Assembly (NCBI RefSeq): GCF_001431405.1
Contig: NZ_LDJL01000009.1
Location: forward strand, 62,001-126,000
Length of the DNA stretch: 64,000 nt
Direction: 5' to 3'
Source: Pseudoxanthomonas dokdonensis
GTDB taxonomy: Bacteria; Pseudomonadota; Gammaproteobacteria; Xanthomonadales; Xanthomonadaceae
Shown here: piece after piece, positions 1 to 64,000 of the stretch
How positions within the stretch are numbered: the stretch's first letter is position 1
Layout of the letters: each line of letters begins with the position of its first letter
Notes under the pieces: model-generated
What the model was told of the DNA's origin: nothing
The model's database searches: none
What the model saw: only the letters and a program-made list of their open reading frames with translations
Program-made: the position numbers and the translations under genes

Positions 1-237
1 CATCGACAGGCTGATTTTTACCGTGAGCTTGGTATCGACGCACGTGTCACCGTCATTGGCCAGGACTTGGGGTGCAAGTGCAATTGGACGCTGTTGCCGG
101 CCGATATGGCCGCCTTTGGAATAGAGCATGTCCAGGCGCCACCAGCCTACGGTATGCCAGGCTACTCAAACTCGTCGAACTGGTCGCTGATACGACTGGC
201 CGACCACCCCGACTACCTGCAGAAGACCCGGAAGTGA
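1..237 (+). CDS. Unrecognised protein, C-terminal 78 residues (5' end outside window)
   Basis: An open frame runs from the first base to a TGA at 235-237, so the start lies before the window. The visible 78 residues contain a Gly-Cys-Lys-Cys motif near residue 29 and a Gly/Ser/Asn-rich stretch near residue 58, then a basic tail. I do not recognise a family. It ends 4 bases before trpG on the same strand, so it may be co-transcribed with the trp genes, although trpE is not visible here. The frame is supported mainly by the absence of stops and the close junction with trpG. Confidence 0.5.
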
Positions 238-241
238 TTGC

Positions 242-820
242 ATGCTGCTGATGCTCGACAACTACGACAGCTTCACCTACAACCTGGTCCAGTACCTGCA
301 ATCGCTGGGCGCCGAGGTCAAGGTGGTGCGCAACGACGCGATGACCGTGGACCAGATCCAGAAACTGGCACCCGAACGCATCGTCATTTCCCCCGGCCCT
401 TGCACACCCAATGAAGCCGGGGTGTCGATGGAGATCATCGAACGCATGGGCCAGACCACGCCGATCCTCGGCGTCTGCCTGGGCCACCAGAGCATTGGCC
501 AGGTGTATGGCGGCAAAGTCATCCGTGCCGGTCGCATCATGCATGGCAAGACCTCGCGCATCCGCCATCGCGGCCAGGGCGTGTTCGCGCAGCTGCCGGA
601 TCTGTACGAGGCGACCCGCTACCACTCGCTGGTGGTCGAAAAAGACTCACTGCCGGACAGCCTGGAAGTCACCGCCTGGACCGAGAACGAAGATGGCAGC
701 TTCGAGGAAATCATGGGCCTGCGCCATCGCCAGTTTCCGGTGGAAGGCGTGCAGTTCCATCCCGAATCGATCCTGACCGAACACGGCCATGCGCTGCTGA
801 AGAACTTCCTGCAACGCTGA
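242..820 (+). CDS. trpG: Anthranilate synthase component II (glutamine amidotransferase)
   Basis: This is a class I glutamine amidotransferase of 192 aa, the usual length for TrpG/PabA. It releases ammonia from glutamine for the synthase subunit that makes anthranilate from chorismate. The nucleophile is Cys79 in GVCLGHQ and the rest of the triad is His173 and Glu175 in QFHPES; the N-terminal [11 protein letters not shown] block and the oxyanion SPGPC block are present. A second ATG lies at 251, but only the 242 start has a purine-rich stretch just upstream. It precedes trpD and trpC. A role shared with aminodeoxychorismate synthesis cannot be excluded, because one amidotransferase often serves both pathways. 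Confidence 0.93.
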
Positions 821-894
821 ATCGCCTGGTCGCAATGACACGCTGATCACCGGCTTGCCCATGCACGACCCGGTCACCCCGCAAAGGAACACCC

Positions 895-1926
895 ATGCCG
901 ATCACCGCCCAAGAAGCCCTGCAACGCACCATCGAACATCGCGAGATATTCCATGACGAAATGGTGCAGCTGATGCGTCAGATCATGCGTGGCGAAGTGA
1001 CCCCGATGATGACCGCGGCGATCCTGACCGGGCTGCGGGTCAAGAAGGAAACCGTTGGTGAAATTGCCGGCGCCGCCCAGGTGATGCGCGAGTTCTCGCG
1101 CACGGTGGACGTCGCCGACAAGACCCATCTGGTCGATATCGTCGGTACCGGTGGTGACGGTTCGCATACCTTCAACATTTCCACCTGTTCGATCTTCGTG
1201 GTCGCCGCGGCCGGCGGCAAAGTCGCCAAGCACGGCAATCGCAGTGTGTCGTCCAAGTCGGGCAGCGCCGACGTGCTGGAAACCCTGGGCGCGGCGATCG
1301 ACCTGGCCCCGGAACAGGTGGCGCAGAGCATCGAGCGCTGCGGCATCGGCTTCATGTTCGCGCCGGTGCATCACCCGGCGATGAAAGTGGTGGCGCCGGT
1401 GCGCCGAGAAATGGGCGTGCGCACCATCTTCAACATCCTCGGTCCGCTGACCAACCCGGCCGGCGCGCCGAACATCCTGATGGGGGTGTTCCACCCGGAT
1501 CTGGTCGGCATCCAGGCCCGCGTGCTGGAAGAGCTCGGAGCCGAGCGCGCACTGGTGGTGTGGGGACGCGATGGCATGGACGAACTTTCGCTGGGTGCCG
1601 GCACGCTGGTTGGCGAGCTGCGTGATGGCGTGGTCCGCGAGTACGAACTGCATCCGGAGGATTTCGGTATCGCCATGTCGGCCAGCCGCAACCTGAAAGT
1701 GGCCGATGCCGCCGAGTCCAAGGCCATGCTGCTGGACGTACTGGACAACAAGCCCGGGCCGGCGTTGGATATCGTGGCCTTCAACGCTGGCGCCGCGCTG
1801 TACGTGGCGGGCGTGGCCGATGACATCGCCGAAGGCATCGCGCGCGCGCGCGCGGTGCTGGCCGATGGTTCGGCCCGTGCGCAGCTGGACGCCTTCATCG
1901 CCACCACCCGTGCGCTGGCCGCCTGA
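895..1926 (+). CDS. trpD: Anthranilate phosphoribosyltransferase
   Basis: TrpD joins anthranilate to PRPP, the second step of tryptophan synthesis. The 343-aa length is typical. The PRPP-binding loop GTGGDG is at residues 84-89, followed by NIST at 94-97 and the [15 protein letters not shown] block at about 112-126, all diagnostic of the family. An AAGGAA ribosome site lies just upstream of the ATG. The gene is about 75 bases after trpG and about 215 bases before trpC, in the usual order for this group. Confidence 0.96.
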
Positions 1927-2140
1927 ATGGACACCGCTGGCGGCGCGATGGCGGGCAGCCATCCACTGATCGCCGGCAATGACCGGCCGGCCTTCGGCGA
2001 GCCGCCCTGCGAGCGCCGTGGCAAGGACTGGTACGATCACCCCCCACCGCGCGTGCCCGGATCGGCGCGCGCTCATGGCTGCAACCGGGAATGAGTGCAT
2101 TCCCCGCCAGTGCCCCGGCACGGCGCATCACGGAATTTCG

Positions 2141-2932
2141 ATGAGCGATATCCTCACTACCATCCTCGCCCGCAAACGCGAGGAAATCGCCGAGCGCAGC
2201 GGACGGGTGCCGTTGGCAGAACTGAAGGCACGCGTCGACGGCGCGCCGCCGCCACGCGGTTTTGCCCAGGCGCTGCAGGCGATGATTGCCCAGGGCGAAG
2301 CCGCGGTCATTGCCGAGGTCAAGAAGGCCAGTCCCTCCAAAGGCGTCATCCGGCCTGACTTCCACCCCGCCGATATCGCGGTGAGCTACGAGTTCGGCGG
2401 TGCCGCCTGCCTGTCGGTGCTGACCGATGTCGATTTCTTCCAGGGTTCCGATGCCTATCTGCAACAGGCGCGCGAGGCCTGCACGCTGCCGGTGCTGCGC
2501 AAGGATTTCACCATCGATCCCTACCAGGTCTACGAGGCCCGCGTGCTGGGTGCCGACTGCATCCTGCTGATCGTTGCCGCGCTGGATGACGAACAACTGG
2601 TCAGCCTGTCCAGCCTGGCCATGGAGCTGGAGATGGACGTGCTGGTGGAAGTGCATGACATCGATGAGCTGGAACGCGCGTTGCAGGTGCCGGTGCCGTT
2701 GATCGGCATCAACAACCGCAATCTGCGCAGCTTCGAAGTATCGCTGCAGACCACCCTGGCGATGAAGGATGCGGTGCCGCGCGACCGTCTGCTGATCACT
2801 GAAAGCGGCATCCTGCAGCGCGATGACGTGGCCCTGATGCGCGGCAATGGTGTGCATGGTTTCCTGGTCGGCGAGACCTTCATGCGCGCACCGGAGCCCG
2901 GCGATGCGCTGCGCGAGATGTTTTTTTCATGA
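2141..2932 (+). CDS. trpC: Indole-3-glycerol phosphate synthase
   Basis: TrpC closes the indole ring from CdRP, giving indole-3-glycerol phosphate. This is the monofunctional form, 263 aa, with no TrpF domain. The beta-1 block [12 protein letters not shown] (residues 58-68) carries a conserved Lys, LRKDF (119-123) carries the catalytic Lys, and the phosphate-binding region includes INNRNL (190-195). The open frame continues upstream to 1979, but that stretch has no family similarity, so I take the ATG at 2141 beginning [12 protein letters not shown]. The stop overlaps the start of the next gene (ATGA). Confidence 0.95.
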
Positions 2933-3666
2933 AGCCGGCGATGGAAGGCGGTGCCGGCTATCCGGCGCCGGCGGCCGACGCGCCGCTGGTGGTGTTCGAT
3001 TTCGATCACACCCTGTATGACGGCGACTCCGGCAGCCATCTGTTTGCCTGGCTGATCAAGCGCAATCCGCTGCGGCTGCTGATGGCGCTGCTGCTGACCC
3101 CGCTGCTCGGCCCGCTGGTGGCGATGCTGCCGACCCGGCGCTACGGCATTTCCGGCTATGTGTGGATTGCCAGCTTCGGCATGCGCGGCGCGCAGGAGTT
3201 CAACCGCTGGATCGATCGCTACGTGGTCACCCACGAGGCCTCCATCCGTGCCCGCCTGTTACCGCACGCACTGGAGGTTTTTGCCGGCCATCGCCGCGCC
3301 GGCGACAGGGTAGTGGTGGCCACTGGCGCGCCGCCGGAACTGGCCCGCGCAATCCTGGCCTTTGTTGCCCACGAAGACGTGCCGGTGGTCGGCACCCTGG
3401 TCGGTCCGAAACTGGGCGCGATCACCGCCAAGCGCCACTGCCACAACGTCGAGAAGATGCGCATGCTGGCCGAGCTGGGCTATGCCGACATCGCCGTGGC
3501 CTATTCGGACAGCACCGCCGATCTGCCGTTGCTGAAGGCTGCCCGCTCGCCGGTGGTGGTCAATCCCAAGCCGAAGCGGGTGGCGTTGTTCCACGAGGTG
3601 TTGCCCGCCGGTACCCCGATTCTCAACTGGGGCTGCCACGACCGCGGCGGCCAGCCGCTGGACTGA
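2929..3666 (+). CDS. HAD-IB family phosphatase (phosphoserine phosphatase-like)
   Basis: A 245-aa haloacid dehalogenase superfamily hydrolase. The nucleophile motif FDFDHT places Asp24 and Asp26 as nucleophile and acid/base; motif II is VVATGA and motif IV is SDSTAD, the subfamily IB pattern shared with SerB and with phosphatidylglycerophosphatase-type enzymes. A hydrophobic run around residues 45-65 lies in the cap region and could contact membrane. Its start overlaps the trpC stop by four bases, so it is translationally coupled to the trp operon. The substrate cannot be told from sequence; a role in serine or tryptophan metabolism is only suggested by position. Confidence 0.8.
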
Positions 3667-3699
3667 GCCGCTGCCGGATCAGCCGCCGGATCAGCGAGG

Positions 3700-4203
3700 T
3701 CAAGGCGCCAGCCGCTTGCGCATCAGCGCGTTGGCCATGGTCACCCCATGCCGGACCGGCATGCGTCGTTCAACCACCTCGAAGCCGGCGCTGGCGAAGA
3801 ACGCCTCGGCGCTGCGGCTGACATCGGCGCTCAGTTCGGCCAGCTGCAAGGTCGCCGCATGCGCGTGCAGTTGCTGCATCAGGGCCCGGCCGATACCCCG
3901 CCGCGGATGTTCGCCGGACACGAAGAAATGGTCGATGTAGCCGTTGTCCTGCAGATCCGCATAGCCGACCACGCTGCCATCGAGTTCGGCGACGAACGGG
4001 TCGAGCCGGGTCATCCGTGCAGCCCAGTCCGGATCGCCCGCGGGCGTGGCCGGCGACCAGGCGTCGATCTGTTCGGCGCTGTAGAAGTCGCTGGCGATCT
4101 GGCGGATCGACGACTGGAACACCGCCAGCAGCGCCGCCTCGTCACCAGCGCGGAAGCGACGGATGCGCAGGCCCGCGGCTGGGGTTGGCGGCCTGCCGTT
4201 CAC
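3700..4203 (-). CDS. GNAT-family N-acetyltransferase
   Basis: A 167-aa GNAT acyltransferase. The acetyl-CoA-binding motif A is HPRRGIGRALM, preceded by the beta-4 strand (YIDHFFVS), and the C-terminal strand region reads FFASAGFEVV. The overall pattern resembles YafP-type acetyltransferases. The start is a GTG whose last two bases form part of the TGA stop of the upstream zinc-ribbon gene (GTGA overlap), which supports this start and translational coupling. The substrate is unknown. Confidence 0.8.
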   Translation of the reverse strand: MNGRPPTPAAGLRIRRFRAGDEAALLAVFQSSIRQIASDFYSAEQIDAWSPATPAGDPDWAARMTRLDPFVAELDGSVVGYADLQDNGYIDHFFVSGEHPRRGIGRALMQQLHAHAATLQLAELSADVSRSAEAFFASAGFEVVERRMPVRHGVTMANALMRKRLAP

Positions 4204-4574
4204 TCGCGCACCGGGGTCTTCCAGTCCTTGAGCAGATCCAACAGGTCATGCTCGACGAAGTCCTGGTATTCGCCGGCATCGTAGAAACGACCGTAACAAT
4301 ACTTGCAGCTCTCGAACCAGATGTGCGGCTGCTGCGGATCGACCATCCGCACCAGCTCACGCTGGCCGATGCAGACCGGGCAGGTGATGCGATCGACCTG
4401 GTTGCATTGTTCGCCCACAGCGGCATCGCCGGTATCCAGTTCGCGCGCGTGGCTCTTCAGGGTTTCGTGGGCCATCATTTCGAACCACAGGCCTTTGCAA
4501 TGGGTGCAGCGGTGCGCGCTGGCCTCCAGCAGGACCAGCAATTCCATCGGGTGGCTGCATTTGGGGCATTTCAT
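4200..4574 (-). CDS. Zinc-ribbon protein (TFIIB-type zinc finger, zf-TFIIB family)
   Basis: A 124-aa protein with paired CxxC knuckles: CPKC near the N-terminus and CTHC about 20 residues later, then a second set, CPVC and CKYC. The WFE segment after each second knuckle is typical of zf-TFIIB domain proteins of unknown function. I choose the ATG at 4574 because a GGAG lies about 10 bases upstream; a longer version would begin with TTG at 4604. It is coupled to the GNAT gene downstream. No function can be assigned beyond zinc binding. Confidence 0.75.
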   Translation of the reverse strand: MKCPKCSHPMELLVLLEASAHRCTHCKGLWFEMMAHETLKSHARELDTGDAAVGEQCNQVDRITCPVCIGQRELVRMVDPQQPHIWFESCKYCYGRFYDAGEYQDFVEHDLLDLLKDWKTPVRE

Positions 4575-4748
4575 CGGCTTGTGACTCCGGTGGCGATGCG
4601 CCAATCTTAGGGCGTGTCAGCCATGTTCGCTGCGGTCGCTGCTGGCCATTGGCGTGCTGCTGAACAGGGCGCGCCCGCAGGTGCGCGCGTGGCCGATGCC
4701 AGCCAGCACGGATGGCCGCAGAACCGCTGGTTGAGGCGTTTGCTGGGC

Positions 4749-5498
4749 TCAGAACAACCAGGCCTTGCCAATCTGGTACAGACTGATCGACATCACCAGC
4801 AGCCCGACCGCGACCAGCACAACGCGTTCGGCCACGTGCTTGACCAGATAGGCGGCCAGCGGTGCGGCCAGTACCCCGCCGATCAACAGGCCGAGGACGA
4901 TTTCCAGATGCTGGATGCCGATCGAGAAAAAGAACGTGATCGAGACCGCCAGGGTGATGACGAACTCGGCGGCATTGACCGTACCGATGGTGGTGCGGGC
5001 CTTGCCGCCACCGGCCAGCAGGGTCGAGGTCGCCAACGGCCCCCAGCCGCCGCCGCCGCTGGCGTCCATCAGCCCGGCGAAGAATCCCAGCGTGCGCACT
5101 TTGCGGACCTCGCCACGGGGCAGGAAGCGCCCGGCCGAGCGCAGCAGGATCAGCACCGCCAGGGCCAGCAGGTAGACATAGACGAAGGGTCGGATGAGCT
5201 CGCCCGGCAGGCGGGTCAGGACGTAGGCGCCGATGACACCGCCGACCGAGCCGGAGATCGCCAGCCGCCAGAACAGGCGCTTGTCGATGTTGCGGAAGTA
5301 GGCGTGCGAGGCACCCGAGACGCCGGTGGTGAAGACCTCGGCCGCATGCACGCTGGCGCTGACTGCCGCCGGCGGCAGGCCCAGGCTCAGCAGTACCGAC
5401 GAGGACACCAGGCCGAACGCCATGCCCAGCGCACCGTCGACCAGCTGCGCGGCCAGGCCGATGGCGATGAACCAGTAAAACTCGCTTCCGAATTCCAT
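4749..5498 (-). CDS. TauE/SafE family membrane transporter (putative sulfite/anion exporter)
   Basis: A 249-aa polytopic membrane protein with about eight hydrophobic segments arranged as two repeats. The first half has the GALGMAFG block and the second half has the GLMDASGGGGWGPLATS block; such Gly-rich turns mark the TauE/SafE/DUF81 family. Members export sulfite, sulfoacetate or other small anions, but the substrate is not predictable here. It is a single gene in reverse orientation, with no sulfur-metabolism gene beside it. Confidence 0.85.
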   Translation of the reverse strand: MEFGSEFYWFIAIGLAAQLVDGALGMAFGLVSSSVLLSLGLPPAAVSASVHAAEVFTTGVSGASHAYFRNIDKRLFWRLAISGSVGGVIGAYVLTRLPGELIRPFVYVYLLALAVLILLRSAGRFLPRGEVRKVRTLGFFAGLMDASGGGGWGPLATSTLLAGGGKARTTIGTVNAAEFVITLAVSITFFFSIGIQHLEIVLGLLIGGVLAAPLAAYLVKHVAERVVLVAVGLLVMSISLYQIGKAWLF

Positions 5499-5651
5499 CC
5501 AGACAACCCAGTCGGCGGCAGCCTTCGTTGAGGAATCGGAAGCTTACCCGGCAGCCGGCCGGTTTCCGCCGGGCCGCTTGTGCCAAAAAGGCATATCGAG
5601 CTAACGAGGAATCACAATCGCCCGCGGCCACCGGTGCCGCGGGCCGCGTCC

Positions 5652-6338
5652 TCAGCGGGTGCCGTACAGCACCACGGTCTTGCCACGGGCATGCAGCGAG
5701 CCATCGGCCTGCAGCTTCTTCAGTACCCGCCCGGCCATCTCGCGCGAGCAGCCGACCAGTCTTGCCAGCTCCTGCCGCGAGACCCGCAGCTGGGTACCTT
5801 CCGGATGACTCATCGCCTCCGGTTCCCGGGCCAGGTCATGCAGGGTACGGACGATGCGATCGGTGACATCCAGGAATGCCAGCCGGCTGGCCTTGCGGCT
5901 GGTGTCCAGCAGCCGGCGCGACAGTTGCGCGCCAATCGAATACAGCAGTGCCGGGGCGTCCGCCGACAGCGAGCCGGTGAACAGCTGGTGCAGCCGCTCG
6001 TAGCTGATCTCGGCCAGTTCGCAGGTGGTCCGGGTGCGCAGGATCACCTCGCGACGGTCGGATTCAATGAACAGGCCCATCTCGCCGACAAACTCGCCTG
6101 GGCCGAAGTAACCCAGCACCAGTTCGCGGTCGTCGTCTTCCTCGGTGATGATGCTGACCGAGCCGCTGACCACGTAATACAACGTGCCGGCCGGGTCTCC
6201 CGGACGGAAGACATCGGTGCGGGCGGGGTAACGGCGACGATGGCTATGAACCAGGAAGCGATCCAGGGCCGCGGCGTCGGGTTTCAGCGGACTGATGGCA
6301 GCACGTGCCGGAAGCGGAACGGAAGAATTCAAGTTCAT
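5652..6338 (-). CDS. clp: CRP-like global regulator Clp
   Basis: A 228-aa CRP/FNR-family transcription factor: an N-terminal cyclic-nucleotide-binding fold (about 25-140, with FRPGDPAGTLYYV and GEFVGEMGLF) and a C-terminal helix-turn-helix (about 165-225, with SRQELARLVGCSREMAGRVL). The sequence is very close to Clp of Xanthomonas, which is known to respond to cyclic di-GMP and to control virulence, exoenzyme and polysaccharide genes. The frame can start at TTG 6356, but the ATG at 6338 gives the family length (about 230 aa). It is transcribed divergently from speD. Confidence 0.93.
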   Translation of the reverse strand: MNLNSSVPLPARAAISPLKPDAAALDRFLVHSHRRRYPARTDVFRPGDPAGTLYYVVSGSVSIITEEDDDRELVLGYFGPGEFVGEMGLFIESDRREVILRTRTTCELAEISYERLHQLFTGSLSADAPALLYSIGAQLSRRLLDTSRKASRLAFLDVTDRIVRTLHDLAREPEAMSHPEGTQLRVSRQELARLVGCSREMAGRVLKKLQADGSLHARGKTVVLYGTR

Positions 6339-6559
6339 GAGGACGTTACGAGGCAATTCAGTGAGCTTAGTCCGATTTGCCCATCAACGGCAAACCCTGT
6401 GGGTCAATAACTGCCGCTCTGCGTCACAGCGGCGCGGAAAAGGCGGCAGGAGGGGCCCCCGAACCGCTCATTGCCGGCTTTGCCAAGCCGGACATTTCGT
6501 TGAAAGCTGATTTGGCCCATAATTCCGCCTCTCCCATTCCCCCAAGAGGGACGCCCGCC

Positions 6560-7351
6560 GTGGTCAAACCACTGCCTCGCCTGCGGTTGCAAGGCTTCAA
6601 CAACCTCACCAAGGCGCTGAGCTTCAACATCTATGACGTCTGCTACGCCGTCTCCGAGGACGAACGCCAGCGGTACATCGAATACATCGACGAGGAATAC
6701 AACGCCGATCGCCTGACCCAGATCCTGACGGATGTGGCCGAGATCATTGGCGCCAACATCCTCAACATCGCCCGCCAGGACTACGATCCGCAGGGCGCGT
6801 CGGTGACGATCCTGATCTCCGAGGAGCCGGTGATCGACAAGTCCCAGGCCAAGGGCGTCATCTCCGACGCGGTGGTCGCGCACATGGACAAGTCGCACAT
6901 CACCGTGCACACCTATCCGGAAACCCATCCGGACAACGGCATCGCCACCTTCCGCGCCGACATCGACGTCGCCACCTGCGGGGTGATTTCGCCGTTGAAG
7001 GCGTTGAACTACCTGATCGAGAGCTTCGAGTCGGACATCGTGGTCATGGACTACCGCGTGCGCGGCTTCACCCGCGACGTGAAGGGCAAGAAGCACTACA
7101 TCGATCACAAGATCAATTCGATCCAGGACTACCTGGCCAAGAACGTGCGCAGCCGCTACGAGATGCTCGACGTCAACGTCTACCAGGAAAACATCTTCCA
7201 CACCAAGATGCACCTGCAGGACTTCGACCTGGACAAGTACCTGTTCGAGGAAAAGGCCCGCAACCTGTCGTTCAAGGAACGGATGAAGGTCGAGGCCCGG
7301 CTCAAGCGTGAGATCGAAGAGCTCTACCACGGCCGCAACCTGGCCGACTGA
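6560..7351 (+). CDS. speD: S-adenosylmethionine decarboxylase proenzyme
   Basis: SpeD decarboxylates S-adenosylmethionine to supply aminopropyl groups for spermidine. It is the long E. coli-type proenzyme (263 aa). Self-cleavage should occur between Lys111 and Ser112 in [13 protein letters not shown], with Ser112 becoming the pyruvoyl group, the same position as in E. coli. The start is a GTG at 6560 with AAGAGGG nine bases upstream; the frame is open back to 6377, but that part has no family match. No spermidine synthase gene is adjacent. Confidence 0.93.
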
Positions 7352-7423
7352 GCTCGGCCGCGGGCCGGGTGCCGGTTACACGGGATTCGGCCAGGCGCCG
7401 CTACACTGGCGGCACATCATCCA

Positions 7424-7503
7424 GGTGGGACGGCCCACCGGCAGCAGCCGCTGCCAACACCACCGACGGCGGTCCGGAATGCAGATTCCGGGCCGCTTTT
7501 TTT
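7424..7503 (+). promoter_or_regulatory. Guanidine-II (mini-ykkC) riboswitch with overlapping intrinsic terminator
   Basis: Two hairpins each end in an ACGG tetraloop, the hallmark of the guanidine-II class. Hairpin 1 pairs 7424-7429 with 7434-7439 around loop 7430-7433. Hairpin 2 pairs 7462-7465 with 7470-7473 around loop 7466-7469. The linker forms its own stem (7440-7445 with 7450-7455). A 12-bp stem (7469-7480 with 7485-7496, one G-U pair, GCAG loop) followed by seven T (7497-7503) is a strong terminator, and its 5' arm uses the last loop base and the 3' arm of hairpin 2. Ligand-stabilised hairpin 2 would therefore weaken the terminator. The next gene is an SMR guanidinium exporter, as expected for this RNA. 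The alternative-pairing mechanism is inference. Confidence 0.9.
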
Positions 7504-7523
7504 GTTCATCCGAGGAAATCATC

Positions 7524-7847
7524 ATGGCCTGGATCTACCTGCTGCTGGCCGGTGCGTTCGAAATCTGCTTCGCCATCGGCCTCAAATACACCGAAGGATT
7601 CACCCGTCTGTGGCCCAGCGTGCTGACCGCGCTGGCCGCGGCCATCAGCCTGTGGCTGCTGACCCAGGCGCTGAGGGTGATACCGGTCGGTACCGCCTAC
7701 GCGATCTGGACCGGGATTGGCGCGGTCGGCGTGGCGACCCTGGGCATCGTGCTGTTTGCCGAAAGCGCCTCGCCGCTGCGGCTGGCCTGCATTGCCTTGA
7801 TCGTGGCCGGGGTGATCGGGCTCAAGCTGGCGACCCCGGGCGGGTAA
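7524..7847 (+). CDS. sugE: SMR-family guanidinium exporter (SugE/Gdx)
   Basis: A 107-aa small multidrug resistance protein with four hydrophobic helices. Glu13 in the first helix is the conserved coupling carboxylate, and the [12 protein letters not shown] loop is the Gdx/SugE pattern rather than the EmrE pattern. Gdx exporters exchange guanidinium for protons across the inner membrane. The start follows a GAGGAA site (7512-7517). The guanidine-II riboswitch immediately upstream strongly supports guanidinium as the substrate and makes induction by guanidine likely. Confidence 0.93.
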
Positions 7848-7950
7848 TGACCCGCCCCGAGCATCGTGGAGCCAGATGCGTCGGGACCGCGCTATCGCCT
7901 GCCGTGGAGACGGCATCACCAACAAGGCAACAAAGGCCGGGGAGGCGTGG

Positions 7951-8595
7951 CTACAGCCGGTAAGCGATGCCCTTCATGAGCTTGGAGGCCAGCGTCATCA
8001 GCCCGGGAATCGGCGCCGGCAGCACCCGCGCGCCGGCCTGTTCGGCGTGCTCGGCATGGCGGGCTTCATCGGCTTTCATCACGCTGATGATTTCACGGCT
8101 GCGCAGATCGGCGGGCGGTAGCGTTTCCAGGTGTTCGTCCAGGTGCGCCTCGACCTGGTGTTCGGTCTCGACCACGAAGCCCAGGCTCCAGTCGTCGCCG
8201 CGCAGCGCCGCCACGGCACCCAGCGCGTAGCTGCTGGCATACCAGAGCGGGTTGAACAGGCTGGGGCGGCTGTCCAGTTCATCCAGGCGGTCAGCGCACC
8301 AGGCCAGATGGTCGGTTTCCTCCTGCGCCGCCGCCAGCAGGTGGGCGCGGGTCTGTTCGTCACGGGCCACCGCGGCCTGTCCGAAGTACAGGCCCTGCGC
8401 GCAGATCTCGCCGACGTGGTTGATCCGCATCAGCCCGGCGGCATGGCGGCGCTCGCCCGGCGTCAGCTCGACCTCCGGGGTATCGCCGGCCGGGTTGGCG
8501 CGCAGCGCAGGCGGGCGGCCGAACACGGTTTCCAGCGCACGCTGGCTTTCGTTCAGCAAATGATCGAGCGGGGAGTACTGGCGGACACGCGACAT
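7951..8595 (-). CDS. coq7: Ubiquinone biosynthesis hydroxylase Coq7 (demethoxyubiquinone hydroxylase)
   Basis: Coq7 is a di-iron monooxygenase for the late C-6 ring hydroxylation in ubiquinone synthesis, acting at the inner membrane. The 214-aa protein has paired carboxylate/His motifs: INHVGEICAQ, QEETDHLAWC and KADEARHAEHA. The ATG at 8595 begins MSRVRQYSPLD; the longer frame to 8715 adds a sequence unlike the family. Xanthomonads use Coq7 where E. coli uses UbiF. Confidence 0.92.
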   Translation of the reverse strand: MSRVRQYSPLDHLLNESQRALETVFGRPPALRANPAGDTPEVELTPGERRHAAGLMRINHVGEICAQGLYFGQAAVARDEQTRAHLLAAAQEETDHLAWCADRLDELDSRPSLFNPLWYASSYALGAVAALRGDDWSLGFVVETEHQVEAHLDEHLETLPPADLRSREIISVMKADEARHAEHAEQAGARVLPAPIPGLMTLASKLMKGIAYRL

Positions 8596-8747
8596 GGCAG
8601 GGCCTTGGAACGGGAAAAAAGCGGCGGAAGCGCTGCAATTCCAGCACAATGCGCGTCCCGCGACGGCTATTTTCCCTTGCCGGGCCCGCAAACGCCACGG
8701 CGGCCGCGGGGCCACGCCGGCCTGCGGCCGATTTCGCAGCGATGGAC

Positions 8748-8776
8748 TTGCGGCAGCCAGATCAGCCCGCTATCAT
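8748..8776 (+). promoter_or_regulatory. Probable sigma-70 promoter for rplM-rpsI
   Basis: A TTGCGG box (8748-8753) and a TATCAT box (8771-8776) are separated by 17 bases, about 90 bases before the rplM start. The spacing is ideal and four of six -35 bases and five of six -10 bases match consensus. The leader of about 80 bases could hold r-protein autoregulation, but I see no known motif. Confidence 0.5.
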
Positions 8777-8864
8777 AGGCGGCTCTCCGCAATACACAAC
8801 GCGTGGCAAAGTTCCGTCAGGGTCGTCCTGCAGGAATCCGCCCGACCAAATATAAGAGTTTCCA

Positions 8865-9293
8865 ATGACTACCTTCACCGCCAAAAATGAGACCGTCCAG
8901 CGCGACTGGTACGTCGTCGACGCCGCCGGCAAGACGCTCGGCCGCCTGTCGACCGAACTGGCCCGCCGCCTGCGCGGCAAGCACAAGCCGGTTTACACCC
9001 CCCACGTCGACACCGGTGATTACCTGGTGGTGATCAACGCCGAAAAGATTGTCGTCACCGGCAACAAGCTGGCCGACAAGAAGTACCACCGCTTCACCGG
9101 GTACATCGGCAACCTGAAGACCGAAACCCTGTCGCAGGCACTGGAACGTCATCCGGAGCGCGTGATCGAGATCGCCGTGAAGGGCATGCTGCCGAAGAAC
9201 ACCCTTGGCCGTGAGATGTACCGCAAGTTGAAGGTCTATGCAGGCCCCAACCACCCGCACGCCGCTCAACAGCCGCAAGTTCTGGATATCTAA
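8865..9293 (+). CDS. rplM: 50S ribosomal protein L13
   Basis: A large-subunit protein of 142 aa, the standard bacterial L13 length. The N-terminal block with [18 protein letters not shown] and the central [13 protein letters not shown]-like segment (here [12 protein letters not shown]) are diagnostic, and the C-terminus has the HPHAAQQP signature. It is followed after two bases by rpsI, the universal bacterial pairing. Confidence 0.97.
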
Positions 9294-9295
9294 TC

Positions 9296-9688
9296 ATGGC
9301 TATCACGCAAAACTACGGCACCGGCCGTCGCAAGTCCTCCACCGCCCGCGTGTTCCTGCGCAAGGGCAGCGGCACCATCACCGTCAACGACCGTCCGCTG
9401 GACGAGTTCTTCGGCCGTGAAACCGCGCGCATGATCGTGCGCCAGCCGCTGGAGCTGACCAAGAACACCGAAAGCTTCGACATCTACGTCACCACCTCTG
9501 GCGGCGGCACCACCGGCCAGGCCGGCGCCATCCGCCTGGGCATCGCCCGCGCGCTGGTGGAGTATGATGAAACCCTGAAGTCCGAACTGCGCCAGGCAGG
9601 CTTCATGACCCGTGACGCCCGCGAAGTCGAGCGCAAGAAGGTCGGTCTGCACAAGGCACGTCGCGCGACCCAGTTCTCGAAGCGCTAA
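9296..9688 (+). CDS. rpsI: 30S ribosomal protein S9
   Basis: A small-subunit protein of 130 aa. The start has [18 protein letters not shown], and the C-terminus ends in the conserved Ser-Lys-Arg tail that contacts P-site tRNA. The [17 protein letters not shown] segment is typical. It is co-transcribed with rplM and lies just upstream of tRNA-Gln. Confidence 0.97.
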
Positions 9689-9712
9689 TCGTTTCACCGA
9701 GGTTTGCACTAC

Positions 9713-9787
9713 AGCCCCGTCGCCAAGCGGTAAGGCACCTGACTCTGACTCAGGCATTCGGAGGTTCGAATCCTTCCGGGGCTGCCA
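9713..9787 (+). tRNA. tRNA-Gln (anticodon CTG)
   Basis: A full cloverleaf is visible: acceptor AGCCCCG pairs with CGGGGCT (ends at 9783); the D arm is GCC/GGC around AAGCGGTAA; the anticodon stem CCTGA/TCAGG surrounds loop CTCTGAC, giving anticodon CTG; the T arm has GGAGG-TTCGAAT-CCTTC. The discriminator G and an encoded CCA follow at 9784-9787. No integrase or att-like repeat is seen next to it. Confidence 0.95.
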
Positions 9788-9838
9788 ACTTGAAGTCCGA
9801 TACACTGGCCATCGCGCCGCGTATCGGGCAGCCACACA

Positions 9839-9860
9839 AGCCCGCCCCGTGCGGGCTTTT
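9839..9860 (+). terminator. Intrinsic terminator after tRNA-Gln
   Basis: A 7-bp stem (9839-9845 with 9851-9857) with a five-base loop is followed by a T tract (9857-9860), extended at its base by flanking CACA/TGTG. It lies about 50 bases after the tRNA CCA and would end the tRNA-Gln or rplM-rpsI transcript. Confidence 0.75.
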
Positions 9861-9952
9861 GTGTTGTTGGGCGTATTGAATTGACCACGGCAGCGCCGGC
9901 GCTGGCAGGCGCCACGTGGCCACACCATCCACCATCGGTCCGGGACAGAGGC

Positions 9953-10714
9953 ATGGTCGCGACTTTTCTTCCTCCATTCTGCAGTGCGGAGCAGGTCGTG
10001 CCGCAGGTGCGCGAGCGCGGTTTCGCGGCGCTGGCACCGGAAACGCTGGCCGGGGTGTGCCAGCTCGAACTGCTGGATTTGCACGCACTGGCACCGCAGT
10101 GGGAAAACCTGCCCCCGGATCAGTACCTGAAGGACGGTGGCCGTTACCGCCAGCGCCGCCATTCCTGCTTCGTGGTCGAGGCCGGGCAGGTGCTGCTGGC
10201 GCCGCATCGCGCGCATTGGCAGTCGCTTGACTACAACGCGCTGCACGGTGGCATGCAGCGTTGGTTCGAACCGCTGCCAGCGGTTTTGCTGGAACAGCCG
10301 GTGTGGACCCGGCTGGTGGCCGGCCTTGCCGACCTGTGCAGCCGCCTGCGTCCGTCACCGCGCTGGTACGTGGAGGCACACCAGTTCCGCATCGATACCG
10401 CCGATGGCATCGGCCGGCCGACGCCGGAGGGTGCGCACCGCGACGGCGTGGATTTCGTCGCGGTGGCCCTGGTCAACCGGTTGGGTATCAAGGGCGGCGA
10501 AACCCGGGTGTTTGCCGCCGCCGGCCCGGACGGGCAAAGGTTCACTCTGGCGCAGCCGTGGTCGCTGATGTTCCTCGACGATGAACGGGTGATCCACGAA
10601 TCGACCCCGATCCAGCCATTGGAGGAGGTCGGCCACCGCGATACGCTGGTACTGACTTTCCGTGCGGCCGGCTTCCAGGGCGAGGGCGCCGACCCTGGCC
10701 CCGGTGATAAGTGA
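9953..10714 (+). CDS. 2OG-Fe(II) dioxygenase family protein (PF10014-type)
   Basis: A 253-aa protein of the 2OG-Fe dioxygenase family that includes free-amino-acid hydroxylases such as L-isoleucine hydroxylase. The iron site is suggested by HRDGVDF (HxD) at about residue 163, with a distal His in RVIHES and a basic residue in GHRDTLVLTFR for 2-oxoglutarate. The RRHSCFVV segment near residue 65 is also typical. I take the ATG at 9953; a TTG at 9881 would add 24 residues without family features. The substrate is unknown, perhaps an amino acid. It stands alone after tRNA-Gln. Confidence 0.7.
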   Translation: MVATFLPPFCSAEQVVPQVRERGFAALAPETLAGVCQLELLDLHALAPQWENLPPDQYLKDGGRYRQRRHSCFVVEAGQVLLAPHRAHWQSLDYNALHGGMQRWFEPLPAVLLEQPVWTRLVAGLADLCSRLRPSPRWYVEAHQFRIDTADGIGRPTPEGAHRDGVDFVAVALVNRLGIKGGETRVFAAAGPDGQRFTLAQPWSLMFLDDERVIHESTPIQPLEEVGHRDTLVLTFRAAGFQGEGADPGPGDK

Positions 10715-10780
10715 CTTTCGCTGCGGCCGGCAGATAGTTACCATTGAAACAAATTCCATTCCGAACATGTTGGTGCACTG

Positions 10781-11770
10781 ATGAAACTGGGTTCGCTGAA
10801 AGAAGGTGGTCGTGACGGCAGCTTGATCGTGGTCTCACGCGACTTGACCCGTGCGGTCCGCGCGACCGGGATCGCCGCGACCCTGCAGATGGCGCTGGAA
10901 GACTGGTCCAACATCGCGCCGCGCCTGAACGCCCTGTACCAGTCGCTGAATGCCGGCGACGCCGATGGCGTGTTCGACCTCGACCCGCAGGCACTGGCGG
11001 CACCGCTGCCGCGTGCCTACGAGTTTGTCGATGGCAGCGCCTATCTGCCGCACGTCGAGCGGGTGCGACGCGCCCGCAATGCCGAGGTGCCGGCCAGCTT
11101 CTACACCGATCCGCTGATGTACCAGGCCACCAGCGCCAGCTTTTATGGCCCGCGCGACGCGGTCAAGGTGGTCAGCGAGGAGTACGGCATCGATCTGGAA
11201 GCCGAACTGGTGGTGATCACCGACGACGTGCCGATGGCGGTCACGCCGGAACAGGCCGCGGGCCATATCCAGTTGATCGGACTGGTCAACGATGTCTCGT
11301 TGCGCAACCTGATCCCGGCTGAGCTGGCCAAGGGTTTCGGCTTCCTGCAGTCCAAGCCGCGTTCGGCGCTGTCGCCGGTGTTCGTGACCCCGGACGAGCT
11401 GGGCCCGGCCTGGAAGGGCAACAAGGTCCACCTGCCGCTGCTGACCCATATCAACGGCGAATGGTTCGGCGCACCGGAAGCCGGCGAGGACATGCAGTTC
11501 GATTTCTCGCAGCTGGTCGCGCACGCGGCCAAGACGCGTCCGCTGTCGGCCGGCACCATTGTCGGCTCCGGCACCATCGCCAATGAGGACACCTCGCGCG
11601 GCGCCTCCTGCTTTGCCGAGAAACGCACCGTCGAAACCCTGCGTGACGGCAAGCCGTCGACCCCGTTCATGAAGTTCGGCGACGTGGTCCGGATCGAGAT
11701 GAAGGATGCCGATGGCCATTCCATCTTCGGCGTGATCGAACAGCGCATCGAACAGCAGCCGCTGCCGTAA
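10781..11770 (+). CDS. fahA: Fumarylacetoacetate hydrolase family protein
   Basis: Cleaves fumarylacetoacetate to fumarate and acetoacetate, the last step of tyrosine/homogentisate breakdown. The 329-aa protein has the family's metal-binding carboxylates in the VVITDDVPM region, preceded by a conserved SFYGPRDAV block, and the catalytic-core signature SGTIVGSGTIANED. The next gene, maiA, encodes the preceding enzyme of the same pathway, so assignment as a true fumarylacetoacetase is well supported by context. Confidence 0.88.
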   Translation: MKLGSLKEGGRDGSLIVVSRDLTRAVRATGIAATLQMALEDWSNIAPRLNALYQSLNAGDADGVFDLDPQALAAPLPRAYEFVDGSAYLPHVERVRRARNAEVPASFYTDPLMYQATSASFYGPRDAVKVVSEEYGIDLEAELVVITDDVPMAVTPEQAAGHIQLIGLVNDVSLRNLIPAELAKGFGFLQSKPRSALSPVFVTPDELGPAWKGNKVHLPLLTHINGEWFGAPEAGEDMQFDFSQLVAHAAKTRPLSAGTIVGSGTIANEDTSRGASCFAEKRTVETLRDGKPSTPFMKFGDVVRIEMKDADGHSIFGVIEQRIEQQPLP

Positions 11771-11806
11771 ACCAGCGCATGTCACAGCACCGGACAGGAG
11801 ATCGGC

Positions 11807-12493
11807 ATGCACGATGAGCGCTCCAGCGCCGCCGCCCACGCGTCGCTGACGCTGTATTCGTACTGGCGCTCCAGCGCTGCCTACCGGGTCCGGATCGGGC
11901 TCAACCTCAAGGGCCTGGACTATCAGCTGCAGCCAGTGCACCTGGTCAAGGACGGTGGCCAGCAGCATGCCGACGCTTACCGGCAACTCAATCCGCAGCA
12001 ACTGCTGCCGACGCTGCTGCATGATGGCCAGGCGCTGACCCAGTCGCTGGCGATCCTCGAGTACATCGACGAAACCTGGTCAACGCCGCCGCTGCTGCCG
12101 GCCGAGCCGCACGCACGCGCACGGGTGCGGGCGCTGGCGCAGCTGGTGGCGTGCGACATCCATCCGCTGGGCAATCTGCGGGTGCTGCAATATCTGGAAT
12201 CACGCCTGCAGGTGGCCGGCGATGAGCGCCTGGGCTGGAGCCGGCATTGGATCGAAGCCGGCTTTGGCGCATTCGAGTCGATGCTGGCAGCGCAGGGCCC
12301 GGCCGACGACTTCTGTCATGGCCAGCAGCCGGGCCTGGCTGACTGCTGCCTGCTGCCGCAGGTCTACAACGCGCGGCGCTTCGGCGTGTCGCTGGACGCG
12401 TTCCCGCGCATCCGCCGGATTGAAGCAGCCTGCCTGGCGTTGCCGGCGTTCGACCGGGCGCGGCCGGAAAACCAACCGGACGCGCAGATCTGA
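11807..12493 (+). CDS. maiA: Maleylacetoacetate isomerase (zeta-class GST)
   Basis: Glutathione-dependent isomerisation of maleylacetoacetate to fumarylacetoacetate. The 228-aa protein has the zeta GST signature YSYWRSSAAYRVRI with the catalytic Ser-Ser at about residues 23-24, a thioredoxin-like N-domain, and a C-terminal helical domain with PGLADCCLLPQVYNARRF. It lies 36 bases after fahA on the same strand. Homogentisate dioxygenase is not in the window. Confidence 0.92.
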   Translation: MHDERSSAAAHASLTLYSYWRSSAAYRVRIGLNLKGLDYQLQPVHLVKDGGQQHADAYRQLNPQQLLPTLLHDGQALTQSLAILEYIDETWSTPPLLPAEPHARARVRALAQLVACDIHPLGNLRVLQYLESRLQVAGDERLGWSRHWIEAGFGAFESMLAAQGPADDFCHGQQPGLADCCLLPQVYNARRFGVSLDAFPRIRRIEAACLALPAFDRARPENQPDAQI

Positions 12494-12520
12494 ACCGGCA
12501 CTAGCGGGCCGACGCCCGGC

Positions 12521-13666
12521 TCAGCCAAAGCCCTGGGTGATCTTCGGGGCGCCGGATGCGGTGGCGCCGAAGTCGGCGTAAGGGTCCAGCTCCTCGCTGC
12601 TGGTGCTGCCTTCGGACAAGCGGAACTTCAAGGCCAGGCCATCGCGTGAGTCGGCGGCACGCAGCGCTTCTTCCTGCTCGATCCTGCCCTGCTTGGTCAT
12701 CCGGAACAGGCACTGGTCGAATGACTCCATGCCTTCTTCCAGCGACTCTTCCATCGCCTGCTTGATTTCGTGCACCTGCCCGCGCCGCAGCAGGTCGCGG
12801 ATCATCGGCGTGTTGATCAGCACTTCGGCGGCCGGCAACCGGCGCCCGTCGACGCCCTTGACCAGGCGTTGCGATACCACCGCGCGCAGGTTCAACGCCA
12901 GGTTCATCAGCACGTTCTTGTGCGCCGATTCCGGGAAGAAGTTGAGGATGCGCTCGATGGTCTGGTCGGCATTGTTCGAATGCAGCGTGGCCAGGCACAG
13001 ATGGCCGGTTTCGGCGAAGGCAATGGCCGCCTCCATCGTCGTGGCATCGAGGATCTCGCCAATCAGGATGACGTCCGGCGCTTCGCGCATCGCGTTCTTC
13101 AGCGCATTGTGGAACGCATGCGTGTCCAGCCCGACCTCGCGCTGGTTGACGATCGACTGCTTGTGCTTGTGCAGGTATTCAATCGGGTCTTCGATGGTCA
13201 GGATGTGACCGCTGGTGTTGGCATTGCGGTAATCGATCATCGATGCCAGCGAGGTCGATTTGCCGGAGCCGGTGGAACCGACCAGCAGCACCAGACCGCG
13301 CGGGGTCATGATGATGTCCTTCAGCACGTCCGGCAGGTTCAATTCCTCGATGCTCGGGATCACGCTGCGGATGGCGCGGATGACCATGCCTACCTCGCCC
13401 CGCTGCTTGAACACATTGACCCGGAAGCGACCGGCGTCCTGCAGGGCGATGGCCATGTTCAGCTCCAGCTCGCGCTCGAACACCGGCACCTGGCCTTCGT
13501 CCATCAGCGAATAGGCAATCTTCTTGACCATGCCCGGTGGCAGGCCGGTATTGCCCAGCGGATAGAGCTTTCCTTCAATCTTGATGTAGACCGGCGCCCC
13601 GGTGGTCAGGAACATGTCCGAGGCGTTCTTCTCGGTCATCAGCTTCAGGAAATAGCCGATGTCCAT
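12521..13666 (-). CDS. pilU: PilU-type type IV pilus ATPase
   Basis: A 381-aa hexameric ATPase of the PilT/PilU family that helps depolymerise the type IV pilus. Walker A is GSTGSGKST (130-138), and an Asp box (ILTIEDPIEY) and His box (TGHLCLATLHSNN) are present. AFAETGHLC and the C-terminal FDQCLFRM match PilU better than PilT. The Walker B region reads GEILDATTM where PilT/PilU proteins usually have an Arg after GE(I/V/M). The ATG at 13666 begins MDIGYFLKLM; the frame extends to 13777 without homology. pilT is not adjacent, which is unusual. Confidence 0.88.
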   Translation of the reverse strand: MDIGYFLKLMTEKNASDMFLTTGAPVYIKIEGKLYPLGNTGLPPGMVKKIAYSLMDEGQVPVFERELELNMAIALQDAGRFRVNVFKQRGEVGMVIRAIRSVIPSIEELNLPDVLKDIIMTPRGLVLLVGSTGSGKSTSLASMIDYRNANTSGHILTIEDPIEYLHKHKQSIVNQREVGLDTHAFHNALKNAMREAPDVILIGEILDATTMEAAIAFAETGHLCLATLHSNNADQTIERILNFFPESAHKNVLMNLALNLRAVVSQRLVKGVDGRRLPAAEVLINTPMIRDLLRRGQVHEIKQAMEESLEEGMESFDQCLFRMTKQGRIEQEEALRAADSRDGLALKFRLSEGSTSSEELDPYADFGATASGAPKITQGFG

Positions 13667-13759
13667 AGGTATTGCTCCCCAAAATGAGCGGCGCACATTG
13701 CAAGTGCGGCGCAGGCTTCCGACAATGGCCGTGAGATCCCCAAGACGACACGGCTTCCA

Positions 13760-14152
13760 ATGATTAGCTTCGCACAATTACGCGGCACACTGTATGTGAT
13801 GGCCGCCGCACTAGCACTATCACTGGCGACAATTTCGACCAGTGGCGCGCAGACCGCCACCACCCCGGAGCTGCAGGCCGCCATTGATGCGGTGGCCCGT
13901 GCGACCGACGCCGATGCCGATCAGTACGCGCAGGACAGCATCGAAAGCGCGCGCCAGCTGCTGCGCCAGGCGCAGGCGGCCCAGGCCAATCGTGACAAGC
14001 GCGAGGCCGAGGACTTCGCCCTGCGCGCCGCTGCCGAGGCCGATCTGGCCAGGGCCCGCAGCGAGGAAGCCACCGCCAATGCCGAACTGGCCCATCGCCA
14101 GCAGGAAGTCGCCGCGCTCAAGCAGAAGCTGGGCCTGGAGCAGACGCCATGA
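13760..14152 (+). CDS. DUF4398 domain envelope protein
   Basis: A 130-aa protein with an N-terminal signal peptide (hydrophobic run about 12-30, ending near SGAQ) and an Ala/Glu/Arg-rich, largely helical body with heptad-like repeats, as in DUF4398 proteins. No lipobox Cys is seen. An internal ATG at 13799 would give a shorter signal. Its stop overlaps the start of the next gene (ATGA), so the two are coupled. The function is unknown; the location is most likely periplasmic. Confidence 0.7.
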   Translation: MISFAQLRGTLYVMAAALALSLATISTSGAQTATTPELQAAIDAVARATDADADQYAQDSIESARQLLRQAQAAQANRDKREAEDFALRAAAEADLARARSEEATANAELAHRQQEVAALKQKLGLEQTP

Positions 14153-15048
14153 GCGCACTGAACCGCCGCCACCGTCATCTGGCCTTGCTGCTGGCCCTCG
14201 CAGGTGTGGCCGCGGTGCCACTTGCGGCCCGCGAAAGCCCCGAGGCCACGCAGCTGAACCAGCAACTGGCGGCCCTGCAGGCCAACCCGGATCTGCGCGA
14301 AATGGCCCCGTACGAGCGGGTCCAGGCCCAGCAGGCAATCGTCGCGCTGGACGATGCCCGCCGCCGTGATCGCGAGCGAGCCCTGTTCATCGCCCAGCGC
14401 CGGGTCGAGATTGCCGAGGTTGCCGCGCGCACCGCGTACGCGCAGCAGCAACTGCATCAACTGGACCGCCTGCGTGGCGATCTGCTGGTCGAGGCCAGCC
14501 AGCGCGATGCCGCACGGGCGCGCCAGGAAGCCGAACGCATGCGCATCCAGGCCCAGATCCAGGCCGAGGAGGCCGAACGCCTGCGCCAGTCCGCGGAGGC
14601 CGAATCGCTGGCCCGCCAGGACGTCGAAGCCACCTTGACCACGGTGACCGGCCAGCAGACCGCCAAGCTGAGCGCGGCCAAGCAGAAGGATGCCAAGCTG
14701 GCTCGCGAGGAAGCCGAACTGATGTCCGGCGCCAAACTGCCGCCGTCGAAGTTCGACGGCGACAGCGAGGTCTTCACCCTGGGCGCGTCGGCATTCCAGT
14801 CCGGCACAGCCAAACTGTCGGCCAGCGGCAAGACCAGTCTCAGCGCACTGACCGCCTATCTGCAGGCCACGCCCAAGGCCAAGGCCCGCATCGAGGGCTA
14901 TGGCGAAGCCAATGTACCCGCGCAGAAACGCGCCGATGCGGTACGCGATGCGTTGGTGGCGGCCGGCATTCCTAAATCGCGCCTGAGCGCGGTGGCCAAG
15001 GGCAATGCCAGCAAATCGCGGGCGCTGGTGCTGCGGGTCGCGCTGTAA
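14149..15048 (+). CDS. Coiled-coil protein with OmpA-like C-terminal domain
   Basis: A 299-aa exported protein. A signal peptide (about 1-26) is followed by a DUF4398-like N-terminal part and a long Ala/Glu/Gln/Arg coiled coil (about 85-195). The C-terminal domain (about 210-299) has an OmpA/MotB-type fold pattern with FQSGTAKLSASGK, RIEGYGEANV and QKRADAVRDAL, which in the family binds peptidoglycan. Coupled to the DUF4398 gene upstream, it probably links an envelope component to the cell wall. It lacks an outer-membrane barrel. Confidence 0.75.
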   Translation: MSALNRRHRHLALLLALAGVAAVPLAARESPEATQLNQQLAALQANPDLREMAPYERVQAQQAIVALDDARRRDRERALFIAQRRVEIAEVAARTAYAQQQLHQLDRLRGDLLVEASQRDAARARQEAERMRIQAQIQAEEAERLRQSAEAESLARQDVEATLTTVTGQQTAKLSAAKQKDAKLAREEAELMSGAKLPPSKFDGDSEVFTLGASAFQSGTAKLSASGKTSLSALTAYLQATPKAKARIEGYGEANVPAQKRADAVRDALVAAGIPKSRLSAVAKGNASKSRALVLRVAL

Positions 15049-15130
15049 GCCTTGCAGGACAGGGGACACGTCTTTCCTGAAGCTTGTAAATCATTCGTAA
15101 AACCGATAATTTTCTTTTAAAATCAATGCG

Positions 15131-15147
15131 TTGGCATAAGGCTTGCC
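15131..15147 (+). promoter_or_regulatory. Putative sigma-54 promoter
   Basis: The sequence TGGCATA-N4-TTGC has the -24 GG at 15133-15134 and the -12 GC at 15145-15146 with exact sigma-54 spacing. The 60 bases upstream are strikingly A+T-rich compared with the surroundings. A match to the IHF consensus WATCAANNNNTTR covers 15121-15133 but overlaps the -24 element, so its role is doubtful. Transcription would run into the structured leader of the YdcH-family gene. No activator site was identified. Confidence 0.5.
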
Positions 15148-15221
15148 GGCTTCGAAAAGCAAGAGTAGGGTCATAAACCCAGACGGCTTTTTTGCCGCCT
15201 GGTCGACCGGAGAACCGAGCC

Positions 15222-15347
15222 ATGGCAATACCCTGCAACAGCGATGACGGCGCCAACCACCACAACCGGGTGGGGCGCGGTCCGGTGACGGGTTCCGCCC
15301 ATGCATGTGCCCGGTTTTCCGCTTCCAGACCAACGCCCCGTGCCTGA
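15222..15347 (+). CDS. Possible 41-aa leader peptide ending inside the terminator loop
   Basis: An ATG at 15222 with GGAG about 10 bases upstream opens 41 codons rich in Ala, Arg, His and Pro, with Cys at positions 5 and 29. The TGA (15345-15347) lies in the loop of the terminator hairpin (stems 15332-15339 and 15353-15360). A ribosome finishing this frame would cover one terminator arm. Third-position G+C is lower than in neighbouring genes, so coding is uncertain. Confidence 0.3.
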   Translation: MAIPCNSDDGANHHNRVGRGPVTGSAHACARFSASRPTPRA

Positions 15348-15367
15348 CCGCCGGGGCGTTTGTTTTT
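15332..15367 (+). terminator. Intrinsic terminator or attenuator before the YdcH gene
   Basis: An 8-bp stem AACGCCCC/GGGGCGTT (15332-15339 with 15353-15360) is followed by TGTTTTT (15361-15367). It ends only about 24 bases before the ATG of the YdcH-family gene and just ahead of its ribosome site, so it either ends a separate small RNA or acts as an attenuator. Confidence 0.75.
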
Positions 15368-15390
15368 GCAGCTGAAGGAGGTACTTACCC

Positions 15391-15612
15391 ATGTTCGAAG
15401 GTCAAGCCCAGTCCGACATTGATGCGCTGATGAAAACCAATCCGGAGTTCAAGCAGCTGTACCAGCGACACCGCGAACTCAACAAGAAAGTCACCGATGC
15501 CGAGTTGGGCGTGCTGCCGATTGATGACAACCGGCTGGCGCAGATGAAACGCGAGAAGCTTGCCGCCAAAGAGCGCCTGCTGAAGATTTACGATCCTTCC
15601 CCCCGCCACTGA
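15391..15612 (+). CDS. YdcH family protein (DUF465)
   Basis: A 73-aa cytoplasmic protein forming a predicted helical hairpin: FKQLYQRHRELNKKVTDAE then the LAQMKREKLAAKERLL helix, the DUF465 pattern. A strong GAAGGAGG ribosome site lies about 12 bases upstream. The function of the family is not known. The terminator directly upstream suggests expression is controlled at the transcript level. Confidence 0.85.
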   Translation: MFEGQAQSDIDALMKTNPEFKQLYQRHRELNKKVTDAELGVLPIDDNRLAQMKREKLAAKERLLKIYDPSPRH

Positions 15613-15732
15613 CAAGTTCATCGTCGCGGGCGGTGGCGGCCACCTCGTCGGTCGCCGCCGCCCGCGTCACCCCATCGCGCCACCCGTGCGATAATCCCGG
15701 CCCACTTCAGGACGACGCGGGCAGCACGCAGC

Positions 15733-17103
15733 ATGGCGATACACTCCTCGGTACTAGAGCTCATCGGCAACACCCCGATCGTCCGCGCGCAGCATCTGGA
15801 CACCGGCGTCTGCGAGCTGTTCCTGAAACTGGAAAGCGCCAATCCGGGTGGCTCGATCAAGGACCGCATCGGTCTGTCGATGATCGAAGCCGCTGAAAAG
15901 CGCGGCGACATCAAACCCGGCGACACCCTGGTCGAAGGCACCGCCGGCAACACCGGCATTGGCCTGGCGCTGGTGGCCCAGCAGAAAGGCTACAAGCTGC
16001 TGCTGGTGGTCCCGGACAAGATGAGCCGTGAAAAGATCTTCAACCTCAAGGCAATGGGTGCCGAGGTAGTGCTGACCCGCTCGGACGTGGCCAAGGGCCA
16101 TCCTGAGTACTACCAGGACCTGGCTGCCCGCATCGCCAGTGAAACTCCCGGCGCGTACTTCATCAACCAGTTCGGCAATGCCGACAATCCGGCCGCCCAT
16201 CAGTTCGGCACCGGCCCGGAAATCCTGCAGCAGATGGATGGCAGGCTGGACGCCATCGTCTTCGGCTGCGGCAGCTCGGGGACCATGACCGGCCTGTCGC
16301 GCGCCTTCGCCGAACACGCCCCGGACGTGGAACTGGTGCTGGCCGACCCGGTCGGCTCGATCCTGACCGAGTACATCAACGACGGCACCCTCAGCGAGAA
16401 GTCCGGCAGCTGGCTGGTGGAAGGCATCGGCGAGGATTTCCTGCCGCAGATTTCCGACTTCAGCCGGGTCAAGCGCGCCTACGCCATCAGCGACAAGGAG
16501 AGCTTCCTGACCGCGCGCGCGCTGCTGGAAAAAGAGGGCATCCTCGGCGGCTCGTCGACCGGTACCCTGCTGGCGGCGGCACTCAAGTACTGCCAGGCAC
16601 AGACCACGCCCAAGCGGGTGCTGGTGTTTGTCTGCGACACCGGCAACAAGTACCTGTCGAAGATGTACAACGACTACTGGATGCTCGATAACGGCTTCAT
16701 CGAACGCGAGCAGTATGGTGACCTGCGCGATTTGATCCTGCGCCCCTACAGCCAGCGTGACACCGTGGTGGTGAGTCCTGGCGACCTGCTGACCACGGCC
16801 TACCAGCGGATGAAGCTGTACGACGTGTCACAGCTGCCGGTGATGGACGGCGAGAAACTGGTCGGCATCGTCGACGAAAGCGACGTCCTGCTGCACGTCT
16901 ACGGCGATGAAGCGCGCTTCCGCGACCCGGTGTCCACGGCCATGGTCAGCAAGCTGGACCGGCTGGACGTGCGTTCGCCGATTGAAGCGCTGCTGCCGGT
17001 ATTCGACCGTGGCCAGGTCGCGATCATCACCGATGGCGACAGTTTCCTGGGTCTCATTACCCGTATCGACCTGCTCAACTACCTGCGCCGCCGCAGCCAG
17101 TAA
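15733..17103 (+). CDS. cbs: Cystathionine beta-synthase (PLP enzyme with CBS pair)
   Basis: A 456-aa fold-type II PLP enzyme with Lys43 in GGSIKDR as the Schiff-base Lys, an EGTAGNTGIGLA substrate loop and GGSSTGT phosphate-binding turn, followed by two C-terminal CBS domains (about 335-456) as in eukaryotic cystathionine beta-synthase. It condenses serine with homocysteine to cystathionine. The next gene encodes a cystathionine gamma-lyase/synthase, which supports reverse transsulfuration. A cysteine-synthase-like activity cannot be excluded. Confidence 0.88.
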   Translation: MAIHSSVLELIGNTPIVRAQHLDTGVCELFLKLESANPGGSIKDRIGLSMIEAAEKRGDIKPGDTLVEGTAGNTGIGLALVAQQKGYKLLLVVPDKMSREKIFNLKAMGAEVVLTRSDVAKGHPEYYQDLAARIASETPGAYFINQFGNADNPAAHQFGTGPEILQQMDGRLDAIVFGCGSSGTMTGLSRAFAEHAPDVELVLADPVGSILTEYINDGTLSEKSGSWLVEGIGEDFLPQISDFSRVKRAYAISDKESFLTARALLEKEGILGGSSTGTLLAAALKYCQAQTTPKRVLVFVCDTGNKYLSKMYNDYWMLDNGFIEREQYGDLRDLILRPYSQRDTVVVSPGDLLTTAYQRMKLYDVSQLPVMDGEKLVGIVDESDVLLHVYGDEARFRDPVSTAMVSKLDRLDVRSPIEALLPVFDRGQVAIITDGDSFLGLITRIDLLNYLRRRSQ

Positions 17104-17196
17104 AAGGCGCCGGTCGGCGGGCGCCAGGGCAGTCGGGATTGTGCAGGCGTATTAAGGCAATGCTGCTAAAATACGCGGTCAACAAACGGAAAGACC

Positions 17197-18381
17197 ATGT
17201 CGCAGAATGACTTAGGCGCGGGCCACAAGGGCCCCTTGGCGCTGGCCACGCTGGCCATCCATGGCGGGCAGGCCCCGGACCCCTCGACCGGGGCGGTGAT
17301 GCCGCCCATCTACGCCACGTCCACGTATGCGCAGAGCAGCCCCGGCGTGCATCAGGGCTTCGAGTACTCGCGCACCCATAACCCGACCCGTTTCGCCTAC
17401 GAGCGCTGCGTCGCCAGCTTGGAAGGTGGCAGCCGCGGGTTTGCCTTCGCCTCCGGCATGGCGGCCAGCTCGACCGTGCTGGAACTGCTGGACAGCGGCA
17501 GCCACGTCATTGCCATGGACGACATCTATGGCGGCAGCTACCGGCTGTTCGAGCGCGTGCGCAAACGCAGCGCCGGGCTGGATTTCAGCTTTGTCGACCT
17601 GACCGACCTGGCGGCCTTCGAAGCGGCGATCCAGCCGCAGACCCGGATGGTGTGGATTGAAACCCCGACCAATCCGATGCTGAAAATCGTCGATATCCAG
17701 GCGGTGGCGGATATCGCCCGCAAGCGCGGGTTGATTGTGCTGGTCGACAACACGTTCGCTTCGCCGATGCTGCAACGGCCGCTGCAACACGGCGCGCACC
17801 TGGTCATGCATTCGGCCACCAAGTACCTCAATGGCCACTCGGACATGGTCGGCGGCATGGTGGTGGTGGGCGATGACACCGAACTGGCCGAACAGATGGC
17901 GTTCCTGCAGAACTCGGTTGGTGCCGTGCAGGGCCCGTTCGACAGCTTCCTCGCCCTGCGCGGCCTGAAAACCCTGCCGCTGCGGATGAAGGCCCACTGC
18001 GAAAACGCCCAGGCACTGGCCGAATGGCTGCAGCAGCACCCGGCGGTGGCCAGCGTCATCTACCCGGGCCTGCCATCGCATCCGCAACACGCATTGGCCA
18101 AGCGCCAAATGGACGGCTTCGGCGGGATCATCTCCGTCGTCCTGAAGGGAGGCTTCGACGCCGCCAGGCGCCTGTGCGAAAACACCCACCTGTTCACCCT
18201 GGCCGAATCCCTCGGTGGCGTAGAAAGCCTGATCAACCACCCGGCAGTGATGACCCATGCCTCGATCCCCGTCGAGCGCCGCAATGCACTGGGCATCAGC
18301 GATGGCCTGGTGCGGCTGAGCGTGGGGGTGGAGGCGTTGGGTGATTTGCAGGATGACCTCCGGCAAGGAATTAGCATTTGA
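17197..18381 (+). CDS. metB: Cystathionine gamma-synthase / gamma-lyase (Cys/Met metabolism PLP enzyme)
   Basis: A 394-aa fold-type I PLP enzyme. Lys209 in HSATKYLNGHSD is the PLP Lys; YSRTHNPTRFAYE and the SLGGVESLINHPA segment are typical. Family members either make or split cystathionine, and position after cbs favours a gamma-lyase or dual role. This gene is the conserved left border (metB) of the lps island of Xanthomonas; the sharp drop in G+C begins at its stop. Confidence 0.88.
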   Translation: MSQNDLGAGHKGPLALATLAIHGGQAPDPSTGAVMPPIYATSTYAQSSPGVHQGFEYSRTHNPTRFAYERCVASLEGGSRGFAFASGMAASSTVLELLDSGSHVIAMDDIYGGSYRLFERVRKRSAGLDFSFVDLTDLAAFEAAIQPQTRMVWIETPTNPMLKIVDIQAVADIARKRGLIVLVDNTFASPMLQRPLQHGAHLVMHSATKYLNGHSDMVGGMVVVGDDTELAEQMAFLQNSVGAVQGPFDSFLALRGLKTLPLRMKAHCENAQALAEWLQQHPAVASVIYPGLPSHPQHALAKRQMDGFGGIISVVLKGGFDAARRLCENTHLFTLAESLGGVESLINHPAVMTHASIPVERRNALGISDGLVRLSVGVEALGDLQDDLRQGISI

Positions 18382-18406
18382 GCACGGGTCGAGGAACCGT
18401 AGCCCT

Positions 18407-19771
18407 GTGAACAAAGCAGTCCTAAAAAAGTGCAGCAGCATGCTGCTGTGGCTGAGAGAGCGGGTCTGGTTGCGCGCTGCCTACTCTCTCTTGCCCCTAT
18501 CGTTCAGGCGAGCGCTGTCGCGCTGGTCGCGGAGCGCTGCAAGCGAGCAACTGGTTTTTCCCAGTCTGCCTAACTGGGACAAATCGGAAGCAATAAAACC
18601 ACACTTAAGAGCTCTGAGCAGCGCGCATGGTGGTTGCGGTATCAACATGATCGGCTTCTTCAGAGGTCAATTTGGTATCGCTGAAAGTGCACGAAACTAC
18701 GCACGTGCACTGTTGAGTATGGATATTCCTGTCGCGCTTAATGACATCGGGGAGGAGCTAGAGATCCCGAGCGGAGATGATTCACTGGATCAGCTGATAG
18801 TTGACTCGCTTCCCTATGCGATAACCATCATATGCGTGAATCCGGACCACCTAGAACTGGCACTAAGAAAGATAGATACCAAGGATCGGCGAGGTTATAT
18901 ATTTGCCAGCTGGTTTTGGGAGCTCGAGAAAATTCCTGATGAGTGGCAAACGGCTATCAATCAGGTCGATGAAATCATCGTCTCCTCATCGTTCATCGAG
19001 CAAGCATTCAAACTAAGAACTGACAAGCCGATACTGAAGGCCGCCCCTCCCATTCGCCAGTTGCAAAGCAGCGGTCTGGGGCGGCGAGATTTTGGAATTG
19101 ATGAAAATGTGTTTCTTTTCGTGAATTCTTTTGACTTTAATTCGCGCATCGCACGGAAGAATCCCTACGCAACCATTTCAGCGTTTCAACAGGCATTCCC
19201 AGAAGGCACTGAAAAAGTACAGCTTTTGATAAAAACCAGCAACGCGATTGCCTACTTGGATGAGCTACAGGAACTAAGGAAACTGGCGGCGCAGGACAGA
19301 CGTATTTCAATACGGGATGAACTTATAGAGTCAGCACATTTCGTCTCATTGCTTGCGTGCGCGAACGTCTACGTCTCCTTGCATCGTTCCGAGGGTTTTG
19401 GTTTGGGGATTGCTGAAGCGATGTCGCTTGGCAAGCCAGTTATTGCGACAGCATGGTCTGGCAACATGGAATACATGACTACGCGAAACAGCTTCCTCGT
19501 GGGATACGCACTTTCGGAGATAAAAAGCGGGCAGTACCCAGCTAGCGAAGGGCAGCTATGGGCCGATCCAGACATATGCCTGGCGGCGAATTTCATGCGA
19601 CAACTATTCGTGAATCCGGAACTCGCCCGGACAGTTGGAGAGAAGGCCGCACGGGATATCAGAGAGCAGCTGAATCCTGCATTGATTGCTGGCAAGATAA
19701 AGACCCGCTGCGAGCAAATTATGCTGGAAGCCATTAGGTTCGAAGATAGACAGGATATAGAGAAATGCTAA
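18407..19771 (+). CDS. Glycosyltransferase, GT4-like
   Basis: A 454-aa GT-B glycosyltransferase. The start of the conserved region has FFRGQFGIAESARN and the nucleotide-binding side has SLHRSEGFGLGIAEAM (about residues 325-340) with the E-x7-E signature. I choose the GTG at 18407 with GAGGAA ten bases upstream; a frame from 18341 would overlap metB, and an ATG lies at 18440. It overlaps the permease gene by seven bases. Codon use and base composition are clearly unlike metB. It is probably a mannosyl- or rhamnosyltransferase of the O-antigen, but donor and acceptor are unknown. Confidence 0.82.
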   Translation: MNKAVLKKCSSMLLWLRERVWLRAAYSLLPLSFRRALSRWSRSAASEQLVFPSLPNWDKSEAIKPHLRALSSAHGGCGINMIGFFRGQFGIAESARNYARALLSMDIPVALNDIGEELEIPSGDDSLDQLIVDSLPYAITIICVNPDHLELALRKIDTKDRRGYIFASWFWELEKIPDEWQTAINQVDEIIVSSSFIEQAFKLRTDKPILKAAPPIRQLQSSGLGRRDFGIDENVFLFVNSFDFNSRIARKNPYATISAFQQAFPEGTEKVQLLIKTSNAIAYLDELQELRKLAAQDRRISIRDELIESAHFVSLLACANVYVSLHRSEGFGLGIAEAMSLGKPVIATAWSGNMEYMTTRNSFLVGYALSEIKSGQYPASEGQLWADPDICLAANFMRQLFVNPELARTVGEKAARDIREQLNPALIAGKIKTRCEQIMLEAIRFEDRQDIEKC

Positions 19772-20550
19772 AAGCAATTTGGACCTATAGATTTTTCATA
19801 CTTTCATCCATAAAAAATGATCTGAGGTCAAGATTCATCACAAGCAAGTTGGGGGCCTTGTGGATGATCATTCATCCGTTGGCACAGGTTCTTATTTTCG
19901 CCTTGGTACTTTCCGAGGTGCTGTCGGCGAAGCTTCCTGGAATCGACAATAAGTATGCATATGCCATCTATCTAATGGCAGGAACTCTTGGCTGGACATT
20001 GTTCTCGGAAACCATTTTCAGATTCACAAATATATTCATAGATAACGCGAATCTTCTTAAAAAAATGGCGTTCCCTAGGCTATGTCTGCCACTGATTGTG
20101 GGCGGGCAGATGCTAGTGAACAATGTGCTACTACTCGTTGCGATCCTTGGAGTCTTTGCCGTGTTGGGACATACGCCAAGCGCCGTAGCACTTTGGCTTC
20201 CGTTGCTGATGCTAATTACATTGCTGCTGGCTATGTCCGTTGGAATTTTACTAGGCACCCTAAATGTATTCATGCGGGACATCGGACAGGTAGTGCCGGT
20301 CATCATGCAGGCCCTGTTCTGGTTAACTCCCGTCGTTTACAACTTGAATATCCTGCCGGAGAAAGTTCAAGCTATTTTCAGGCTGAATCCTATGTACCCG
20401 CTAGTGACAAGCTACCAGAACGTCCTTGTCTTTGATAAACCTCCATTGTTTGAAGACCTTGGTATCCTCTTGATTTGGGCTGTTGCCATGGGCTTGGCCG
20501 GCCTCGCTCTTTTTCGGCGAGCATCCCCTGAAATGGTGGATGTGCTATGA
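19765..20550 (+). CDS. wzm: O-polysaccharide ABC transporter permease (Wzm-type)
   Basis: A 261-aa ABC-2 type permease with about six membrane segments and the N-terminal amphipathic KNDLRSRFITSKLGALWMI region typical of polysaccharide exporters. With Wzt it moves a completed undecaprenyl-linked glycan across the inner membrane. The start overlaps the upstream glycosyltransferase by seven bases and the stop overlaps wzt by four, so the genes form one operon. Confidence 0.92.
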   Translation: MLKAIWTYRFFILSSIKNDLRSRFITSKLGALWMIIHPLAQVLIFALVLSEVLSAKLPGIDNKYAYAIYLMAGTLGWTLFSETIFRFTNIFIDNANLLKKMAFPRLCLPLIVGGQMLVNNVLLLVAILGVFAVLGHTPSAVALWLPLLMLITLLLAMSVGILLGTLNVFMRDIGQVVPVIMQALFWLTPVVYNLNILPEKVQAIFRLNPMYPLVTSYQNVLVFDKPPLFEDLGILLIWAVAMGLAGLALFRRASPEMVDVL

Positions 20551-21800
20551 GCGGCGAACTTAGCCTAAAAGGCGTCGGAAAGTCCTATCGTACTTGGAGC
20601 AGTGAGTGGCTGCGAATGGCCTCTTGGTTCGGCTTGCCGGTAAAGCCAAAAGAGCAGAACTGGGTTCTGGCCAACATAGACTTCCATGTTGGTAAAGGCG
20701 AAACGGTTGGCATCATCGGTCAGAATGGTGCTGGTAAAAGTACTTTGCTCAAGATCGTAACAGGCACGGTTCGTCCCGACCGCGGTGAAATTGTGCGAAA
20801 TGGCAGAGTTGCTGCGATTCTTGAGCTTGGCATGGGGTTCAACCCTGACCTCACCGGGCGCGCCAACGTTGTACACGCTGCAGGAATCATGGGGATGGAA
20901 CACTCGGCTATCATGGCGGCAATGCCCGGTATAGAGTCATTTGCCGAGATTGGAGACTATTTTGATCAGCCGGTCCGGACTTACTCAAGCGGCATGCAAA
21001 TGCGAGTGGCGTTCAGTGTCGCTACGGCATTCAAGCCGGATTTATTGATTATCGACGAGGCGCTATCCGTCGGGGACTCATACTTCCAGCATAAAAGTTT
21101 TGATCGCATCAGGGCCTTCAGGGAGCAAGGGACGTCGATACTATTCGTATCGCATGGCTTGTCTGATGTCAAAACACTATGCGACCGCGTCATACTATTG
21201 GATAAAGGTACTATTCTCAAAGACGGTGCACCTGATGAGGTTGTAGATTATTACAACGCCATGGTGGCCGTGAAGGAAAACCAGGCATTATCTATAGAGC
21301 AAAGGCGGGCCAAAGACGGTTGGTTGCTGACGAGGAGTGGTACCAGGGAGGTGACGGTAGAGTCACTGGGATTGTTTGACGCAGGGACGCAAGAGCCGAT
21401 CCGGGTTGCGTCGGTTGGGCAGCGTGTTGAACTGAAGCTGCGGGCGAAAGTCAATGACGCAATTCCTCGCTTGGTTCTAGGGTATATGCTGCGGGACAAA
21501 CAGGGGCATGTGATCTGGGGTACAAATACCTGGCATACCAAGCAACTTCTCACTCATCTCGAACAGGATGACTTGGTTGAGTACAGTTTGGCTTTTACCT
21601 GCACACTGGGACCCGGCTCTTATTCTGTATCTCCTGCATTAGTGAGCTCGGATACACACGTGGAGAATAACTACGAGTGGATAGATAATTTGTTCGTGTT
21701 CGATGTCATCAACACATCACACAGTGTGTTCATCGGTGCGACTTGGCTTGATGCAGAATTTGATATCCGGCATCTTAACCGTAGTGTGGAACAAAGTTGA
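20547..21800 (+). CDS. wzt: O-polysaccharide ABC transporter ATPase with C-terminal carbohydrate-binding domain (Wzt-type)
   Basis: A 417-aa protein. The ATPase domain (about 1-245) has Walker A GQNGAGKST (58-66), a YSSGMQMRVAF signature, and LLIIDEALSVGD for Walker B. The extra C-terminal domain (about 260-417, with VLGYMLRDKQGHVIWGTNT and FVFDVIN) matches the Wzt C-terminal beta-sandwich, which in E. coli O9a binds the capped non-reducing end of the glycan. This implies chain-terminal modification before export; the next gene is a methyltransferase. Confidence 0.92.
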   Translation: MSGELSLKGVGKSYRTWSSEWLRMASWFGLPVKPKEQNWVLANIDFHVGKGETVGIIGQNGAGKSTLLKIVTGTVRPDRGEIVRNGRVAAILELGMGFNPDLTGRANVVHAAGIMGMEHSAIMAAMPGIESFAEIGDYFDQPVRTYSSGMQMRVAFSVATAFKPDLLIIDEALSVGDSYFQHKSFDRIRAFREQGTSILFVSHGLSDVKTLCDRVILLDKGTILKDGAPDEVVDYYNAMVAVKENQALSIEQRRAKDGWLLTRSGTREVTVESLGLFDAGTQEPIRVASVGQRVELKLRAKVNDAIPRLVLGYMLRDKQGHVIWGTNTWHTKQLLTHLEQDDLVEYSLAFTCTLGPGSYSVSPALVSSDTHVENNYEWIDNLFVFDVINTSHSVFIGATWLDAEFDIRHLNRSVEQS

Positions 21801-23311
21801 TGGATAAGAGAGATCTACCTGCGCCAATAACTTCTTATGCGCAAAATTTCGAAGATGTCATGCTTTGGCGCGCTCTTGGCCACATAGCGCATGGACAGTA
21901 TGTCGACGTCGGAGCGCAGGATCCTACGGTCGATTCTGTAAGCAAGGCTTTCTACCTGCGCGGGTGGCGAGGCGTCCATGTGGAGCCTGTTCCATCCTAT
22001 GCGCGACAACTTGAATTGGAGCGTCAAGAAGATATTGTGCTACAGGCTGCGGTCGGAGCAGAGGCCGGCGTCGAAACTTTCTACGAAGTGCAGCGCACTG
22101 GGTTGAGTACAAGAATCAAGCAGCTTGCCGACGATTATGCCAACCGTGGTTTGACAGTTGTCGAGCTTACTGTTCCCCGGGTCACGCTGGATCAGATATT
22201 TGAAAGAATCGAGGGCGAGATTCATTGGCTAAAAATTGATGTCGAAAGGGCTGAGTTCGAAGTGATCTCAGGTTGGAATGGTCCGTGCCGCCCATGGATT
22301 GTTGTCATAGAAAGTGTTGTTCCGAGTGGATCTGAAAGGGTTGATCAGGAATGGGAAGCAATGCTGCTCGCGCGGGGCTATGAGCTACGCTACTTCGATG
22401 GTGTTAATGGATACTATGTTCATCAGGAACACATTGAGCTGCATCCGGCTTTAGTGTCCCCGCCTAATGTGAATGATCAGTTTGAACTTTCTGGCACAAG
22501 CACCGCGAGCTTCTGCAATGGCTTGAACGCAAGAAATGAAGCTCTCATCCAAGAGATGGCCACGATCGAAAAGCGGCGAACTGATGAAGTTTGGGCAGCG
22601 AATCACGCCGCGCGGCTCGCGACCGAAGAGATGAGGGGAGAAATAGATACGCTTGAGCGCAAGGTCGCGGATGCCGAAGGTTTGGCAAGAACGATTCGAG
22701 GCGAGTTCATGGAGCGGGAAATTGTGATTGTATCGGAACGTGCTGTTGCGCTCGCGCAGGCTACACGTCTACAACATCAAATGACCGAACTGCACGAGTC
22801 CGTCAGGCATCGAGTATGGGAGGCCGTGCACGGGGTATCAATGCAAAGGGATGATGCGCTGGAACAGCTCAAGACGATTACTGACCAATTGAACAGGATG
22901 TCCGCGAGCACTTCCTGGAAGGTCACTGCGCCATTGCGATTCCTCATGCGTGGAGCACGGGCAGCGTTCAGGATGCCGGGGCGTCTATTTAGACTACTTG
23001 TACGCCTTGCAAAGAGGCTGGTAATGGGAGGGATCACGATTCTTCTCCGCTGCATTGATAAGTCACCAAGCTTGAAAGCAGGTGGTATTGGTCTGATACG
23101 AAGGTATCCGACATTGGAGACGAGGGTCGCTCGATGGCACGCGGTAGCGATGGGAAAGAACCCGGATTTACGTGTTAATCGGAACTTTCTGGTCGAGAAC
23201 TACAGTGGGCCTATCTCCACGATGGGAGCGTTGCCCGAACATATATCTGAGTCTGGCCGTAGAACGCTGGAGCGCATAAGGGCATTGGCTTCAGGTATGG
23301 AGCAGAAATGA
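21797..23311 (+). CDS. FkbM family methyltransferase with coiled-coil region
   Basis: A 504-aa protein. The N-terminal FkbM domain (about 10-210) has FEDVMLWRAL, the SAM-site GQYVDVGAQDP, HVEPVPSYARQLE and IHWLKIDVERAEFEVISG. Residues about 240-370 form a charged helical region of likely coiled coil ending in an SWKVTAPLR motif common to glycan-assembly proteins, then a basic amphipathic segment that may touch the membrane. It overlaps wzt and the next glycosyltransferase by four bases each. By analogy with WbdD it could methylate the chain end and set chain length; this is inference. Confidence 0.8.
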   Translation: MMDKRDLPAPITSYAQNFEDVMLWRALGHIAHGQYVDVGAQDPTVDSVSKAFYLRGWRGVHVEPVPSYARQLELERQEDIVLQAAVGAEAGVETFYEVQRTGLSTRIKQLADDYANRGLTVVELTVPRVTLDQIFERIEGEIHWLKIDVERAEFEVISGWNGPCRPWIVVIESVVPSGSERVDQEWEAMLLARGYELRYFDGVNGYYVHQEHIELHPALVSPPNVNDQFELSGTSTASFCNGLNARNEALIQEMATIEKRRTDEVWAANHAARLATEEMRGEIDTLERKVADAEGLARTIRGEFMEREIVIVSERAVALAQATRLQHQMTELHESVRHRVWEAVHGVSMQRDDALEQLKTITDQLNRMSASTSWKVTAPLRFLMRGARAAFRMPGRLFRLLVRLAKRLVMGGITILLRCIDKSPSLKAGGIGLIRRYPTLETRVARWHAVAMGKNPDLRVNRNFLVENYSGPISTMGALPEHISESGRRTLERIRALASGMEQK

Positions 23312-26226
23312 AAATTCTGATTGATCTGCAAGGCGCTCAATCCGATAGCAGGAATCGTGGCATAGGGCGTTACTCGCTGGCACTGGCGACCGCCATGGCC
23401 AGGAACGCTGGTGACCATGAGTTGCACGTGCTCCTGAATGGGAATATGGAAGACAGCATTGATCCCATAAAAGAGAAATTTGGCGACACGCTACCGGAAA
23501 ACCGGTTCCACTTTTGGAAGCCAGTGCGGACGGAACAGTATTCCGAAGACGGTGATTCAGCCGATGAAAGGATCAGAGAAGCATACATAACATCCCTGCG
23601 TCCTGACGTGCTGCATGTATCCAGCTTATTCGAAGGAATGAATACGCCGGCTATAACCAGTATCGGCGTGTTTAATCCAACCATACCGACTGCGGTTACG
23701 CTGTTTGACTTGATCCCGTTGATATATCCTCAACCCTATCTCTCAAACCCGTACATTGCACGTTGGTACTTTGGAAAACTGGATCACCTGCGGCGAGCAG
23801 ATTTGATACTGGGTATTTCTTCGTCTGCGACGAACGAAGCTAGGCAGTACCTGGGCTGTCCAGAAGAACAAGCTGTGAACATATCGTCCGCCATTGACGA
23901 TGTTTTTCAGATGACCACGATCCATGAGAGTGACGAACTGGCCCTTCGCAGCAAGTTTGGCCTGAACAAACCGTTTGTGCTCTACACTGGCGGTATAGAC
24001 CACCGCAAGAACATGAGTGGATTGATCAGGTCATTTGCAGCTCTTCCGGTCGAAGTTCGTTCGAACTACCAGTTAGCTATTGTTTGCAAGGTTTGGGATC
24101 AGCCGCGCGAAGAGATGATGACGGTCGCCAGAGACAACGGCTTGGATGAAGACGACCTGGTGCTGACTGGTTACGTGTCAGAAGAAGAGCTGGTGAAACT
24201 CTACAATCTATGTAGTCTGTTCGTCTTCCCATCATGGCATGAGGGGTTCGGTTTGCCTGCTCTGGAAGCGATGGCATGTGGCGCACCAGTGATCGCTTCC
24301 AACTGTTCCAGCTTGCCTGAGGTGGTTGGGCTGAAAGAGGCGCTATTTGATCCCATGTCGGATATGGAAATGTCGGGGAAGATTCTAGCTGGGCTAACCG
24401 ACAAGAATTTTCGCGAGAGGCTATTAGCCAATTCGGCTGTTCAGGCGAAAAAGTTTTCCTGGGACAATTCCGCACGGAAGGCGATCGGCGCGCTTGAAGG
24501 CCTAGTTGAGCAAAGGAAAGGTCGAGTAAAAGCATGTGAGTTGCCCCATGATAGACCCCGCCTTGCATATGTCTCACCTTTCCCGCCAGAGAAAAGTGGA
24601 ATAGCTGACTACAGTGCCGAACTGGTGTCCGAGCTGTCGAGACATTATGACATTGATGTGGTGGTGGCGCAGGACCTGATTACCGACATGCAGGTGGTAG
24701 GTACTACCCAAGTACGTAAAGTTGATTGGTTCAGAGAGAACTGGAGTTCCTATGACCGCATCGTTTATCACATGGGAAATTCGCAGTTTCATGTTCACAT
24801 GGTGGACCTGATAAAGCGAATACCGGGAGTTCTTGTGCTGCATGACTTCTTCCTGAGCGGAATGTACGCACACATGGAGTTCGCGCTACAGATGGAAGCG
24901 GCATGGGCAAAGGCGCTCTATGCATCACATGGATATTCTGTTCTACCCCTGAAAGTTGCAACTGCTCATGAGAAGTTGATCGTCGACTATCCATGTAATT
25001 TTGAAGTCGTCGATAGTGCTCTTGGAGTGATTGTCCACTCGGACTATTCCAAGCGGTTGGGGGACGAATGGTATGGTCCTGGCTTCGCTGATGACTGGGT
25101 GACGATACCGTTGCTGAGGTCGCCTTCTTTTGCTGGTGATGATGCGCGGTATAGAGCTTTATCGAAACTCAAGCTACCGGCAGATGCGTTCATTACAAGC
25201 AGCTTCGGGTTTCTCGCGCCCTCCAAGTGCAATCATGAGCTGCTCAGGTGCTGGTTTGAAAGCGAGCTTTCGTCTCATCCGAACAGCTTTCTTGTCTTTG
25301 TTGGCCAGGCTTATGGCGGTGAATACGGCGAGAGCATGAAAGCTGCCATTGCCGCGCATCCTGCGGGCGAGCGCGTAATCATTACCGGATACGCGGATCA
25401 GGAAACTTATCAAAACTATCTACTTTGTTCCGATATTGCGGTGCAACTCAGAACTGCATCGAGAGGAGAGACATCTGCAGCCGTTCTGGATGCGCTTAAG
25501 CATGGCGTAGCAACTATTGTTAACTCCAATGGCTCCATGGCGGATCTACCGCAAACGGTCGTGTTGGCGATCGCAGATGAGTTTGAAGATGCCGAGCTCG
25601 TTCGTGCGTTGAATCTTCTGCAGGCCGATGAGCAGGTCCGTAAGCGCTACGCTGACGCTGGCCGCAAACGACTTCAAGAGGTTCATTCACCACGTCGGTG
25701 CGCGAACTTGTATGCCGAGGCGATTGAGGAATTCTATTCCGATTCGCGCTACAAAACTCAAGGCTTGACGGCGGCCCTGGCCGGTTTGGTGGCAAGGGGA
25801 CAGTACCCTGCTGACGAACAAGCATTGGGAAGGGCACTGGCGTGGGCGTTACCAGGGCGCAGACCAGCTCGTCAAGTGTTGCTGGACATCTCAGATGTGA
25901 TGGATGACAAAAGAGAGCGCGAGCGCATAAAGAGTTTGATACTTTATCCGGGGGAGCACGGCACTAGGATCGAGCCGGTAAGGTGGAGCTCTGAGATCAA
26001 GTCCTACGTTTACGCACGCGCTTACGCGGCTGAGTTGATTGGTTTAGAGCCAGGCATTCTGATAGATTCGCCCATTGATGTTACAGAGGATGACATGCTC
26101 GTCTGGATCCATGCGGCGCCGGACACCGATAGGTCCACCTCAGTCATTCGGCGCGGGGGATGCGTTCGATCTCTTCGCGACTGGTTGTCGCAAATTGAAG
26201 TCAAAGAAGTATTACAAGATACTTAA
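23308..26226 (+). CDS. Bifunctional two-domain glycosyltransferase (GT4-GT4)
   Basis: A 972-aa protein with two GT-B modules. Module 1 (about 1-405) begins MKILIDLQGAQS, has RGIGRYSL and the E-x7-E motif EGFGLPALEAM (312-322). Module 2 (about 415-810) begins RPRLAYVSPFPPEKSGIADYS and has a weaker motif in RTASRGETSAAVLDALKHG. A C-terminal tail of about 150 residues is unrecognised. Such tandem transferases (WbdA type) make repeating mannan or rhamnan chains. It starts within the stop of the FkbM gene (ATGA). Confidence 0.85.
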   Translation: MKILIDLQGAQSDSRNRGIGRYSLALATAMARNAGDHELHVLLNGNMEDSIDPIKEKFGDTLPENRFHFWKPVRTEQYSEDGDSADERIREAYITSLRPDVLHVSSLFEGMNTPAITSIGVFNPTIPTAVTLFDLIPLIYPQPYLSNPYIARWYFGKLDHLRRADLILGISSSATNEARQYLGCPEEQAVNISSAIDDVFQMTTIHESDELALRSKFGLNKPFVLYTGGIDHRKNMSGLIRSFAALPVEVRSNYQLAIVCKVWDQPREEMMTVARDNGLDEDDLVLTGYVSEEELVKLYNLCSLFVFPSWHEGFGLPALEAMACGAPVIASNCSSLPEVVGLKEALFDPMSDMEMSGKILAGLTDKNFRERLLANSAVQAKKFSWDNSARKAIGALEGLVEQRKGRVKACELPHDRPRLAYVSPFPPEKSGIADYSAELVSELSRHYDIDVVVAQDLITDMQVVGTTQVRKVDWFRENWSSYDRIVYHMGNSQFHVHMVDLIKRIPGVLVLHDFFLSGMYAHMEFALQMEAAWAKALYASHGYSVLPLKVATAHEKLIVDYPCNFEVVDSALGVIVHSDYSKRLGDEWYGPGFADDWVTIPLLRSPSFAGDDARYRALSKLKLPADAFITSSFGFLAPSKCNHELLRCWFESELSSHPNSFLVFVGQAYGGEYGESMKAAIAAHPAGERVIITGYADQETYQNYLLCSDIAVQLRTASRGETSAAVLDALKHGVATIVNSNGSMADLPQTVVLAIADEFEDAELVRALNLLQADEQVRKRYADAGRKRLQEVHSPRRCANLYAEAIEEFYSDSRYKTQGLTAALAGLVARGQYPADEQALGRALAWALPGRRPARQVLLDISDVMDDKRERERIKSLILYPGEHGTRIEPVRWSSEIKSYVYARAYAAELIGLEPGILIDSPIDVTEDDMLVWIHAAPDTDRSTSVIRRGGCVRSLRDWLSQIEVKEVLQDT

Positions 26227-26243
26227 TTAACAAGGGAAGCTAA

Positions 26244-27274
<1,031 letters not shown>

Positions 27275-27275
<1 letters not shown>

Positions 27276-28162
27276 TGACGGCTCGACGCGTTCTGGTGAC
27301 AGGTGCGAGTGGATTTACCGGAAGGTACGTCTGCGAAGCTTTTTCTAGGGCTGGATTCAATGTAGATCGATGGGTAACCAGTAAAGAGTCTGACGGCTTC
27401 CACATAGACATGAGAGATGCCGGTGCTGTTGCTTCGGCTATCGCAGTTGCTCCTCCGGATATGGTGGTCCACCTAGCAGCTATCTCGTTCGTTGCGCACG
27501 CGGACGTGTCCGAGATTTATACGACGAATATTGTTGCCACGAGAAACCTTCTGGCTGCGCTGGCGGGAGCGCCGACTAGGCCGAGCAGGGTGCTGCTTGC
27601 AAGTAGTGCCAATGTGTATGGAAACACAGAAGGGAGCGTGGGTGAGTCTGAGCTGTTAAGCCCACAAAACGACTATGCAGTAAGTAAAATGGCGATGGAG
27701 TCGATGGCGAGGCTATGGGTTGAGTATTTTCCCATTTTTATAACTCGCCCTTTCAATTACACCGGCGTCGGGCAGGCCGAAAGATTTCTAATTCCTAAAA
27801 TCGTCGCCCATTTCCAAGAAAGAAAGAAGGAGATTGAACTGGGCAACATCGATGTGTTCAGGGACTTTGGGGATGTAAGGGACGTTGCGGATATCTATTT
27901 GAAACTTGCGACATCTGCCGAAGGCCATTGGAATATCGTGAACATTTGTACGGGCGTGGCTACTTCAGTTAGGGAAATTATTGGGATGTTAGAGCAGCTT
28001 TCAGGACATCGGATTGAGGTGAAGCAGAACCCTGTGTTTATGCGAAAGAACGAAATAAGGATGCTGACGGGTGATCCTACGAATCTTAGGGAAATGCTGG
28101 GCGACCCGAAGCGATTCTCACTAATGGAAACACTTGCGTGGATGCTGTCGTCACGGACGTGA
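27275..28162 (+). CDS. rmd: NAD(P)-dependent epimerase/reductase, probable GDP-6-deoxy-D-lyxo-4-hexulose reductase (Rmd-type)
   Basis: A 295-aa SDR protein: Rossmann loop VTGASGFTGR at the N-terminus, catalytic LLASSANVYGN and YAVSK, and a RPFNYTGVGQ segment typical of Rmd. It would reduce the Gmd product to GDP-D-rhamnose. Together with Gmd and the GDP-mannose genes this points to D-rhamnose in the surface glycan. GDP-L-fucose synthase is less likely because the sequence lacks that enzyme's pattern; other 6-deoxyhexoses remain possible. Confidence 0.78.
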
Positions 28163-28199
28163 TGTGGGCATATCAAGTAAGTAAACAGAGTATCCCGCT

Positions 28200-30188
28200 A
28201 TGGTAGATATGGCAGCTATGAACTCAGTTATCAGAAATCGCTTGAATGTAAGGGATGCTCGTTTCTGGCTGGGCGTACTGATCGTCGTGGTGCTAGCGGT
28301 TGCCATCAAGATGGTTTATGTCCGGACAGCGGAAAGTCTCTACAGTGCCGAAGAACTTCCATTGGCTGCTATTTCAGTTGCAGGAGGCGACGGGCGAATT
28401 ACAGACATTGCAGTGACGCGATTGTACGGAACAAGCAACCTAACAACGGCGGCATCCCTGAAAGTGCTTGGCTTCGACGCTATGGCATTGAAAGCGCCGA
28501 ATATGCTGTTCGGGTTGTTGACAATCGTCCTAATCTATCTGTCAGTGGCGAATCTGATTAAAGAAGAAAAGTCGCTGTATGCACTATGGGTGGCGACGGC
28601 CTTTGCGCTTGGACCTCCAATCATACAGATCTGGTCGCTGAAGAATCGCGGCGGGTTCATAGAGAATATATTTGGCTTTGCGCTTTGCATCTGGATCTGC
28701 AGCCGCGCGCAGCGGACTGAACGGCGCCTGGCGCCTATCGAGATCCTGATAGTTGGGCTGGTTATTGGAGTATGTATTTGGTCGCAGCCTATCGGCATCG
28801 TCTGGGGCTCAGTAATGATGGCCTTTGTTGCCTTGACTTTCCTTGGGAAGGACCTTAAAGGTTTTCTGCTAGCGGTGCTGCTTCTGCTTTTCGGTCTCAG
28901 TCTGGGCCTTATGCCGCTTCTACAGCTGAATCTGCTGTTCGACTTCCGTACCTTGAAGACGATTGAAGGCGGGGAGCTTGTGAACGGCGCTGATCTGGGC
29001 ATGGCCAACAGAGCGCTGGCCTTGATCAAGGGAGGGGTACCCAGAGTGCTTGGGTTGAAGGAGCAATGGAGTGATGGCTGGGTAGTGGGCACTACGACCG
29101 GTTGGTTGCTTTACATATCTTTCATGCTCGCCGTCATCGCAGGCGGTATGCAGGCGATGGCTGCTTGCTTTAGGAAGCGAGCAGTCACGGTAGAAATTGC
29201 GTTGTTGACCAGCGCGGCGCTGGTACTCGTTGCAAACGTAGTGTCCAGCTGGGGTAACTTTCAGCTAGAGCCAAGAAGACTGCTGCTTCTGTACGTTCCA
29301 TTCTTTATCCTCGCCGGACGCTTTCTATACGGTCGCGGGGCCATTGGTCCGTTCTTGCTTGCGTTATGGTTAATGTTTAGTTGTTACGCGAATATCTCCT
29401 ACATATCTAAACACAAACATGGATACTCAAATTCCATGTTCATAAAGCTCAATGGTGTTGCGGAGTTCTTGAAGAGTCAGAACGTGGTTGGTGTATATGC
29501 AAATGTATGGACCGGTAGTCGTGTGACTTTTGAGTCAAAGGGAGCCATTGTCTGGTTTAGATCAGACTACACGCCAAGTAGCTATGGATATCTTGGCGAT
29601 ACAGTGCTGCTCAAAGACGAAGCGATGCTTTTCAACAACAACATGCCGGCGGAAGTCGGCCTTAGGGATAAGTTCCTCGCGGATTTGAAGAAGCAAGGCG
29701 ATGTTTGCATGACACGCGAGATTCAGGATGTAAGCATAGTTTACGGCTGCAATAGGGAGATCGAGCTTCGGTCCCTCTCCTACTTGTTCTCAAATTCGCA
29801 ACCCGTTGGCACTGAGATTTACATCGGTAGTGATGACCAACGGATCAAGACGCAACAGGGAGAGAAGAAAGATTCTGGGCTGGTGTCGAACGGCAAGTCT
29901 GGATATCTGGCTTATGGTCCTTATATTTCGCTTGGACCTGGTAAGTACGAGATTACGTTGTACGGCACTTCGACGACGCCAGCTACGTTAGATGTCTGCC
30001 ATGCCCATGGTAGAAAAATTCTGGCTAGTAAAGACGTACAAGAATCTGTCGATCTGGGCGGCAAGAGTATCCTTGGAAGGCTCGATATAGATATTGCTAT
30101 TCCCGTCAGCAATCTGGAGGTACGAGTTCGAGTGGGCGAAGGTTCTGATACGGCCGTCGAAGGGATTGCCTTCAAGCGGGTAGATTGA
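28200..30188 (+). CDS. Polytopic membrane protein, GT-C glycosyltransferase-like
   Basis: A 662-aa protein with about ten predicted membrane helices in the first 410 residues and a C-terminal part (about 430-662) that is likely periplasmic. The arrangement resembles GT-C enzymes that use polyprenyl-phosphate sugars, though I see no clear DxD/ExD catalytic motif. Three in-frame ATGs (28200, 28209, 28218) compete and none has a strong ribosome site. It closes the forward operon. A GT2 of the DPM/GtrB type nearby could supply its donor. The function is inferred, not recognised. Confidence 0.6.
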   Translation: MVDMAAMNSVIRNRLNVRDARFWLGVLIVVVLAVAIKMVYVRTAESLYSAEELPLAAISVAGGDGRITDIAVTRLYGTSNLTTAASLKVLGFDAMALKAPNMLFGLLTIVLIYLSVANLIKEEKSLYALWVATAFALGPPIIQIWSLKNRGGFIENIFGFALCIWICSRAQRTERRLAPIEILIVGLVIGVCIWSQPIGIVWGSVMMAFVALTFLGKDLKGFLLAVLLLLFGLSLGLMPLLQLNLLFDFRTLKTIEGGELVNGADLGMANRALALIKGGVPRVLGLKEQWSDGWVVGTTTGWLLYISFMLAVIAGGMQAMAACFRKRAVTVEIALLTSAALVLVANVVSSWGNFQLEPRRLLLLYVPFFILAGRFLYGRGAIGPFLLALWLMFSCYANISYISKHKHGYSNSMFIKLNGVAEFLKSQNVVGVYANVWTGSRVTFESKGAIVWFRSDYTPSSYGYLGDTVLLKDEAMLFNNNMPAEVGLRDKFLADLKKQGDVCMTREIQDVSIVYGCNREIELRSLSYLFSNSQPVGTEIYIGSDDQRIKTQQGEKKDSGLVSNGKSGYLAYGPYISLGPGKYEITLYGTSTTPATLDVCHAHGRKILASKDVQESVDLGGKSILGRLDIDIAIPVSNLEVRVRVGEGSDTAVEGIAFKRVD

Positions 30189-30696
30189 CGTCTGGTTGCT
30201 CTTTGGTTGTTGGAAGTGGCTAGCTCCCTAGGAAAGTGAATAGGTGTACTTGCGCGGTCAGGTGTTAGCGCATGACGCGACTAGATTGATTAGCTCGGTA
30301 GCAACTATGTGTTCATGGCTACTAAAGCTATAACTTACGGCGGTTAGCTGTATGCTATCGCGTTTGCTAGAGGTGCGGTCTGCCCATTGACCGGGCGCTT
30401 CGAGAATGGGGCTTCAGTTCGAAGAGTGGCAATGCAGACAGGCGTTTAGCTTTTCGGAAGAATCAGCCTTCTGGCTGCAAAAATGCAGGGCTTGAGATCT
30501 ATTTGCCAATCGAAACGATCTGTGGCCCGAACAAAAGAAGCTCCTTCACGGCCGCCCACGATTCTTCCACTTGGTGAGCTTCAACCAAGTGACCGGCCGT
30601 CGGACGATCTGGACGGCGAAATCAAATATCGTCGGCCCGGACTACGAGAGGGACCACATTTGTTCTCAACCAACTCTCCGGTCGAACAAGTTTCTG
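30189..30696. other. Gene-free stretch between convergent transcription units in the island
   Basis: About 500 bases with no convincing gene. It has mixed base composition and no clear terminator. On the minus strand, in the same frame as the GT2 gene but beyond its stop, about 29 codons remain open near 30490-30580; they could be the decayed end of a lost gene, but I recognise no family. Confidence 0.4.
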
Positions 30697-31653
30697 TTAG
30701 GTGTTCTTTTCCGACGACGCGTATTCCAGCCTCTGCACTCGAAGCAGAATCTTCTCGAGTAGCTTGCGATTCACCGAAATGATATCGGCCAGGAGAGCGA
30801 TCATCAGGAACAAGGCACCAAGGATGATACTGGTGGCACCAAGTAGCAGCGACTGCAGGTGTCCTGAACCGTCGCCCGTAAAATAGAAATACAGAAATCG
30901 AACCATCGCTAAACCGCCGACGGCCAAAAATACCACAGCTGGCCAACAGAAGAACGTCACGGGCCGATATGTCACGAAAACCCGCAGAATCGTCACCAGT
31001 GACCTGCGGACGTAGCTGGAAATACTTTTCACGAGCCGTGAAGGCCGTAAGTCTTCGTTGGTCCGCACGGGGACGGAGGCAATTCTCAAGTTGCTGACGC
31101 CCGCCTGGATGATTGTCTCCAATGTGTACGTGTAGGCATTGAACACGTTGAGGCGCATCGCTGTTTCCCTCGAAAACGCGCGGAAACCGCTAGGTGCGTC
31201 GGCGACTTGGGTTTTGCTCGCGACGCGAACCGCCCAGCTACCTAGTCGTTGCAGTTTGCGTTTTATCCAGGAGAAGTGTTCGGTATCGTCGATCGGTCGA
31301 GCACCTATGACCATGTCCGCTTTGCCGGCCAAGATCGGAGCCGTCAACAGTGGGATGTCGGAACCCTCGTATTGGTTATCGGCGTCAGTATTGACGATAA
31401 CATCGGCACCACGTCGCAAGCCCGCATCCAGTCCTGTCATGAACGCCGCCGCGAGACCTCGATTGACTGGGTGTTTCACCACGTGGTCAACACCTAGCTC
31501 CAACGCGAGCTTCGCCGTATTGTCTGTTGACCCATCATCGATGATTAGCCATTCAACCGTGTCGAATCCCTCCACGTGGCGCGGGAGAGCGCTCAAAGCC
31601 ACAGCCAGGGTGCCCTCTTCGTTCAGACACGGTATTTGGATAATCAATTTCAT
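30697..31653 (-). CDS. Glycosyltransferase family 2, polyprenyl-phosphate sugar synthase-like (DPM1/GtrB type)
   Basis: A 318-aa protein. The GT-A domain (about 1-215) has IIQIPCLNEE, WLIIDDGSTDNT, VNTDADNQY with the DxD, and APSGFRAFSRE. Two hydrophobic helices follow (about 235-260 and 275-300) and a short charged tail. This is the layout of GtrB/DPM1-type enzymes that charge undecaprenyl phosphate with a hexose on the cytoplasmic face. It is read in the manB-manC direction and may be co-transcribed with them. A GtrA-type flippase is not adjacent. Confidence 0.82.
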   Translation of the reverse strand: MKLIIQIPCLNEEGTLAVALSALPRHVEGFDTVEWLIIDDGSTDNTAKLALELGVDHVVKHPVNRGLAAAFMTGLDAGLRRGADVIVNTDADNQYEGSDIPLLTAPILAGKADMVIGARPIDDTEHFSWIKRKLQRLGSWAVRVASKTQVADAPSGFRAFSRETAMRLNVFNAYTYTLETIIQAGVSNLRIASVPVRTNEDLRPSRLVKSISSYVRRSLVTILRVFVTYRPVTFFCWPAVVFLAVGGLAMVRFLYFYFTGDGSGHLQSLLLGATSIILGALFLMIALLADIISVNRKLLEKILLRVQRLEYASSEKNT

Positions 31654-31722
31654 GCGTCTATCGGTCCCTGGAAGTGTTGTTGTAAGGCAAAGTTATGGCA
31701 ATGTAATAGTCAGTCGGTTCTC

Positions 31723-33132
31723 TTAAGAGCCTACACGGCCATAGACGTCGTCAAAGCGGACGATATCATCTTCGCCGAGATAGCTGCCGGACTGGACCTC
31801 GATCAATTCAAGCGGCAGCTTGCCGGGATTATCCAGACGATGAGTCACTCCGAGGGGTATGTAGGTGCTCTGGTTTTCAGTGAGCAGAATCGATTCATCT
31901 CCGCGTGTTACCTTTGCGGTACCGCTGACGACGATCCAGTGCTCAGCGCGATGATGATGCATCTGCAGGCTCAACGACGCACCTGGTTTGACCGTGATGC
32001 GCTTTACCTGAAACCGATCGCCGTTGTCGATGGAATCATAAGCGCCCCAGGGACGATAGACTTTACGATGAGCTGATGCTTCGGAGCGCCCATCTCTTTT
32101 GATGCGAGCTACTACTTCCTTGACTTCCTGAATTCGGTCGCGATGTCCGACCATTACCGCATCATCGGTCTCGACCACGACGACATCATTGAGACCAACC
32201 ATGGCGATCAGTTTGGAACCATAAGCATAGGTGTCGTGGCAGTCTACCTCGATGACATCGCCATGATGGGCGTTGCCAGTGGCGTCCTTATCGGAGATTT
32301 CCCAGAGGGCCGACCACGAACCTACATCGCTCCAGCCGGCATCCATCGGCACAACTGTTGCGGCATCAGTTTTTTCCATGATTGCGTAATCAATGGAATC
32401 GTTTGGGCTGTTGGCGAAAGCATCGGGATCAAGACGAACAAAGTCCGTGTCCGCCTGCGCTTTATCCAGTGCCTCCCGACAAGCGGAAAGTATCGCTGGC
32501 TGCAGCTTTTCAACCTCTGCAAGATAGCGCGACGCCTTGAACAGGAACATGCCGCTGTTCCAATAATAGTTCCCTGATTCCAGATACATTCTGGCCGTTT
32601 GAAGGTCGGGTTTTTCCACGAACTCCTCGACGGGCATGGCACCGGTGTTCCCGTCTGCCTTGATGTAACCATAACCTACCTCGGGAGATGCCGGCTTGAT
32701 GCCGAATGTCACCAGTTTTCCCTCTTCGGCCGCTCGAGCGGCTACCTCTACGGCAGCGTGAAAAGCAGCCTCGTCGCGGATGACGTGATCGGAAGGGAGA
32801 ACCAGTAGGATCGCATCTTCATTACTTTTCAAGGCTTGCAAAGCAGCGACAGTGATCGCGGGTGCCGTGTTGCGGCCCATGGGTTCCAGAATGAGTGCCA
32901 AGGGCTTGACTGAACACTCGCGCAGTTGTTCCGCGGCCATGAACCGGTGTTCCTCATTGGCCACCACAATCGGCGCGAGACCGGCAATACCTGAGACACG
33001 CTTCCATGTGGCTTGCAGCATCGTGTCATCACCGACCAGTGGCAGGAACTGCTTTGGATAGGCTTCGCGGGATAGTGGCCAAAGACGCGTTCCGGAGCCA
33101 CCGGAAAGAATGACAGGAAGCAGAGGCGACAT
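31723..33132 (-). CDS. xanB: Mannose-1-phosphate guanylyltransferase / mannose-6-phosphate isomerase
   Basis: A 469-aa type II bifunctional enzyme (ManC/XanB). The nucleotidyltransferase domain (about 1-285) has [11 protein letters not shown] (9-19) and EEFVEKP; the C-terminal cupin (about 345-460) carries the isomerase with [19 protein letters not shown]. It makes GDP-mannose from fructose-6-phosphate together with ManB. I take the ATG at 33132 with AGGA seven bases upstream; a TTG at 33150 would add six residues and overlap manB. Confidence 0.95.
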
Positions 33133-33146
33133 ATGAGAGTCCTGAA

Positions 33147-34502
33147 TCAAGTAGAGGAAGAGCCGTTGATGAGGGTGGTCATTTCGTCAGTACGTGCACG
33201 TAGCAGAGCCGCATTATTTCGCGTCTCAATGTTGAGGCGCAACAATGGTTCGGTATTTGAACTGCGCAGGTTGAAGCGCCATTCGCCAAAATCGGCACTT
33301 ACACCATCAGTGTGGTCAAGTGACGGCGCGTATGGGGAGTAGTGGTCGAGGATAGTGGCGATCGTGGCCTGGGCATCTTCAACACGGAAGTTGATTTCGC
33401 CACTGCACGGAAATGCTTGCATTCTATCAGCGACCATCTCACCAAGTGGGACCCCGGTCGCGGACACAAGACCCGCGATCAGAAGCCAGGGAATCATGCC
33501 TGAGTCGCAATAGGAAAAGTCGCGAAAATAGTGGTGAGCACTCATCTCACCACCGTAGATAGCATCTTCGGACCTCATACGCTCCTTGATGAAGGCGTGG
33601 CCGGTCTTGCTCATCACCGGCACGCCGTTGGCCTGTCGGACCATTTCTTGCGTGTTCCAGACAAGTCGCGGGTCGTGGATGATCTTGCCCCCCGGATGAT
33701 TCTTCAACAGCGCTGTGGCGAGCAGGCCAACCAAATAATAACCTTCGATAAAGTTTCCAGCAGCATCGAAGAAGAAACAGCGATCAAAATCGCCATCCCA
33801 GGCAACCCCGAAGTCTGCACCATGTTCCCTTACTGCAGTACTCGTGGCATGGCGGTTACCGGGAAGCAAGGGATTGGGGATGCCATTCGGGAAGGTGCCA
33901 TCTGGCTCATGTTGAATGGATATGAACTCAAACGGCAGGTGCGGTGACAACCGATCAATCACCAGACCGGCGCCGCCGTTACCCGCGTTGGTAACGATCT
34001 TCAGCGGTTTGAGATGGCTGGTGTCAACGTAACTGAGAAGGTGCTCTACGAATGCGGATTTGTCTTCGTCCACCGTCAGTCTTGCCTGGCCGTGCGGTAG
34101 CCTAGCTTCGCTGGCCGCATAGTCGCGGATCGCGAATAAACCGGAATCACCACTTACCGGACGCGAATGCTCACGCACCAGCTTCAGACCGTTGTAGTCC
34201 ATTGGATTATGGCTGGCCGTTACCATGATGCCGCCTGCGGCTTGGCGGTGGGACGTCTGGAAGTAAACTTCCTCGGTTCCGCATAGGCCAATGTCAATAA
34301 CATCCCTGCCAGCCAGATTGAGCCCCTGGCAGACGTGTTCCAGCAGTTCAGTGCTGGTCAGTCGTATGTCGCGGCCCACAACCACTGGTCCTGGTCCGAA
34401 CAGATTGGCGGCACCCGCACCGATGCGTACGGCCAGACTATTGTTCAGTTCTTCAGGAACACGTCCGCGTATGTCATAAGCCTTGAAGCAAGCCAGCGTC
34501 AT
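33147..34502 (-). CDS. xanA: Phosphomannomutase / phosphoglucomutase
   Basis: A 451-aa alpha-D-phosphohexomutase. The phosphoserine loop TASHNP has Ser97; the metal loop is DGDFDRC; the sugar-binding loop [10 protein letters not shown] and the C-terminal phosphate loop RSSNTEP are present. It interconverts mannose-6-P and mannose-1-P and, in Xanthomonas XanA, also glucose phosphates. It is the first gene of the reverse unit that ends with the GT2. Its G+C is intermediate between island and host. Confidence 0.94.
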
Positions 34503-34585
34503 TGTGGTTGGTCCTCAAACTCGGAAAAGCAGGGGGCGCCAGAATGGCGCCGGCTCACTTGATTGTGGTCGCGGAAGGCTTCGGA

Positions 34586-35527
34586 TCAGCCCAGCGCCTT
34601 TTCCAGCTCCGGCAGCAAGGTAAACAAATCCCCCACCAGGCCGATATCGGCGACCTCGAAGATCGGGGCTTCGGCGTCCTTGTTGATGGCGACGATGGTG
34701 CCGGCGTCCTTGATTCCGGTCAGATGCTGGATGGCGCCGGAAATGCCGATGGCGACGTACAGCTCCGGAGCGATGATCTTGCCGGTCTGGCCGACCTGCA
34801 TTTCATTGGGCACGTAGCCGGCATCGACCGCGGCGCGCGAGGCACCGACGGCGGCGCCGAGTTTGTCGGCAAAGTCGTAGATGATCTTGAAGTTCTCTTC
34901 CGAACCCACGCCGCGTCCGCCCGAGACCACACGTTTGGCGCTCTGCAGATCGGGGCGATCCGATTTGCCGGCGGCCAGACCGACGTAGCGGCTGTGGGTG
35001 GGTAGGGTGGCGTCAACGCTGGCCGCTTCCACGCTGGCATTGCCGGTCTGTGCGGCTTCCGACCACGAAGCAGTACGCACGGTGGCGACAACGATCTGAT
35101 CCGCCGGCACCTCGACGGTGATGATTGCGTTGCCGGCGTAGATTGGACGCTTGAAGGTATGCGGGCCTTCGACGCTCATCAGATCCGATACCTGGTTGAC
35201 ACCCAGCAAGGCGGCCACGCAGGGCATCAGATCCTTGCCGAAGGTCGTCGATGGGCCAAACACATGGCTGTAGCCATTGGCCAGTTTGGCGATCTGCGGC
35301 GCCAGCACCTGCGCAACCGGCTGTGCATTGGAGTCGTTGGCGACAGTGATGACTTTCGCGACATCATCGATCTTGGTAGCGGCGGTCGCCACTGCCGCAG
35401 GATCAGCTGCCAGCACGACGATATCGATGCTGTCGGCGCCGATCGCCTGCGCCGCCTTGACGGTCTTGGCGGTGGAGGAATTGAGTGCGCCGTCCAGGTG
35501 TTCGGCGATGACCAGAACCTTGCTCAT
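34586..35527 (-). CDS. etfA: Electron transfer flavoprotein alpha subunit
   Basis: A 313-aa ETF subunit. The C-terminal FAD-binding domain shows [38 protein letters not shown] and [22 protein letters not shown] (given in parts here). It carries electrons from acyl-CoA dehydrogenases to ETF-QO, whose gene is at 47.1-48.7 kb. This is the conserved right border of the lps island. The start overlaps the etfB stop by one base (TAATG). Confidence 0.95.
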
Positions 35528-36273
35528 TACAACAACCCCTTCTGCTTCAGTGCGGCAACCAGTTCGGCTGCGTCCTTGACCATGACGCCCTTGCTGCGCT
35601 TGGCAGGGGGTGCGTATTGGGTGACCTTCAGCGTATCGGCGGCGTCAACGCCCAGTTCCGCCAGCTGCAGGGTTTCCATCGGCTTGCTCTTGGCCTTCAT
35701 GATGTCCGGCAGCTTGATGAAACGCGGTTCGTTGAGGCGCAGGTCAGTGGTGACCACCGCGGGCAGATCCACTTCCAGGGTCTCCAGACCGGCATCCACT
35801 TCGCGGGTCACCGTGGCCTTGCCATCGGCAATCTCCAGTTTGGAGGCGAAGGTTGCCTGCGGACGGCCCCACAAGGTCGCCAGCATCTGCCCGGTCTGGT
35901 TGGCATCGTCATCGATGGCCTGCTTGCCGAGGATGACCAGGTCCGGTTGTTCTTTTTCCACCAGCTTGAGCAGGGTGCGCGCGGCGGTCAGCGGCTGCAC
36001 GGCTTGATCGGTCACCACGTGGATGGCACGGTTGGCGCCCATGGCCAGACCGTTGCGAAGATGGGCCTGGGCATCGGCCGGGGCGATGGTGGCGACGATG
36101 ACTTCGCTGGCAATGCCTTTGTCGCGCAGCCGCAGGGCTTCTTCCAGCGCAATTTCGTCGAAGGGATTGGCCGACAGTTTGACACCATCGGTGATCACGC
36201 CCGAGCCATCGGGTTTGACCTGGATGCGGACGTTGTAGTCCACCACGCGCTTGTAGGCGACGAGAATCTTCAT
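35527..36273 (-). CDS. etfB: Electron transfer flavoprotein beta subunit
   Basis: A 248-aa ETF beta subunit that binds AMP. It begins MKILVAYKRVVDYNVRI and has the ETF-beta signature near residues 155-175 (ETLEVDLPAVVTTDLRLNEP), the standard length and the NPFDEIALEEALRL segment. It is the first gene of the etfBA pair, transcribed in reverse. Confidence 0.95.
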   Translation of the reverse strand: MKILVAYKRVVDYNVRIQVKPDGSGVITDGVKLSANPFDEIALEEALRLRDKGIASEVIVATIAPADAQAHLRNGLAMGANRAIHVVTDQAVQPLTAARTLLKLVEKEQPDLVILGKQAIDDDANQTGQMLATLWGRPQATFASKLEIADGKATVTREVDAGLETLEVDLPAVVTTDLRLNEPRFIKLPDIMKAKSKPMETLQLAELGVDAADTLKVTQYAPPAKRSKGVMVKDAAELVAALKQKGLL

Positions 36274-36350
36274 CCTTAGCTTGTTCCTTGGATTGCGGCA
36301 GAAATGGAGCCTGTGCCGGAATCTCCGGGACAGACCAGCGATTCTACCCG

Positions 36351-37271
36351 TCAGGCACAGGCCGTGCGAGTGCGTACGGCGGCGCTTGCCGCCAGCCGCG
36401 CCGCCAGTTGCCTGGCCAGTGCGTGTGCGGCGGCCCCGGCATGATCGAGAAAAAGAGAGGGCTCGATCAGTTCCAGTTCCAGCAGTCGTGGCGTGCCATC
36501 GCTGGCCTCCAGCAGGTCGACGCGGGCATAGGCCAGGGGCTCCTCCAGTTGCAACAGCCGGCTGGCCGCTGCCAGCGCGTGTTCAGCCAGGCTCCGTTGT
36601 ACCGGACTGGCATTGCTGAGGGCAATGCGTTCCGGCAGGGGGTGATCTACCTGCCCCAGCCGGGCCTCCTTGCGCAGTGCGTGGCTGAATTCCCCGCCCA
36701 GGTAGACCAGGGCGGTTTCGCCCTGCAGATCGACCGAGGCCAGGTACGGCTGCAACAATGCGGAGCGCTGCTGGTCGAGCAGGCCGGCCAGATGGTTGCT
36801 GGCCGCAAACAGCTGGCCCGGCGAGTAGCGGACGGCATCTTCGGCGCCCGCGCCAATGCAGGGCTTGACCACGAATTCGCCTGCGGGCTGGGTTGCCAGC
36901 CATGCCTCGAGCACCGGCAGGGCCGCTTCGTCAGGCTCGACAAAACGACTCGAGATCACCGGCACGCCCATCGCCGCGAGATCCGCCAGATAGTGCTTGT
37001 CGCTGTTCCAGCGCAGCACCGCCAGCGGGTTCAGCAACAGGCAGTGCTGCTGGATCTGGTCACACCAGGCCAGGAATTCCGGCAACCGGCGGGTGTAATC
37101 CCAGGTCGAGCGCAACAGCACCGCATCGAAGCCGCGCCAACTGATGGTGGGGTCGTCCCAGGCCAGCGCGCGCGTCGGGATGCCGAGTGCCTGGCAGGCG
37201 GCCAGCAGCGGCGGCAAATCGGGGTCGTGGCCGGTGGCGGCAATGGCGGTGGCAATGGCGAGTGTTGGCAT
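36351..37271 (-). CDS. ATP-grasp domain protein (RimK/glutathione synthetase-like)
   Basis: A 306-aa ATP-grasp ligase. The N-terminal part has LRSTWDYTRRLPEF; the ATP-binding core has FVVKPCIGAGAEDAVR, LLQPYLASVDLQGE and the metal-binding LLELELIEPSLFL. The family joins a carboxylate to an amine or thiol using ATP; the closest named types are cycloserine-pathway DcsG-like and glutathione-synthetase-like proteins, but the substrate is unknown. I take the ATG at 37271; an upstream extension to 37358 has no homology. It is a single gene after etfBA. Confidence 0.75.
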   Translation of the reverse strand: MPTLAIATAIAATGHDPDLPPLLAACQALGIPTRALAWDDPTISWRGFDAVLLRSTWDYTRRLPEFLAWCDQIQQHCLLLNPLAVLRWNSDKHYLADLAAMGVPVISSRFVEPDEAALPVLEAWLATQPAGEFVVKPCIGAGAEDAVRYSPGQLFAASNHLAGLLDQQRSALLQPYLASVDLQGETALVYLGGEFSHALRKEARLGQVDHPLPERIALSNASPVQRSLAEHALAAASRLLQLEEPLAYARVDLLEASDGTPRLLELELIEPSLFLDHAGAAAHALARQLAARLAASAAVRTRTACA

Positions 37272-37442
37272 CGGCCCAGTATACGAAGGCGGGCATCTCT
37301 CACATTGAAAATTGGCACTCGCGCGGGAACACAAGCCACAACGGACGCCTGCTGCCATCGGCCGAAAGTCCGCTGTGCGCCTGGCGGGCAGCGGCTAGAA
37401 TAGGTGGTACGTGTTCGAACCACTACGGAACAAGGAATCACC

Positions 37443-38183
37443 ATGGCCCAGGCTTCATCCTCTGCCGCGCGCGGCAAAAACAAGTTGTTTCCCTCAGCTG
37501 AGGAAGCGCTGCAAGGCGTCGTCGCCGACAATCAGGTGCTGGCGGTGGGCGGATTTGGCCTGTGCGGCATTCCTGAAGCGCTGATTGCCGCCTTGCGCGA
37601 CAGCGGCGCCAAGGGCTTGACCGCGATTTCCAACAACGCCGGCGTCGATGGCTTCGGCCTGGGCCAACTGCTTGCGACGCGTCAGATCAAGAAGATGATT
37701 TCGTCGTATGTCGGCGAGAACAAGGAGTTCGAGCGCCAATACCTGGCCGGCGAACTGGAACTGGAATTCAATCCGCAAGGTACCCTGGCCGAGCGCCTGC
37801 GTGCGGGCGGTGCCGGCATCCCGGCATTCTTCACCCGTACCGGCTACGGCACCGTGGTCGCCGAAGGCAAGGAAACCCGCCAGTTCGATGACGGCCACTG
37901 GTACGTCATGGAGACCGCGCTCAAGGCCGACGTCGCCCTGGTCAAGGCATGGAAAGCGGACAAGGCCGGCAATCTGGTCTTCCGCAAGACCGCGCGCAAC
38001 TTCAATCCGGCCTGCGCGATGGCCGGCAAGGTCTGCGTGGCAGAAGTGGAGGAAATCGTCGAGATCGGCGACCTGGATCCGGACCACGTGCATCTGCCCG
38101 GCATCTATGTCGACCGCATCGTGCACAACCCCAACCCCGAGAAACGCATCGAAAACCGTACTGTCAGCGCAGGAGCCCGATAA
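37443..38183 (+). CDS. scoA: 3-oxoacid CoA-transferase subunit A
   Basis: A 246-aa CoA-transferase alpha subunit with [16 protein letters not shown] at the N-terminus (family I signature 1), [14 protein letters not shown], and [19 protein letters not shown]. It shuttles CoA between succinyl-CoA and acetoacetate. A short N-terminal extension (about 16 residues) precedes the core. AAGGA lies before the ATG at 37443. It overlaps subunit B by one base (TAATG). In Xanthomonas the pair was named lpsJ/lpsI. Confidence 0.92.
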
Positions 38184-38812
38184 TGGCCTGGACCCGAGAT
38201 GAAATGGCGCAGCGCGCCGCGCAGGAACTCACCGATGGCGCCTACGTCAACCTGGGTATCGGTTTGCCGACGCTGGTCGCCAACCATATTCCGGATGGCG
38301 TGGATGTCTGGCTGCAATCGGAAAATGGCCTGCTCGGCATCGGTCCGTTCCCGACTGAACAGGAAGTCGATGCCGACCTGATCAATGCCGGCAAGCAGAC
38401 TGTAACCGCCCGGCCAGGCGCAAGTTACTTCGGCAGCCACGATTCATTCGCGATGATCCGCGGTGGCCATATCGACCTGGCCGTGCTGGGCGCCATGCAG
38501 GTGACTGACAAAGGTGATCTGGCCAACTGGATGGTGCCGGGCAAAATGGTCAAGGGCATGGGCGGGGCGATGGATCTGGTCGCCGGCGTGAAACGCATCG
38601 TGGTGCTGATGGAGCACGTCGCCAAGGACGGAAGCCACAAAATCCTGCCGCAATGCGATCTGCCGCTGACCGGTGTCGGGGTGGTCAACCGGGTCATCAC
38701 CGATCTGGCGGTATTCGACGTCATCGACGAGGGTCTCAAGCTGGTTGAGATGGCTGACGGAGTGGAAATGAGCGATCTCCAGGCCAAAACCGGTGTGCCG
38801 ATTCTCAGCTAA
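38183..38812 (+). CDS. scoB: 3-oxoacid CoA-transferase subunit B
   Basis: A 209-aa beta subunit carrying the catalytic Glu47 in QSENGLLG, which forms the glutamyl-CoA thioester. [14 protein letters not shown] and [14 protein letters not shown] are family markers. It works with subunit A in acetoacetate activation, linking with the acetoacetate released by fumarylacetoacetase. A hairpin about 17 bases downstream may end the transcript. Confidence 0.93.
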
Positions 38813-38828
38813 ACCGGCGTTGCACCAC

Positions 38829-38864
38829 AAAACGCTGGATTCCAGCCGGGAAATGCCGCGTTTT
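38829..38864 (+). terminator. Probable terminator after scoB
   Basis: A 7-bp stem (38829-38835 with 38858-38864, AAAACGC/GCGTTTT) encloses a smaller TGG/CCA hairpin and ends in four T. The loop is long, so strength is uncertain. Confidence 0.4.
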
Positions 38865-38945
38865 CATGTCAAATTAACGGAGTCGTGAGCGCCCAGCCGG
38901 TATATTGGCGCTCTGTTTGAACTGCCTTCGTGAAGCGGGATACCG

Positions 38946-41231
38946 ATGAAATACCGGCTCGGCGCGTGCGCCGCTATGTTGCTGCTGGCTGCGTGCCAGA
39001 ACGGTGGTGTTGACGGGGAGGCGAAGGTCGCGAAGAACGCATCCCATGCCGGCCCGTTGCCCACCTTGGCCACGGCTGGTCCGCTGGCCCGGGCTTCCAT
39101 CGCCAGTGCGCCCGATCGTGGTGCATTGATGGAATATGGCAACGGCGGCAAGCCAATGAAGCGCGAGGGTGCGTATACCTGGTACCCGGTGCAGGTCAGC
39201 GAAGAGCATGCCATCCGCGCCATCGTCGATGGCGAAATGACCATCCCCTATCCCGACGGTACCCAGGCCAAACTGCGCTACGAGCGCCACGTGGAAGGTG
39301 CCGACGGAAACTGGAGCTGGATCGGCCGCGTGGAAGGCGGCGACCCGGGTCAGGAGGCCATCCTGACGTTTGGTGAGCAAGCCGTCTTTGCCTCAATCCC
39401 ACAGCGAAACGGCCAGCCGCCACTTGAACTGCGCAGTTCAGATGGCCGCTTGTGGGCAGTAACAGCCGATCCCGACAAGCTTGTGATTCCAGACAGTGCG
39501 GGGGATACCAGGATTCCCGGCCCTCACCCCAGCGAGCCGATTGCGGCGTCCATGCAAGCCGAAGCACGGCATGTAACCGCGAGCGCGGTTGCCGCAGCGG
39601 CAACCCAGACTGCTGGCAACACGATTGACGTGGCCATCGGCTACAGCTCGGGTTTCCGCGCCGCCCACGGTAGCCAGTCAGCGGCGGTGACCCGCTTGAA
39701 CTTCCTGATTGAAGTGGGCAACCAGACTTTCCGTAACAGCAACGTCAATGGCTACCTGCGACTTGTCCATGCGGTGGAGGTCAACTATACGGACGCCACC
39801 AGTAACGAAAGCGCGTTACTTCAGTTGACTGGTACCGATGGTACCAGTGCCGTAACAGTCCCTTCGTCGCTCGCACCGCTGCGGAGTGCCCGTGACGCGT
39901 ATGGCGCCGATATTGCCATTCTCGTCCGCAAGTTCAGCGACCCGGAAAACGAAGGGTGCGGTATTGCCTGGATCAATGGCGCACGCTTGAACCCCATCAC
40001 ACCGGCCACGGACGCAGTGTATGGGTATGCTGTCGTGGGAGACGGGTCTGACACAGGTTCCGACGGGAGGACTTATTACTGCTCAGACGAAACACTGATT
40101 CACGAGTCCGCTCATTTGATGGGCTCGGCCCATGAGTTGGCTAATTCACCCAGCCCAGGAGCCTATCCGTATTCCTATGGTTACGTATCCACGGCCTATA
40201 ACTTCCGCACGGTGATGGCCTACGGTCAACCAGGGCAGAAGTTATACAGGACTTTTTCTAATCCAAAGATTGCCTATTGTGGCGGCTATTTATGCGGTGC
40301 CGCCAATCAAAGCGACAACGCGTTGAGTCTCAATCAAACTCTCCCAAAAATTATGCAGTTCCGCGCTTCGGTTATCCCCTTTCGTCGAGGGTTGAAGAAT
40401 GATTTTAATGGAGATGGGTTTTCAGATCTCGTATGGAGGCACAAGGTCACGAACGAGAACTCAATCTGGAACTCCACAAGCCCTCAGGGTGCGGCGAGCT
40501 CTTTCGCTGCGGCAAATTGGCATGCAGTTGGATATGACGATTTCAATGGGGACGGCCGGGCAGACATTCTATGGAGAGACCTGCATAGCGGCGCCAACGC
40601 AATATGGTGGAGTGGAATTGCTGCCGGTTCCTTTGCCACTGTGGCCAGTGCGGCCTGGAAAGTAGTGGGTACGGGAGATTTCGACGGGAATGGCCAAGCA
40701 GACGTTTTGTGGAGAAATCAAAGTACAGGTGAGAACTCAATTTGGTGGTCAGGGTCGCCTAACGCAGCTACGTTGAGCAGAGCCAGCTCAATGTGGGAGG
40801 TCGCTGCGACCGGTGATTTCAATGGCGATGGTAAGTGGGATATATTGTGGCGGGCGGCTAAAGGCTCATCAAACGCCATCTGGTACTCTGGGTCACCGCA
40901 AGGAGCGTCGGCGAGCCAGGCTGCAGCTGTATGGCGAGTAGCTGGGGCAGGCGATTTCAATGGTGACGGAAAGTTCGATATTCTTTGGCACACTGACACG
41001 GGCTCCAATTCAATCTGGTGGTCTGGCTCCCCAAGTGGTGCCGATAACAGCAATGTAAAGCCTGCTTGGAGTGTGGCAGGAATCGGCGATTACAACGGCG
41101 ATGGTAAATGGGATATCTTTTGGCATAATAGCGAGAGTGCCGAGAACGTCATCTGGCAGTCAGGAGATTCTCGCCTATCCAGGTCAGTATCGAAAGTTAA
41201 TGACAGGAACTGGTTTGTGATCAAGTTCTAG
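38946..41231 (+). CDS. Secreted metzincin-like zinc metallopeptidase lipoprotein with FG-GAP/VCBS repeats
   Basis: A 761-aa exported protein. The signal ends in a lipobox with Cys17 (LLAAC). A propeptide-like region (about 60-200) precedes a catalytic domain (about 205-475) whose zinc motif HESAHLMGSAH (386-396) fits HExxHxxGxxH of metzincins such as reprolysin-type M12 peptidases; a Met-turn candidate is FRTVMAYG near 420. Six repeats of about 47 residues follow (about 483-755), each with D-F-N-G-D-G-type calcium motifs and I-W-x-S-G-S. Host-like G+C at the start falls in the repeat part, suggesting repeat acquisition. The peptidase substrate is unknown. Confidence 0.82.
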   Translation: MKYRLGACAAMLLLAACQNGGVDGEAKVAKNASHAGPLPTLATAGPLARASIASAPDRGALMEYGNGGKPMKREGAYTWYPVQVSEEHAIRAIVDGEMTIPYPDGTQAKLRYERHVEGADGNWSWIGRVEGGDPGQEAILTFGEQAVFASIPQRNGQPPLELRSSDGRLWAVTADPDKLVIPDSAGDTRIPGPHPSEPIAASMQAEARHVTASAVAAAATQTAGNTIDVAIGYSSGFRAAHGSQSAAVTRLNFLIEVGNQTFRNSNVNGYLRLVHAVEVNYTDATSNESALLQLTGTDGTSAVTVPSSLAPLRSARDAYGADIAILVRKFSDPENEGCGIAWINGARLNPITPATDAVYGYAVVGDGSDTGSDGRTYYCSDETLIHESAHLMGSAHELANSPSPGAYPYSYGYVSTAYNFRTVMAYGQPGQKLYRTFSNPKIAYCGGYLCGAANQSDNALSLNQTLPKIMQFRASVIPFRRGLKNDFNGDGFSDLVWRHKVTNENSIWNSTSPQGAASSFAAANWHAVGYDDFNGDGRADILWRDLHSGANAIWWSGIAAGSFATVASAAWKVVGTGDFDGNGQADVLWRNQSTGENSIWWSGSPNAATLSRASSMWEVAATGDFNGDGKWDILWRAAKGSSNAIWYSGSPQGASASQAAAVWRVAGAGDFNGDGKFDILWHTDTGSNSIWWSGSPSGADNSNVKPAWSVAGIGDYNGDGKWDIFWHNSESAENVIWQSGDSRLSRSVSKVNDRNWFVIKF

Positions 41232-41403
41232 AAGTGGCGAGTGCCGATACGCTGGATGCTGGATTGACTTCATAGCTTTCCTGACGGTCACGTTACTGCG
41301 GTGGTCCAGGCAATGAATACCCCGTCCAGAAGCTCCGATCCCTGTATGTGCATAGCTTGCGACAAGCCAACTTTCTGGATCAGCTGTTTGACCGTTCTCA
41401 CCA

Positions 41404-41570
41404 CGGCCGGCGTTCTTTAGGTACCGCCGACCTATGTGGAACCTGTCGATTGAAGTCGTTGTTGGCGTTGAAGGTCCGCAGCCGCCGTTCCGGGACTAGC
41501 GCGTCAGACATGAAGTTGACCGATCAATTGTGTAGGGCGACCACGGTACTCACTCGCCGGCGGAGCCACC
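41404..41570 (-). pseudogene. IS3-family OrfB transposase fragment
   Basis: On the minus strand the frame reads NFMSDALVPERRLRTFNAN then NDFNRQ, close to the catalytic-core segment of IS3-family integrases (usually DFMSDAL...RTFN..DDFNRE). A stop sits just before this segment and the frame is lost after about 15 more residues. Only this core fragment remains, so it is inactive. Confidence 0.6.
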
Positions 41571-41929
41571 GCTTGATGGCTTATTGACCTCTTCAGCATT
41601 GCACGAAGCGATACGCCTGCTTGGGGTATCAGTCCGATGTCTCCATAGCAGACTGCTTCGCTCCTTGCGCTGCTCCCATGACAGGTTTTCCAGGATGGAG
41701 TTGTCCAGCGCACCCTCCGTGTGGGCCACTAGGGTTGAGGTTGTCGGTCTCCGATTCCTTCATCTCTCCTCATTTTGTGTAACTCAAAGGCGTACCTTAT
41801 CGCCGTGAGCTAAAATAGATAGACATGCTCATGATGACCCACTGGAATCCTGTCCGGAACGTTGCATTCCTCGAAGCAGGCAACGATGAGTAAAGCGATA
41901 GAAGAAGCGCTCAAGCGCTGAACCACCCG

Positions 41930-42134
41930 GAGCCGCACTGGTGCTTGAGATTACCTAAGGGGAGACGAGAACGCTGCCAGCCGCCGGGTTGTTCTAACGC
42001 CAGCCGACATAAAGACTGGATGGAGGACGGCAAGCATTGCGTGGCGAATAACTGCTTTCCGCAACTGAATTGCGGAGTGATTTGGCGTTGCGCGTCGCAC
42101 TACTTACTACAAGCCGAAGAAGCTTCCGCCATGA
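41930..42134 (+). pseudogene. IS3-family OrfB N-terminal remnant
   Basis: The frame at 42081-42134 reads FGVARRTTYYKPKKLPP and then a stop; this is the HTH-like opening of another IS3-type OrfB (compare ...GVxRRTTYYKP...PP). In-frame stops occur upstream as well. The downstream catalytic part is absent, cut off where the flippase-like gene begins on the other strand. Confidence 0.55.
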
Positions 42135-43073
42135 TCAAGGCCGAGTTTGGTTGATACTTCTTGTACTCAGGGCCAGTCCTGCAAAGTAAGAAAAACCGTC
42201 ACCCAATATGGTGACTAGACGGAACAAAGCAGTGGCGGCGATAGCTGCCTCCAAGCCATAAAGCTGTGACAACCCTAGAACCAGCAAGGCTTCGCGGACT
42301 CCGAGACCAGCAGGAGCGCCAGGAACCATGAAGCCAACCAACCAGGAAACCGCGTATATTCCTATGATACTGGCGTAAGCAGGAACAGCTGCATCAGAAA
42401 CGCCACTTACTACCAGCCATATGGATGCCGTGCCAAGAAGAAAATTCAGCGCCTGCAACATCATCGTATAACATAGAAGCTTGCGGGGTTCAGGTTTAGA
42501 TATAACTTCCCTCAGTACATAAATACTGCGATGCAACTGATGACGGACTCTTCTGAAGAGGAACGCCATTGTAGCGAAGACGACTAGTATGGCAATCGCA
42601 ACTGTGAGGGTGCGTAGCAAGCTAGCACCGTATCGGGCAGAGATTTCTGGCAGTAAATCAAGCGCAAATAGAGAGAAGATGGATGCAGTCGCAATCACGA
42701 TGATTGTTTCAAGGACCATGCTGGATATGCAACGAGTGCTATCAATGCCTAGTCGCTTTGCTAGAAAGATGCGACCAATATGCTGCCCAATATTGCCAGG
42801 AAGATACTTGCCTATCTGCGATCTAGCTATGACGTCAAGAGAAGTTTGGTAATGTATGCCAACACCCTCAATCCGGAGCAATAGTTGCCAGGCCTTGGCT
42901 AGTACCAAGTAGGAGGCCGCATACATAATAACGCTAATGCCGACAAGTAAGCTGTCAGAAATGTCGAAGGATATAGTTTCTATTGCATGCCACTGTTTGG
43001 ATAACGCTATCACAAACAGAGCAAGACACGCGGCTGAGAGGATCAAGCCTAAAGTCGCGATCACCCGTTTCAT
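42135..43073 (-). CDS. Lysylphosphatidylglycerol synthase TM / UPF0104-type membrane protein (flippase-like)
   Basis: A 312-aa inner-membrane protein with about eight helices. SQIGKYLPGNIGQH (about 90-103) and the C-terminal PGAPAGLGVREALLVLGL are the hallmark motifs of the MprF-like flippase family (PF03706), whose members move lipids or lipid-linked sugars. Its last six or so codons lie inside IS3 debris, so the native C-terminus may have been replaced. It overlaps the methyltransferase gene by four bases. A role in flipping a lipid-linked sugar for glycan decoration is possible. Confidence 0.78.
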   Translation of the reverse strand: MKRVIATLGLILSAACLALFVIALSKQWHAIETISFDISDSLLVGISVIMYAASYLVLAKAWQLLLRIEGVGIHYQTSLDVIARSQIGKYLPGNIGQHIGRIFLAKRLGIDSTRCISSMVLETIIVIATASIFSLFALDLLPEISARYGASLLRTLTVAIAILVVFATMAFLFRRVRHQLHRSIYVLREVISKPEPRKLLCYTMMLQALNFLLGTASIWLVVSGVSDAAVPAYASIIGIYAVSWLVGFMVPGAPAGLGVREALLVLGLSQLYGLEAAIAATALFRLVTILGDGFSYFAGLALSTRSINQTRP

Positions 43074-43807
43074 CGATCTTTCACTTCCATCTTGAATATG
43101 ATGGTGGAAATTAATGGTGATAATAAACGTATAAAAAAGGAAGGAAGTCGGCGCGCAAGGAACGTTGCGAAATCTGACTTCGAGTACTCAAGATTGAGGG
43201 TTGTACGAACCGCTTCAACCAGCATATCCTGATAGTTGAAATTAGCAGAGTCTAAAAGGTTCTTCAGTGTAGGGGCGCTGAGCGGTAAACAATCGTAGTG
43301 CGTGCCACGTTTGGTCAGGCGCAAATAATAATCTGCCATGAACAATGGCAACCAACTCAAGAATGCTAGACGATAGTGAGGCTCGATGATTCTCCACTTG
43401 TTAGGCACTGCAAGATACGCGCACCCAGAAGGCTTAAGGACACGCCGTATTTCAAGTAAATGATTGAGCTGTTCGTTCTCATCGCCCACGTGTTCGATAA
43501 CGTGATTACTTATAATAATGTCGAACTTGGCTGAATCAAAGGGCAGCGTGGTGCCAGTCACCAGGTTGAAGTCATACCCATCATGGACGATGCGATTATC
43601 AACCACGTCCACCGCATGGACGCACATATCAGGAGAGCCGAGCAATTTTAGTGTGCTGGAGATGGCGCCGGACCCGCAACCGATCTCCAGAACTTCCTTT
43701 GCTGACTTGAATCGCTCAGGGCCGATTAATTCAATTATTTTTCGTGCTTTTAGTCTACGACTTTTCTCATCAAGTACCGCATGGGGCAGGCGGGATCTAT
43801 TGGTCAT
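43070..43807 (-). CDS. Class I SAM-dependent methyltransferase
   Basis: A 245-aa protein. Motif I is VLEIGCGSGAISS (about 39-51), an acidic end of strand 2 is VHAVDVVD, and the post-motif DIIISNHVIEHVGD matches the Methyltransf_11 family. A C-terminal part with RGTHYDCLPLSAPTLKNLL resembles methyltransferases of glycan clusters. It lies between a GT4 and the flippase-like gene, so the acceptor may be a sugar or a lipid-linked intermediate. Low-G+C codon use supports acquisition. Confidence 0.8.
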   Translation of the reverse strand: MTNRSRLPHAVLDEKSRRLKARKIIELIGPERFKSAKEVLEIGCGSGAISSTLKLLGSPDMCVHAVDVVDNRIVHDGYDFNLVTGTTLPFDSAKFDIIISNHVIEHVGDENEQLNHLLEIRRVLKPSGCAYLAVPNKWRIIEPHYRLAFLSWLPLFMADYYLRLTKRGTHYDCLPLSAPTLKNLLDSANFNYQDMLVEAVRTTLNLEYSKSDFATFLARRLPSFFIRLLSPLISTIIFKMEVKDR

Positions 43808-43825
43808 TTTGTTACTCCGCCGAAG

Positions 43826-44932
43826 TTAGTTACTTTCAAGCATCTTCATGAAGGCCGAAGTCTGCTTGATGCTGGAGAAGTAGTCTCGTGCCGAACTGGC
43901 GATTTCTGCAGGTGACGGAAGCCGTTCACGCCGATCGGTCATCAGTATGGAATTCAATGCTGCTGTCCAGGCGTTAACGTCGCCCGAGGGCAGCAGAGTG
44001 CCGGTGACACCATCAACAACCGCATCCGTTAGCCCTTCAATCCCCGCCGCCACGAGTCGTCCACCTAACGCGGAAGTCTCCACCGCAACCAAACCAAACC
44101 CTTCTACGTCTAGGGCATCGTCGGAAGTAGTGACGTTTGGCATGACGACGACGTCAGCCGCCTCGACCATTCTTGCGAGTGCTATTGAATCGATACGCCC
44201 AACGCAGTATGTACGAGGACAATTACGAAGCTCGCTCTTGTACATACTATTTGTGGAATCGCCGGCGACAAAAAACGCCGCACCGCGACACAATGTGGGC
44301 ACAACATTCCTAGCAAACCAAAGTGCACCTTTCCGTGGAACGAGTCTTCCAAAGTATAGTATTCTCGGCGCTCCGCTCAACGCAGTCCAACTATCAGGAA
44401 AGGTTACCTGATTTCTGTCGATATCTGGTGTGGTCTCCGGCAATGCTGGGTTGACCACGACGGAGCTTCTTACGCCAATTGACTGAGCCAGGCGGTTAGT
44501 GTGGGAAGAGATAGCGATTATTGACGTAAATGAATTTTGAAACAGGAGGAATCCTGAGAGATAAATTCGATAGATTCTGGACAGGAGTCCTTGACGCTTC
44601 TGGTAGACGAGGTCCAAGCCGTAAAGAACGACGAGTCTTCTTGCTTTAGGGTTTAATAATCGATGAAGGCAGGCAACAGGATAGAGCACTAGATCGCCAA
44701 ATATGACGCGATCATAACTTCTTGCCCTGAGCAAGCAGATAAAACCGGCACGAAGAATGAAAAGTGCGTAGCGCATAAGTCCAGGCGCGCGACCGTCTGA
44801 TTCACCCTTGAGAACAAGGAGATCGAGGTCGTAGATTTTCTGAAGCCCCCGGGCTAGCTCGACAGCATAGGTCTCCATTCCACCTATTGCTGGCGGCCAT
44901 TTCCTCGAAACTAACAGAAGCTTTTCTTTCAT
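43826..44932 (-). CDS. Glycosyltransferase family 4 protein
   Basis: A 368-aa GT-B enzyme. The N-terminal acceptor side has KWPPAIGGMETYAVELARGL; the donor side has ILYFGRLVPRKGALWF and the E-x7-E motif DVEGFGLVAVETSALG. A bacterial O-antigen or capsule transferase is likely, but the sugar is unknown. The methyltransferase follows 18 bases after its stop. Confidence 0.85.
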   Translation of the reverse strand: MKEKLLLVSRKWPPAIGGMETYAVELARGLQKIYDLDLLVLKGESDGRAPGLMRYALFILRAGFICLLRARSYDRVIFGDLVLYPVACLHRLLNPKARRLVVLYGLDLVYQKRQGLLSRIYRIYLSGFLLFQNSFTSIIAISSHTNRLAQSIGVRSSVVVNPALPETTPDIDRNQVTFPDSWTALSGAPRILYFGRLVPRKGALWFARNVVPTLCRGAAFFVAGDSTNSMYKSELRNCPRTYCVGRIDSIALARMVEAADVVVMPNVTTSDDALDVEGFGLVAVETSALGGRLVAAGIEGLTDAVVDGVTGTLLPSGDVNAWTAALNSILMTDRRERLPSPAEIASSARDYFSSIKQTSAFMKMLESN

Positions 44933-45019
44933 GGGTGGAATTGAGCTGGGTCAGAGTAATAATAAGATAAGTCAGACATAGGATTGCCGTTCAACGCGCA
45001 GTTACCATCCAGCGGGCAA

Positions 45020-47083
45020 TCATTTCGCGTAAGGATAAGTGATGGGAGATATTTTACTTGAGTAACCGCATACTTCAGACATAGTACTTACCTTGAAGCC
45101 CGAACTTTGCACGGAAACGCCGAAAGTCCTTTCAACAGCGTGAGCCAACGTGCCATCATTCTGTCCAGCTTCTGGATCAAAGTCTGAATCACGTAGAATG
45201 ATGTCAAGTAGAGGTTGAATTGCTTGGAGCCTTACCCAGAACATGCTTCCAGACGGAAATAAAGCTTCCTGCTCTAAATGAATATCAGCGTGCTCTAGAA
45301 GTCTATACAAGTGCGTTTTGTTGCCACCCAAGTAGTCGTTCACTGCGAGCATATGCCCTTGCGCTCCCACGAGCCCTAGCTTAGGGTCCATGGAGAAGGC
45401 CGTGAGCAGCTTATGGATATGCGCACTGTCGGCGAGAATGCCGATTAGATCACGACGCCAGGCGTCGCCGTTCTCGATGTGGGGGGAGCGTTTGGTGTGG
45501 ATTTTGAGAACAGTATCCACTCCAGAGTCGAGAAGATGACTTGCAGCTTTCAGGAAGGGAAGAACATCACGACCTCTGTTGGATACCAGCATGATATCCG
45601 ATGCAAGGCCGTGACGTGCTGCGATTTCTTTTGCTTGCGACGCCCGCGTGGAATCGGTGGTTATAAGAAGCTTCCACTTTACTGCCACATGTTGAAGATG
45701 CTGCGCTATCTCCTCAAACACATCAAGATGCCAAACATGCACGATCGCGAATACTTGACCTTCTGTCCACTCTGCTTTTCTAGCAGGTAAAAGTGCTTGC
45801 CTTGTGGACTGAAGGTTGGTGAAACCAAATGTGGCGGAGGGTTCTAGAACAGCGCCTTCAGCCCATTCGTTCCAAGCATTGATGAATACTAGCTTGTCTT
45901 TGTCCGGTGTCCCTGCAAGGCGAACGTGGATGGTGTCATGAAGCCAGTCGCGGTAGCCGCGAGGAGACGCGTGGTGGTAGATGCGCCCTTTGCCAGAACG
46001 ACGTGGCTCGTTGTCCCAACCACAGTTCACACCTGCATACAGGCGATAAGGCGGCATGGCTCTTCGCTTGTGCTCTCGGGCAAGTTGCCGCCAATCTAGA
46101 ATCTCGCCGTCGAAATCTTTGTTGATCAGAACCTGATGCTGGCTTATGTTCGCAGGAGTGGACAGATTAGGCGGAAATTCAACCGCAGCATCGAAGTCGA
46201 TGTCTCTCGGGTCGGGGCGCTCAAAACTCTGCACGTATGCGAGATGGATTTCTCCAATGCCATTGTCCAGACACCATTTGCGCCAGCGGCCAGCAGTGGC
46301 TTTCACATCTGGCAGAAGGCCTGGTCGATACACCAGCAGCATCGGCTTCCCGTCAACGCGCAGATAGCGGGGGTCTCGCATGTATTCGGAGACGTATTCA
46401 ATGAAAGCCAGGTCATCCTCAGCTGAGTGCTGTTGCTCGATCAGGACTTCATTGGCCCGACCGTCCCAGGTTCTGGTCCAGTTCTCGTTTGCCCAGCAGA
46501 GGCAGATCGGGAAATCGATCGTAGGATCCGCCAGCCAGTTGCGCAGTGGTTTTTCGAGCAGGGTCTTGCCACCGAACCAATAGAAGTAGGAGCAGAAGGC
46601 ACTGATTCCGTACTCACGCGCAAGCCGGGTCTGTTCCCGCATGACTTCAGGATTGCTCAAATCATAGAAGCCCAGATCGCCAGGCAACAAAGGTTGCTGA
46701 TGACCCTCGAACTGCGGCAGTGCCCGGGTGACGTTGCGCCACTCGGTGAAACCTTTGCCCCACCATTCATCATTCTCTGGGATGGTGTGGAACTGCGGTA
46801 GATAGAATGCGATCAGCCTGGCTGGCAGCGGGTCGGGAAGGGGTTCCTTCTTATAGGGCACATGTCCGATCGCTGGCTCGTCTGCGCGAACATAGGCGCG
46901 GCGAGGCCTCACGTCACCGTTCAGTTGGCCACGCGGCCCCGACGGAACAATGTGGCTGTACCTATCGAGGAATTTTCGACGCAAATGGTCGCGCCTGGCT
47001 TCGCCAAGAGGCAGCAAACGGAAGACGAATCGCAAGCCGTAGAACAGTGCGCTCTTCAGTGTGTTGTGGCGATTGGAATGCAC
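45020..47083 (-). CDS. WbsX (GH99-like) plus rhamnan-synthesis F double-domain protein
   Basis: A 687-aa protein. The WbsX-like domain (about 85-440) has IAFYLPQFHTIPENDEWWG, GFTEWRNV, CWANENWTRTWDG and NAWNEWAEGAVLEP, common in O-antigen clusters and related to GH99 folds. The second domain (about 445-680) resembles RgpF with LLITTDSTRA, NRGRDVLPFL and KIHTKRSPH. The start is a GTG six bases after the ETF-QO stop. The first two thirds look more host-like in base use than the genes beyond it. It is probably a glycan-assembly enzyme; its exact reaction is unknown. Confidence 0.8.
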   Translation of the reverse strand: MHSNRHNTLKSALFYGLRFVFRLLPLGEARRDHLRRKFLDRYSHIVPSGPRGQLNGDVRPRRAYVRADEPAIGHVPYKKEPLPDPLPARLIAFYLPQFHTIPENDEWWGKGFTEWRNVTRALPQFEGHQQPLLPGDLGFYDLSNPEVMREQTRLAREYGISAFCSYFYWFGGKTLLEKPLRNWLADPTIDFPICLCWANENWTRTWDGRANEVLIEQQHSAEDDLAFIEYVSEYMRDPRYLRVDGKPMLLVYRPGLLPDVKATAGRWRKWCLDNGIGEIHLAYVQSFERPDPRDIDFDAAVEFPPNLSTPANISQHQVLINKDFDGEILDWRQLAREHKRRAMPPYRLYAGVNCGWDNEPRRSGKGRIYHHASPRGYRDWLHDTIHVRLAGTPDKDKLVFINAWNEWAEGAVLEPSATFGFTNLQSTRQALLPARKAEWTEGQVFAIVHVWHLDVFEEIAQHLQHVAVKWKLLITTDSTRASQAKEIAARHGLASDIMLVSNRGRDVLPFLKAASHLLDSGVDTVLKIHTKRSPHIENGDAWRRDLIGILADSAHIHKLLTAFSMDPKLGLVGAQGHMLAVNDYLGGNKTHLYRLLEHADIHLEQEALFPSGSMFWVRLQAIQPLLDIILRDSDFDPEAGQNDGTLAHAVERTFGVSVQSSGFKVSTMSEVCGYSSKISPITYPYAK

Positions 47084-47089
47084 GTCGAC

Positions 47090-48712
47090 TCAAAGATTCT
47101 GGTAATTCGGCCCCGAACCACCTTCCGGGGTGACCCAGGTGATGATTTCGTAGGGGTCCTTGATGTCGCAGGTCTTGCAGTGCACGCAGTTGGCGGCATT
47201 GATCTGCAGGCGCCTGGCCTGGCTGCCGTCCGCCTGTGCTTCGCTGACGATCTCGTAGACGCCGGCAGGACAGAAGCGGGCGCAGGGGTTGTCGTATTCC
47301 TCGGCGCACTGGCTGACGCAGATCGAGGTGTCGGCGACCTTCAGGTGCACTGGCTGGTCTTCGTCATGTTCGGTGGCGGCGTAATAGACGCCCTGCAGTC
47401 GGTCGCGCGGTGCCAGCGTGCGTTCGACGTAGTCGTGCCGTGGCTGTTCATGCTGGCCCAGCTTGTCCAGTGAGCACCAGTCGGGCTTAACCCTCAATGT
47501 CCACGGCGAGTGACCGCCGCTGACGGTCTCCCAGGCGGCGTTGAGCAGGCCCCACCACAGGCCTTTCTTGAAACCGGGTTTGATGTTCCGCACCTGACGG
47601 AGCTCGCGCATGACCGCCGAATCGCGCAACCTGGCGTCGAAGCCGGTGCTCTGCAGCGAACCCGCCAGGTGCTCGGCCGCCAGCATGCCACTGCGGATGG
47701 CCTGATGGGTTCCCTTGATTTTCGGTACGTTGAGCAGGCCGGCGGTGTCGCCAATCAACAGGGCGCCGGGCATTTCCACCTTGGGCAGCGACTGCCAGCC
47801 ACCGGTAACGATGGCGCGGGCACCGGCCGACAGGATGCTGCCACCTTCCAGCAGCGGCTTGATCATGGGGTGGTTCTTCCATTGCTGGAAGGCTTCCCAT
47901 GGCCGGTATTCCGGATCCTGGTAATCCAGCCCGCTGACATAGCCCAGCGCAATCTGATTGTTTTCCAGGTGGTAAAGAAAGCTGCCGGCGTAAGTCTTGT
48001 TGTCAGCGGGCCAGCCCAGTGTGTGGACAATCCTGCCCGGACTGACCCGACCTTCGGGTACCTGCCACAACTCCTTGATGCCGATGGAATAGGCCTGCGG
48101 GTCGCTGTCGGCATCCAGATTGAACTGCCGGACCAGGCGTTTGGTCAGGTGTCCGCGAGCACCTTCGGCCAGTACCGTGACCTTGGCCCGGATGTCGATG
48201 CCTTGGGTGAAGCCGGGCTTGTGACTACCGTCCTTGGCGATACCCATGTCGCCGATGCGCACGCCGACGACGGCGCCGCTGTCATCGTGCAACGTTTCAC
48301 TGGCCGCGAAGCCAGGGTAGATCTCCACCCCCAACGCTTCGGCCTGCGGCGCCAGCCAGGCACACATGGCGCCGAGGCTGACAATGAAGTTGCCGTGGTT
48401 CTGCATGCCCGGCGGCACCAGCGGGAACTTGCGTCCACCGGTCTTGTTCAGGTGCCACAGTTCGTCTTCCTTGGCAGGCACGCAGATCGGTGGCGGGTTG
48501 TCGCGCCAGCCCGGCAGCAGCTCGTCCAGTGGACCCGGCTCGATGACCGCCCCGGACAGGATGTGCGCGCCGACGGTGCTGGCTTTCTCGATGACGCATA
48601 CCGACAGCTCGGGATTCAGCTGCTTGAGTCGGATGGCAAACGACAGCCCGGCAGGCCCGGCACCGACGGTCACGATGTCGTACTCCATCACATCGCGTTC
48701 TGCATCGGTCAT
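47090..48712 (-). CDS. Electron transfer flavoprotein-ubiquinone oxidoreductase
   Basis: A 540-aa membrane-associated flavoprotein that passes electrons from ETF to ubiquinone. It has an N-terminal FAD loop VGAGPAGLSFA, a quinone-binding central region with a GWPADNKTYAGSFLYH segment, and a C-terminal 4Fe-4S domain with Cys in CARFCPAG and NCVHCKTCDIKDP. The ATG at 48712 follows GAGGAA; the frame runs back to 48943 without homology. It acts with EtfAB encoded 11 kb away, from which it is separated by the peptidase and second glycan cluster. Confidence 0.94.
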   Translation of the reverse strand: MTDAERDVMEYDIVTVGAGPAGLSFAIRLKQLNPELSVCVIEKASTVGAHILSGAVIEPGPLDELLPGWRDNPPPICVPAKEDELWHLNKTGGRKFPLVPPGMQNHGNFIVSLGAMCAWLAPQAEALGVEIYPGFAASETLHDDSGAVVGVRIGDMGIAKDGSHKPGFTQGIDIRAKVTVLAEGARGHLTKRLVRQFNLDADSDPQAYSIGIKELWQVPEGRVSPGRIVHTLGWPADNKTYAGSFLYHLENNQIALGYVSGLDYQDPEYRPWEAFQQWKNHPMIKPLLEGGSILSAGARAIVTGGWQSLPKVEMPGALLIGDTAGLLNVPKIKGTHQAIRSGMLAAEHLAGSLQSTGFDARLRDSAVMRELRQVRNIKPGFKKGLWWGLLNAAWETVSGGHSPWTLRVKPDWCSLDKLGQHEQPRHDYVERTLAPRDRLQGVYYAATEHDEDQPVHLKVADTSICVSQCAEEYDNPCARFCPAGVYEIVSEAQADGSQARRLQINAANCVHCKTCDIKDPYEIITWVTPEGGSGPNYQNL

Positions 48713-48785
48713 CGGGTGTTCCTCGTTTGGCGTTGGGCTGGTGCTATTTTCAGGGTTTGCGGGGAGAGGGGCAAATCGACGGGCC

Positions 48786-49400
48786 ATGACCATACTGACA
48801 GGCGCATCCTGGAACGGGAGCTTGCCGGCGATGGCGGACGCCGAGCTGAGCTTCATCCCGGGCTGGCTGGGCGCCGATGAAGCCGCGTCCGCCTTCGGCC
48901 AGTTGCGCGACAGTATTGCCTGGCAATGCCATCGGATCCGCATGTTCGGGCGAATGGTGGACTCGCCACGGTTGAGCTGCTGGATCGGTGACGCCGACGC
49001 GCACTACCGCTACTCCGGCAGCGACTTCTTGCCGCAGCCATGGCTGCCGGTGCTACAGGCTTGGCGCGAGCGCCTGCAATCGGAACTCGGCCATCGTTTC
49101 AACAGCGTGCTGGCCAACTATTACCGCGATGGCGCCGATGCCATGGGCTGGCATAGCGATAACGAGCCGGAACTCGGCCCCGAGCCGGTCATCGCCTCAC
49201 TGAGCCTGGGCGCGACACGTCGTTTCCTGCTCAAGCATCGAACTGATCCGCAGCGGCGCCTGACGATCGAATTGCCGCCAGGCAGTCTGCTGGTAATGGC
49301 TGGCGGCACCCAGGCGCATTATCGCCATGCGTTGCCACGGACCGCGCGTCCGGTAGGCGGCCGTATCAACCTGACCTTCCGCTGGGTCAATCCCGGTTAA
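48786..49400 (+). CDS. AlkB-like 2OG-Fe(II) oxygenase
   Basis: A 204-aa alpha-ketoglutarate-dependent dioxygenase of the AlkB superfamily, of the shorter ALKBH2/3-like bacterial type. The iron ligands are His123 and Asp125 in WHSDNE and His181 in HALPRT; Arg193/Arg199 in GGRINLTFRW bind 2-oxoglutarate. The SVLANYYRDGADAMG segment is typical. It would repair alkylated bases by oxidative demethylation. An internal ATG at 48831 is a possible start. Its stop overlaps that of the convergent lipoprotein gene. Confidence 0.88.
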   Translation: MTILTGASWNGSLPAMADAELSFIPGWLGADEAASAFGQLRDSIAWQCHRIRMFGRMVDSPRLSCWIGDADAHYRYSGSDFLPQPWLPVLQAWRERLQSELGHRFNSVLANYYRDGADAMGWHSDNEPELGPEPVIASLSLGATRRFLLKHRTDPQRRLTIELPPGSLLVMAGGTQAHYRHALPRTARPVGGRINLTFRWVNPG

Positions 49401-50032
49401 CGGGTGACTGGATGGGCCAGCGTGTCATTCTGGCCGCTGTTCAAGGTCCAGCCGACAATCTCCGGTGTCAGTTTTTCCAGGGCCAGGGTGAAGGCATCGG
49501 CCACCTGCGCAGTCTGGGTCGATGCCGCGGTCTGGGCCACCTGGAAGGTACGAGAGGCGACCACCCGTTGGCCGTTGATGCGCACCAGTTTGGCATTGAG
49601 TTCGATCACCGCGTCCGGGATTGTGTTGCCGGCATAGTCGGCCTCGAAGCGACGCACATCCATGACCAGTTTGTAATCGCCGAGAATGCCGGTTTCGGAG
49701 TTCGCCACAGCGCCAATCCTGCCGGAGTCCTCGAGCGTCTGCAGGACCGCGTCCTGGACCATATGGGTGGCCGGCTGCGACCAGGCGGCGCCCTTGTAGA
49801 TCTGCAGTTCGCCCGGTGCCGGCCGGACCATGATGCGGGGACTGTCGATGACCCGTGCCGCGGTCGGTCGCGCCACCACCAGCGACCACGACACCGTGGG
49901 CCATGCCGGATCGGTTTTCACGCTGACTTCGGGCGAGTAGATGCTGATGTTGTCGCGTTCACCCCCCCCGATGATCGAACAGGCGCCGCAGGACAGCAGG
50001 ACCAAGGGCAGCAGATAGCGGAAAGCGTTCAT
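49397..50032 (-). CDS. ABC-type transport auxiliary lipoprotein (PF03886-like)
   Basis: A 211-aa lipoprotein; the lipobox ends at Cys18 (LSCGAC; Cys15 is an alternative). The body has the ABC_trans_aux pattern, with RPTAARVIDSPRIMVRP, WSQPATHMVQDAVLQTLED and a C-terminal AFTLALEKL helix. It probably sits in the outer membrane and receives or docks lipid from the MCE protein. It overlaps the MCE gene by four bases and is last in the operon. Confidence 0.85.
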   Translation of the reverse strand: MNAFRYLLPLVLLSCGACSIIGGGERDNISIYSPEVSVKTDPAWPTVSWSLVVARPTAARVIDSPRIMVRPAPGELQIYKGAAWSQPATHMVQDAVLQTLEDSGRIGAVANSETGILGDYKLVMDVRRFEADYAGNTIPDAVIELNAKLVRINGQRVVASRTFQVAQTAASTQTAQVADAFTLALEKLTPEIVGWTLNSGQNDTLAHPVTR

Positions 50033-50955
50033 TTGGGTTCGAACTCCTTGGGCGTGTCGTGTCCGAGCAGATAGCGGGCGGGGTTGTCGTCCAGACGGTC
50101 ACTGATCCGGCGCAGGTCGCGGACCAGACCGCGCAGTTCGGTCAGGGTCGGGCCGAGCTGGCCCAGACCATCATTGGCAAAGCTGTTGATGGCCGCACGG
50201 TTCTCGCCCAGGATCGCATCGGCATTGCCGGCGGCCGAATCCAGCTTGGCCAGGGTGGTATCCAGTTTGTCGATGATCTGGGGCAACTGCTGCACCAGGT
50301 TGCGGTCAAGATTTTCCAACGCGCCATTGGTGGTCACCAGGGTGGTGTCGAGGCGGCGTGCGGCATCGCGTGCGGAGATCAGCAGCGCCTGTACGCCTTC
50401 CTCGCGGTTGGACAACGATCCACTGAGCGTTTCCAGGTTCTGCAGGGTAGTACTGATGCTGGCGACGTTCTTGTCGCTCAGCACCTGATCCATGCGCTCG
50501 ACGATGCGTGCGGCGGTATCGGTGATGTTCTGCAGCGCCGACGGCGCGGTCTGGATGATCGGCGCTTCGCGTGAATCGACCGAGGTCAGCGAGGCCGCCT
50601 GCGGGGTACCACCGCTGAGCTGGATGATGGTGGGGCCAGTGAGGCTGGTGATGGCCAGCTTGGCGCGGGTATCGGTCTTGACCGGGGTCGAGGATTCGAC
50701 CCGGATATCGGCGATGACCTGGCGCGGATCATTCGGCGCCAGCGACAGCTTGGTGATGGAGCCGACCGAAATACCGTTGTACTGGACCGGGCTGCCGACC
50801 GTCAGGCCGGTGACCGCCTCGCGGAACACGATCTGGTAATTCTGCCAGGTGCGTTCAGTCGAATATTTGGCGGCCCACAGCCCGAACAACAGCAGCGCTA
50901 TCGCCACGATGATGGTGAAAGCGCCGATCAACACGTAATTGGCTTTGGTTTCCAT
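50029..50955 (-). CDS. mlaD: MCE-domain protein MlaD-like
   Basis: A 308-aa protein with one N-terminal membrane anchor (about 8-28), an MCE domain (about 38-118, with GLTVGSPVQYNGISVGSITKL) and a long helical C-terminal part that could form the channel-like tail of MCE hexamers. It passes phospholipid between the membranes together with MlaE/MlaF. It is longer than E. coli MlaD (about 183 aa), closer to PqiB-related single-MCE proteins of this order. Confidence 0.88.
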   Translation of the reverse strand: METKANYVLIGAFTIIVAIALLLFGLWAAKYSTERTWQNYQIVFREAVTGLTVGSPVQYNGISVGSITKLSLAPNDPRQVIADIRVESSTPVKTDTRAKLAITSLTGPTIIQLSGGTPQAASLTSVDSREAPIIQTAPSALQNITDTAARIVERMDQVLSDKNVASISTTLQNLETLSGSLSNREEGVQALLISARDAARRLDTTLVTTNGALENLDRNLVQQLPQIIDKLDTTLAKLDSAAGNADAILGENRAAINSFANDGLGQLGPTLTELRGLVRDLRRISDRLDDNPARYLLGHDTPKEFEPK

Positions 50956-50958
50956 TGC

Positions 50959-51771
50959 TTATCCTGCCGTTTGCCGGGTGCGCTGCAGATAATCCTCGCG
51001 ACCTTCGCGCGCAGCGCGCGCGCGCGGGCCGTGGAAGTACTCCTGCACCCATGGGTGATCGAAATTCTCGACGTCCTTGATCGGGGCCACTGCGATGACC
51101 TTTTTATCGGCCAGCACCGCGATGCGATCGCAGATGGCGTACAGCGTGTCCAGGTCATGGGTGATCAGGAACACGGTCAGCCCCAATGCTTCCTGCAGGG
51201 TCTTGATCAGGCGGTCGAAGGCGGCCGCGCCAATCGGATCCAGGCCGGCCGTGGGTTCATCCAGGAACAGCAGCGGCGGGTCCAGTGCCAGTGCCCGCGC
51301 CAGGCCGGCGCGCTTGCGCATGCCGCCTGACAACTGCGAAGGCAGCTTGTTGATGGCGTCGGCCGGCAATCCGGCCAGTTTGACCTTGAGCAGCGACAGT
51401 TCGTAGCGCCAGATCTCCTTCAACTCCGGGTGATGCTCCTTCAGCGGCACCTGCACGTTTTCACCCACGGTCAGCGAGGAAAACAGCGCGCCGTCCTGGA
51501 ACAGCACGCCGGTATGACGTTCAATGTGCTGGCGCGCGCGCTGGTCGCCATGCAGCGCATCCTCGCCGAGCACCGATATCTCGCCACCCTGCGGGGTGTT
51601 GAGGCCGAGGATCGAGCGCATCAGCACCGACTTGCCGGTGCCGGAACCGCCAACCACGCCGATGATTTCGCCGCGGCGTACGTCCAGATCCAATGCGTCA
51701 TGCACCAGCTGGTCACCAAAGCGGTTGGTCAGGCCACGGATGCGGATGATCGGCTGCTCGTCTTCGGTCAT
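50959..51771 (-). CDS. mlaF: Lipid ABC transporter ATP-binding protein MlaF-like
   Basis: A 270-aa ATPase: Walker A GGSGTGKS (about 42-49), signature LSGGMRKRAGLARALA, Walker B LLFLDEPTAGLDP with the LDP variation typical of MlaF, and His switch ITHDLD. It energises the MlaE permease. It starts four bases after the mlaE stop. Confidence 0.93.
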   Translation of the reverse strand: MTEDEQPIIRIRGLTNRFGDQLVHDALDLDVRRGEIIGVVGGSGTGKSVLMRSILGLNTPQGGEISVLGEDALHGDQRARQHIERHTGVLFQDGALFSSLTVGENVQVPLKEHHPELKEIWRYELSLLKVKLAGLPADAINKLPSQLSGGMRKRAGLARALALDPPLLFLDEPTAGLDPIGAAAFDRLIKTLQEALGLTVFLITHDLDTLYAICDRIAVLADKKVIAVAPIKDVENFDHPWVQEYFHGPRARAAREGREDYLQRTRQTAG

Positions 51772-51775
51772 CGTC

Positions 51776-52891
51776 TCACCAACCCATGTTCAGGAACCAC
51801 ATCGCCGCTATCGCGTCGATGATGATGACCAGCGAAATGGCCTGGACCACCGACGAGGTGGTGCGCTCGCCGACCGATTGCGCGGTGCCTTCGACCTGCA
51901 TGCCTTCCAGGCAGCCAATCAGGCCGATCACCAGTGCGAAAACCGGAGCCTTCGACATGCCGACCAGGAAGTGCCTGATCTCGATGGTTTCATGCATGCG
52001 TGCCAGGTAAAGCTGCGGTGGGATGTCCAGGTCGAACGCGCCCACCGTCACGCCGCCGGCCAGGCCGGCCAACATTGACAGGAAGGTCAGCAGCGGCAGC
52101 ATCAATACCAGCGCGATCAATCGCGGCAGTACCAGCAGATCAATCGGATCCAGGCCGAGGGTGCGGATCGCATCGACTTCCTCGCGGCTCTTCATCGCCC
52201 CGATCTGCGCGGTGAATGCACTGGCGGTGCGGCCGGCCAGCACGATCGCGGTCAGCAGCACGGCGAATTCGCGCAGGAAGGCGATGCTGACCAGTTCGAC
52301 GACGTACAGCTCGGCACCGAAATCGCGCAGCACGGTCGAGCCGAGGAAGGCGATGACCGCGCCGACTAGATACGACAACACCGCCACCAGCGGCACCGCA
52401 TCCAGGCCCACGCTTTCCATGTGCGAGACCGTCGCGGTCAGCCGGAAGCGCCGTGGCTCCTTGAACAGGCGAATCAGCTTGACCAGATTCTCGCCGGTGA
52501 AGCTGAGCAGGGTGACGGTCTGGCGGGCGTTGGCGTGGACCCGGTAGCCGAGCCGCGACAATGCGGCGAGGAAACCATAATCGCGCTTGTGCGGCGGACG
52601 GTCGTCGGCGACCAGTTCGATGGTGCAGACCAGCGAGCGATGTTCCTCGCGGAACTTGATGGCGTCGGCATCCAGCCCGCGGCGGTTGGCAAAACGCAGC
52701 AGCTGCAGTACGCCGGCTGAATCTATCCGCTCTATTCCGCTGGCGTCGAGTTCGCGCACCCCTTCCGGAATCTGCCGCAGTTGTTCGGCCACGACCAGTG
52801 CGGTGGAAAGCGTCCAGTCACCCTGCAGGCGTATCTGCCCGGGTCGGTCCTGGTCTTGCTGGCATTGGGGGTGCGCGTCGGTCTGGGTCAT
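51776..52891 (-). CDS. mlaE: STAS-MlaE fusion lipid ABC permease
   Basis: A 371-aa protein in which an N-terminal STAS-like domain (about 15-100, with ELDASGIERIDSAGVLQLLRF) is fused to an MlaE permease (about 125-371, with LTAIVLAGRTASAFTAQIG and EEVDAIRTLGLDP). In E. coli the STAS function is a separate subunit, MlaB. The ATG at 52891 overlaps the stop of the EamA gene (ATGA); a longer frame from 52987 is rejected. Confidence 0.9.
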   Translation of the reverse strand: MTQTDAHPQCQQDQDRPGQIRLQGDWTLSTALVVAEQLRQIPEGVRELDASGIERIDSAGVLQLLRFANRRGLDADAIKFREEHRSLVCTIELVADDRPPHKRDYGFLAALSRLGYRVHANARQTVTLLSFTGENLVKLIRLFKEPRRFRLTATVSHMESVGLDAVPLVAVLSYLVGAVIAFLGSTVLRDFGAELYVVELVSIAFLREFAVLLTAIVLAGRTASAFTAQIGAMKSREEVDAIRTLGLDPIDLLVLPRLIALVLMLPLLTFLSMLAGLAGGVTVGAFDLDIPPQLYLARMHETIEIRHFLVGMSKAPVFALVIGLIGCLEGMQVEGTAQSVGERTTSSVVQAISLVIIIDAIAAMWFLNMGW

Positions 52892-53784
52892 AGTGTCACT
52901 CGTCCAGAAAGCATACAGGCTATGCCCGTGAAGGTAAGCACCACGCCGGCCCAGGCGCGCCTGCCAACTGGCTCGCGCAGCCACCACGCACCCAGCATGA
53001 CCAGGAACACCGAGGCGCTCTCATTGAGGATGGCGGCTATCGAAGCGCTGGTGTATTTGTAACCACCCAGCCACAACAGCATCGACACCCCCTGTCCCAA
53101 CAGTGCGGCAACCCACAGTCGTGGCCATGGCACCTGTGAGGCATCAAACGTTACCAGGCTGCGCAGCGCCGGCAGCCGCGACAGCACGGCGAGCCCGGCC
53201 ACCGCACCGAGCAAACGCAGCACGGTGATCCAGATCAGCGAGTGCTGCTCCAGTGGCTGCTTGACCATCACGATGGCGATGGCCATCAGCGCAATCGACA
53301 ACATACCGATCAGCACGCCGCGCACGCCATGCCGGGGCTGGGTGCGCCACTGGCTTGGCGGTCGCGCCACCAGCAACACCCCCAGCGCCACCAGGGCGAA
53401 CCCCAGCCATTGCCAGCCGCCAAGCCGTTCGCCCAGGAACACATAGCCCAGCAGCAGCACCGAAGGACTGTAGAGGTTGCCGATGACGCCCATGCGCCCG
53501 GCGCCGAGTTCGTTCAATGCACGGAAGTACAGGGTGTCGGCGACCGCAATGCCCAGCACGCCGCTCAGCAGCACCCAGGCCCATTGCGCGGCTGCCATCG
53601 TTGGCCACGCATGCCCATGCAACAGCAGGGCCAATGGCAGCAGCACCATCAGCACCATGCCATTCTTCAGCAGCGCCAACGCCAGCGGCGGTATATGCGC
53701 GCCGAGCTGTCGGGCCAGGATGACCCCGACTGCCCAGGTGGCCGCGCTGGCCAACGAAAGCGCCTCTCCCAATCCGCTGTCCAC
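52888..53784 (-). CDS. EamA/DMT family transporter
   Basis: A 298-aa inner-membrane protein with ten helices in two EamA repeats (VGVILARQLGAHIPPLAL... and IAIVMVKQPLEQHSLIW...). The ends of each repeat have the LGERLGGWQWLGFALVALGV and LREPVGRRAWAGVVLTFTGI patterns. I choose the GTG at 53784 with GGGAGG just upstream; a GTG at 53823 would add 13 residues. The substrate is unknown. It is translationally coupled to the Mla genes, an unusual partner. Confidence 0.8.
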   Translation of the reverse strand: MDSGLGEALSLASAATWAVGVILARQLGAHIPPLALALLKNGMVLMVLLPLALLLHGHAWPTMAAAQWAWVLLSGVLGIAVADTLYFRALNELGAGRMGVIGNLYSPSVLLLGYVFLGERLGGWQWLGFALVALGVLLVARPPSQWRTQPRHGVRGVLIGMLSIALMAIAIVMVKQPLEQHSLIWITVLRLLGAVAGLAVLSRLPALRSLVTFDASQVPWPRLWVAALLGQGVSMLLWLGGYKYTSASIAAILNESASVFLVMLGAWWLREPVGRRAWAGVVLTFTGIACMLSGRVTL

Positions 53785-53884
53785 CCTGCCTCCCGTCGCT
53801 CCGCAGCCGGACAGTGTAAACACTGCGGCAACGTGGCGCTGACCGCATTGATCCCAGCCGCGTGCTTGGCCTCATACTAATGTG

Positions 53885-55129
53885 ATGACGGATACTTCAG
53901 CGGCCACCACCTATGCGCAGCGCGTTGGCTTTGTCAGTGAGATGGCCAGCCGCCTGCACCGCTACGGCACCACCGCCCAACGCATGGAAAGCACGGTCAT
54001 CGCGCTGTCGCAGCGGCTGGGCGTGGACTGCGAGCCGTGGTCCAGTCCGACCGGCATCATCCTGAGTTTCAACGATCCGACCCGCCCCCTGGGCGCCACC
54101 GATACCACCCGGGTGCTGCGCCTGGGCCTGGGTGAAACCGACTTGAACAAGCTCAGCGAGACCGACCGCATCGCCGAGGATGTAGTGGCCGGCAAGATGA
54201 GCGTGGCCGATGGCCACAGCGCGTTGCGCAAACTGGATACACCCGCCAGTGGTGGGCGCAGGTTGCTGGAGCTGCTGGCCTCGGGGCTGGCCTCGGCCGC
54301 GGTGGCGGCCTTGTGGCGCCTGCCGTGGCTCGACATCGCCACCGCCGGCATCATCGGCCTGTTGATCGGCCTGCTGTTCCTGTTCATCGAGCGGCGTCCG
54401 CAGATGAAGGAAGCCGGCGATGCCATCGCCGCGCTGGTCGCCAGCGGGGTGACCTTGCTGGTCGCCAATTTCGTCGCCCCGCTCAATCTCAATACCGTGA
54501 TCATCGCGTCACTGATCGTCCTGCTGCCGGGCATGGCGCTGACCAACTCGGTCAATGAACTGACCAGCCAGCATCTGGTATCCGGCATCGCCCGTTTTGC
54601 CGGGGCGATGGCGACCATCCTCAAGCTGACCGTCGGCAGTGTGTTGGCGGTGACATTGGCCCAGTTGCTGGGCCTGTACCCTGAAGTGCGCGCGCTGCGG
54701 CCGCAGCCGGACTGGGTGGAGTGGACCGCGCTGGTACTGGCTGCTTACGCATTCGCGGTGTTGTTCCGGGCGCATCGCCGTGATTATGTCTGGGTGATTA
54801 CCGCCTCGATCATCGGCTATGTGATCTCGCGCAGCGCCGGTGCCGCGTGGGGTAGCCCGGCCGGGATTTTCCTGTCGGCACTGGTGGTGACCGCTGGCGG
54901 CAATGCGTTCGCGCGCTGGGCCAACCGGCCCGGTGCCATCATCCGGGTGCCGGGCATCCTGATGCTGGTTCCCGGCAGCGCCAGCCTGCGCGGGCTGATG
55001 TCGCTGGTGCAGCAGCAGGACATGGGCGTCGGCCAATCAGCCTTGCTCGGAGTGATGAACATAGTAATGGCGCTGATTGCCGGCCTGTTGTTCGGCAACC
55101 TGCTGGTGTCCGCGCGCAAGAATCTCTAG
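53885..55129 (+). CDS. Threonine/serine exporter family protein (ThrE-like, DUF1212)
   Basis: A 414-aa protein. The N-terminal soluble domain (about 1-115, with GFVSEMASRLHRYGTTAQRMESTV) is the DUF1212/ThrE cytoplasmic part, followed by about ten membrane helices, the last five forming the ThrE_2 half (GSPAGIFLSALVVTAGGNAFARW and RVPGILMLVPGSASLRG). The fused two-part form matches ThrE exporters that remove threonine and serine. A GTG three bases upstream is a less likely start. Confidence 0.85.
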   Translation: MTDTSAATTYAQRVGFVSEMASRLHRYGTTAQRMESTVIALSQRLGVDCEPWSSPTGIILSFNDPTRPLGATDTTRVLRLGLGETDLNKLSETDRIAEDVVAGKMSVADGHSALRKLDTPASGGRRLLELLASGLASAAVAALWRLPWLDIATAGIIGLLIGLLFLFIERRPQMKEAGDAIAALVASGVTLLVANFVAPLNLNTVIIASLIVLLPGMALTNSVNELTSQHLVSGIARFAGAMATILKLTVGSVLAVTLAQLLGLYPEVRALRPQPDWVEWTALVLAAYAFAVLFRAHRRDYVWVITASIIGYVISRSAGAAWGSPAGIFLSALVVTAGGNAFARWANRPGAIIRVPGILMLVPGSASLRGLMSLVQQQDMGVGQSALLGVMNIVMALIAGLLFGNLLVSARKNL

Positions 55130-55136
55130 CGCGGAA

Positions 55137-55160
55137 AAAACGCCGGCGATGCCGGCGTTT
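55137..55160. terminator. Bidirectional terminator between thrE-like and H-NS-like genes
   Basis: A perfect 7-bp stem CGCCGGC/GCCGGCG (55141-55147 with 55151-55157) with GAT loop is flanked by a run of A on the left and T on the right, so it can end transcripts from both convergent genes. Confidence 0.8.
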
Positions 55161-55181
55161 CTCTTGTTTCCAGGCTTCTGA

Positions 55182-55574
55182 TCAGCGTTTCTTGATCAGG
55201 AAATCTTCCGGCTTCTTGCCCTTGGCGACCTGCTCGGCCATCCAGCGTGGCTGCTTGCCACGACCGCTCCACTGTTCCTTCGGATTGGCCGGGTTGCGGT
55301 ACTTTGGCGGCACCTTGCCAAGCTTGCGGCCTTTCTTCGGACCCGGCTTGGCGGCTGCGGCGGTCTTGCCCGGCTTGCGACCACGCTTGGCTGGCGCGGC
55401 GACGCTGCCAAACAGTTCTTCAATCGTGTAGCCCTCGGCCTTCAGGAACTTGTTGATGCGGCTGCGCACCGAGGTGATCGAGTTGCGCTTGGCCAGCTTG
55501 GTCTGCTGTTGCTTGGCCTTGTTGATCAAGGCGGAAAGTTCTTTGGCCGACAGGCCACTCAAATCGACTGACAT
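55182..55574 (-). CDS. H-NS family DNA-binding protein
   Basis: A 130-aa nucleoid protein. The N-terminal half is helical for oligomerisation (SAKELSALINKAKQQQTKL), the linker has a basic AT-hook-like KRGRKPGK, and the C-terminal DNA-binding motif is KYRNPANPKEQWSGRGKQPRW (residues about 90-110), the H-NS core. Such proteins silence A+T-rich acquired DNA, which fits the low-G+C glycan islands in this window, but direct control is inference. Confidence 0.9.
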   Translation of the reverse strand: MSVDLSGLSAKELSALINKAKQQQTKLAKRNSITSVRSRINKFLKAEGYTIEELFGSVAAPAKRGRKPGKTAAAAKPGPKKGRKLGKVPPKYRNPANPKEQWSGRGKQPRWMAEQVAKGKKPEDFLIKKR

Positions 55575-55664
55575 TTATTTCTCCGAAAAACAAATCATGG
55601 ATGGGTGAACCATCCATGGTTGTCCGGATGATAATCGAGTTGATTAAGAATATTCAAATGTGGC

Positions 55665-55700
55665 AGAAAAAGAACAGGACCGGACTCACGTCCGATCCTG
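55665..55700 (-). terminator. Terminator after proS
   Basis: An 11-bp stem with one mismatch (55675-55685 with 55690-55700) and a four-base loop is followed on the minus strand by a T-rich run (complement of 55665-55674). It lies about 35 bases past the proS stop. Confidence 0.7.
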
Positions 55701-55735
55701 GGTTTATTGCCACCTGTCCGCGCCGGAAACGCGAA

Positions 55736-57430
55736 TCAGCTCTGCAGGCGAGCCATCAGTGCGGCATGGTCCAGGTTCTCCGATTCACTGCCGCTGCGCG
55801 AACGGTATTCGTAGGTGCCGGCAGCCAGTCCACGCTCGGACACCACCACTCGATGAGGGATGCCGAGCAGCTCGATGTCGGCGAACATCGCCCCCGGACG
55901 CAGTCCGCGGTCATCCAGTACCGCGTCCCAGCCAGCCTGCTGCAACTGCTCGAGCAGGGCCACGGCGGCATCGTTGACCGAGGCGTCGTTCTTCGGATTG
56001 ATCACGCAGACCGCGACCTGCCAGGGTGCCATCGGCAGCGGCCAGACGATGCCGTTGTCATCGTGATTCTGCTCGATCGCGGCGGCGACAATCCGCGACA
56101 CGCCGATGCCGTAGCAGCCCATCGCCAGGGTCGCGGACTTGCCGTTCTCGTCGAGAACGGTGGCGTCCATCGCCTGTGCGTACTTGCGACCGAGCTGGAA
56201 GATGTGGCCGACCTCGATGCCGCGCGCGAGACGGATTTCGCCACCGTCACGCGCCTTGTCGCCGGCGACCACGTTGCGGATGTCGGCGACCTCGTCCGGT
56301 TCCGGCAGATCACGGCCCCAGTTGACGCCGGTCAGGTGGAAGCCGGCTTCGTTGGCACCGACGACGAAGTCGGCCATCGCCGCGACTTCACGATCAGCGA
56401 TCACCCGGATTGGCCGCCGCGGCTGCAACGGCCCGAGGAAACCCGGGACGCAACCGAGGTGTTCCTCGATTTCCGCTTCGCTGGCCATGCGGTGTTCGGC
56501 CAGCCCACTGACCTTGCGCAGCTTGATTTCGTTCAGCGCATGGTCGCCACGCACCAGTACCAGCACGAAGCCCTCGTTGCCGACGACCGCGATCGACTTG
56601 ACCGTGTGCGCCAGCGGGATGTCCAGCAGCGCGGCCACGTCCTCGCAGGTCTTCTGCACCGGGGTGGCGACCTTCTTCATGGTCTGGCTGGCGGCGGCAC
56701 GCGGTGCCGGCTCAACGGCCTGCGCGGCTTCGACATTGGCCGCGTAATCGGAGGCGGTCGAGAACGCGATCGCGTCCTCGCCCGAGTCGGCCAGCACGTG
56801 GAATTCCTGCGAGGCATCGCCACCGATGGCACCCGAGTCGGCCAGTACCGCACGGAACTGCAGCCCCAGGCGGGTGAAAATACGCGAGTAGGCCGCATGC
56901 ATGTTGCGGTATTCGCGCTCCAGATCCTCATCGCTGAGATGGAACGAATAGGCGTCCTTCATCAGGAACTCGCGCGCCCGCATCACCCCGAAGCGTGGCC
57001 GGATTTCATCGCGGAACTTGGTCTGCACCTGGTAGAAGTTGACCGGCAGCTGCTTGTAGCTGACCAGTTCCTGGCGGGCGAAGTCGGTGATGACTTCCTC
57101 GGCAGTCGGCGCGTAACAGAATTCCTGCTCCTTGCGGTCCTTCAGCTTCAGCAGCTGACCGCCGAACTTCTGCCAGCGGCCGGTTTCTTCCCACAGATCG
57201 CGCGGCTGGATGGTCGGCATCAGCAGTTCGACGGCACCGGCGCGGTTCATTTCCTCGCGCACCACCGCCTCGACCTTGCGCAACACCCGCAGGCCCAGCG
57301 GTGACCAGGTGTACAGGCCCGATGCCAGTTTGCGGATCATGCCGGTGCGCAGCATCAGCCGGTGGCTGATCAGCTCGGCGTCGGACGGGGTTTCCTTGGT
57401 GGTGCGGAGGTGGAATTGCGATAGTCGCAT
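55736..57430 (-). CDS. proS: Prolyl-tRNA synthetase
   Basis: A 564-aa class II aminoacyl-tRNA synthetase of the bacterial type. Motif 1 region [27 protein letters not shown] is followed by motif 2 ([25 protein letters not shown]), an inserted editing domain (about 225-405) and motif 3 ([10 protein letters not shown]), then the anticodon-binding domain. The presence of the insertion domain implies Ala-tRNA(Pro) editing. It is a single gene with its own terminator. Confidence 0.96.
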
Positions 57431-57557
57431 CGTGCGGGGTCACGTCAGGCGGAAACGACTATTTTGCCAGCCTTCGCCGCTGAATGTGGCGTTGTGAATG
57501 ATGCGTTGCGGCAGGCGATGGCGGCAAACGCCTGCCGGGCCAGAGCCGCAGGGGGCG

Positions 57558-58004
57558 TCAGGTACCGACGCCGGTGCCGGCCGGAGCGACTGGCGTGCAA
57601 TAGGCCTTGACCGCGGCGGCGGCCAGATCCTTCTGGTTCTGGCGCTCGGTTTCGTCCAGGACCTTGCCGGGAGTGCCGTCGGCGTTGGACTGGCGCACGC
57701 TGTCGTTGCTGTTGAGCAGGCTCAGGTTGAGCTTGGCGGTGGTGCATTGCGGGTTTTCCACCGGGGTGCCGACAGCATCGGCGCTGGCCAGCGGCTCGCC
57801 ACGGTTGTCGATACGACGATCCTTGAAATTCTGCCCGGCCGGCGGCTTGTCCGAGTAATGGGTAACGCCCTTGGCGTCCTTCCACTGGTACACCTGCCCG
57901 GCAACCGCCGGCGCGCAGGTGCTGGCAAGACCGGCGGCGACCAGCCCGGCGAGGGCAACGCCGCGCAGCCACGGGCGGGCGCGCAGGGAACGGGTAGGAC
58001 GCAT
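57558..58004 (-). CDS. DUF4124 domain exported protein
   Basis: A 148-aa protein with a signal peptide (about 1-36, ending APAVAG) and a DUF4124 motif VYQWKDAKGVTHYSDKPPAG. Two Cys remain in the mature part, probably forming a disulfide. GGAG seven bases upstream supports the ATG at 58004 over one at 58064. The family is widespread in the periplasm of Proteobacteria; its function is unknown. Confidence 0.85.
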   Translation of the reverse strand: MRPTRSLRARPWLRGVALAGLVAAGLASTCAPAVAGQVYQWKDAKGVTHYSDKPPAGQNFKDRRIDNRGEPLASADAVGTPVENPQCTTAKLNLSLLNSNDSVRQSNADGTPGKVLDETERQNQKDLAAAAVKAYCTPVAPAGTGVGT

Positions 58005-58099
58005 GGGCAGCTCCGGTCGGCAAGGGCAAAACGTGATTCCAGCACCCCGCGCCGCGACTGGCAAGTCAGGACTGCGGTGGCTGGGCTAAACTGCGACCC

Positions 58100-58876
58100 A
58101 TGAACCAGATCCCGCCGCCGCCGCGCCACCGCAGCATCTATCTGCTGCCCAACCTGTTCACCACCGCGGGCCTGTTTTCAGGTTTCTACGCCATCATCGC
58201 CGCCGCCAACGGGCATTTCGCCCAGGCCGCGATCGCGGTGTTCGTGGCCGGGGTGATGGACGGCATCGACGGCCGGGTCGCGCGGCTGACCGGCACCAGC
58301 AGCGAATTCGGTGTCCAGTACGACTCGCTGGCCGATCTGGTCAGCTTTGGCCTGGCACCGGCACTGGTGATGTACCACTGGTCATTGTCGGCGCTCAAGT
58401 TCGACAGCGTGGTGATAGGGCGGATGGGCTGGACCGTGGCCTTTCTGTATGTCGCCTGCGCGGCGCTGCGGCTGGCGCGCTTCAATACCCAGGTAGGCTC
58501 GGTCGATAAACGCTGGTTCATCGGTCTGGCCAGCCCGGCCGCGGCCGGGCTGATGATGTCGTTCGTATGGGCTTTTGCTGATGGCTCGCTGGGCTGGAGC
58601 GGTGAGGAACTGCGCTACGTGGCGTTGCTGGTCACCGCAGTGGCGGCGTTGCTGATGGTCAGCCGGATACGCTTCTGGAGTTTCAAGGGCAGCGGTGAAG
58701 GGGGCGCGCGCGCGGACCGGATTCCATTCGTCGCGTTGATCCTGGTGGCGGTGGTGCTGGCGGTGCTGTTTACCGATCCGCCGCGGGTGTTGTTCGTGAT
58801 TGGCGCGACCTACGCGCTGTCCGGGCCGGCGATGTGGGCGTGGCAACGCGTCCGCCAGCGTAGCGGCGACGCATGA
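58100..58876 (+). CDS. pssA: CDP-diacylglycerol-serine O-phosphatidyltransferase
   Basis: A 258-aa inner-membrane enzyme that makes phosphatidylserine, precursor of phosphatidylethanolamine. The CDP-alcohol phosphotransferase motif is complete, with Asp54, Asp57, Asp75 and Asp79 in MDGIDGRVARL and YDSLADLVSF. About seven hydrophobic segments follow. It is the subtype I-like membrane form, not the E. coli PLD-like form. Its stop overlaps the next start (ATGA). Confidence 0.93.
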   Translation: MNQIPPPPRHRSIYLLPNLFTTAGLFSGFYAIIAAANGHFAQAAIAVFVAGVMDGIDGRVARLTGTSSEFGVQYDSLADLVSFGLAPALVMYHWSLSALKFDSVVIGRMGWTVAFLYVACAALRLARFNTQVGSVDKRWFIGLASPAAAGLMMSFVWAFADGSLGWSGEELRYVALLVTAVAALLMVSRIRFWSFKGSGEGGARADRIPFVALILVAVVLAVLFTDPPRVLFVIGATYALSGPAMWAWQRVRQRSGDA

Positions 58877-59337
58877 CTGGCAACGACGACCAGGCATTAT
58901 GGTCGGCGCAGCAGTACCAATGGCTGTCGGCGCTGGGCCATACGATCTATCTGCGTGCCGACGAAGCAGCGCTGGCTGAGCCAGCTGATGATGCGGTTGC
59001 CGTCGATGATTCAGTGGTGTTGACCGGTCACGACGTCAGCGCGCCCAGGTTGCAGCCCCGATCCGAACCGCCAGCCGACAGGTCGAGCCGCAGCCGGCCC
59101 GCGCCCGAGCCAGCGCCGCAGACGCGGCGACCGTCGCCGCCTGCGCGGCGCAGCAGCGGCTTGCCTGACCGCCTGCATATCGCGCTGGTGCGTGCATCGG
59201 GCTGCAATCCCAATGCACCGGGTGCCGAAGCGATCTTCGCGCAGTGGCCCAGCAGCGCTGAACTGCGTGGAAATCCGGCGGCCAAACGTGCGTTGTGGCC
59301 GACCCTGCGTGCGCTGCGCAAGGCTTCGCAATCGTGA
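58873..59337 (+). CDS. holD: Probable DNA polymerase III psi subunit (HolD-like)
   Basis: A 154-aa protein. The N-terminus QYQWLSALGHTIYLR resembles the E. coli psi segment RDWQLQQLGITQW that contacts the clamp-loader collar, and the C-terminus SSAELRGNPAAKRALWPTL resembles the psi end LTDLRANPTARAALW. The middle (about 45-100) is low-complexity Pro/Arg/Ser. The location directly before rimI is the same as in E. coli and pseudomonads. No classical catalytic residues are expected. Partner chi (HolC) is encoded at 62.9 kb. Confidence 0.7.
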   Translation: MTGNDDQALWSAQQYQWLSALGHTIYLRADEAALAEPADDAVAVDDSVVLTGHDVSAPRLQPRSEPPADRSSRSRPAPEPAPQTRRPSPPARRSSGLPDRLHIALVRASGCNPNAPGAEAIFAQWPSSAELRGNPAAKRALWPTLRALRKASQS

Positions 59338-59846
59338 GCGCACTGCCTGGCGAACCGGGCCAGCTGCCGTCGGCCATCGAATTGCGGCCATTGCGCGAGA
59401 GCGACCTGGACGCAGTGATGGCGATCGAATTGCGCGCCTATCCGTTTCCGTGGACGCGTGGCATTTTCCGTGACTGCCTGAAAGCCGGCTATCCGTCGTG
59501 GGCGCTGCTGGAGCACGGCCTGTTGATCGGTTACGGCCTGATCAGCGTGGCCGCCGACGAGGCGCACATCCTCAATGTCTGCGTGGCGCCCGAAAGGCAG
59601 GGGCGCGGCCTGGGACGACAGCTGCTGCGTGCGCTGGTGCAGCTGGCGCGCGAACACCGGGCGGGGCGGGTATTCCTCGAAGTCCGGCCATCAAACCCGG
59701 GCGCGATCACCCTGTACCACAGCGAAGGATTCAACGAAATCGGCCGCCGTCCGCGCTATTACCCGTCGCATGACGGCCGCGAGGACGCACTGGTGATGGC
59801 GATCGAACTGGTGGCCGGGGATATCGATCGGATGCCTGCACTGTAG
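59334..59846 (+). CDS. rimI: Ribosomal-protein S18-alanine N-acetyltransferase
   Basis: A 170-aa GNAT enzyme. The RimI pattern is clear: MAIELRAYPFPWTRGIFRDCL, ILNVCVAPERQGRGLGRQLL and LEVRPSNPGAITLYHSEGFNEIGRRPRYY. It acetylates the N-terminal Ala of ribosomal protein S18. The start is a GTG overlapping the holD stop (GTGA). The protein has about 15 extra residues at each end relative to E. coli. The gene is third in pssA-holD-rimI. Confidence 0.9.
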   Translation: MSALPGEPGQLPSAIELRPLRESDLDAVMAIELRAYPFPWTRGIFRDCLKAGYPSWALLEHGLLIGYGLISVAADEAHILNVCVAPERQGRGLGRQLLRALVQLAREHRAGRVFLEVRPSNPGAITLYHSEGFNEIGRRPRYYPSHDGREDALVMAIELVAGDIDRMPAL

Positions 59847-59921
59847 CGGGCTTCAGGTCTGCGCCGCTGCCGGGATGCGGGAGTCAACGGCCGCCATCCC
59901 GTCGATGGCGACCCAATCGAT

Positions 59922-62786
59922 TCAAAGCTTGTTGCGTTGTTCGCGCAGGCCGCTCAACTGGCGGGTCCAGTCCTGCAGGCGGGCGCGTTCCTGTTCGACC
60001 ACGGCCGCCGGCGCGTTGGCGACGAAGGTGTCGTTGGACAGCTTGCCGTTGCACTTGCCGATTTCGCCTTCCACCCGCTTGATCTCCTTGTCCAGGCGCA
60101 CGCGCTCGGCTTCCAGATCGACCAGTCCGTGCAGTGGCACCAGCAGTTCCAGATCGCCGACCACCGCTGCCGCCGAGGCGGGCGCATCGGTGCCGGCCGG
60201 CAGCCATTGCATGCTGTCCAGCTTGAGCAGGAAGCCCAGCTGCGAGGCAAACCGCTGGGTGCGCAGGCGGTCGCTTTCGTCACCGGCCTGCAGCAGCAAG
60301 CTGATGCTCTTGGCCGGTGGCACGTTCAATTCGCTGCGCACACGGCGCAACGCGGAGATGATCCGCTTCAGCCATTCGATGTCGGTCTCGGCATCGGCAT
60401 AGCCGGCCACGGCGAAATCCTCGGCGCTGGGGTAGGCACGCTGCGAGATCGTCGCGGCATCAATGCCCAGTCGCGGTGCGACCTGTTGCCACAGTTCCTC
60501 GGTGACGAACGGAGTCAGCGGATGCAGCAACCGTAGCAGCGCCTCCAGTACATACAGCAGGGTGTGGCGGGTGCTGTCGGCGGCCTGTGCGTCGTCGCCA
60601 TTGAGCGCCGGTTTGGCCAGCTCCAGGAACCAGTCGCAGAACTCGTTCCAGATGAATTCGTACAACGATTGCGCCAGCAGGTCGAAGCGATAGTTGGCGA
60701 AGTGGGTCTGTGCGTCGGCGCTGGCCTTGGCCAGGCGGGCGAGGATCCAGCGCTCGGCATCGGTCAATGCCGGCGGCAACGCCGGTTGCCCGGTGGCCGC
60801 ATCGATGCGGACATCGGCGGTGTTCATCAGCACGAAGCGGGTGGCATTCCACAGTTTGTTGCAGAAGTTCTTGTAACCCTCGGCACGACTCATGTCGAAC
60901 TTGATGTCGCGGCCATGGGTGGCCAGTGCGGCGATGGTGAAGCGCAGCGCGTCGGCGCCATGGGCGATGATGCCGTCGGGGAATTCCCTGCGCGTGGCTT
61001 TCTCGATTTTCTCGGCCATTTTCGGCTGCATCAGGCCGCTGGTGCGCTTGGCCACCAGTTGTTCCAGGCTGATGCCGTCGATGATGTCCAGCGGGTCCAG
61101 CACATTGCCCTTGGACTTGGACATCTTCTGTCCGTCCTTGTCTCGGATCAGGCCGGTGATGTAGACGTCCTTGAACGGGACCTGGCCGGTGAAGTGGTCG
61201 CTCATCATGATCATCCGCGCCACCCAGAAGAAGATGATGTCGAAGCCGGTGACCAGCACGCTGCTCGGCAGGTAACGATCGAAACCGCGTTGCGCCATCA
61301 GCGCCGGGTTCGGCCAGCCTTGGGTACTGAACGGCCAGAGCGCGGAGGAGAACCAGGTTTCCAGCACGTCGCTGTCGCGATCGGCTTCGCTGAGTTCGCC
61401 GTGGTAACCGGCCGCGCGCGCCTTGGCCTGCGCTTCTTCCAGACTGCGCCCGACATAGGGTTTGCCGTCGCTGCCGAACCAGGCCGGGATGCGGTGGCCC
61501 CACCACATCTGCCGGCTGACGCACCAGTCCTGCAGATTTTCCATCCAGTGGCGATAGGTGTTGATCCAGTTGTTGGGGACGAAGCGGACATCGCCATCGT
61601 TGGCCAGCTGCAGGCCGCGTTCGCCCAGGGTGTCCATTTTCACGAACCACTGCTCGGTCAGATACGGCTCGATAATCTGGCCGGTACGGTCGCCCTTGGG
61701 CACCTGCAGCTTGTGCGGCCTGGTCTCGACCAGCAGGCCTGCTTCTTCCAGATCCGCCAGCATCACTTTGCGCGCTTCGAAGCGATCCAGGCCACGGTAT
61801 TTTTCCGGCGCCAGCTCGTTGATGGCCGCTTGCGGGGTCAGGATATTGATCAGCGGCAGCTGGTGTCGCATGCCGACCTGGTAATCATTGAAATCGTGCG
61901 CAGGGGTGATCTTGACCACGCCGGTGCCGAATTCACGCTCGACGTAAGTATCCGCGATGATCGGGATTTGGCGATCGGTCAGTGGCAGGTTGACGGTCTT
62001 GCCAATCAGCTGCGCGTAGCGCGGATCGTCCGGGTGGACCGCAACCGCGGCGTCGCCGAGCAGGGTTTCCGGGCGGGTGGTGGCGACGATGAGGTAATTG
62101 CGATTCTCACGCAGCACTTCGTTGCCGTCGCCATCGTGTTCGACGTGTTCGTAGCCGCTGCCATCGGCCAACGGATAGGCGATCGACCACAGGAAACCAT
62201 CCTGCTCGACATTTTCCACTTCCAGATCGGAAATGGCGGTTTTCAGCACCGGATCCCAGTTGACCAGGCGCTGGCCGCGATAGATCAGGCCTTCCTCATG
62301 CAGGCGCACGAACGCTTCGATGACCGCTTCGGCGGCCATCGGATCCATGGTGAACACACTGCGTGACCAGTCACCGGAGGTACCGAGGCGGCGCATCTGC
62401 TTTTCGATGGTGTCGCCGGATTTTTCTTTCCACGCCCAGACTTTCTCGATGAAGCCGTCGCGGCCCAGCGAGTCGCGGGTTTCACCGTTGCCTTCCAGCG
62501 CCAGGTTGCGGCTGACCACCATCTCGGTGGCGATGCCGGCGTGGTCGCTACCCATCTGCCACAACGTGTCGTAACCGAGCATGCGGTGATAGCGCACCAG
62601 TGCGTCCATCAGCGTGTGCTGGAATGCATGGCCCATGTGCAGGGTGCCGGTCACATTCGGCGGCGGCAACAGCACGGTATACGGCTGGCCGCTGCCGCTC
62701 GGCTTGAAGTAGCCGGCCTGCTCCCACTGCGCGTAGAGCCGGGTTTCGAAGGATTTGGGTTCGTAACTGGGGGCGAGATCGGTCAT
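59922..62786 (-). CDS. valS: Valyl-tRNA synthetase
   Basis: A 954-aa class I synthetase. The HIGH-type motif TLHMGH is at 48-53 and KMSKSKG near 553-559; a CP1 editing domain lies between, and the C-terminal coiled coil (about 885-950, with [20 protein letters not shown]) is typical of ValS. It precedes holC and reads away from rimI. Confidence 0.97.
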
Positions 62787-62915
62787 GTGCCAGGTGTAAA
62801 TCGAAAGAGGGAATCGCGGAATCTTCCGACGCCGGAAGACGTGCCGAAACGGGGTCCGGGCGCCGCTGCCGCGACGCTCGTCGCCATGGCTCCCGTTGCA
62901 GGGAGCGCAACAACG

Positions 62916-63341
62916 CTACATGTCGTGCTTGTTTACTTCAAAACCACTGGCCTTGTACTGCTTCCAGCGCTCGCGCAGTGGACCGCGCGCCGACTCGTCG
63001 GCCGGCACCACTTCCAGTACCCGCTCGCAGGCGCCGGCAAAGGCTTCGTCGCGCAGGTTGATGACCAGCGCCCGTGCAGGCACGTCGACCTGCGGCGGCG
63101 CGATCAGCACCGGGGTCAACTCGTCTTCCTCGTCGGTACCGGCGACCTGGTGCGGCACGTAGGCGTCGTCATCGAACGCCCACAACAGCTCGTCCAGCTC
63201 CTCGGCCTGGGCGTCGTCGCGGACCAGGATCAGCGTCCACAGGCCGGCGTCGTAGGACTTGCGCGCCAGCTCGCAGACCAGGCGCAAGGGTTCGCCGAGG
63301 AAGCGCGGCTTGGCAATCAGGTAGAAATCAGCTCTGGGCAT
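62916..63341 (-). CDS. holC: DNA polymerase III chi subunit
   Basis: A 141-aa chi subunit, which binds SSB and psi. The N-terminal PRADFYLIAKPRF and the central LWAFDDDAYVPHQVAG with LIAPPQVDVPARALVINLRDE are the HolC pattern. The ATG at 63341 is preferred to a TTG at 63350. It lies between pepA and valS, as in most gammaproteobacteria. Confidence 0.92.
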   Translation of the reverse strand: MPRADFYLIAKPRFLGEPLRLVCELARKSYDAGLWTLILVRDDAQAEELDELLWAFDDDAYVPHQVAGTDEEDELTPVLIAPPQVDVPARALVINLRDEAFAGACERVLEVVPADESARGPLRERWKQYKASGFEVNKHDM

Positions 63342-63420
63342 CGGATTCAACCTGCACCGGCGCAGCGGGCGCGGAAGCGGAAAAAAGCCACCCGACCGCT
63401 GCGTCCCGGCATGTCGTGGA

Positions 63421-64000
<580 letters not shown>

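Follow-up and report, generated by a model that had tools for sequence, protein, structure and literature searches.

Guanidine-II (mini-ykkC, RF01068) is described in the accessible text of PMC5486947 as the smallest guanidine riboswitch; its two hairpins, joined by a linker mostly of at least 13 nt, form the guanidine pockets through a loop-loop contact in which the closing G-C pair of one hairpin is contacted by the loop of the other. The accessible parts of a 2022 paper call it 'this exclusively translational riboswitch class' (PMC9561414), those of a 2025 review describe it as translational (PMC12186494), and those of two further sources as translational or proposed to be translational (PMC9094411, PMC10907184). 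Terminators are used elsewhere, as far as the accessible parts of the respective papers go: in guanidine-IV a loop-loop contact, one of whose loops lies in the terminator stem, blocks terminator closure so that guanidine gives readthrough (PMC12186494, PMC7736828); guanidine-I (ykkC) is a transcriptional ON switch in which guanidine binding sequesters part of the terminator (PMC5486947); and in the HMP-PP (thiS) riboswitch the aptamer lies almost wholly in the terminator stem, and the ligand must act before that stem is complete (PMC7266159). The accessible parts of the papers within the scope of our literature search, which did not extend to Sherlock 2017, Weinberg 2007 and Focht 2023, mention neither a terminator-coupled guanidine-II RNA nor a xanthomonad example, and none of the former was seen in the accessible parts of PMC2864571, PMC9481103, PMC9788540 and PMC6429828 either; it is possible that terminators were already mentioned in the founding papers (Sherlock 2017; Weinberg 2007).

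Here we describe a leader from Pseudoxanthomonas dokdonensis that, by analogy with the known class, is quite likely a terminator-coupled switch of guanidine-II type between speD and gdx, in which guanidine would lock P1 to P2 and let transcription reach gdx. The stretch of DNA analysed (the window) comprises 64,000 nt of assembly GCF_001431405.1 (contig NZ_LDJL01000009.1, positions 62,001-126,000, forward strand). In window coordinates, the locus contains:

6578-7351 (start approximate), plus strand: speD, adenosylmethionine decarboxylase, upstream of the leader on the same strand (TIGR03331, 466 bits)
7402-7407, plus strand: candidate -10 element TACACT, 22 nt 5' of P1 (sequence, relatives)
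7424-7439, plus strand: P1 hairpin GGTGGG-ACGG-CCCACC (sequence reading, folding, 82 aligned leaders)
7440-7455, plus strand: linker hairpin GGCAGC-AGCC-GCTGCC (sequence reading, folding)
7462-7473, plus strand: P2 hairpin ACCG-ACGG-CGGT, 4 bp, presumed antiterminator (sequence, folding, relatives)
7469-7496, plus strand: intrinsic terminator stem-loop GCGGTCCGGAAT-GCAG-ATTCCGGGCCGC, 12 bp with a 4-nt loop (sequence, terminator scan, folding)
7497-7503, plus strand: T7 tract of the terminator (sequence, terminator scan)
7512-7516, plus strand: likely ribosome-binding site GAGGA, 3' of the terminator (sequence)
7524-7847, plus strand: gdx/sugE, SMR-family exporter gene (NCBIfam NF008512 above cut-off; Pfam PF00893)
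7951-8715 (start approximate), minus strand: coq7, convergent downstream neighbour (NF033656)

A sequence-only reading of this DNA had already pointed to the two ACGG hairpins, the linker hairpin and the 12-bp stem with its seven T, sharing bases 7469-7473 with P2, and all of these were exact to the base. The last of the four P2 loop nucleotides enters the first terminator pair, and the next four pairs take up the whole P2 3' arm. The same reading had P2 and the terminator as mutually exclusive; sequence, folding and relatives agree for the lower five base pairs (7469-7473/7492-7496), which compete with P2, whereas the upper seven (7474-7480/7485-7491) stay free. The 12-bp stem contains a single U.G wobble (T7473.G7492), and the terminator scan returned 13 pairs followed by a T run, the GC-rich stem abutting the U-tract directly as in an intrinsic terminator. 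The start codon of gdx is at 7524-7526, and the proposed identity of the gene is borne out by 133.6 bits against the NCBIfam SugE model (cut-off 126). The assignment of the DNA to a xanthomonad fits as well: Luteimonas mephitis is the closest named organism among the matches listed, with 85% identity in Gdx. The 89-nt leader folds with -47.6 kcal/mol (z = -5.67), and none of 200 shuffled sequences was as stable. The two-hairpin pattern has a single match in the 3.55-Mb genome, and the reversed control has none. GGGACGRCCC has a second match in the window, at 37150-37159 on the minus strand. This copy falls within an ORF and was rejected as a switch; inspection by eye of 37050-37260 revealed no partner ACGR hairpin for it, and at least two matches occurred in 9 of 100 shuffles. 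Further along the window, beyond rplM, rpsI and a tRNA (9713-9784), lies a 2OG-Fe dioxygenase gene (PF10014, 9881-10711).

With guanidine-II the leader shares two GC-rich ACGR hairpins closed by G-C, a linker of more than 13 nt, the position upstream of gdx/sugE and a presumed ON response. It differs in having a P2 stem of CCG/CGG where GGG/CCC is usual, in its presumed output, a terminator that overlaps P2 and not the ribosome site, in being missed by the Rfam model and in its position behind speD. The likeness to guanidine-IV is in the predicted loop-loop contact that keeps a terminator from closing and in the predicted readthrough; unlike there, P2 is a hairpin of its own that competes for the lower 5' arm of the terminator, and the loops are ACGR. 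Guanidine-I has an unrelated aptamer, and no such family is among the Rfam matches of the window. The HMP-PP switch likewise overlaps its terminator stem with its aptamer; it has another ligand, and here one arm of P2 is shared.

Within the genus, two ACGR hairpins with an overlapping terminator stem were found at 30 of 30 gdx loci, taken as the best Gdx-similarity match of each genome (36 of the 38 genomes searched had one). Across the family, 79 of 297 genomes, belonging to 14 of the 54 genera sampled, carry the two-hairpin pattern (reversed-pattern control: 16 of 297 genomes, counted by hand from the table). Our alignment comprises 82 leaders, of which Gdx similarity contributed 36, the pattern 45 and the covariance model described below 1; counts over 81 leaders leave out L111, L122, L140 and L124, which repeat other loci, and L113, a chance match without gdx. 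Behind 79 of the 81, gdx starts from residue 1; of the other two, L160 has residues 63-104 only and L132 has no gdx within 460 nt. The linker between P1 and P2 measures 22 nt in the window (7440-7461) and about 21-31 nt across the 82 leaders. In these, 98.4% of P1 cells are paired, the P1 loop starts with ACG in 82/82 and is ACGA or ACGG in 81 (ACGT once), the P2 loop is ACGG or ACGA throughout, and both loop-closing pairs (columns 6-11 and 64-69) are G-C in every leader. P2 reads CCG-ACGR-CGG without exception in these 82; for the 45 taken by the pattern this was a condition of selection, and for 36 others it was not. The ACGR hairpins, the G-C loop closure, a linker of at least 13 nt and the downstream gdx of guanidine-II are all present; as to sequence, P1 agrees with the class, and a P2 resembling P1 is absent. 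The linker hairpin has 98.3% of cells paired, with both sides changing in all five scored pairs, and the terminator 98.5%, with six doubly changed pairs. In 14 of the 81 leaders, eight of them from one clade, the T-tract is poor (fewer than 5 T in 8), and termination may be weak there. In one clade (L097-L107 and L110) the tract is often reduced, for example to TTTCGCG. There, GGCCCGGGC, which lies past the terminator and ahead of the start codon, could bind the terminator 3' arm (CCGGGCC) once this is free, giving perhaps a third competing hairpin.

Paired changes bear on whether P2 is more than a by-product of the terminator. P1, linker hairpin and P2 together have 92.4% of cells paired and nine doubly changed pairs over the 82 leaders, with at most four in slid registers. 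P2 alone reaches 81.5%, a value lowered by the two outermost pairs, which are missing from many leaders. The three inner pairs of P2 are invariant and were selected for by the pattern search, and therefore carry little weight. The fourth, outer pair (columns 61-72) is A-U in 52 leaders, G-C in 29 and G-U in one, and is never broken; restricting the count to the 36 leaders that the pattern did not select leaves 29 with A-U and seven with G-C. The shared base, U or C, faces a G in the terminator in 80 of 82 leaders. Since this G tolerates both, the terminator does not force the P2 5' base to change from A to G, yet this base keeps step with its partner in 81 of 82 leaders. A Gdx tree with 76 rows requires at least nine changes of the A-U/G-C state, five of them forced by well-supported branches. 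Covariation in P2, together with the pairing in the terminator, indicates that both pairings of the same arm are maintained. The comparative evidence favours a working device, P2 staying paired through repeated double changes that the terminator does not call for.

The overlap sets these leaders apart from ordinary guanidine-II leaders. When a stem of 6 bp or more, 5 or more T in 8 and a 5' arm overlapping P2 were demanded of both sets alike, an overlapping terminator was found in 67 of 81 variant leaders versus none of 82 parsed RF01068 leaders; at 4 T of 8 the counts were 81 of 81 and 2 of 82. In the two exceptions the P2 3' arm pairs with a GGAG stretch that resembles a ribosome site. The RF01068 set consisted of 87 fetched loci (30 from the family and 57 class and phylum samples, not all upstream of gdx), five of which (L227, L238, L239, L245 and L272) had no hairpin pair that the parser could read. 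In the family, RF01068 is found in 69 of 297 genomes, and both forms occur together in two, where 18.4 would be expected if they were independent (relatedness uncorrected). Among the 79 pattern-bearing genomes of this one family, only those two have an RF01068 match, one of them below cut-off and both at other genes, which amounts to a blind spot of Rfam. In one (G065) the ordinary form, matching below cut-off, is at a second gdx; in the other (G276) it precedes two genes, one of the urea-carboxylase family (probably guanidine carboxylase) and one for allophanate hydrolase, which are followed directly by the variant leader and gdx. This G276 cluster (L214, C1:1441400-1449400) thus contains two guanidine-II forms, its order on one strand being UAAP1, UAAP2, ordinary guanidine-II, urea-carboxylase-family gene, allophanate hydrolase, variant, gdx. 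Among the species of one genus (g42), ordinary guanidine-II precedes a distant gdx at L216 and L217, and the variant lies behind speD at L112 and L114-L116; this genus is good material for the order of events.

The Rfam guanidine-II covariance search had been named beforehand as a test, and it went against a simple assignment: nothing in the window or the whole genome exceeded the cut-off of 32 bits. The best weak alignment (18.1 bits, 7388-7437) took P1 for P2 and is thus in the wrong register; being the sole match in the window and below threshold, it was rejected as proof of guanidine-II. In a scan of 20 loci up to E = 3, RF01068 marked none of 14 terminator-coupled relatives, neither of two Stenotrophomonas leaders and not the window locus; L016 and L039 were above and L066 below cut-off. 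According to the alignment, the miss is likely due to P2 being CCG-ACGR-CGG where the model has GGG-ACGR-CCC. By Rfam score, then, the variant is a non-member of RF01068, and by its loops, closing pairs, linker and gene it would work like one. Neither guanidine-IV nor guanidine-I is among the Rfam matches of the window up to E = 10, in an Rfam copy that possibly holds no guanidine-IV model. A terminator-coupled covariance model of structure and sequence (R1), built on 35 leaders including that of the window, gave 81.4 bits at the window locus, with the next match in the same genome at 16.0 bits. Under strict filters, this model run on 369 genomes of the class had strong matches in the family (f1) only (4 genomes, E of at most 1.7e-8; the next at 5.7e-4). 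Spread beyond the family was rejected; 17 other genomes outside it had matches at E of at most 0.1, and the seven such loci checked (L195-L201) have no gdx.

In Stenotrophomonas, 75 of 81 genomes match the terminator-coupled model. Leaders of the S. maltophilia type keep P1, the linker hairpin and the terminator and have lost the ACGR-closed P2. Among 20 parsed Stenotrophomonas leaders (35 were given to the parser), P2 is intact by pattern in eight, has one G.U pair in L326 and is disrupted in 11. It reads ACCGACCCACGG, or a letter off, without an ACGR tetraloop in L003, L004, L005, L008, L009 (about 1369-1476) and L329-L334; in L315-L320 it is intact. Four distinct Gdx rows of the S. maltophilia type nest inside the variant on the Gdx tree. 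The genus thus offers natural P2-disrupted versions, and with them a natural test of the role of P2.

The variant also has a usual genomic place: in 79 of its 81 loci the leader has speD on the upstream side. Around ordinary guanidine-II, speD is absent both from 34 stretches of the family and from 57 of the class and phylum samples, most of which reach 1.5 kb to either side. Convergent coq7 follows in 56 of the 81, 20 of which are stretches of only about 550 nt. At L088 and L137 speD was not found in the fetched stretch; the genome of L137 (G276) has it about 10 kb off. We also fetched 30 speD loci from genomes with the ordinary form (28), with both forms (G276) or without a gdx match (G033). 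None of these stretches, one of which ends at speD, has gdx after speD; convergent coq7 follows in 27 of 30 and a terminator-like stem in 23 of 30. This fits gdx having moved into the speD-coq7 gap, with the switch taking over the terminator that may have stood there. Capture of the very same speD hairpin finds no support in the sequences, as the stems differ over the 30 loci and only the place agrees. When Gdx proteins were labelled by leader on a tree, the variant needed three changes (33.7 in shuffles), and variant plus Stenotrophomonas against the rest needed two; with 105 columns, identical proteins being used once, this tree is too small to settle one versus two origins.

In the window the gap between speD and P1 is 72 nt and holds the candidate -10 element. 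Across the relatives, 34 of 80 leaders have a TANNNT at a distance of 14-45 nt on the 5' side of P1, versus 36 of 647 control windows from largely coding DNA that lies 200-1100 nt further 5' (L088, with too little upstream sequence, was left out). A scan for the sigma-70 consensus found no promoter at the window leader. Comparison by eye also showed that many relatives have, after the stop codon of speD, a stretch similar to GGTTACAYSSGGTTCGG (window 7374-7391), perhaps part of a promoter. The leader starts within 30 nt of the speD stop in 19 of 78 cases (L115, misparsed with an impossible gap of -374, was dropped), speD ending 6-29 nt before P1 in these relatives. A stop so near P1 leaves little room for a promoter of its own, so guanidine may control readthrough of the speD mRNA there; the controlled transcript is then probably the speD mRNA itself.

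Folding of the growing window RNA without ligand outlines the competition. The weakest P2 pair has a probability of 0.33-0.40 until the RNA ends at 7492 (0.34 at that point), which drops to 0.19 at 7493 and 0.006 at 7494. In these folds, made without polymerase footprint or kinetics, the upper seven terminator pairs form alongside P2, and P2 is lost as 7493-7494 emerge; at some RNA lengths a competing P2 register appears. Medians over the 82 leaders are -5.9 kcal/mol for P2, -23.0 for the full terminator and -9.5 for the terminator remaining under P2; the window has -3.1, -22.4 and -10.6 kcal/mol, with a 5-nt gap. In the predicted folds the gap from the truncated stem to the end of the 3' arm is 5-7 nt in 71 of 82 leaders and 0-4 nt in the other 11. 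As P2 has only 4 bp and is weak in the window, the lock would depend on the energy of the ligand. When 7418-7530 is folded, the structure of lowest energy (frequency 0.11) has the ribosome site paired to the T-tract, and the centroid has it open; the pairing is weak and involves CGAGGAA (7498-7517 in all). It makes an added translational layer on the readthrough RNA possible. The ribosome site was unpaired with P2 in the folds made.

In the mechanism that we propose, RNA polymerase would first transcribe P1, followed by the linker hairpin and P2. In the absence of guanidine P2 would be weak, and the emerging terminator 3' arm would pair first with the free upper 5' arm, then displace the P2 3' arm and close the stem onto the U-tract, stopping transcription before gdx. 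With guanidine, the two ACGG loops would kiss and hold two guanidinium ions, whose binding is cooperative in guanidine-II, so that P2 keeps its 3' arm. The terminator hairpin would not be abolished; its truncated stem would stand about 5 nt off the U-tract, and polymerase would read on into the guanidine exporter gene. Guanidine as the ligand, the kissing loops and the ON response are here carried over from the known guanidine-II class.

This mechanism has to be weighed against the terminator being the ordinary 3' end of the speD transcript, with a translational gdx switch and an overlap with P2 that has no regulatory meaning. Such a reading would account for speD upstream in 79 of 81 variant loci and for the terminator-like stem that follows it in 23 of 30 loci without gdx there, and it agrees with the literature, which in its accessible parts calls guanidine-II translational, and with the weak pairing of ribosome site and T-tract. 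A free-standing terminator, however, would not need the P2 3' arm in its base, and the overlap recurs in 81 of 81 leaders at 4 T of 8, with paired changes in both P2 and the terminator. Moreover, G276 keeps the element though its speD is about 10 kb away, and P2 was not paired with the ribosome site in the folds made. We regard this alternative as unlikely.

It is quite improbable that the two hairpins control the terminator by sensing a ligand other than guanidine or by binding a protein. The departure of the P2 stem from the guanidine-II consensus would be in keeping with that, but all 82 leaders have ACG at the start of both loops and G-C as both closing pairs, at positions that make the guanidine-pocket contacts in the accessible text of PMC5486947; the downstream gene scores as SugE, and in G276 the variant leader adjoins probable guanidine-degradation genes. 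A decaying guanidine-II, in which the terminator keeps gdx always low and P2 is a relic, could explain why P2 is weak in the window and lost in S. maltophilia-type leaders; the covarying P2 pair, however, is kept in 82 of 82 leaders despite at least nine changes of state, and such decay is very improbable. A terminator-coupled switch that would respond to guanidine remains the reading that we favour.

A wider account, which we offer tentatively as a quite possible one, is that guanidine-II has a second, transcriptional branch. Its origin would be the arrival of gdx between speD and coq7, upon which the switch would have captured the terminator of speD and P2 would have been rewritten to share its 3' arm with it, so that guanidine decides on run-on into the exporter gene, in some species of the speD mRNA. 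The branch would extend to about 14 of 54 sampled genera of one family and be invisible to the current Rfam model. If true, the switch would show how a hairpin belonging to an aptamer can be recast so that it also serves as half of a terminator, and it would allow a purified-transcription assay for the smallest guanidine riboswitch; a conserved terminator-coupled branch, if true, would overturn the view of guanidine-II as exclusively translational.
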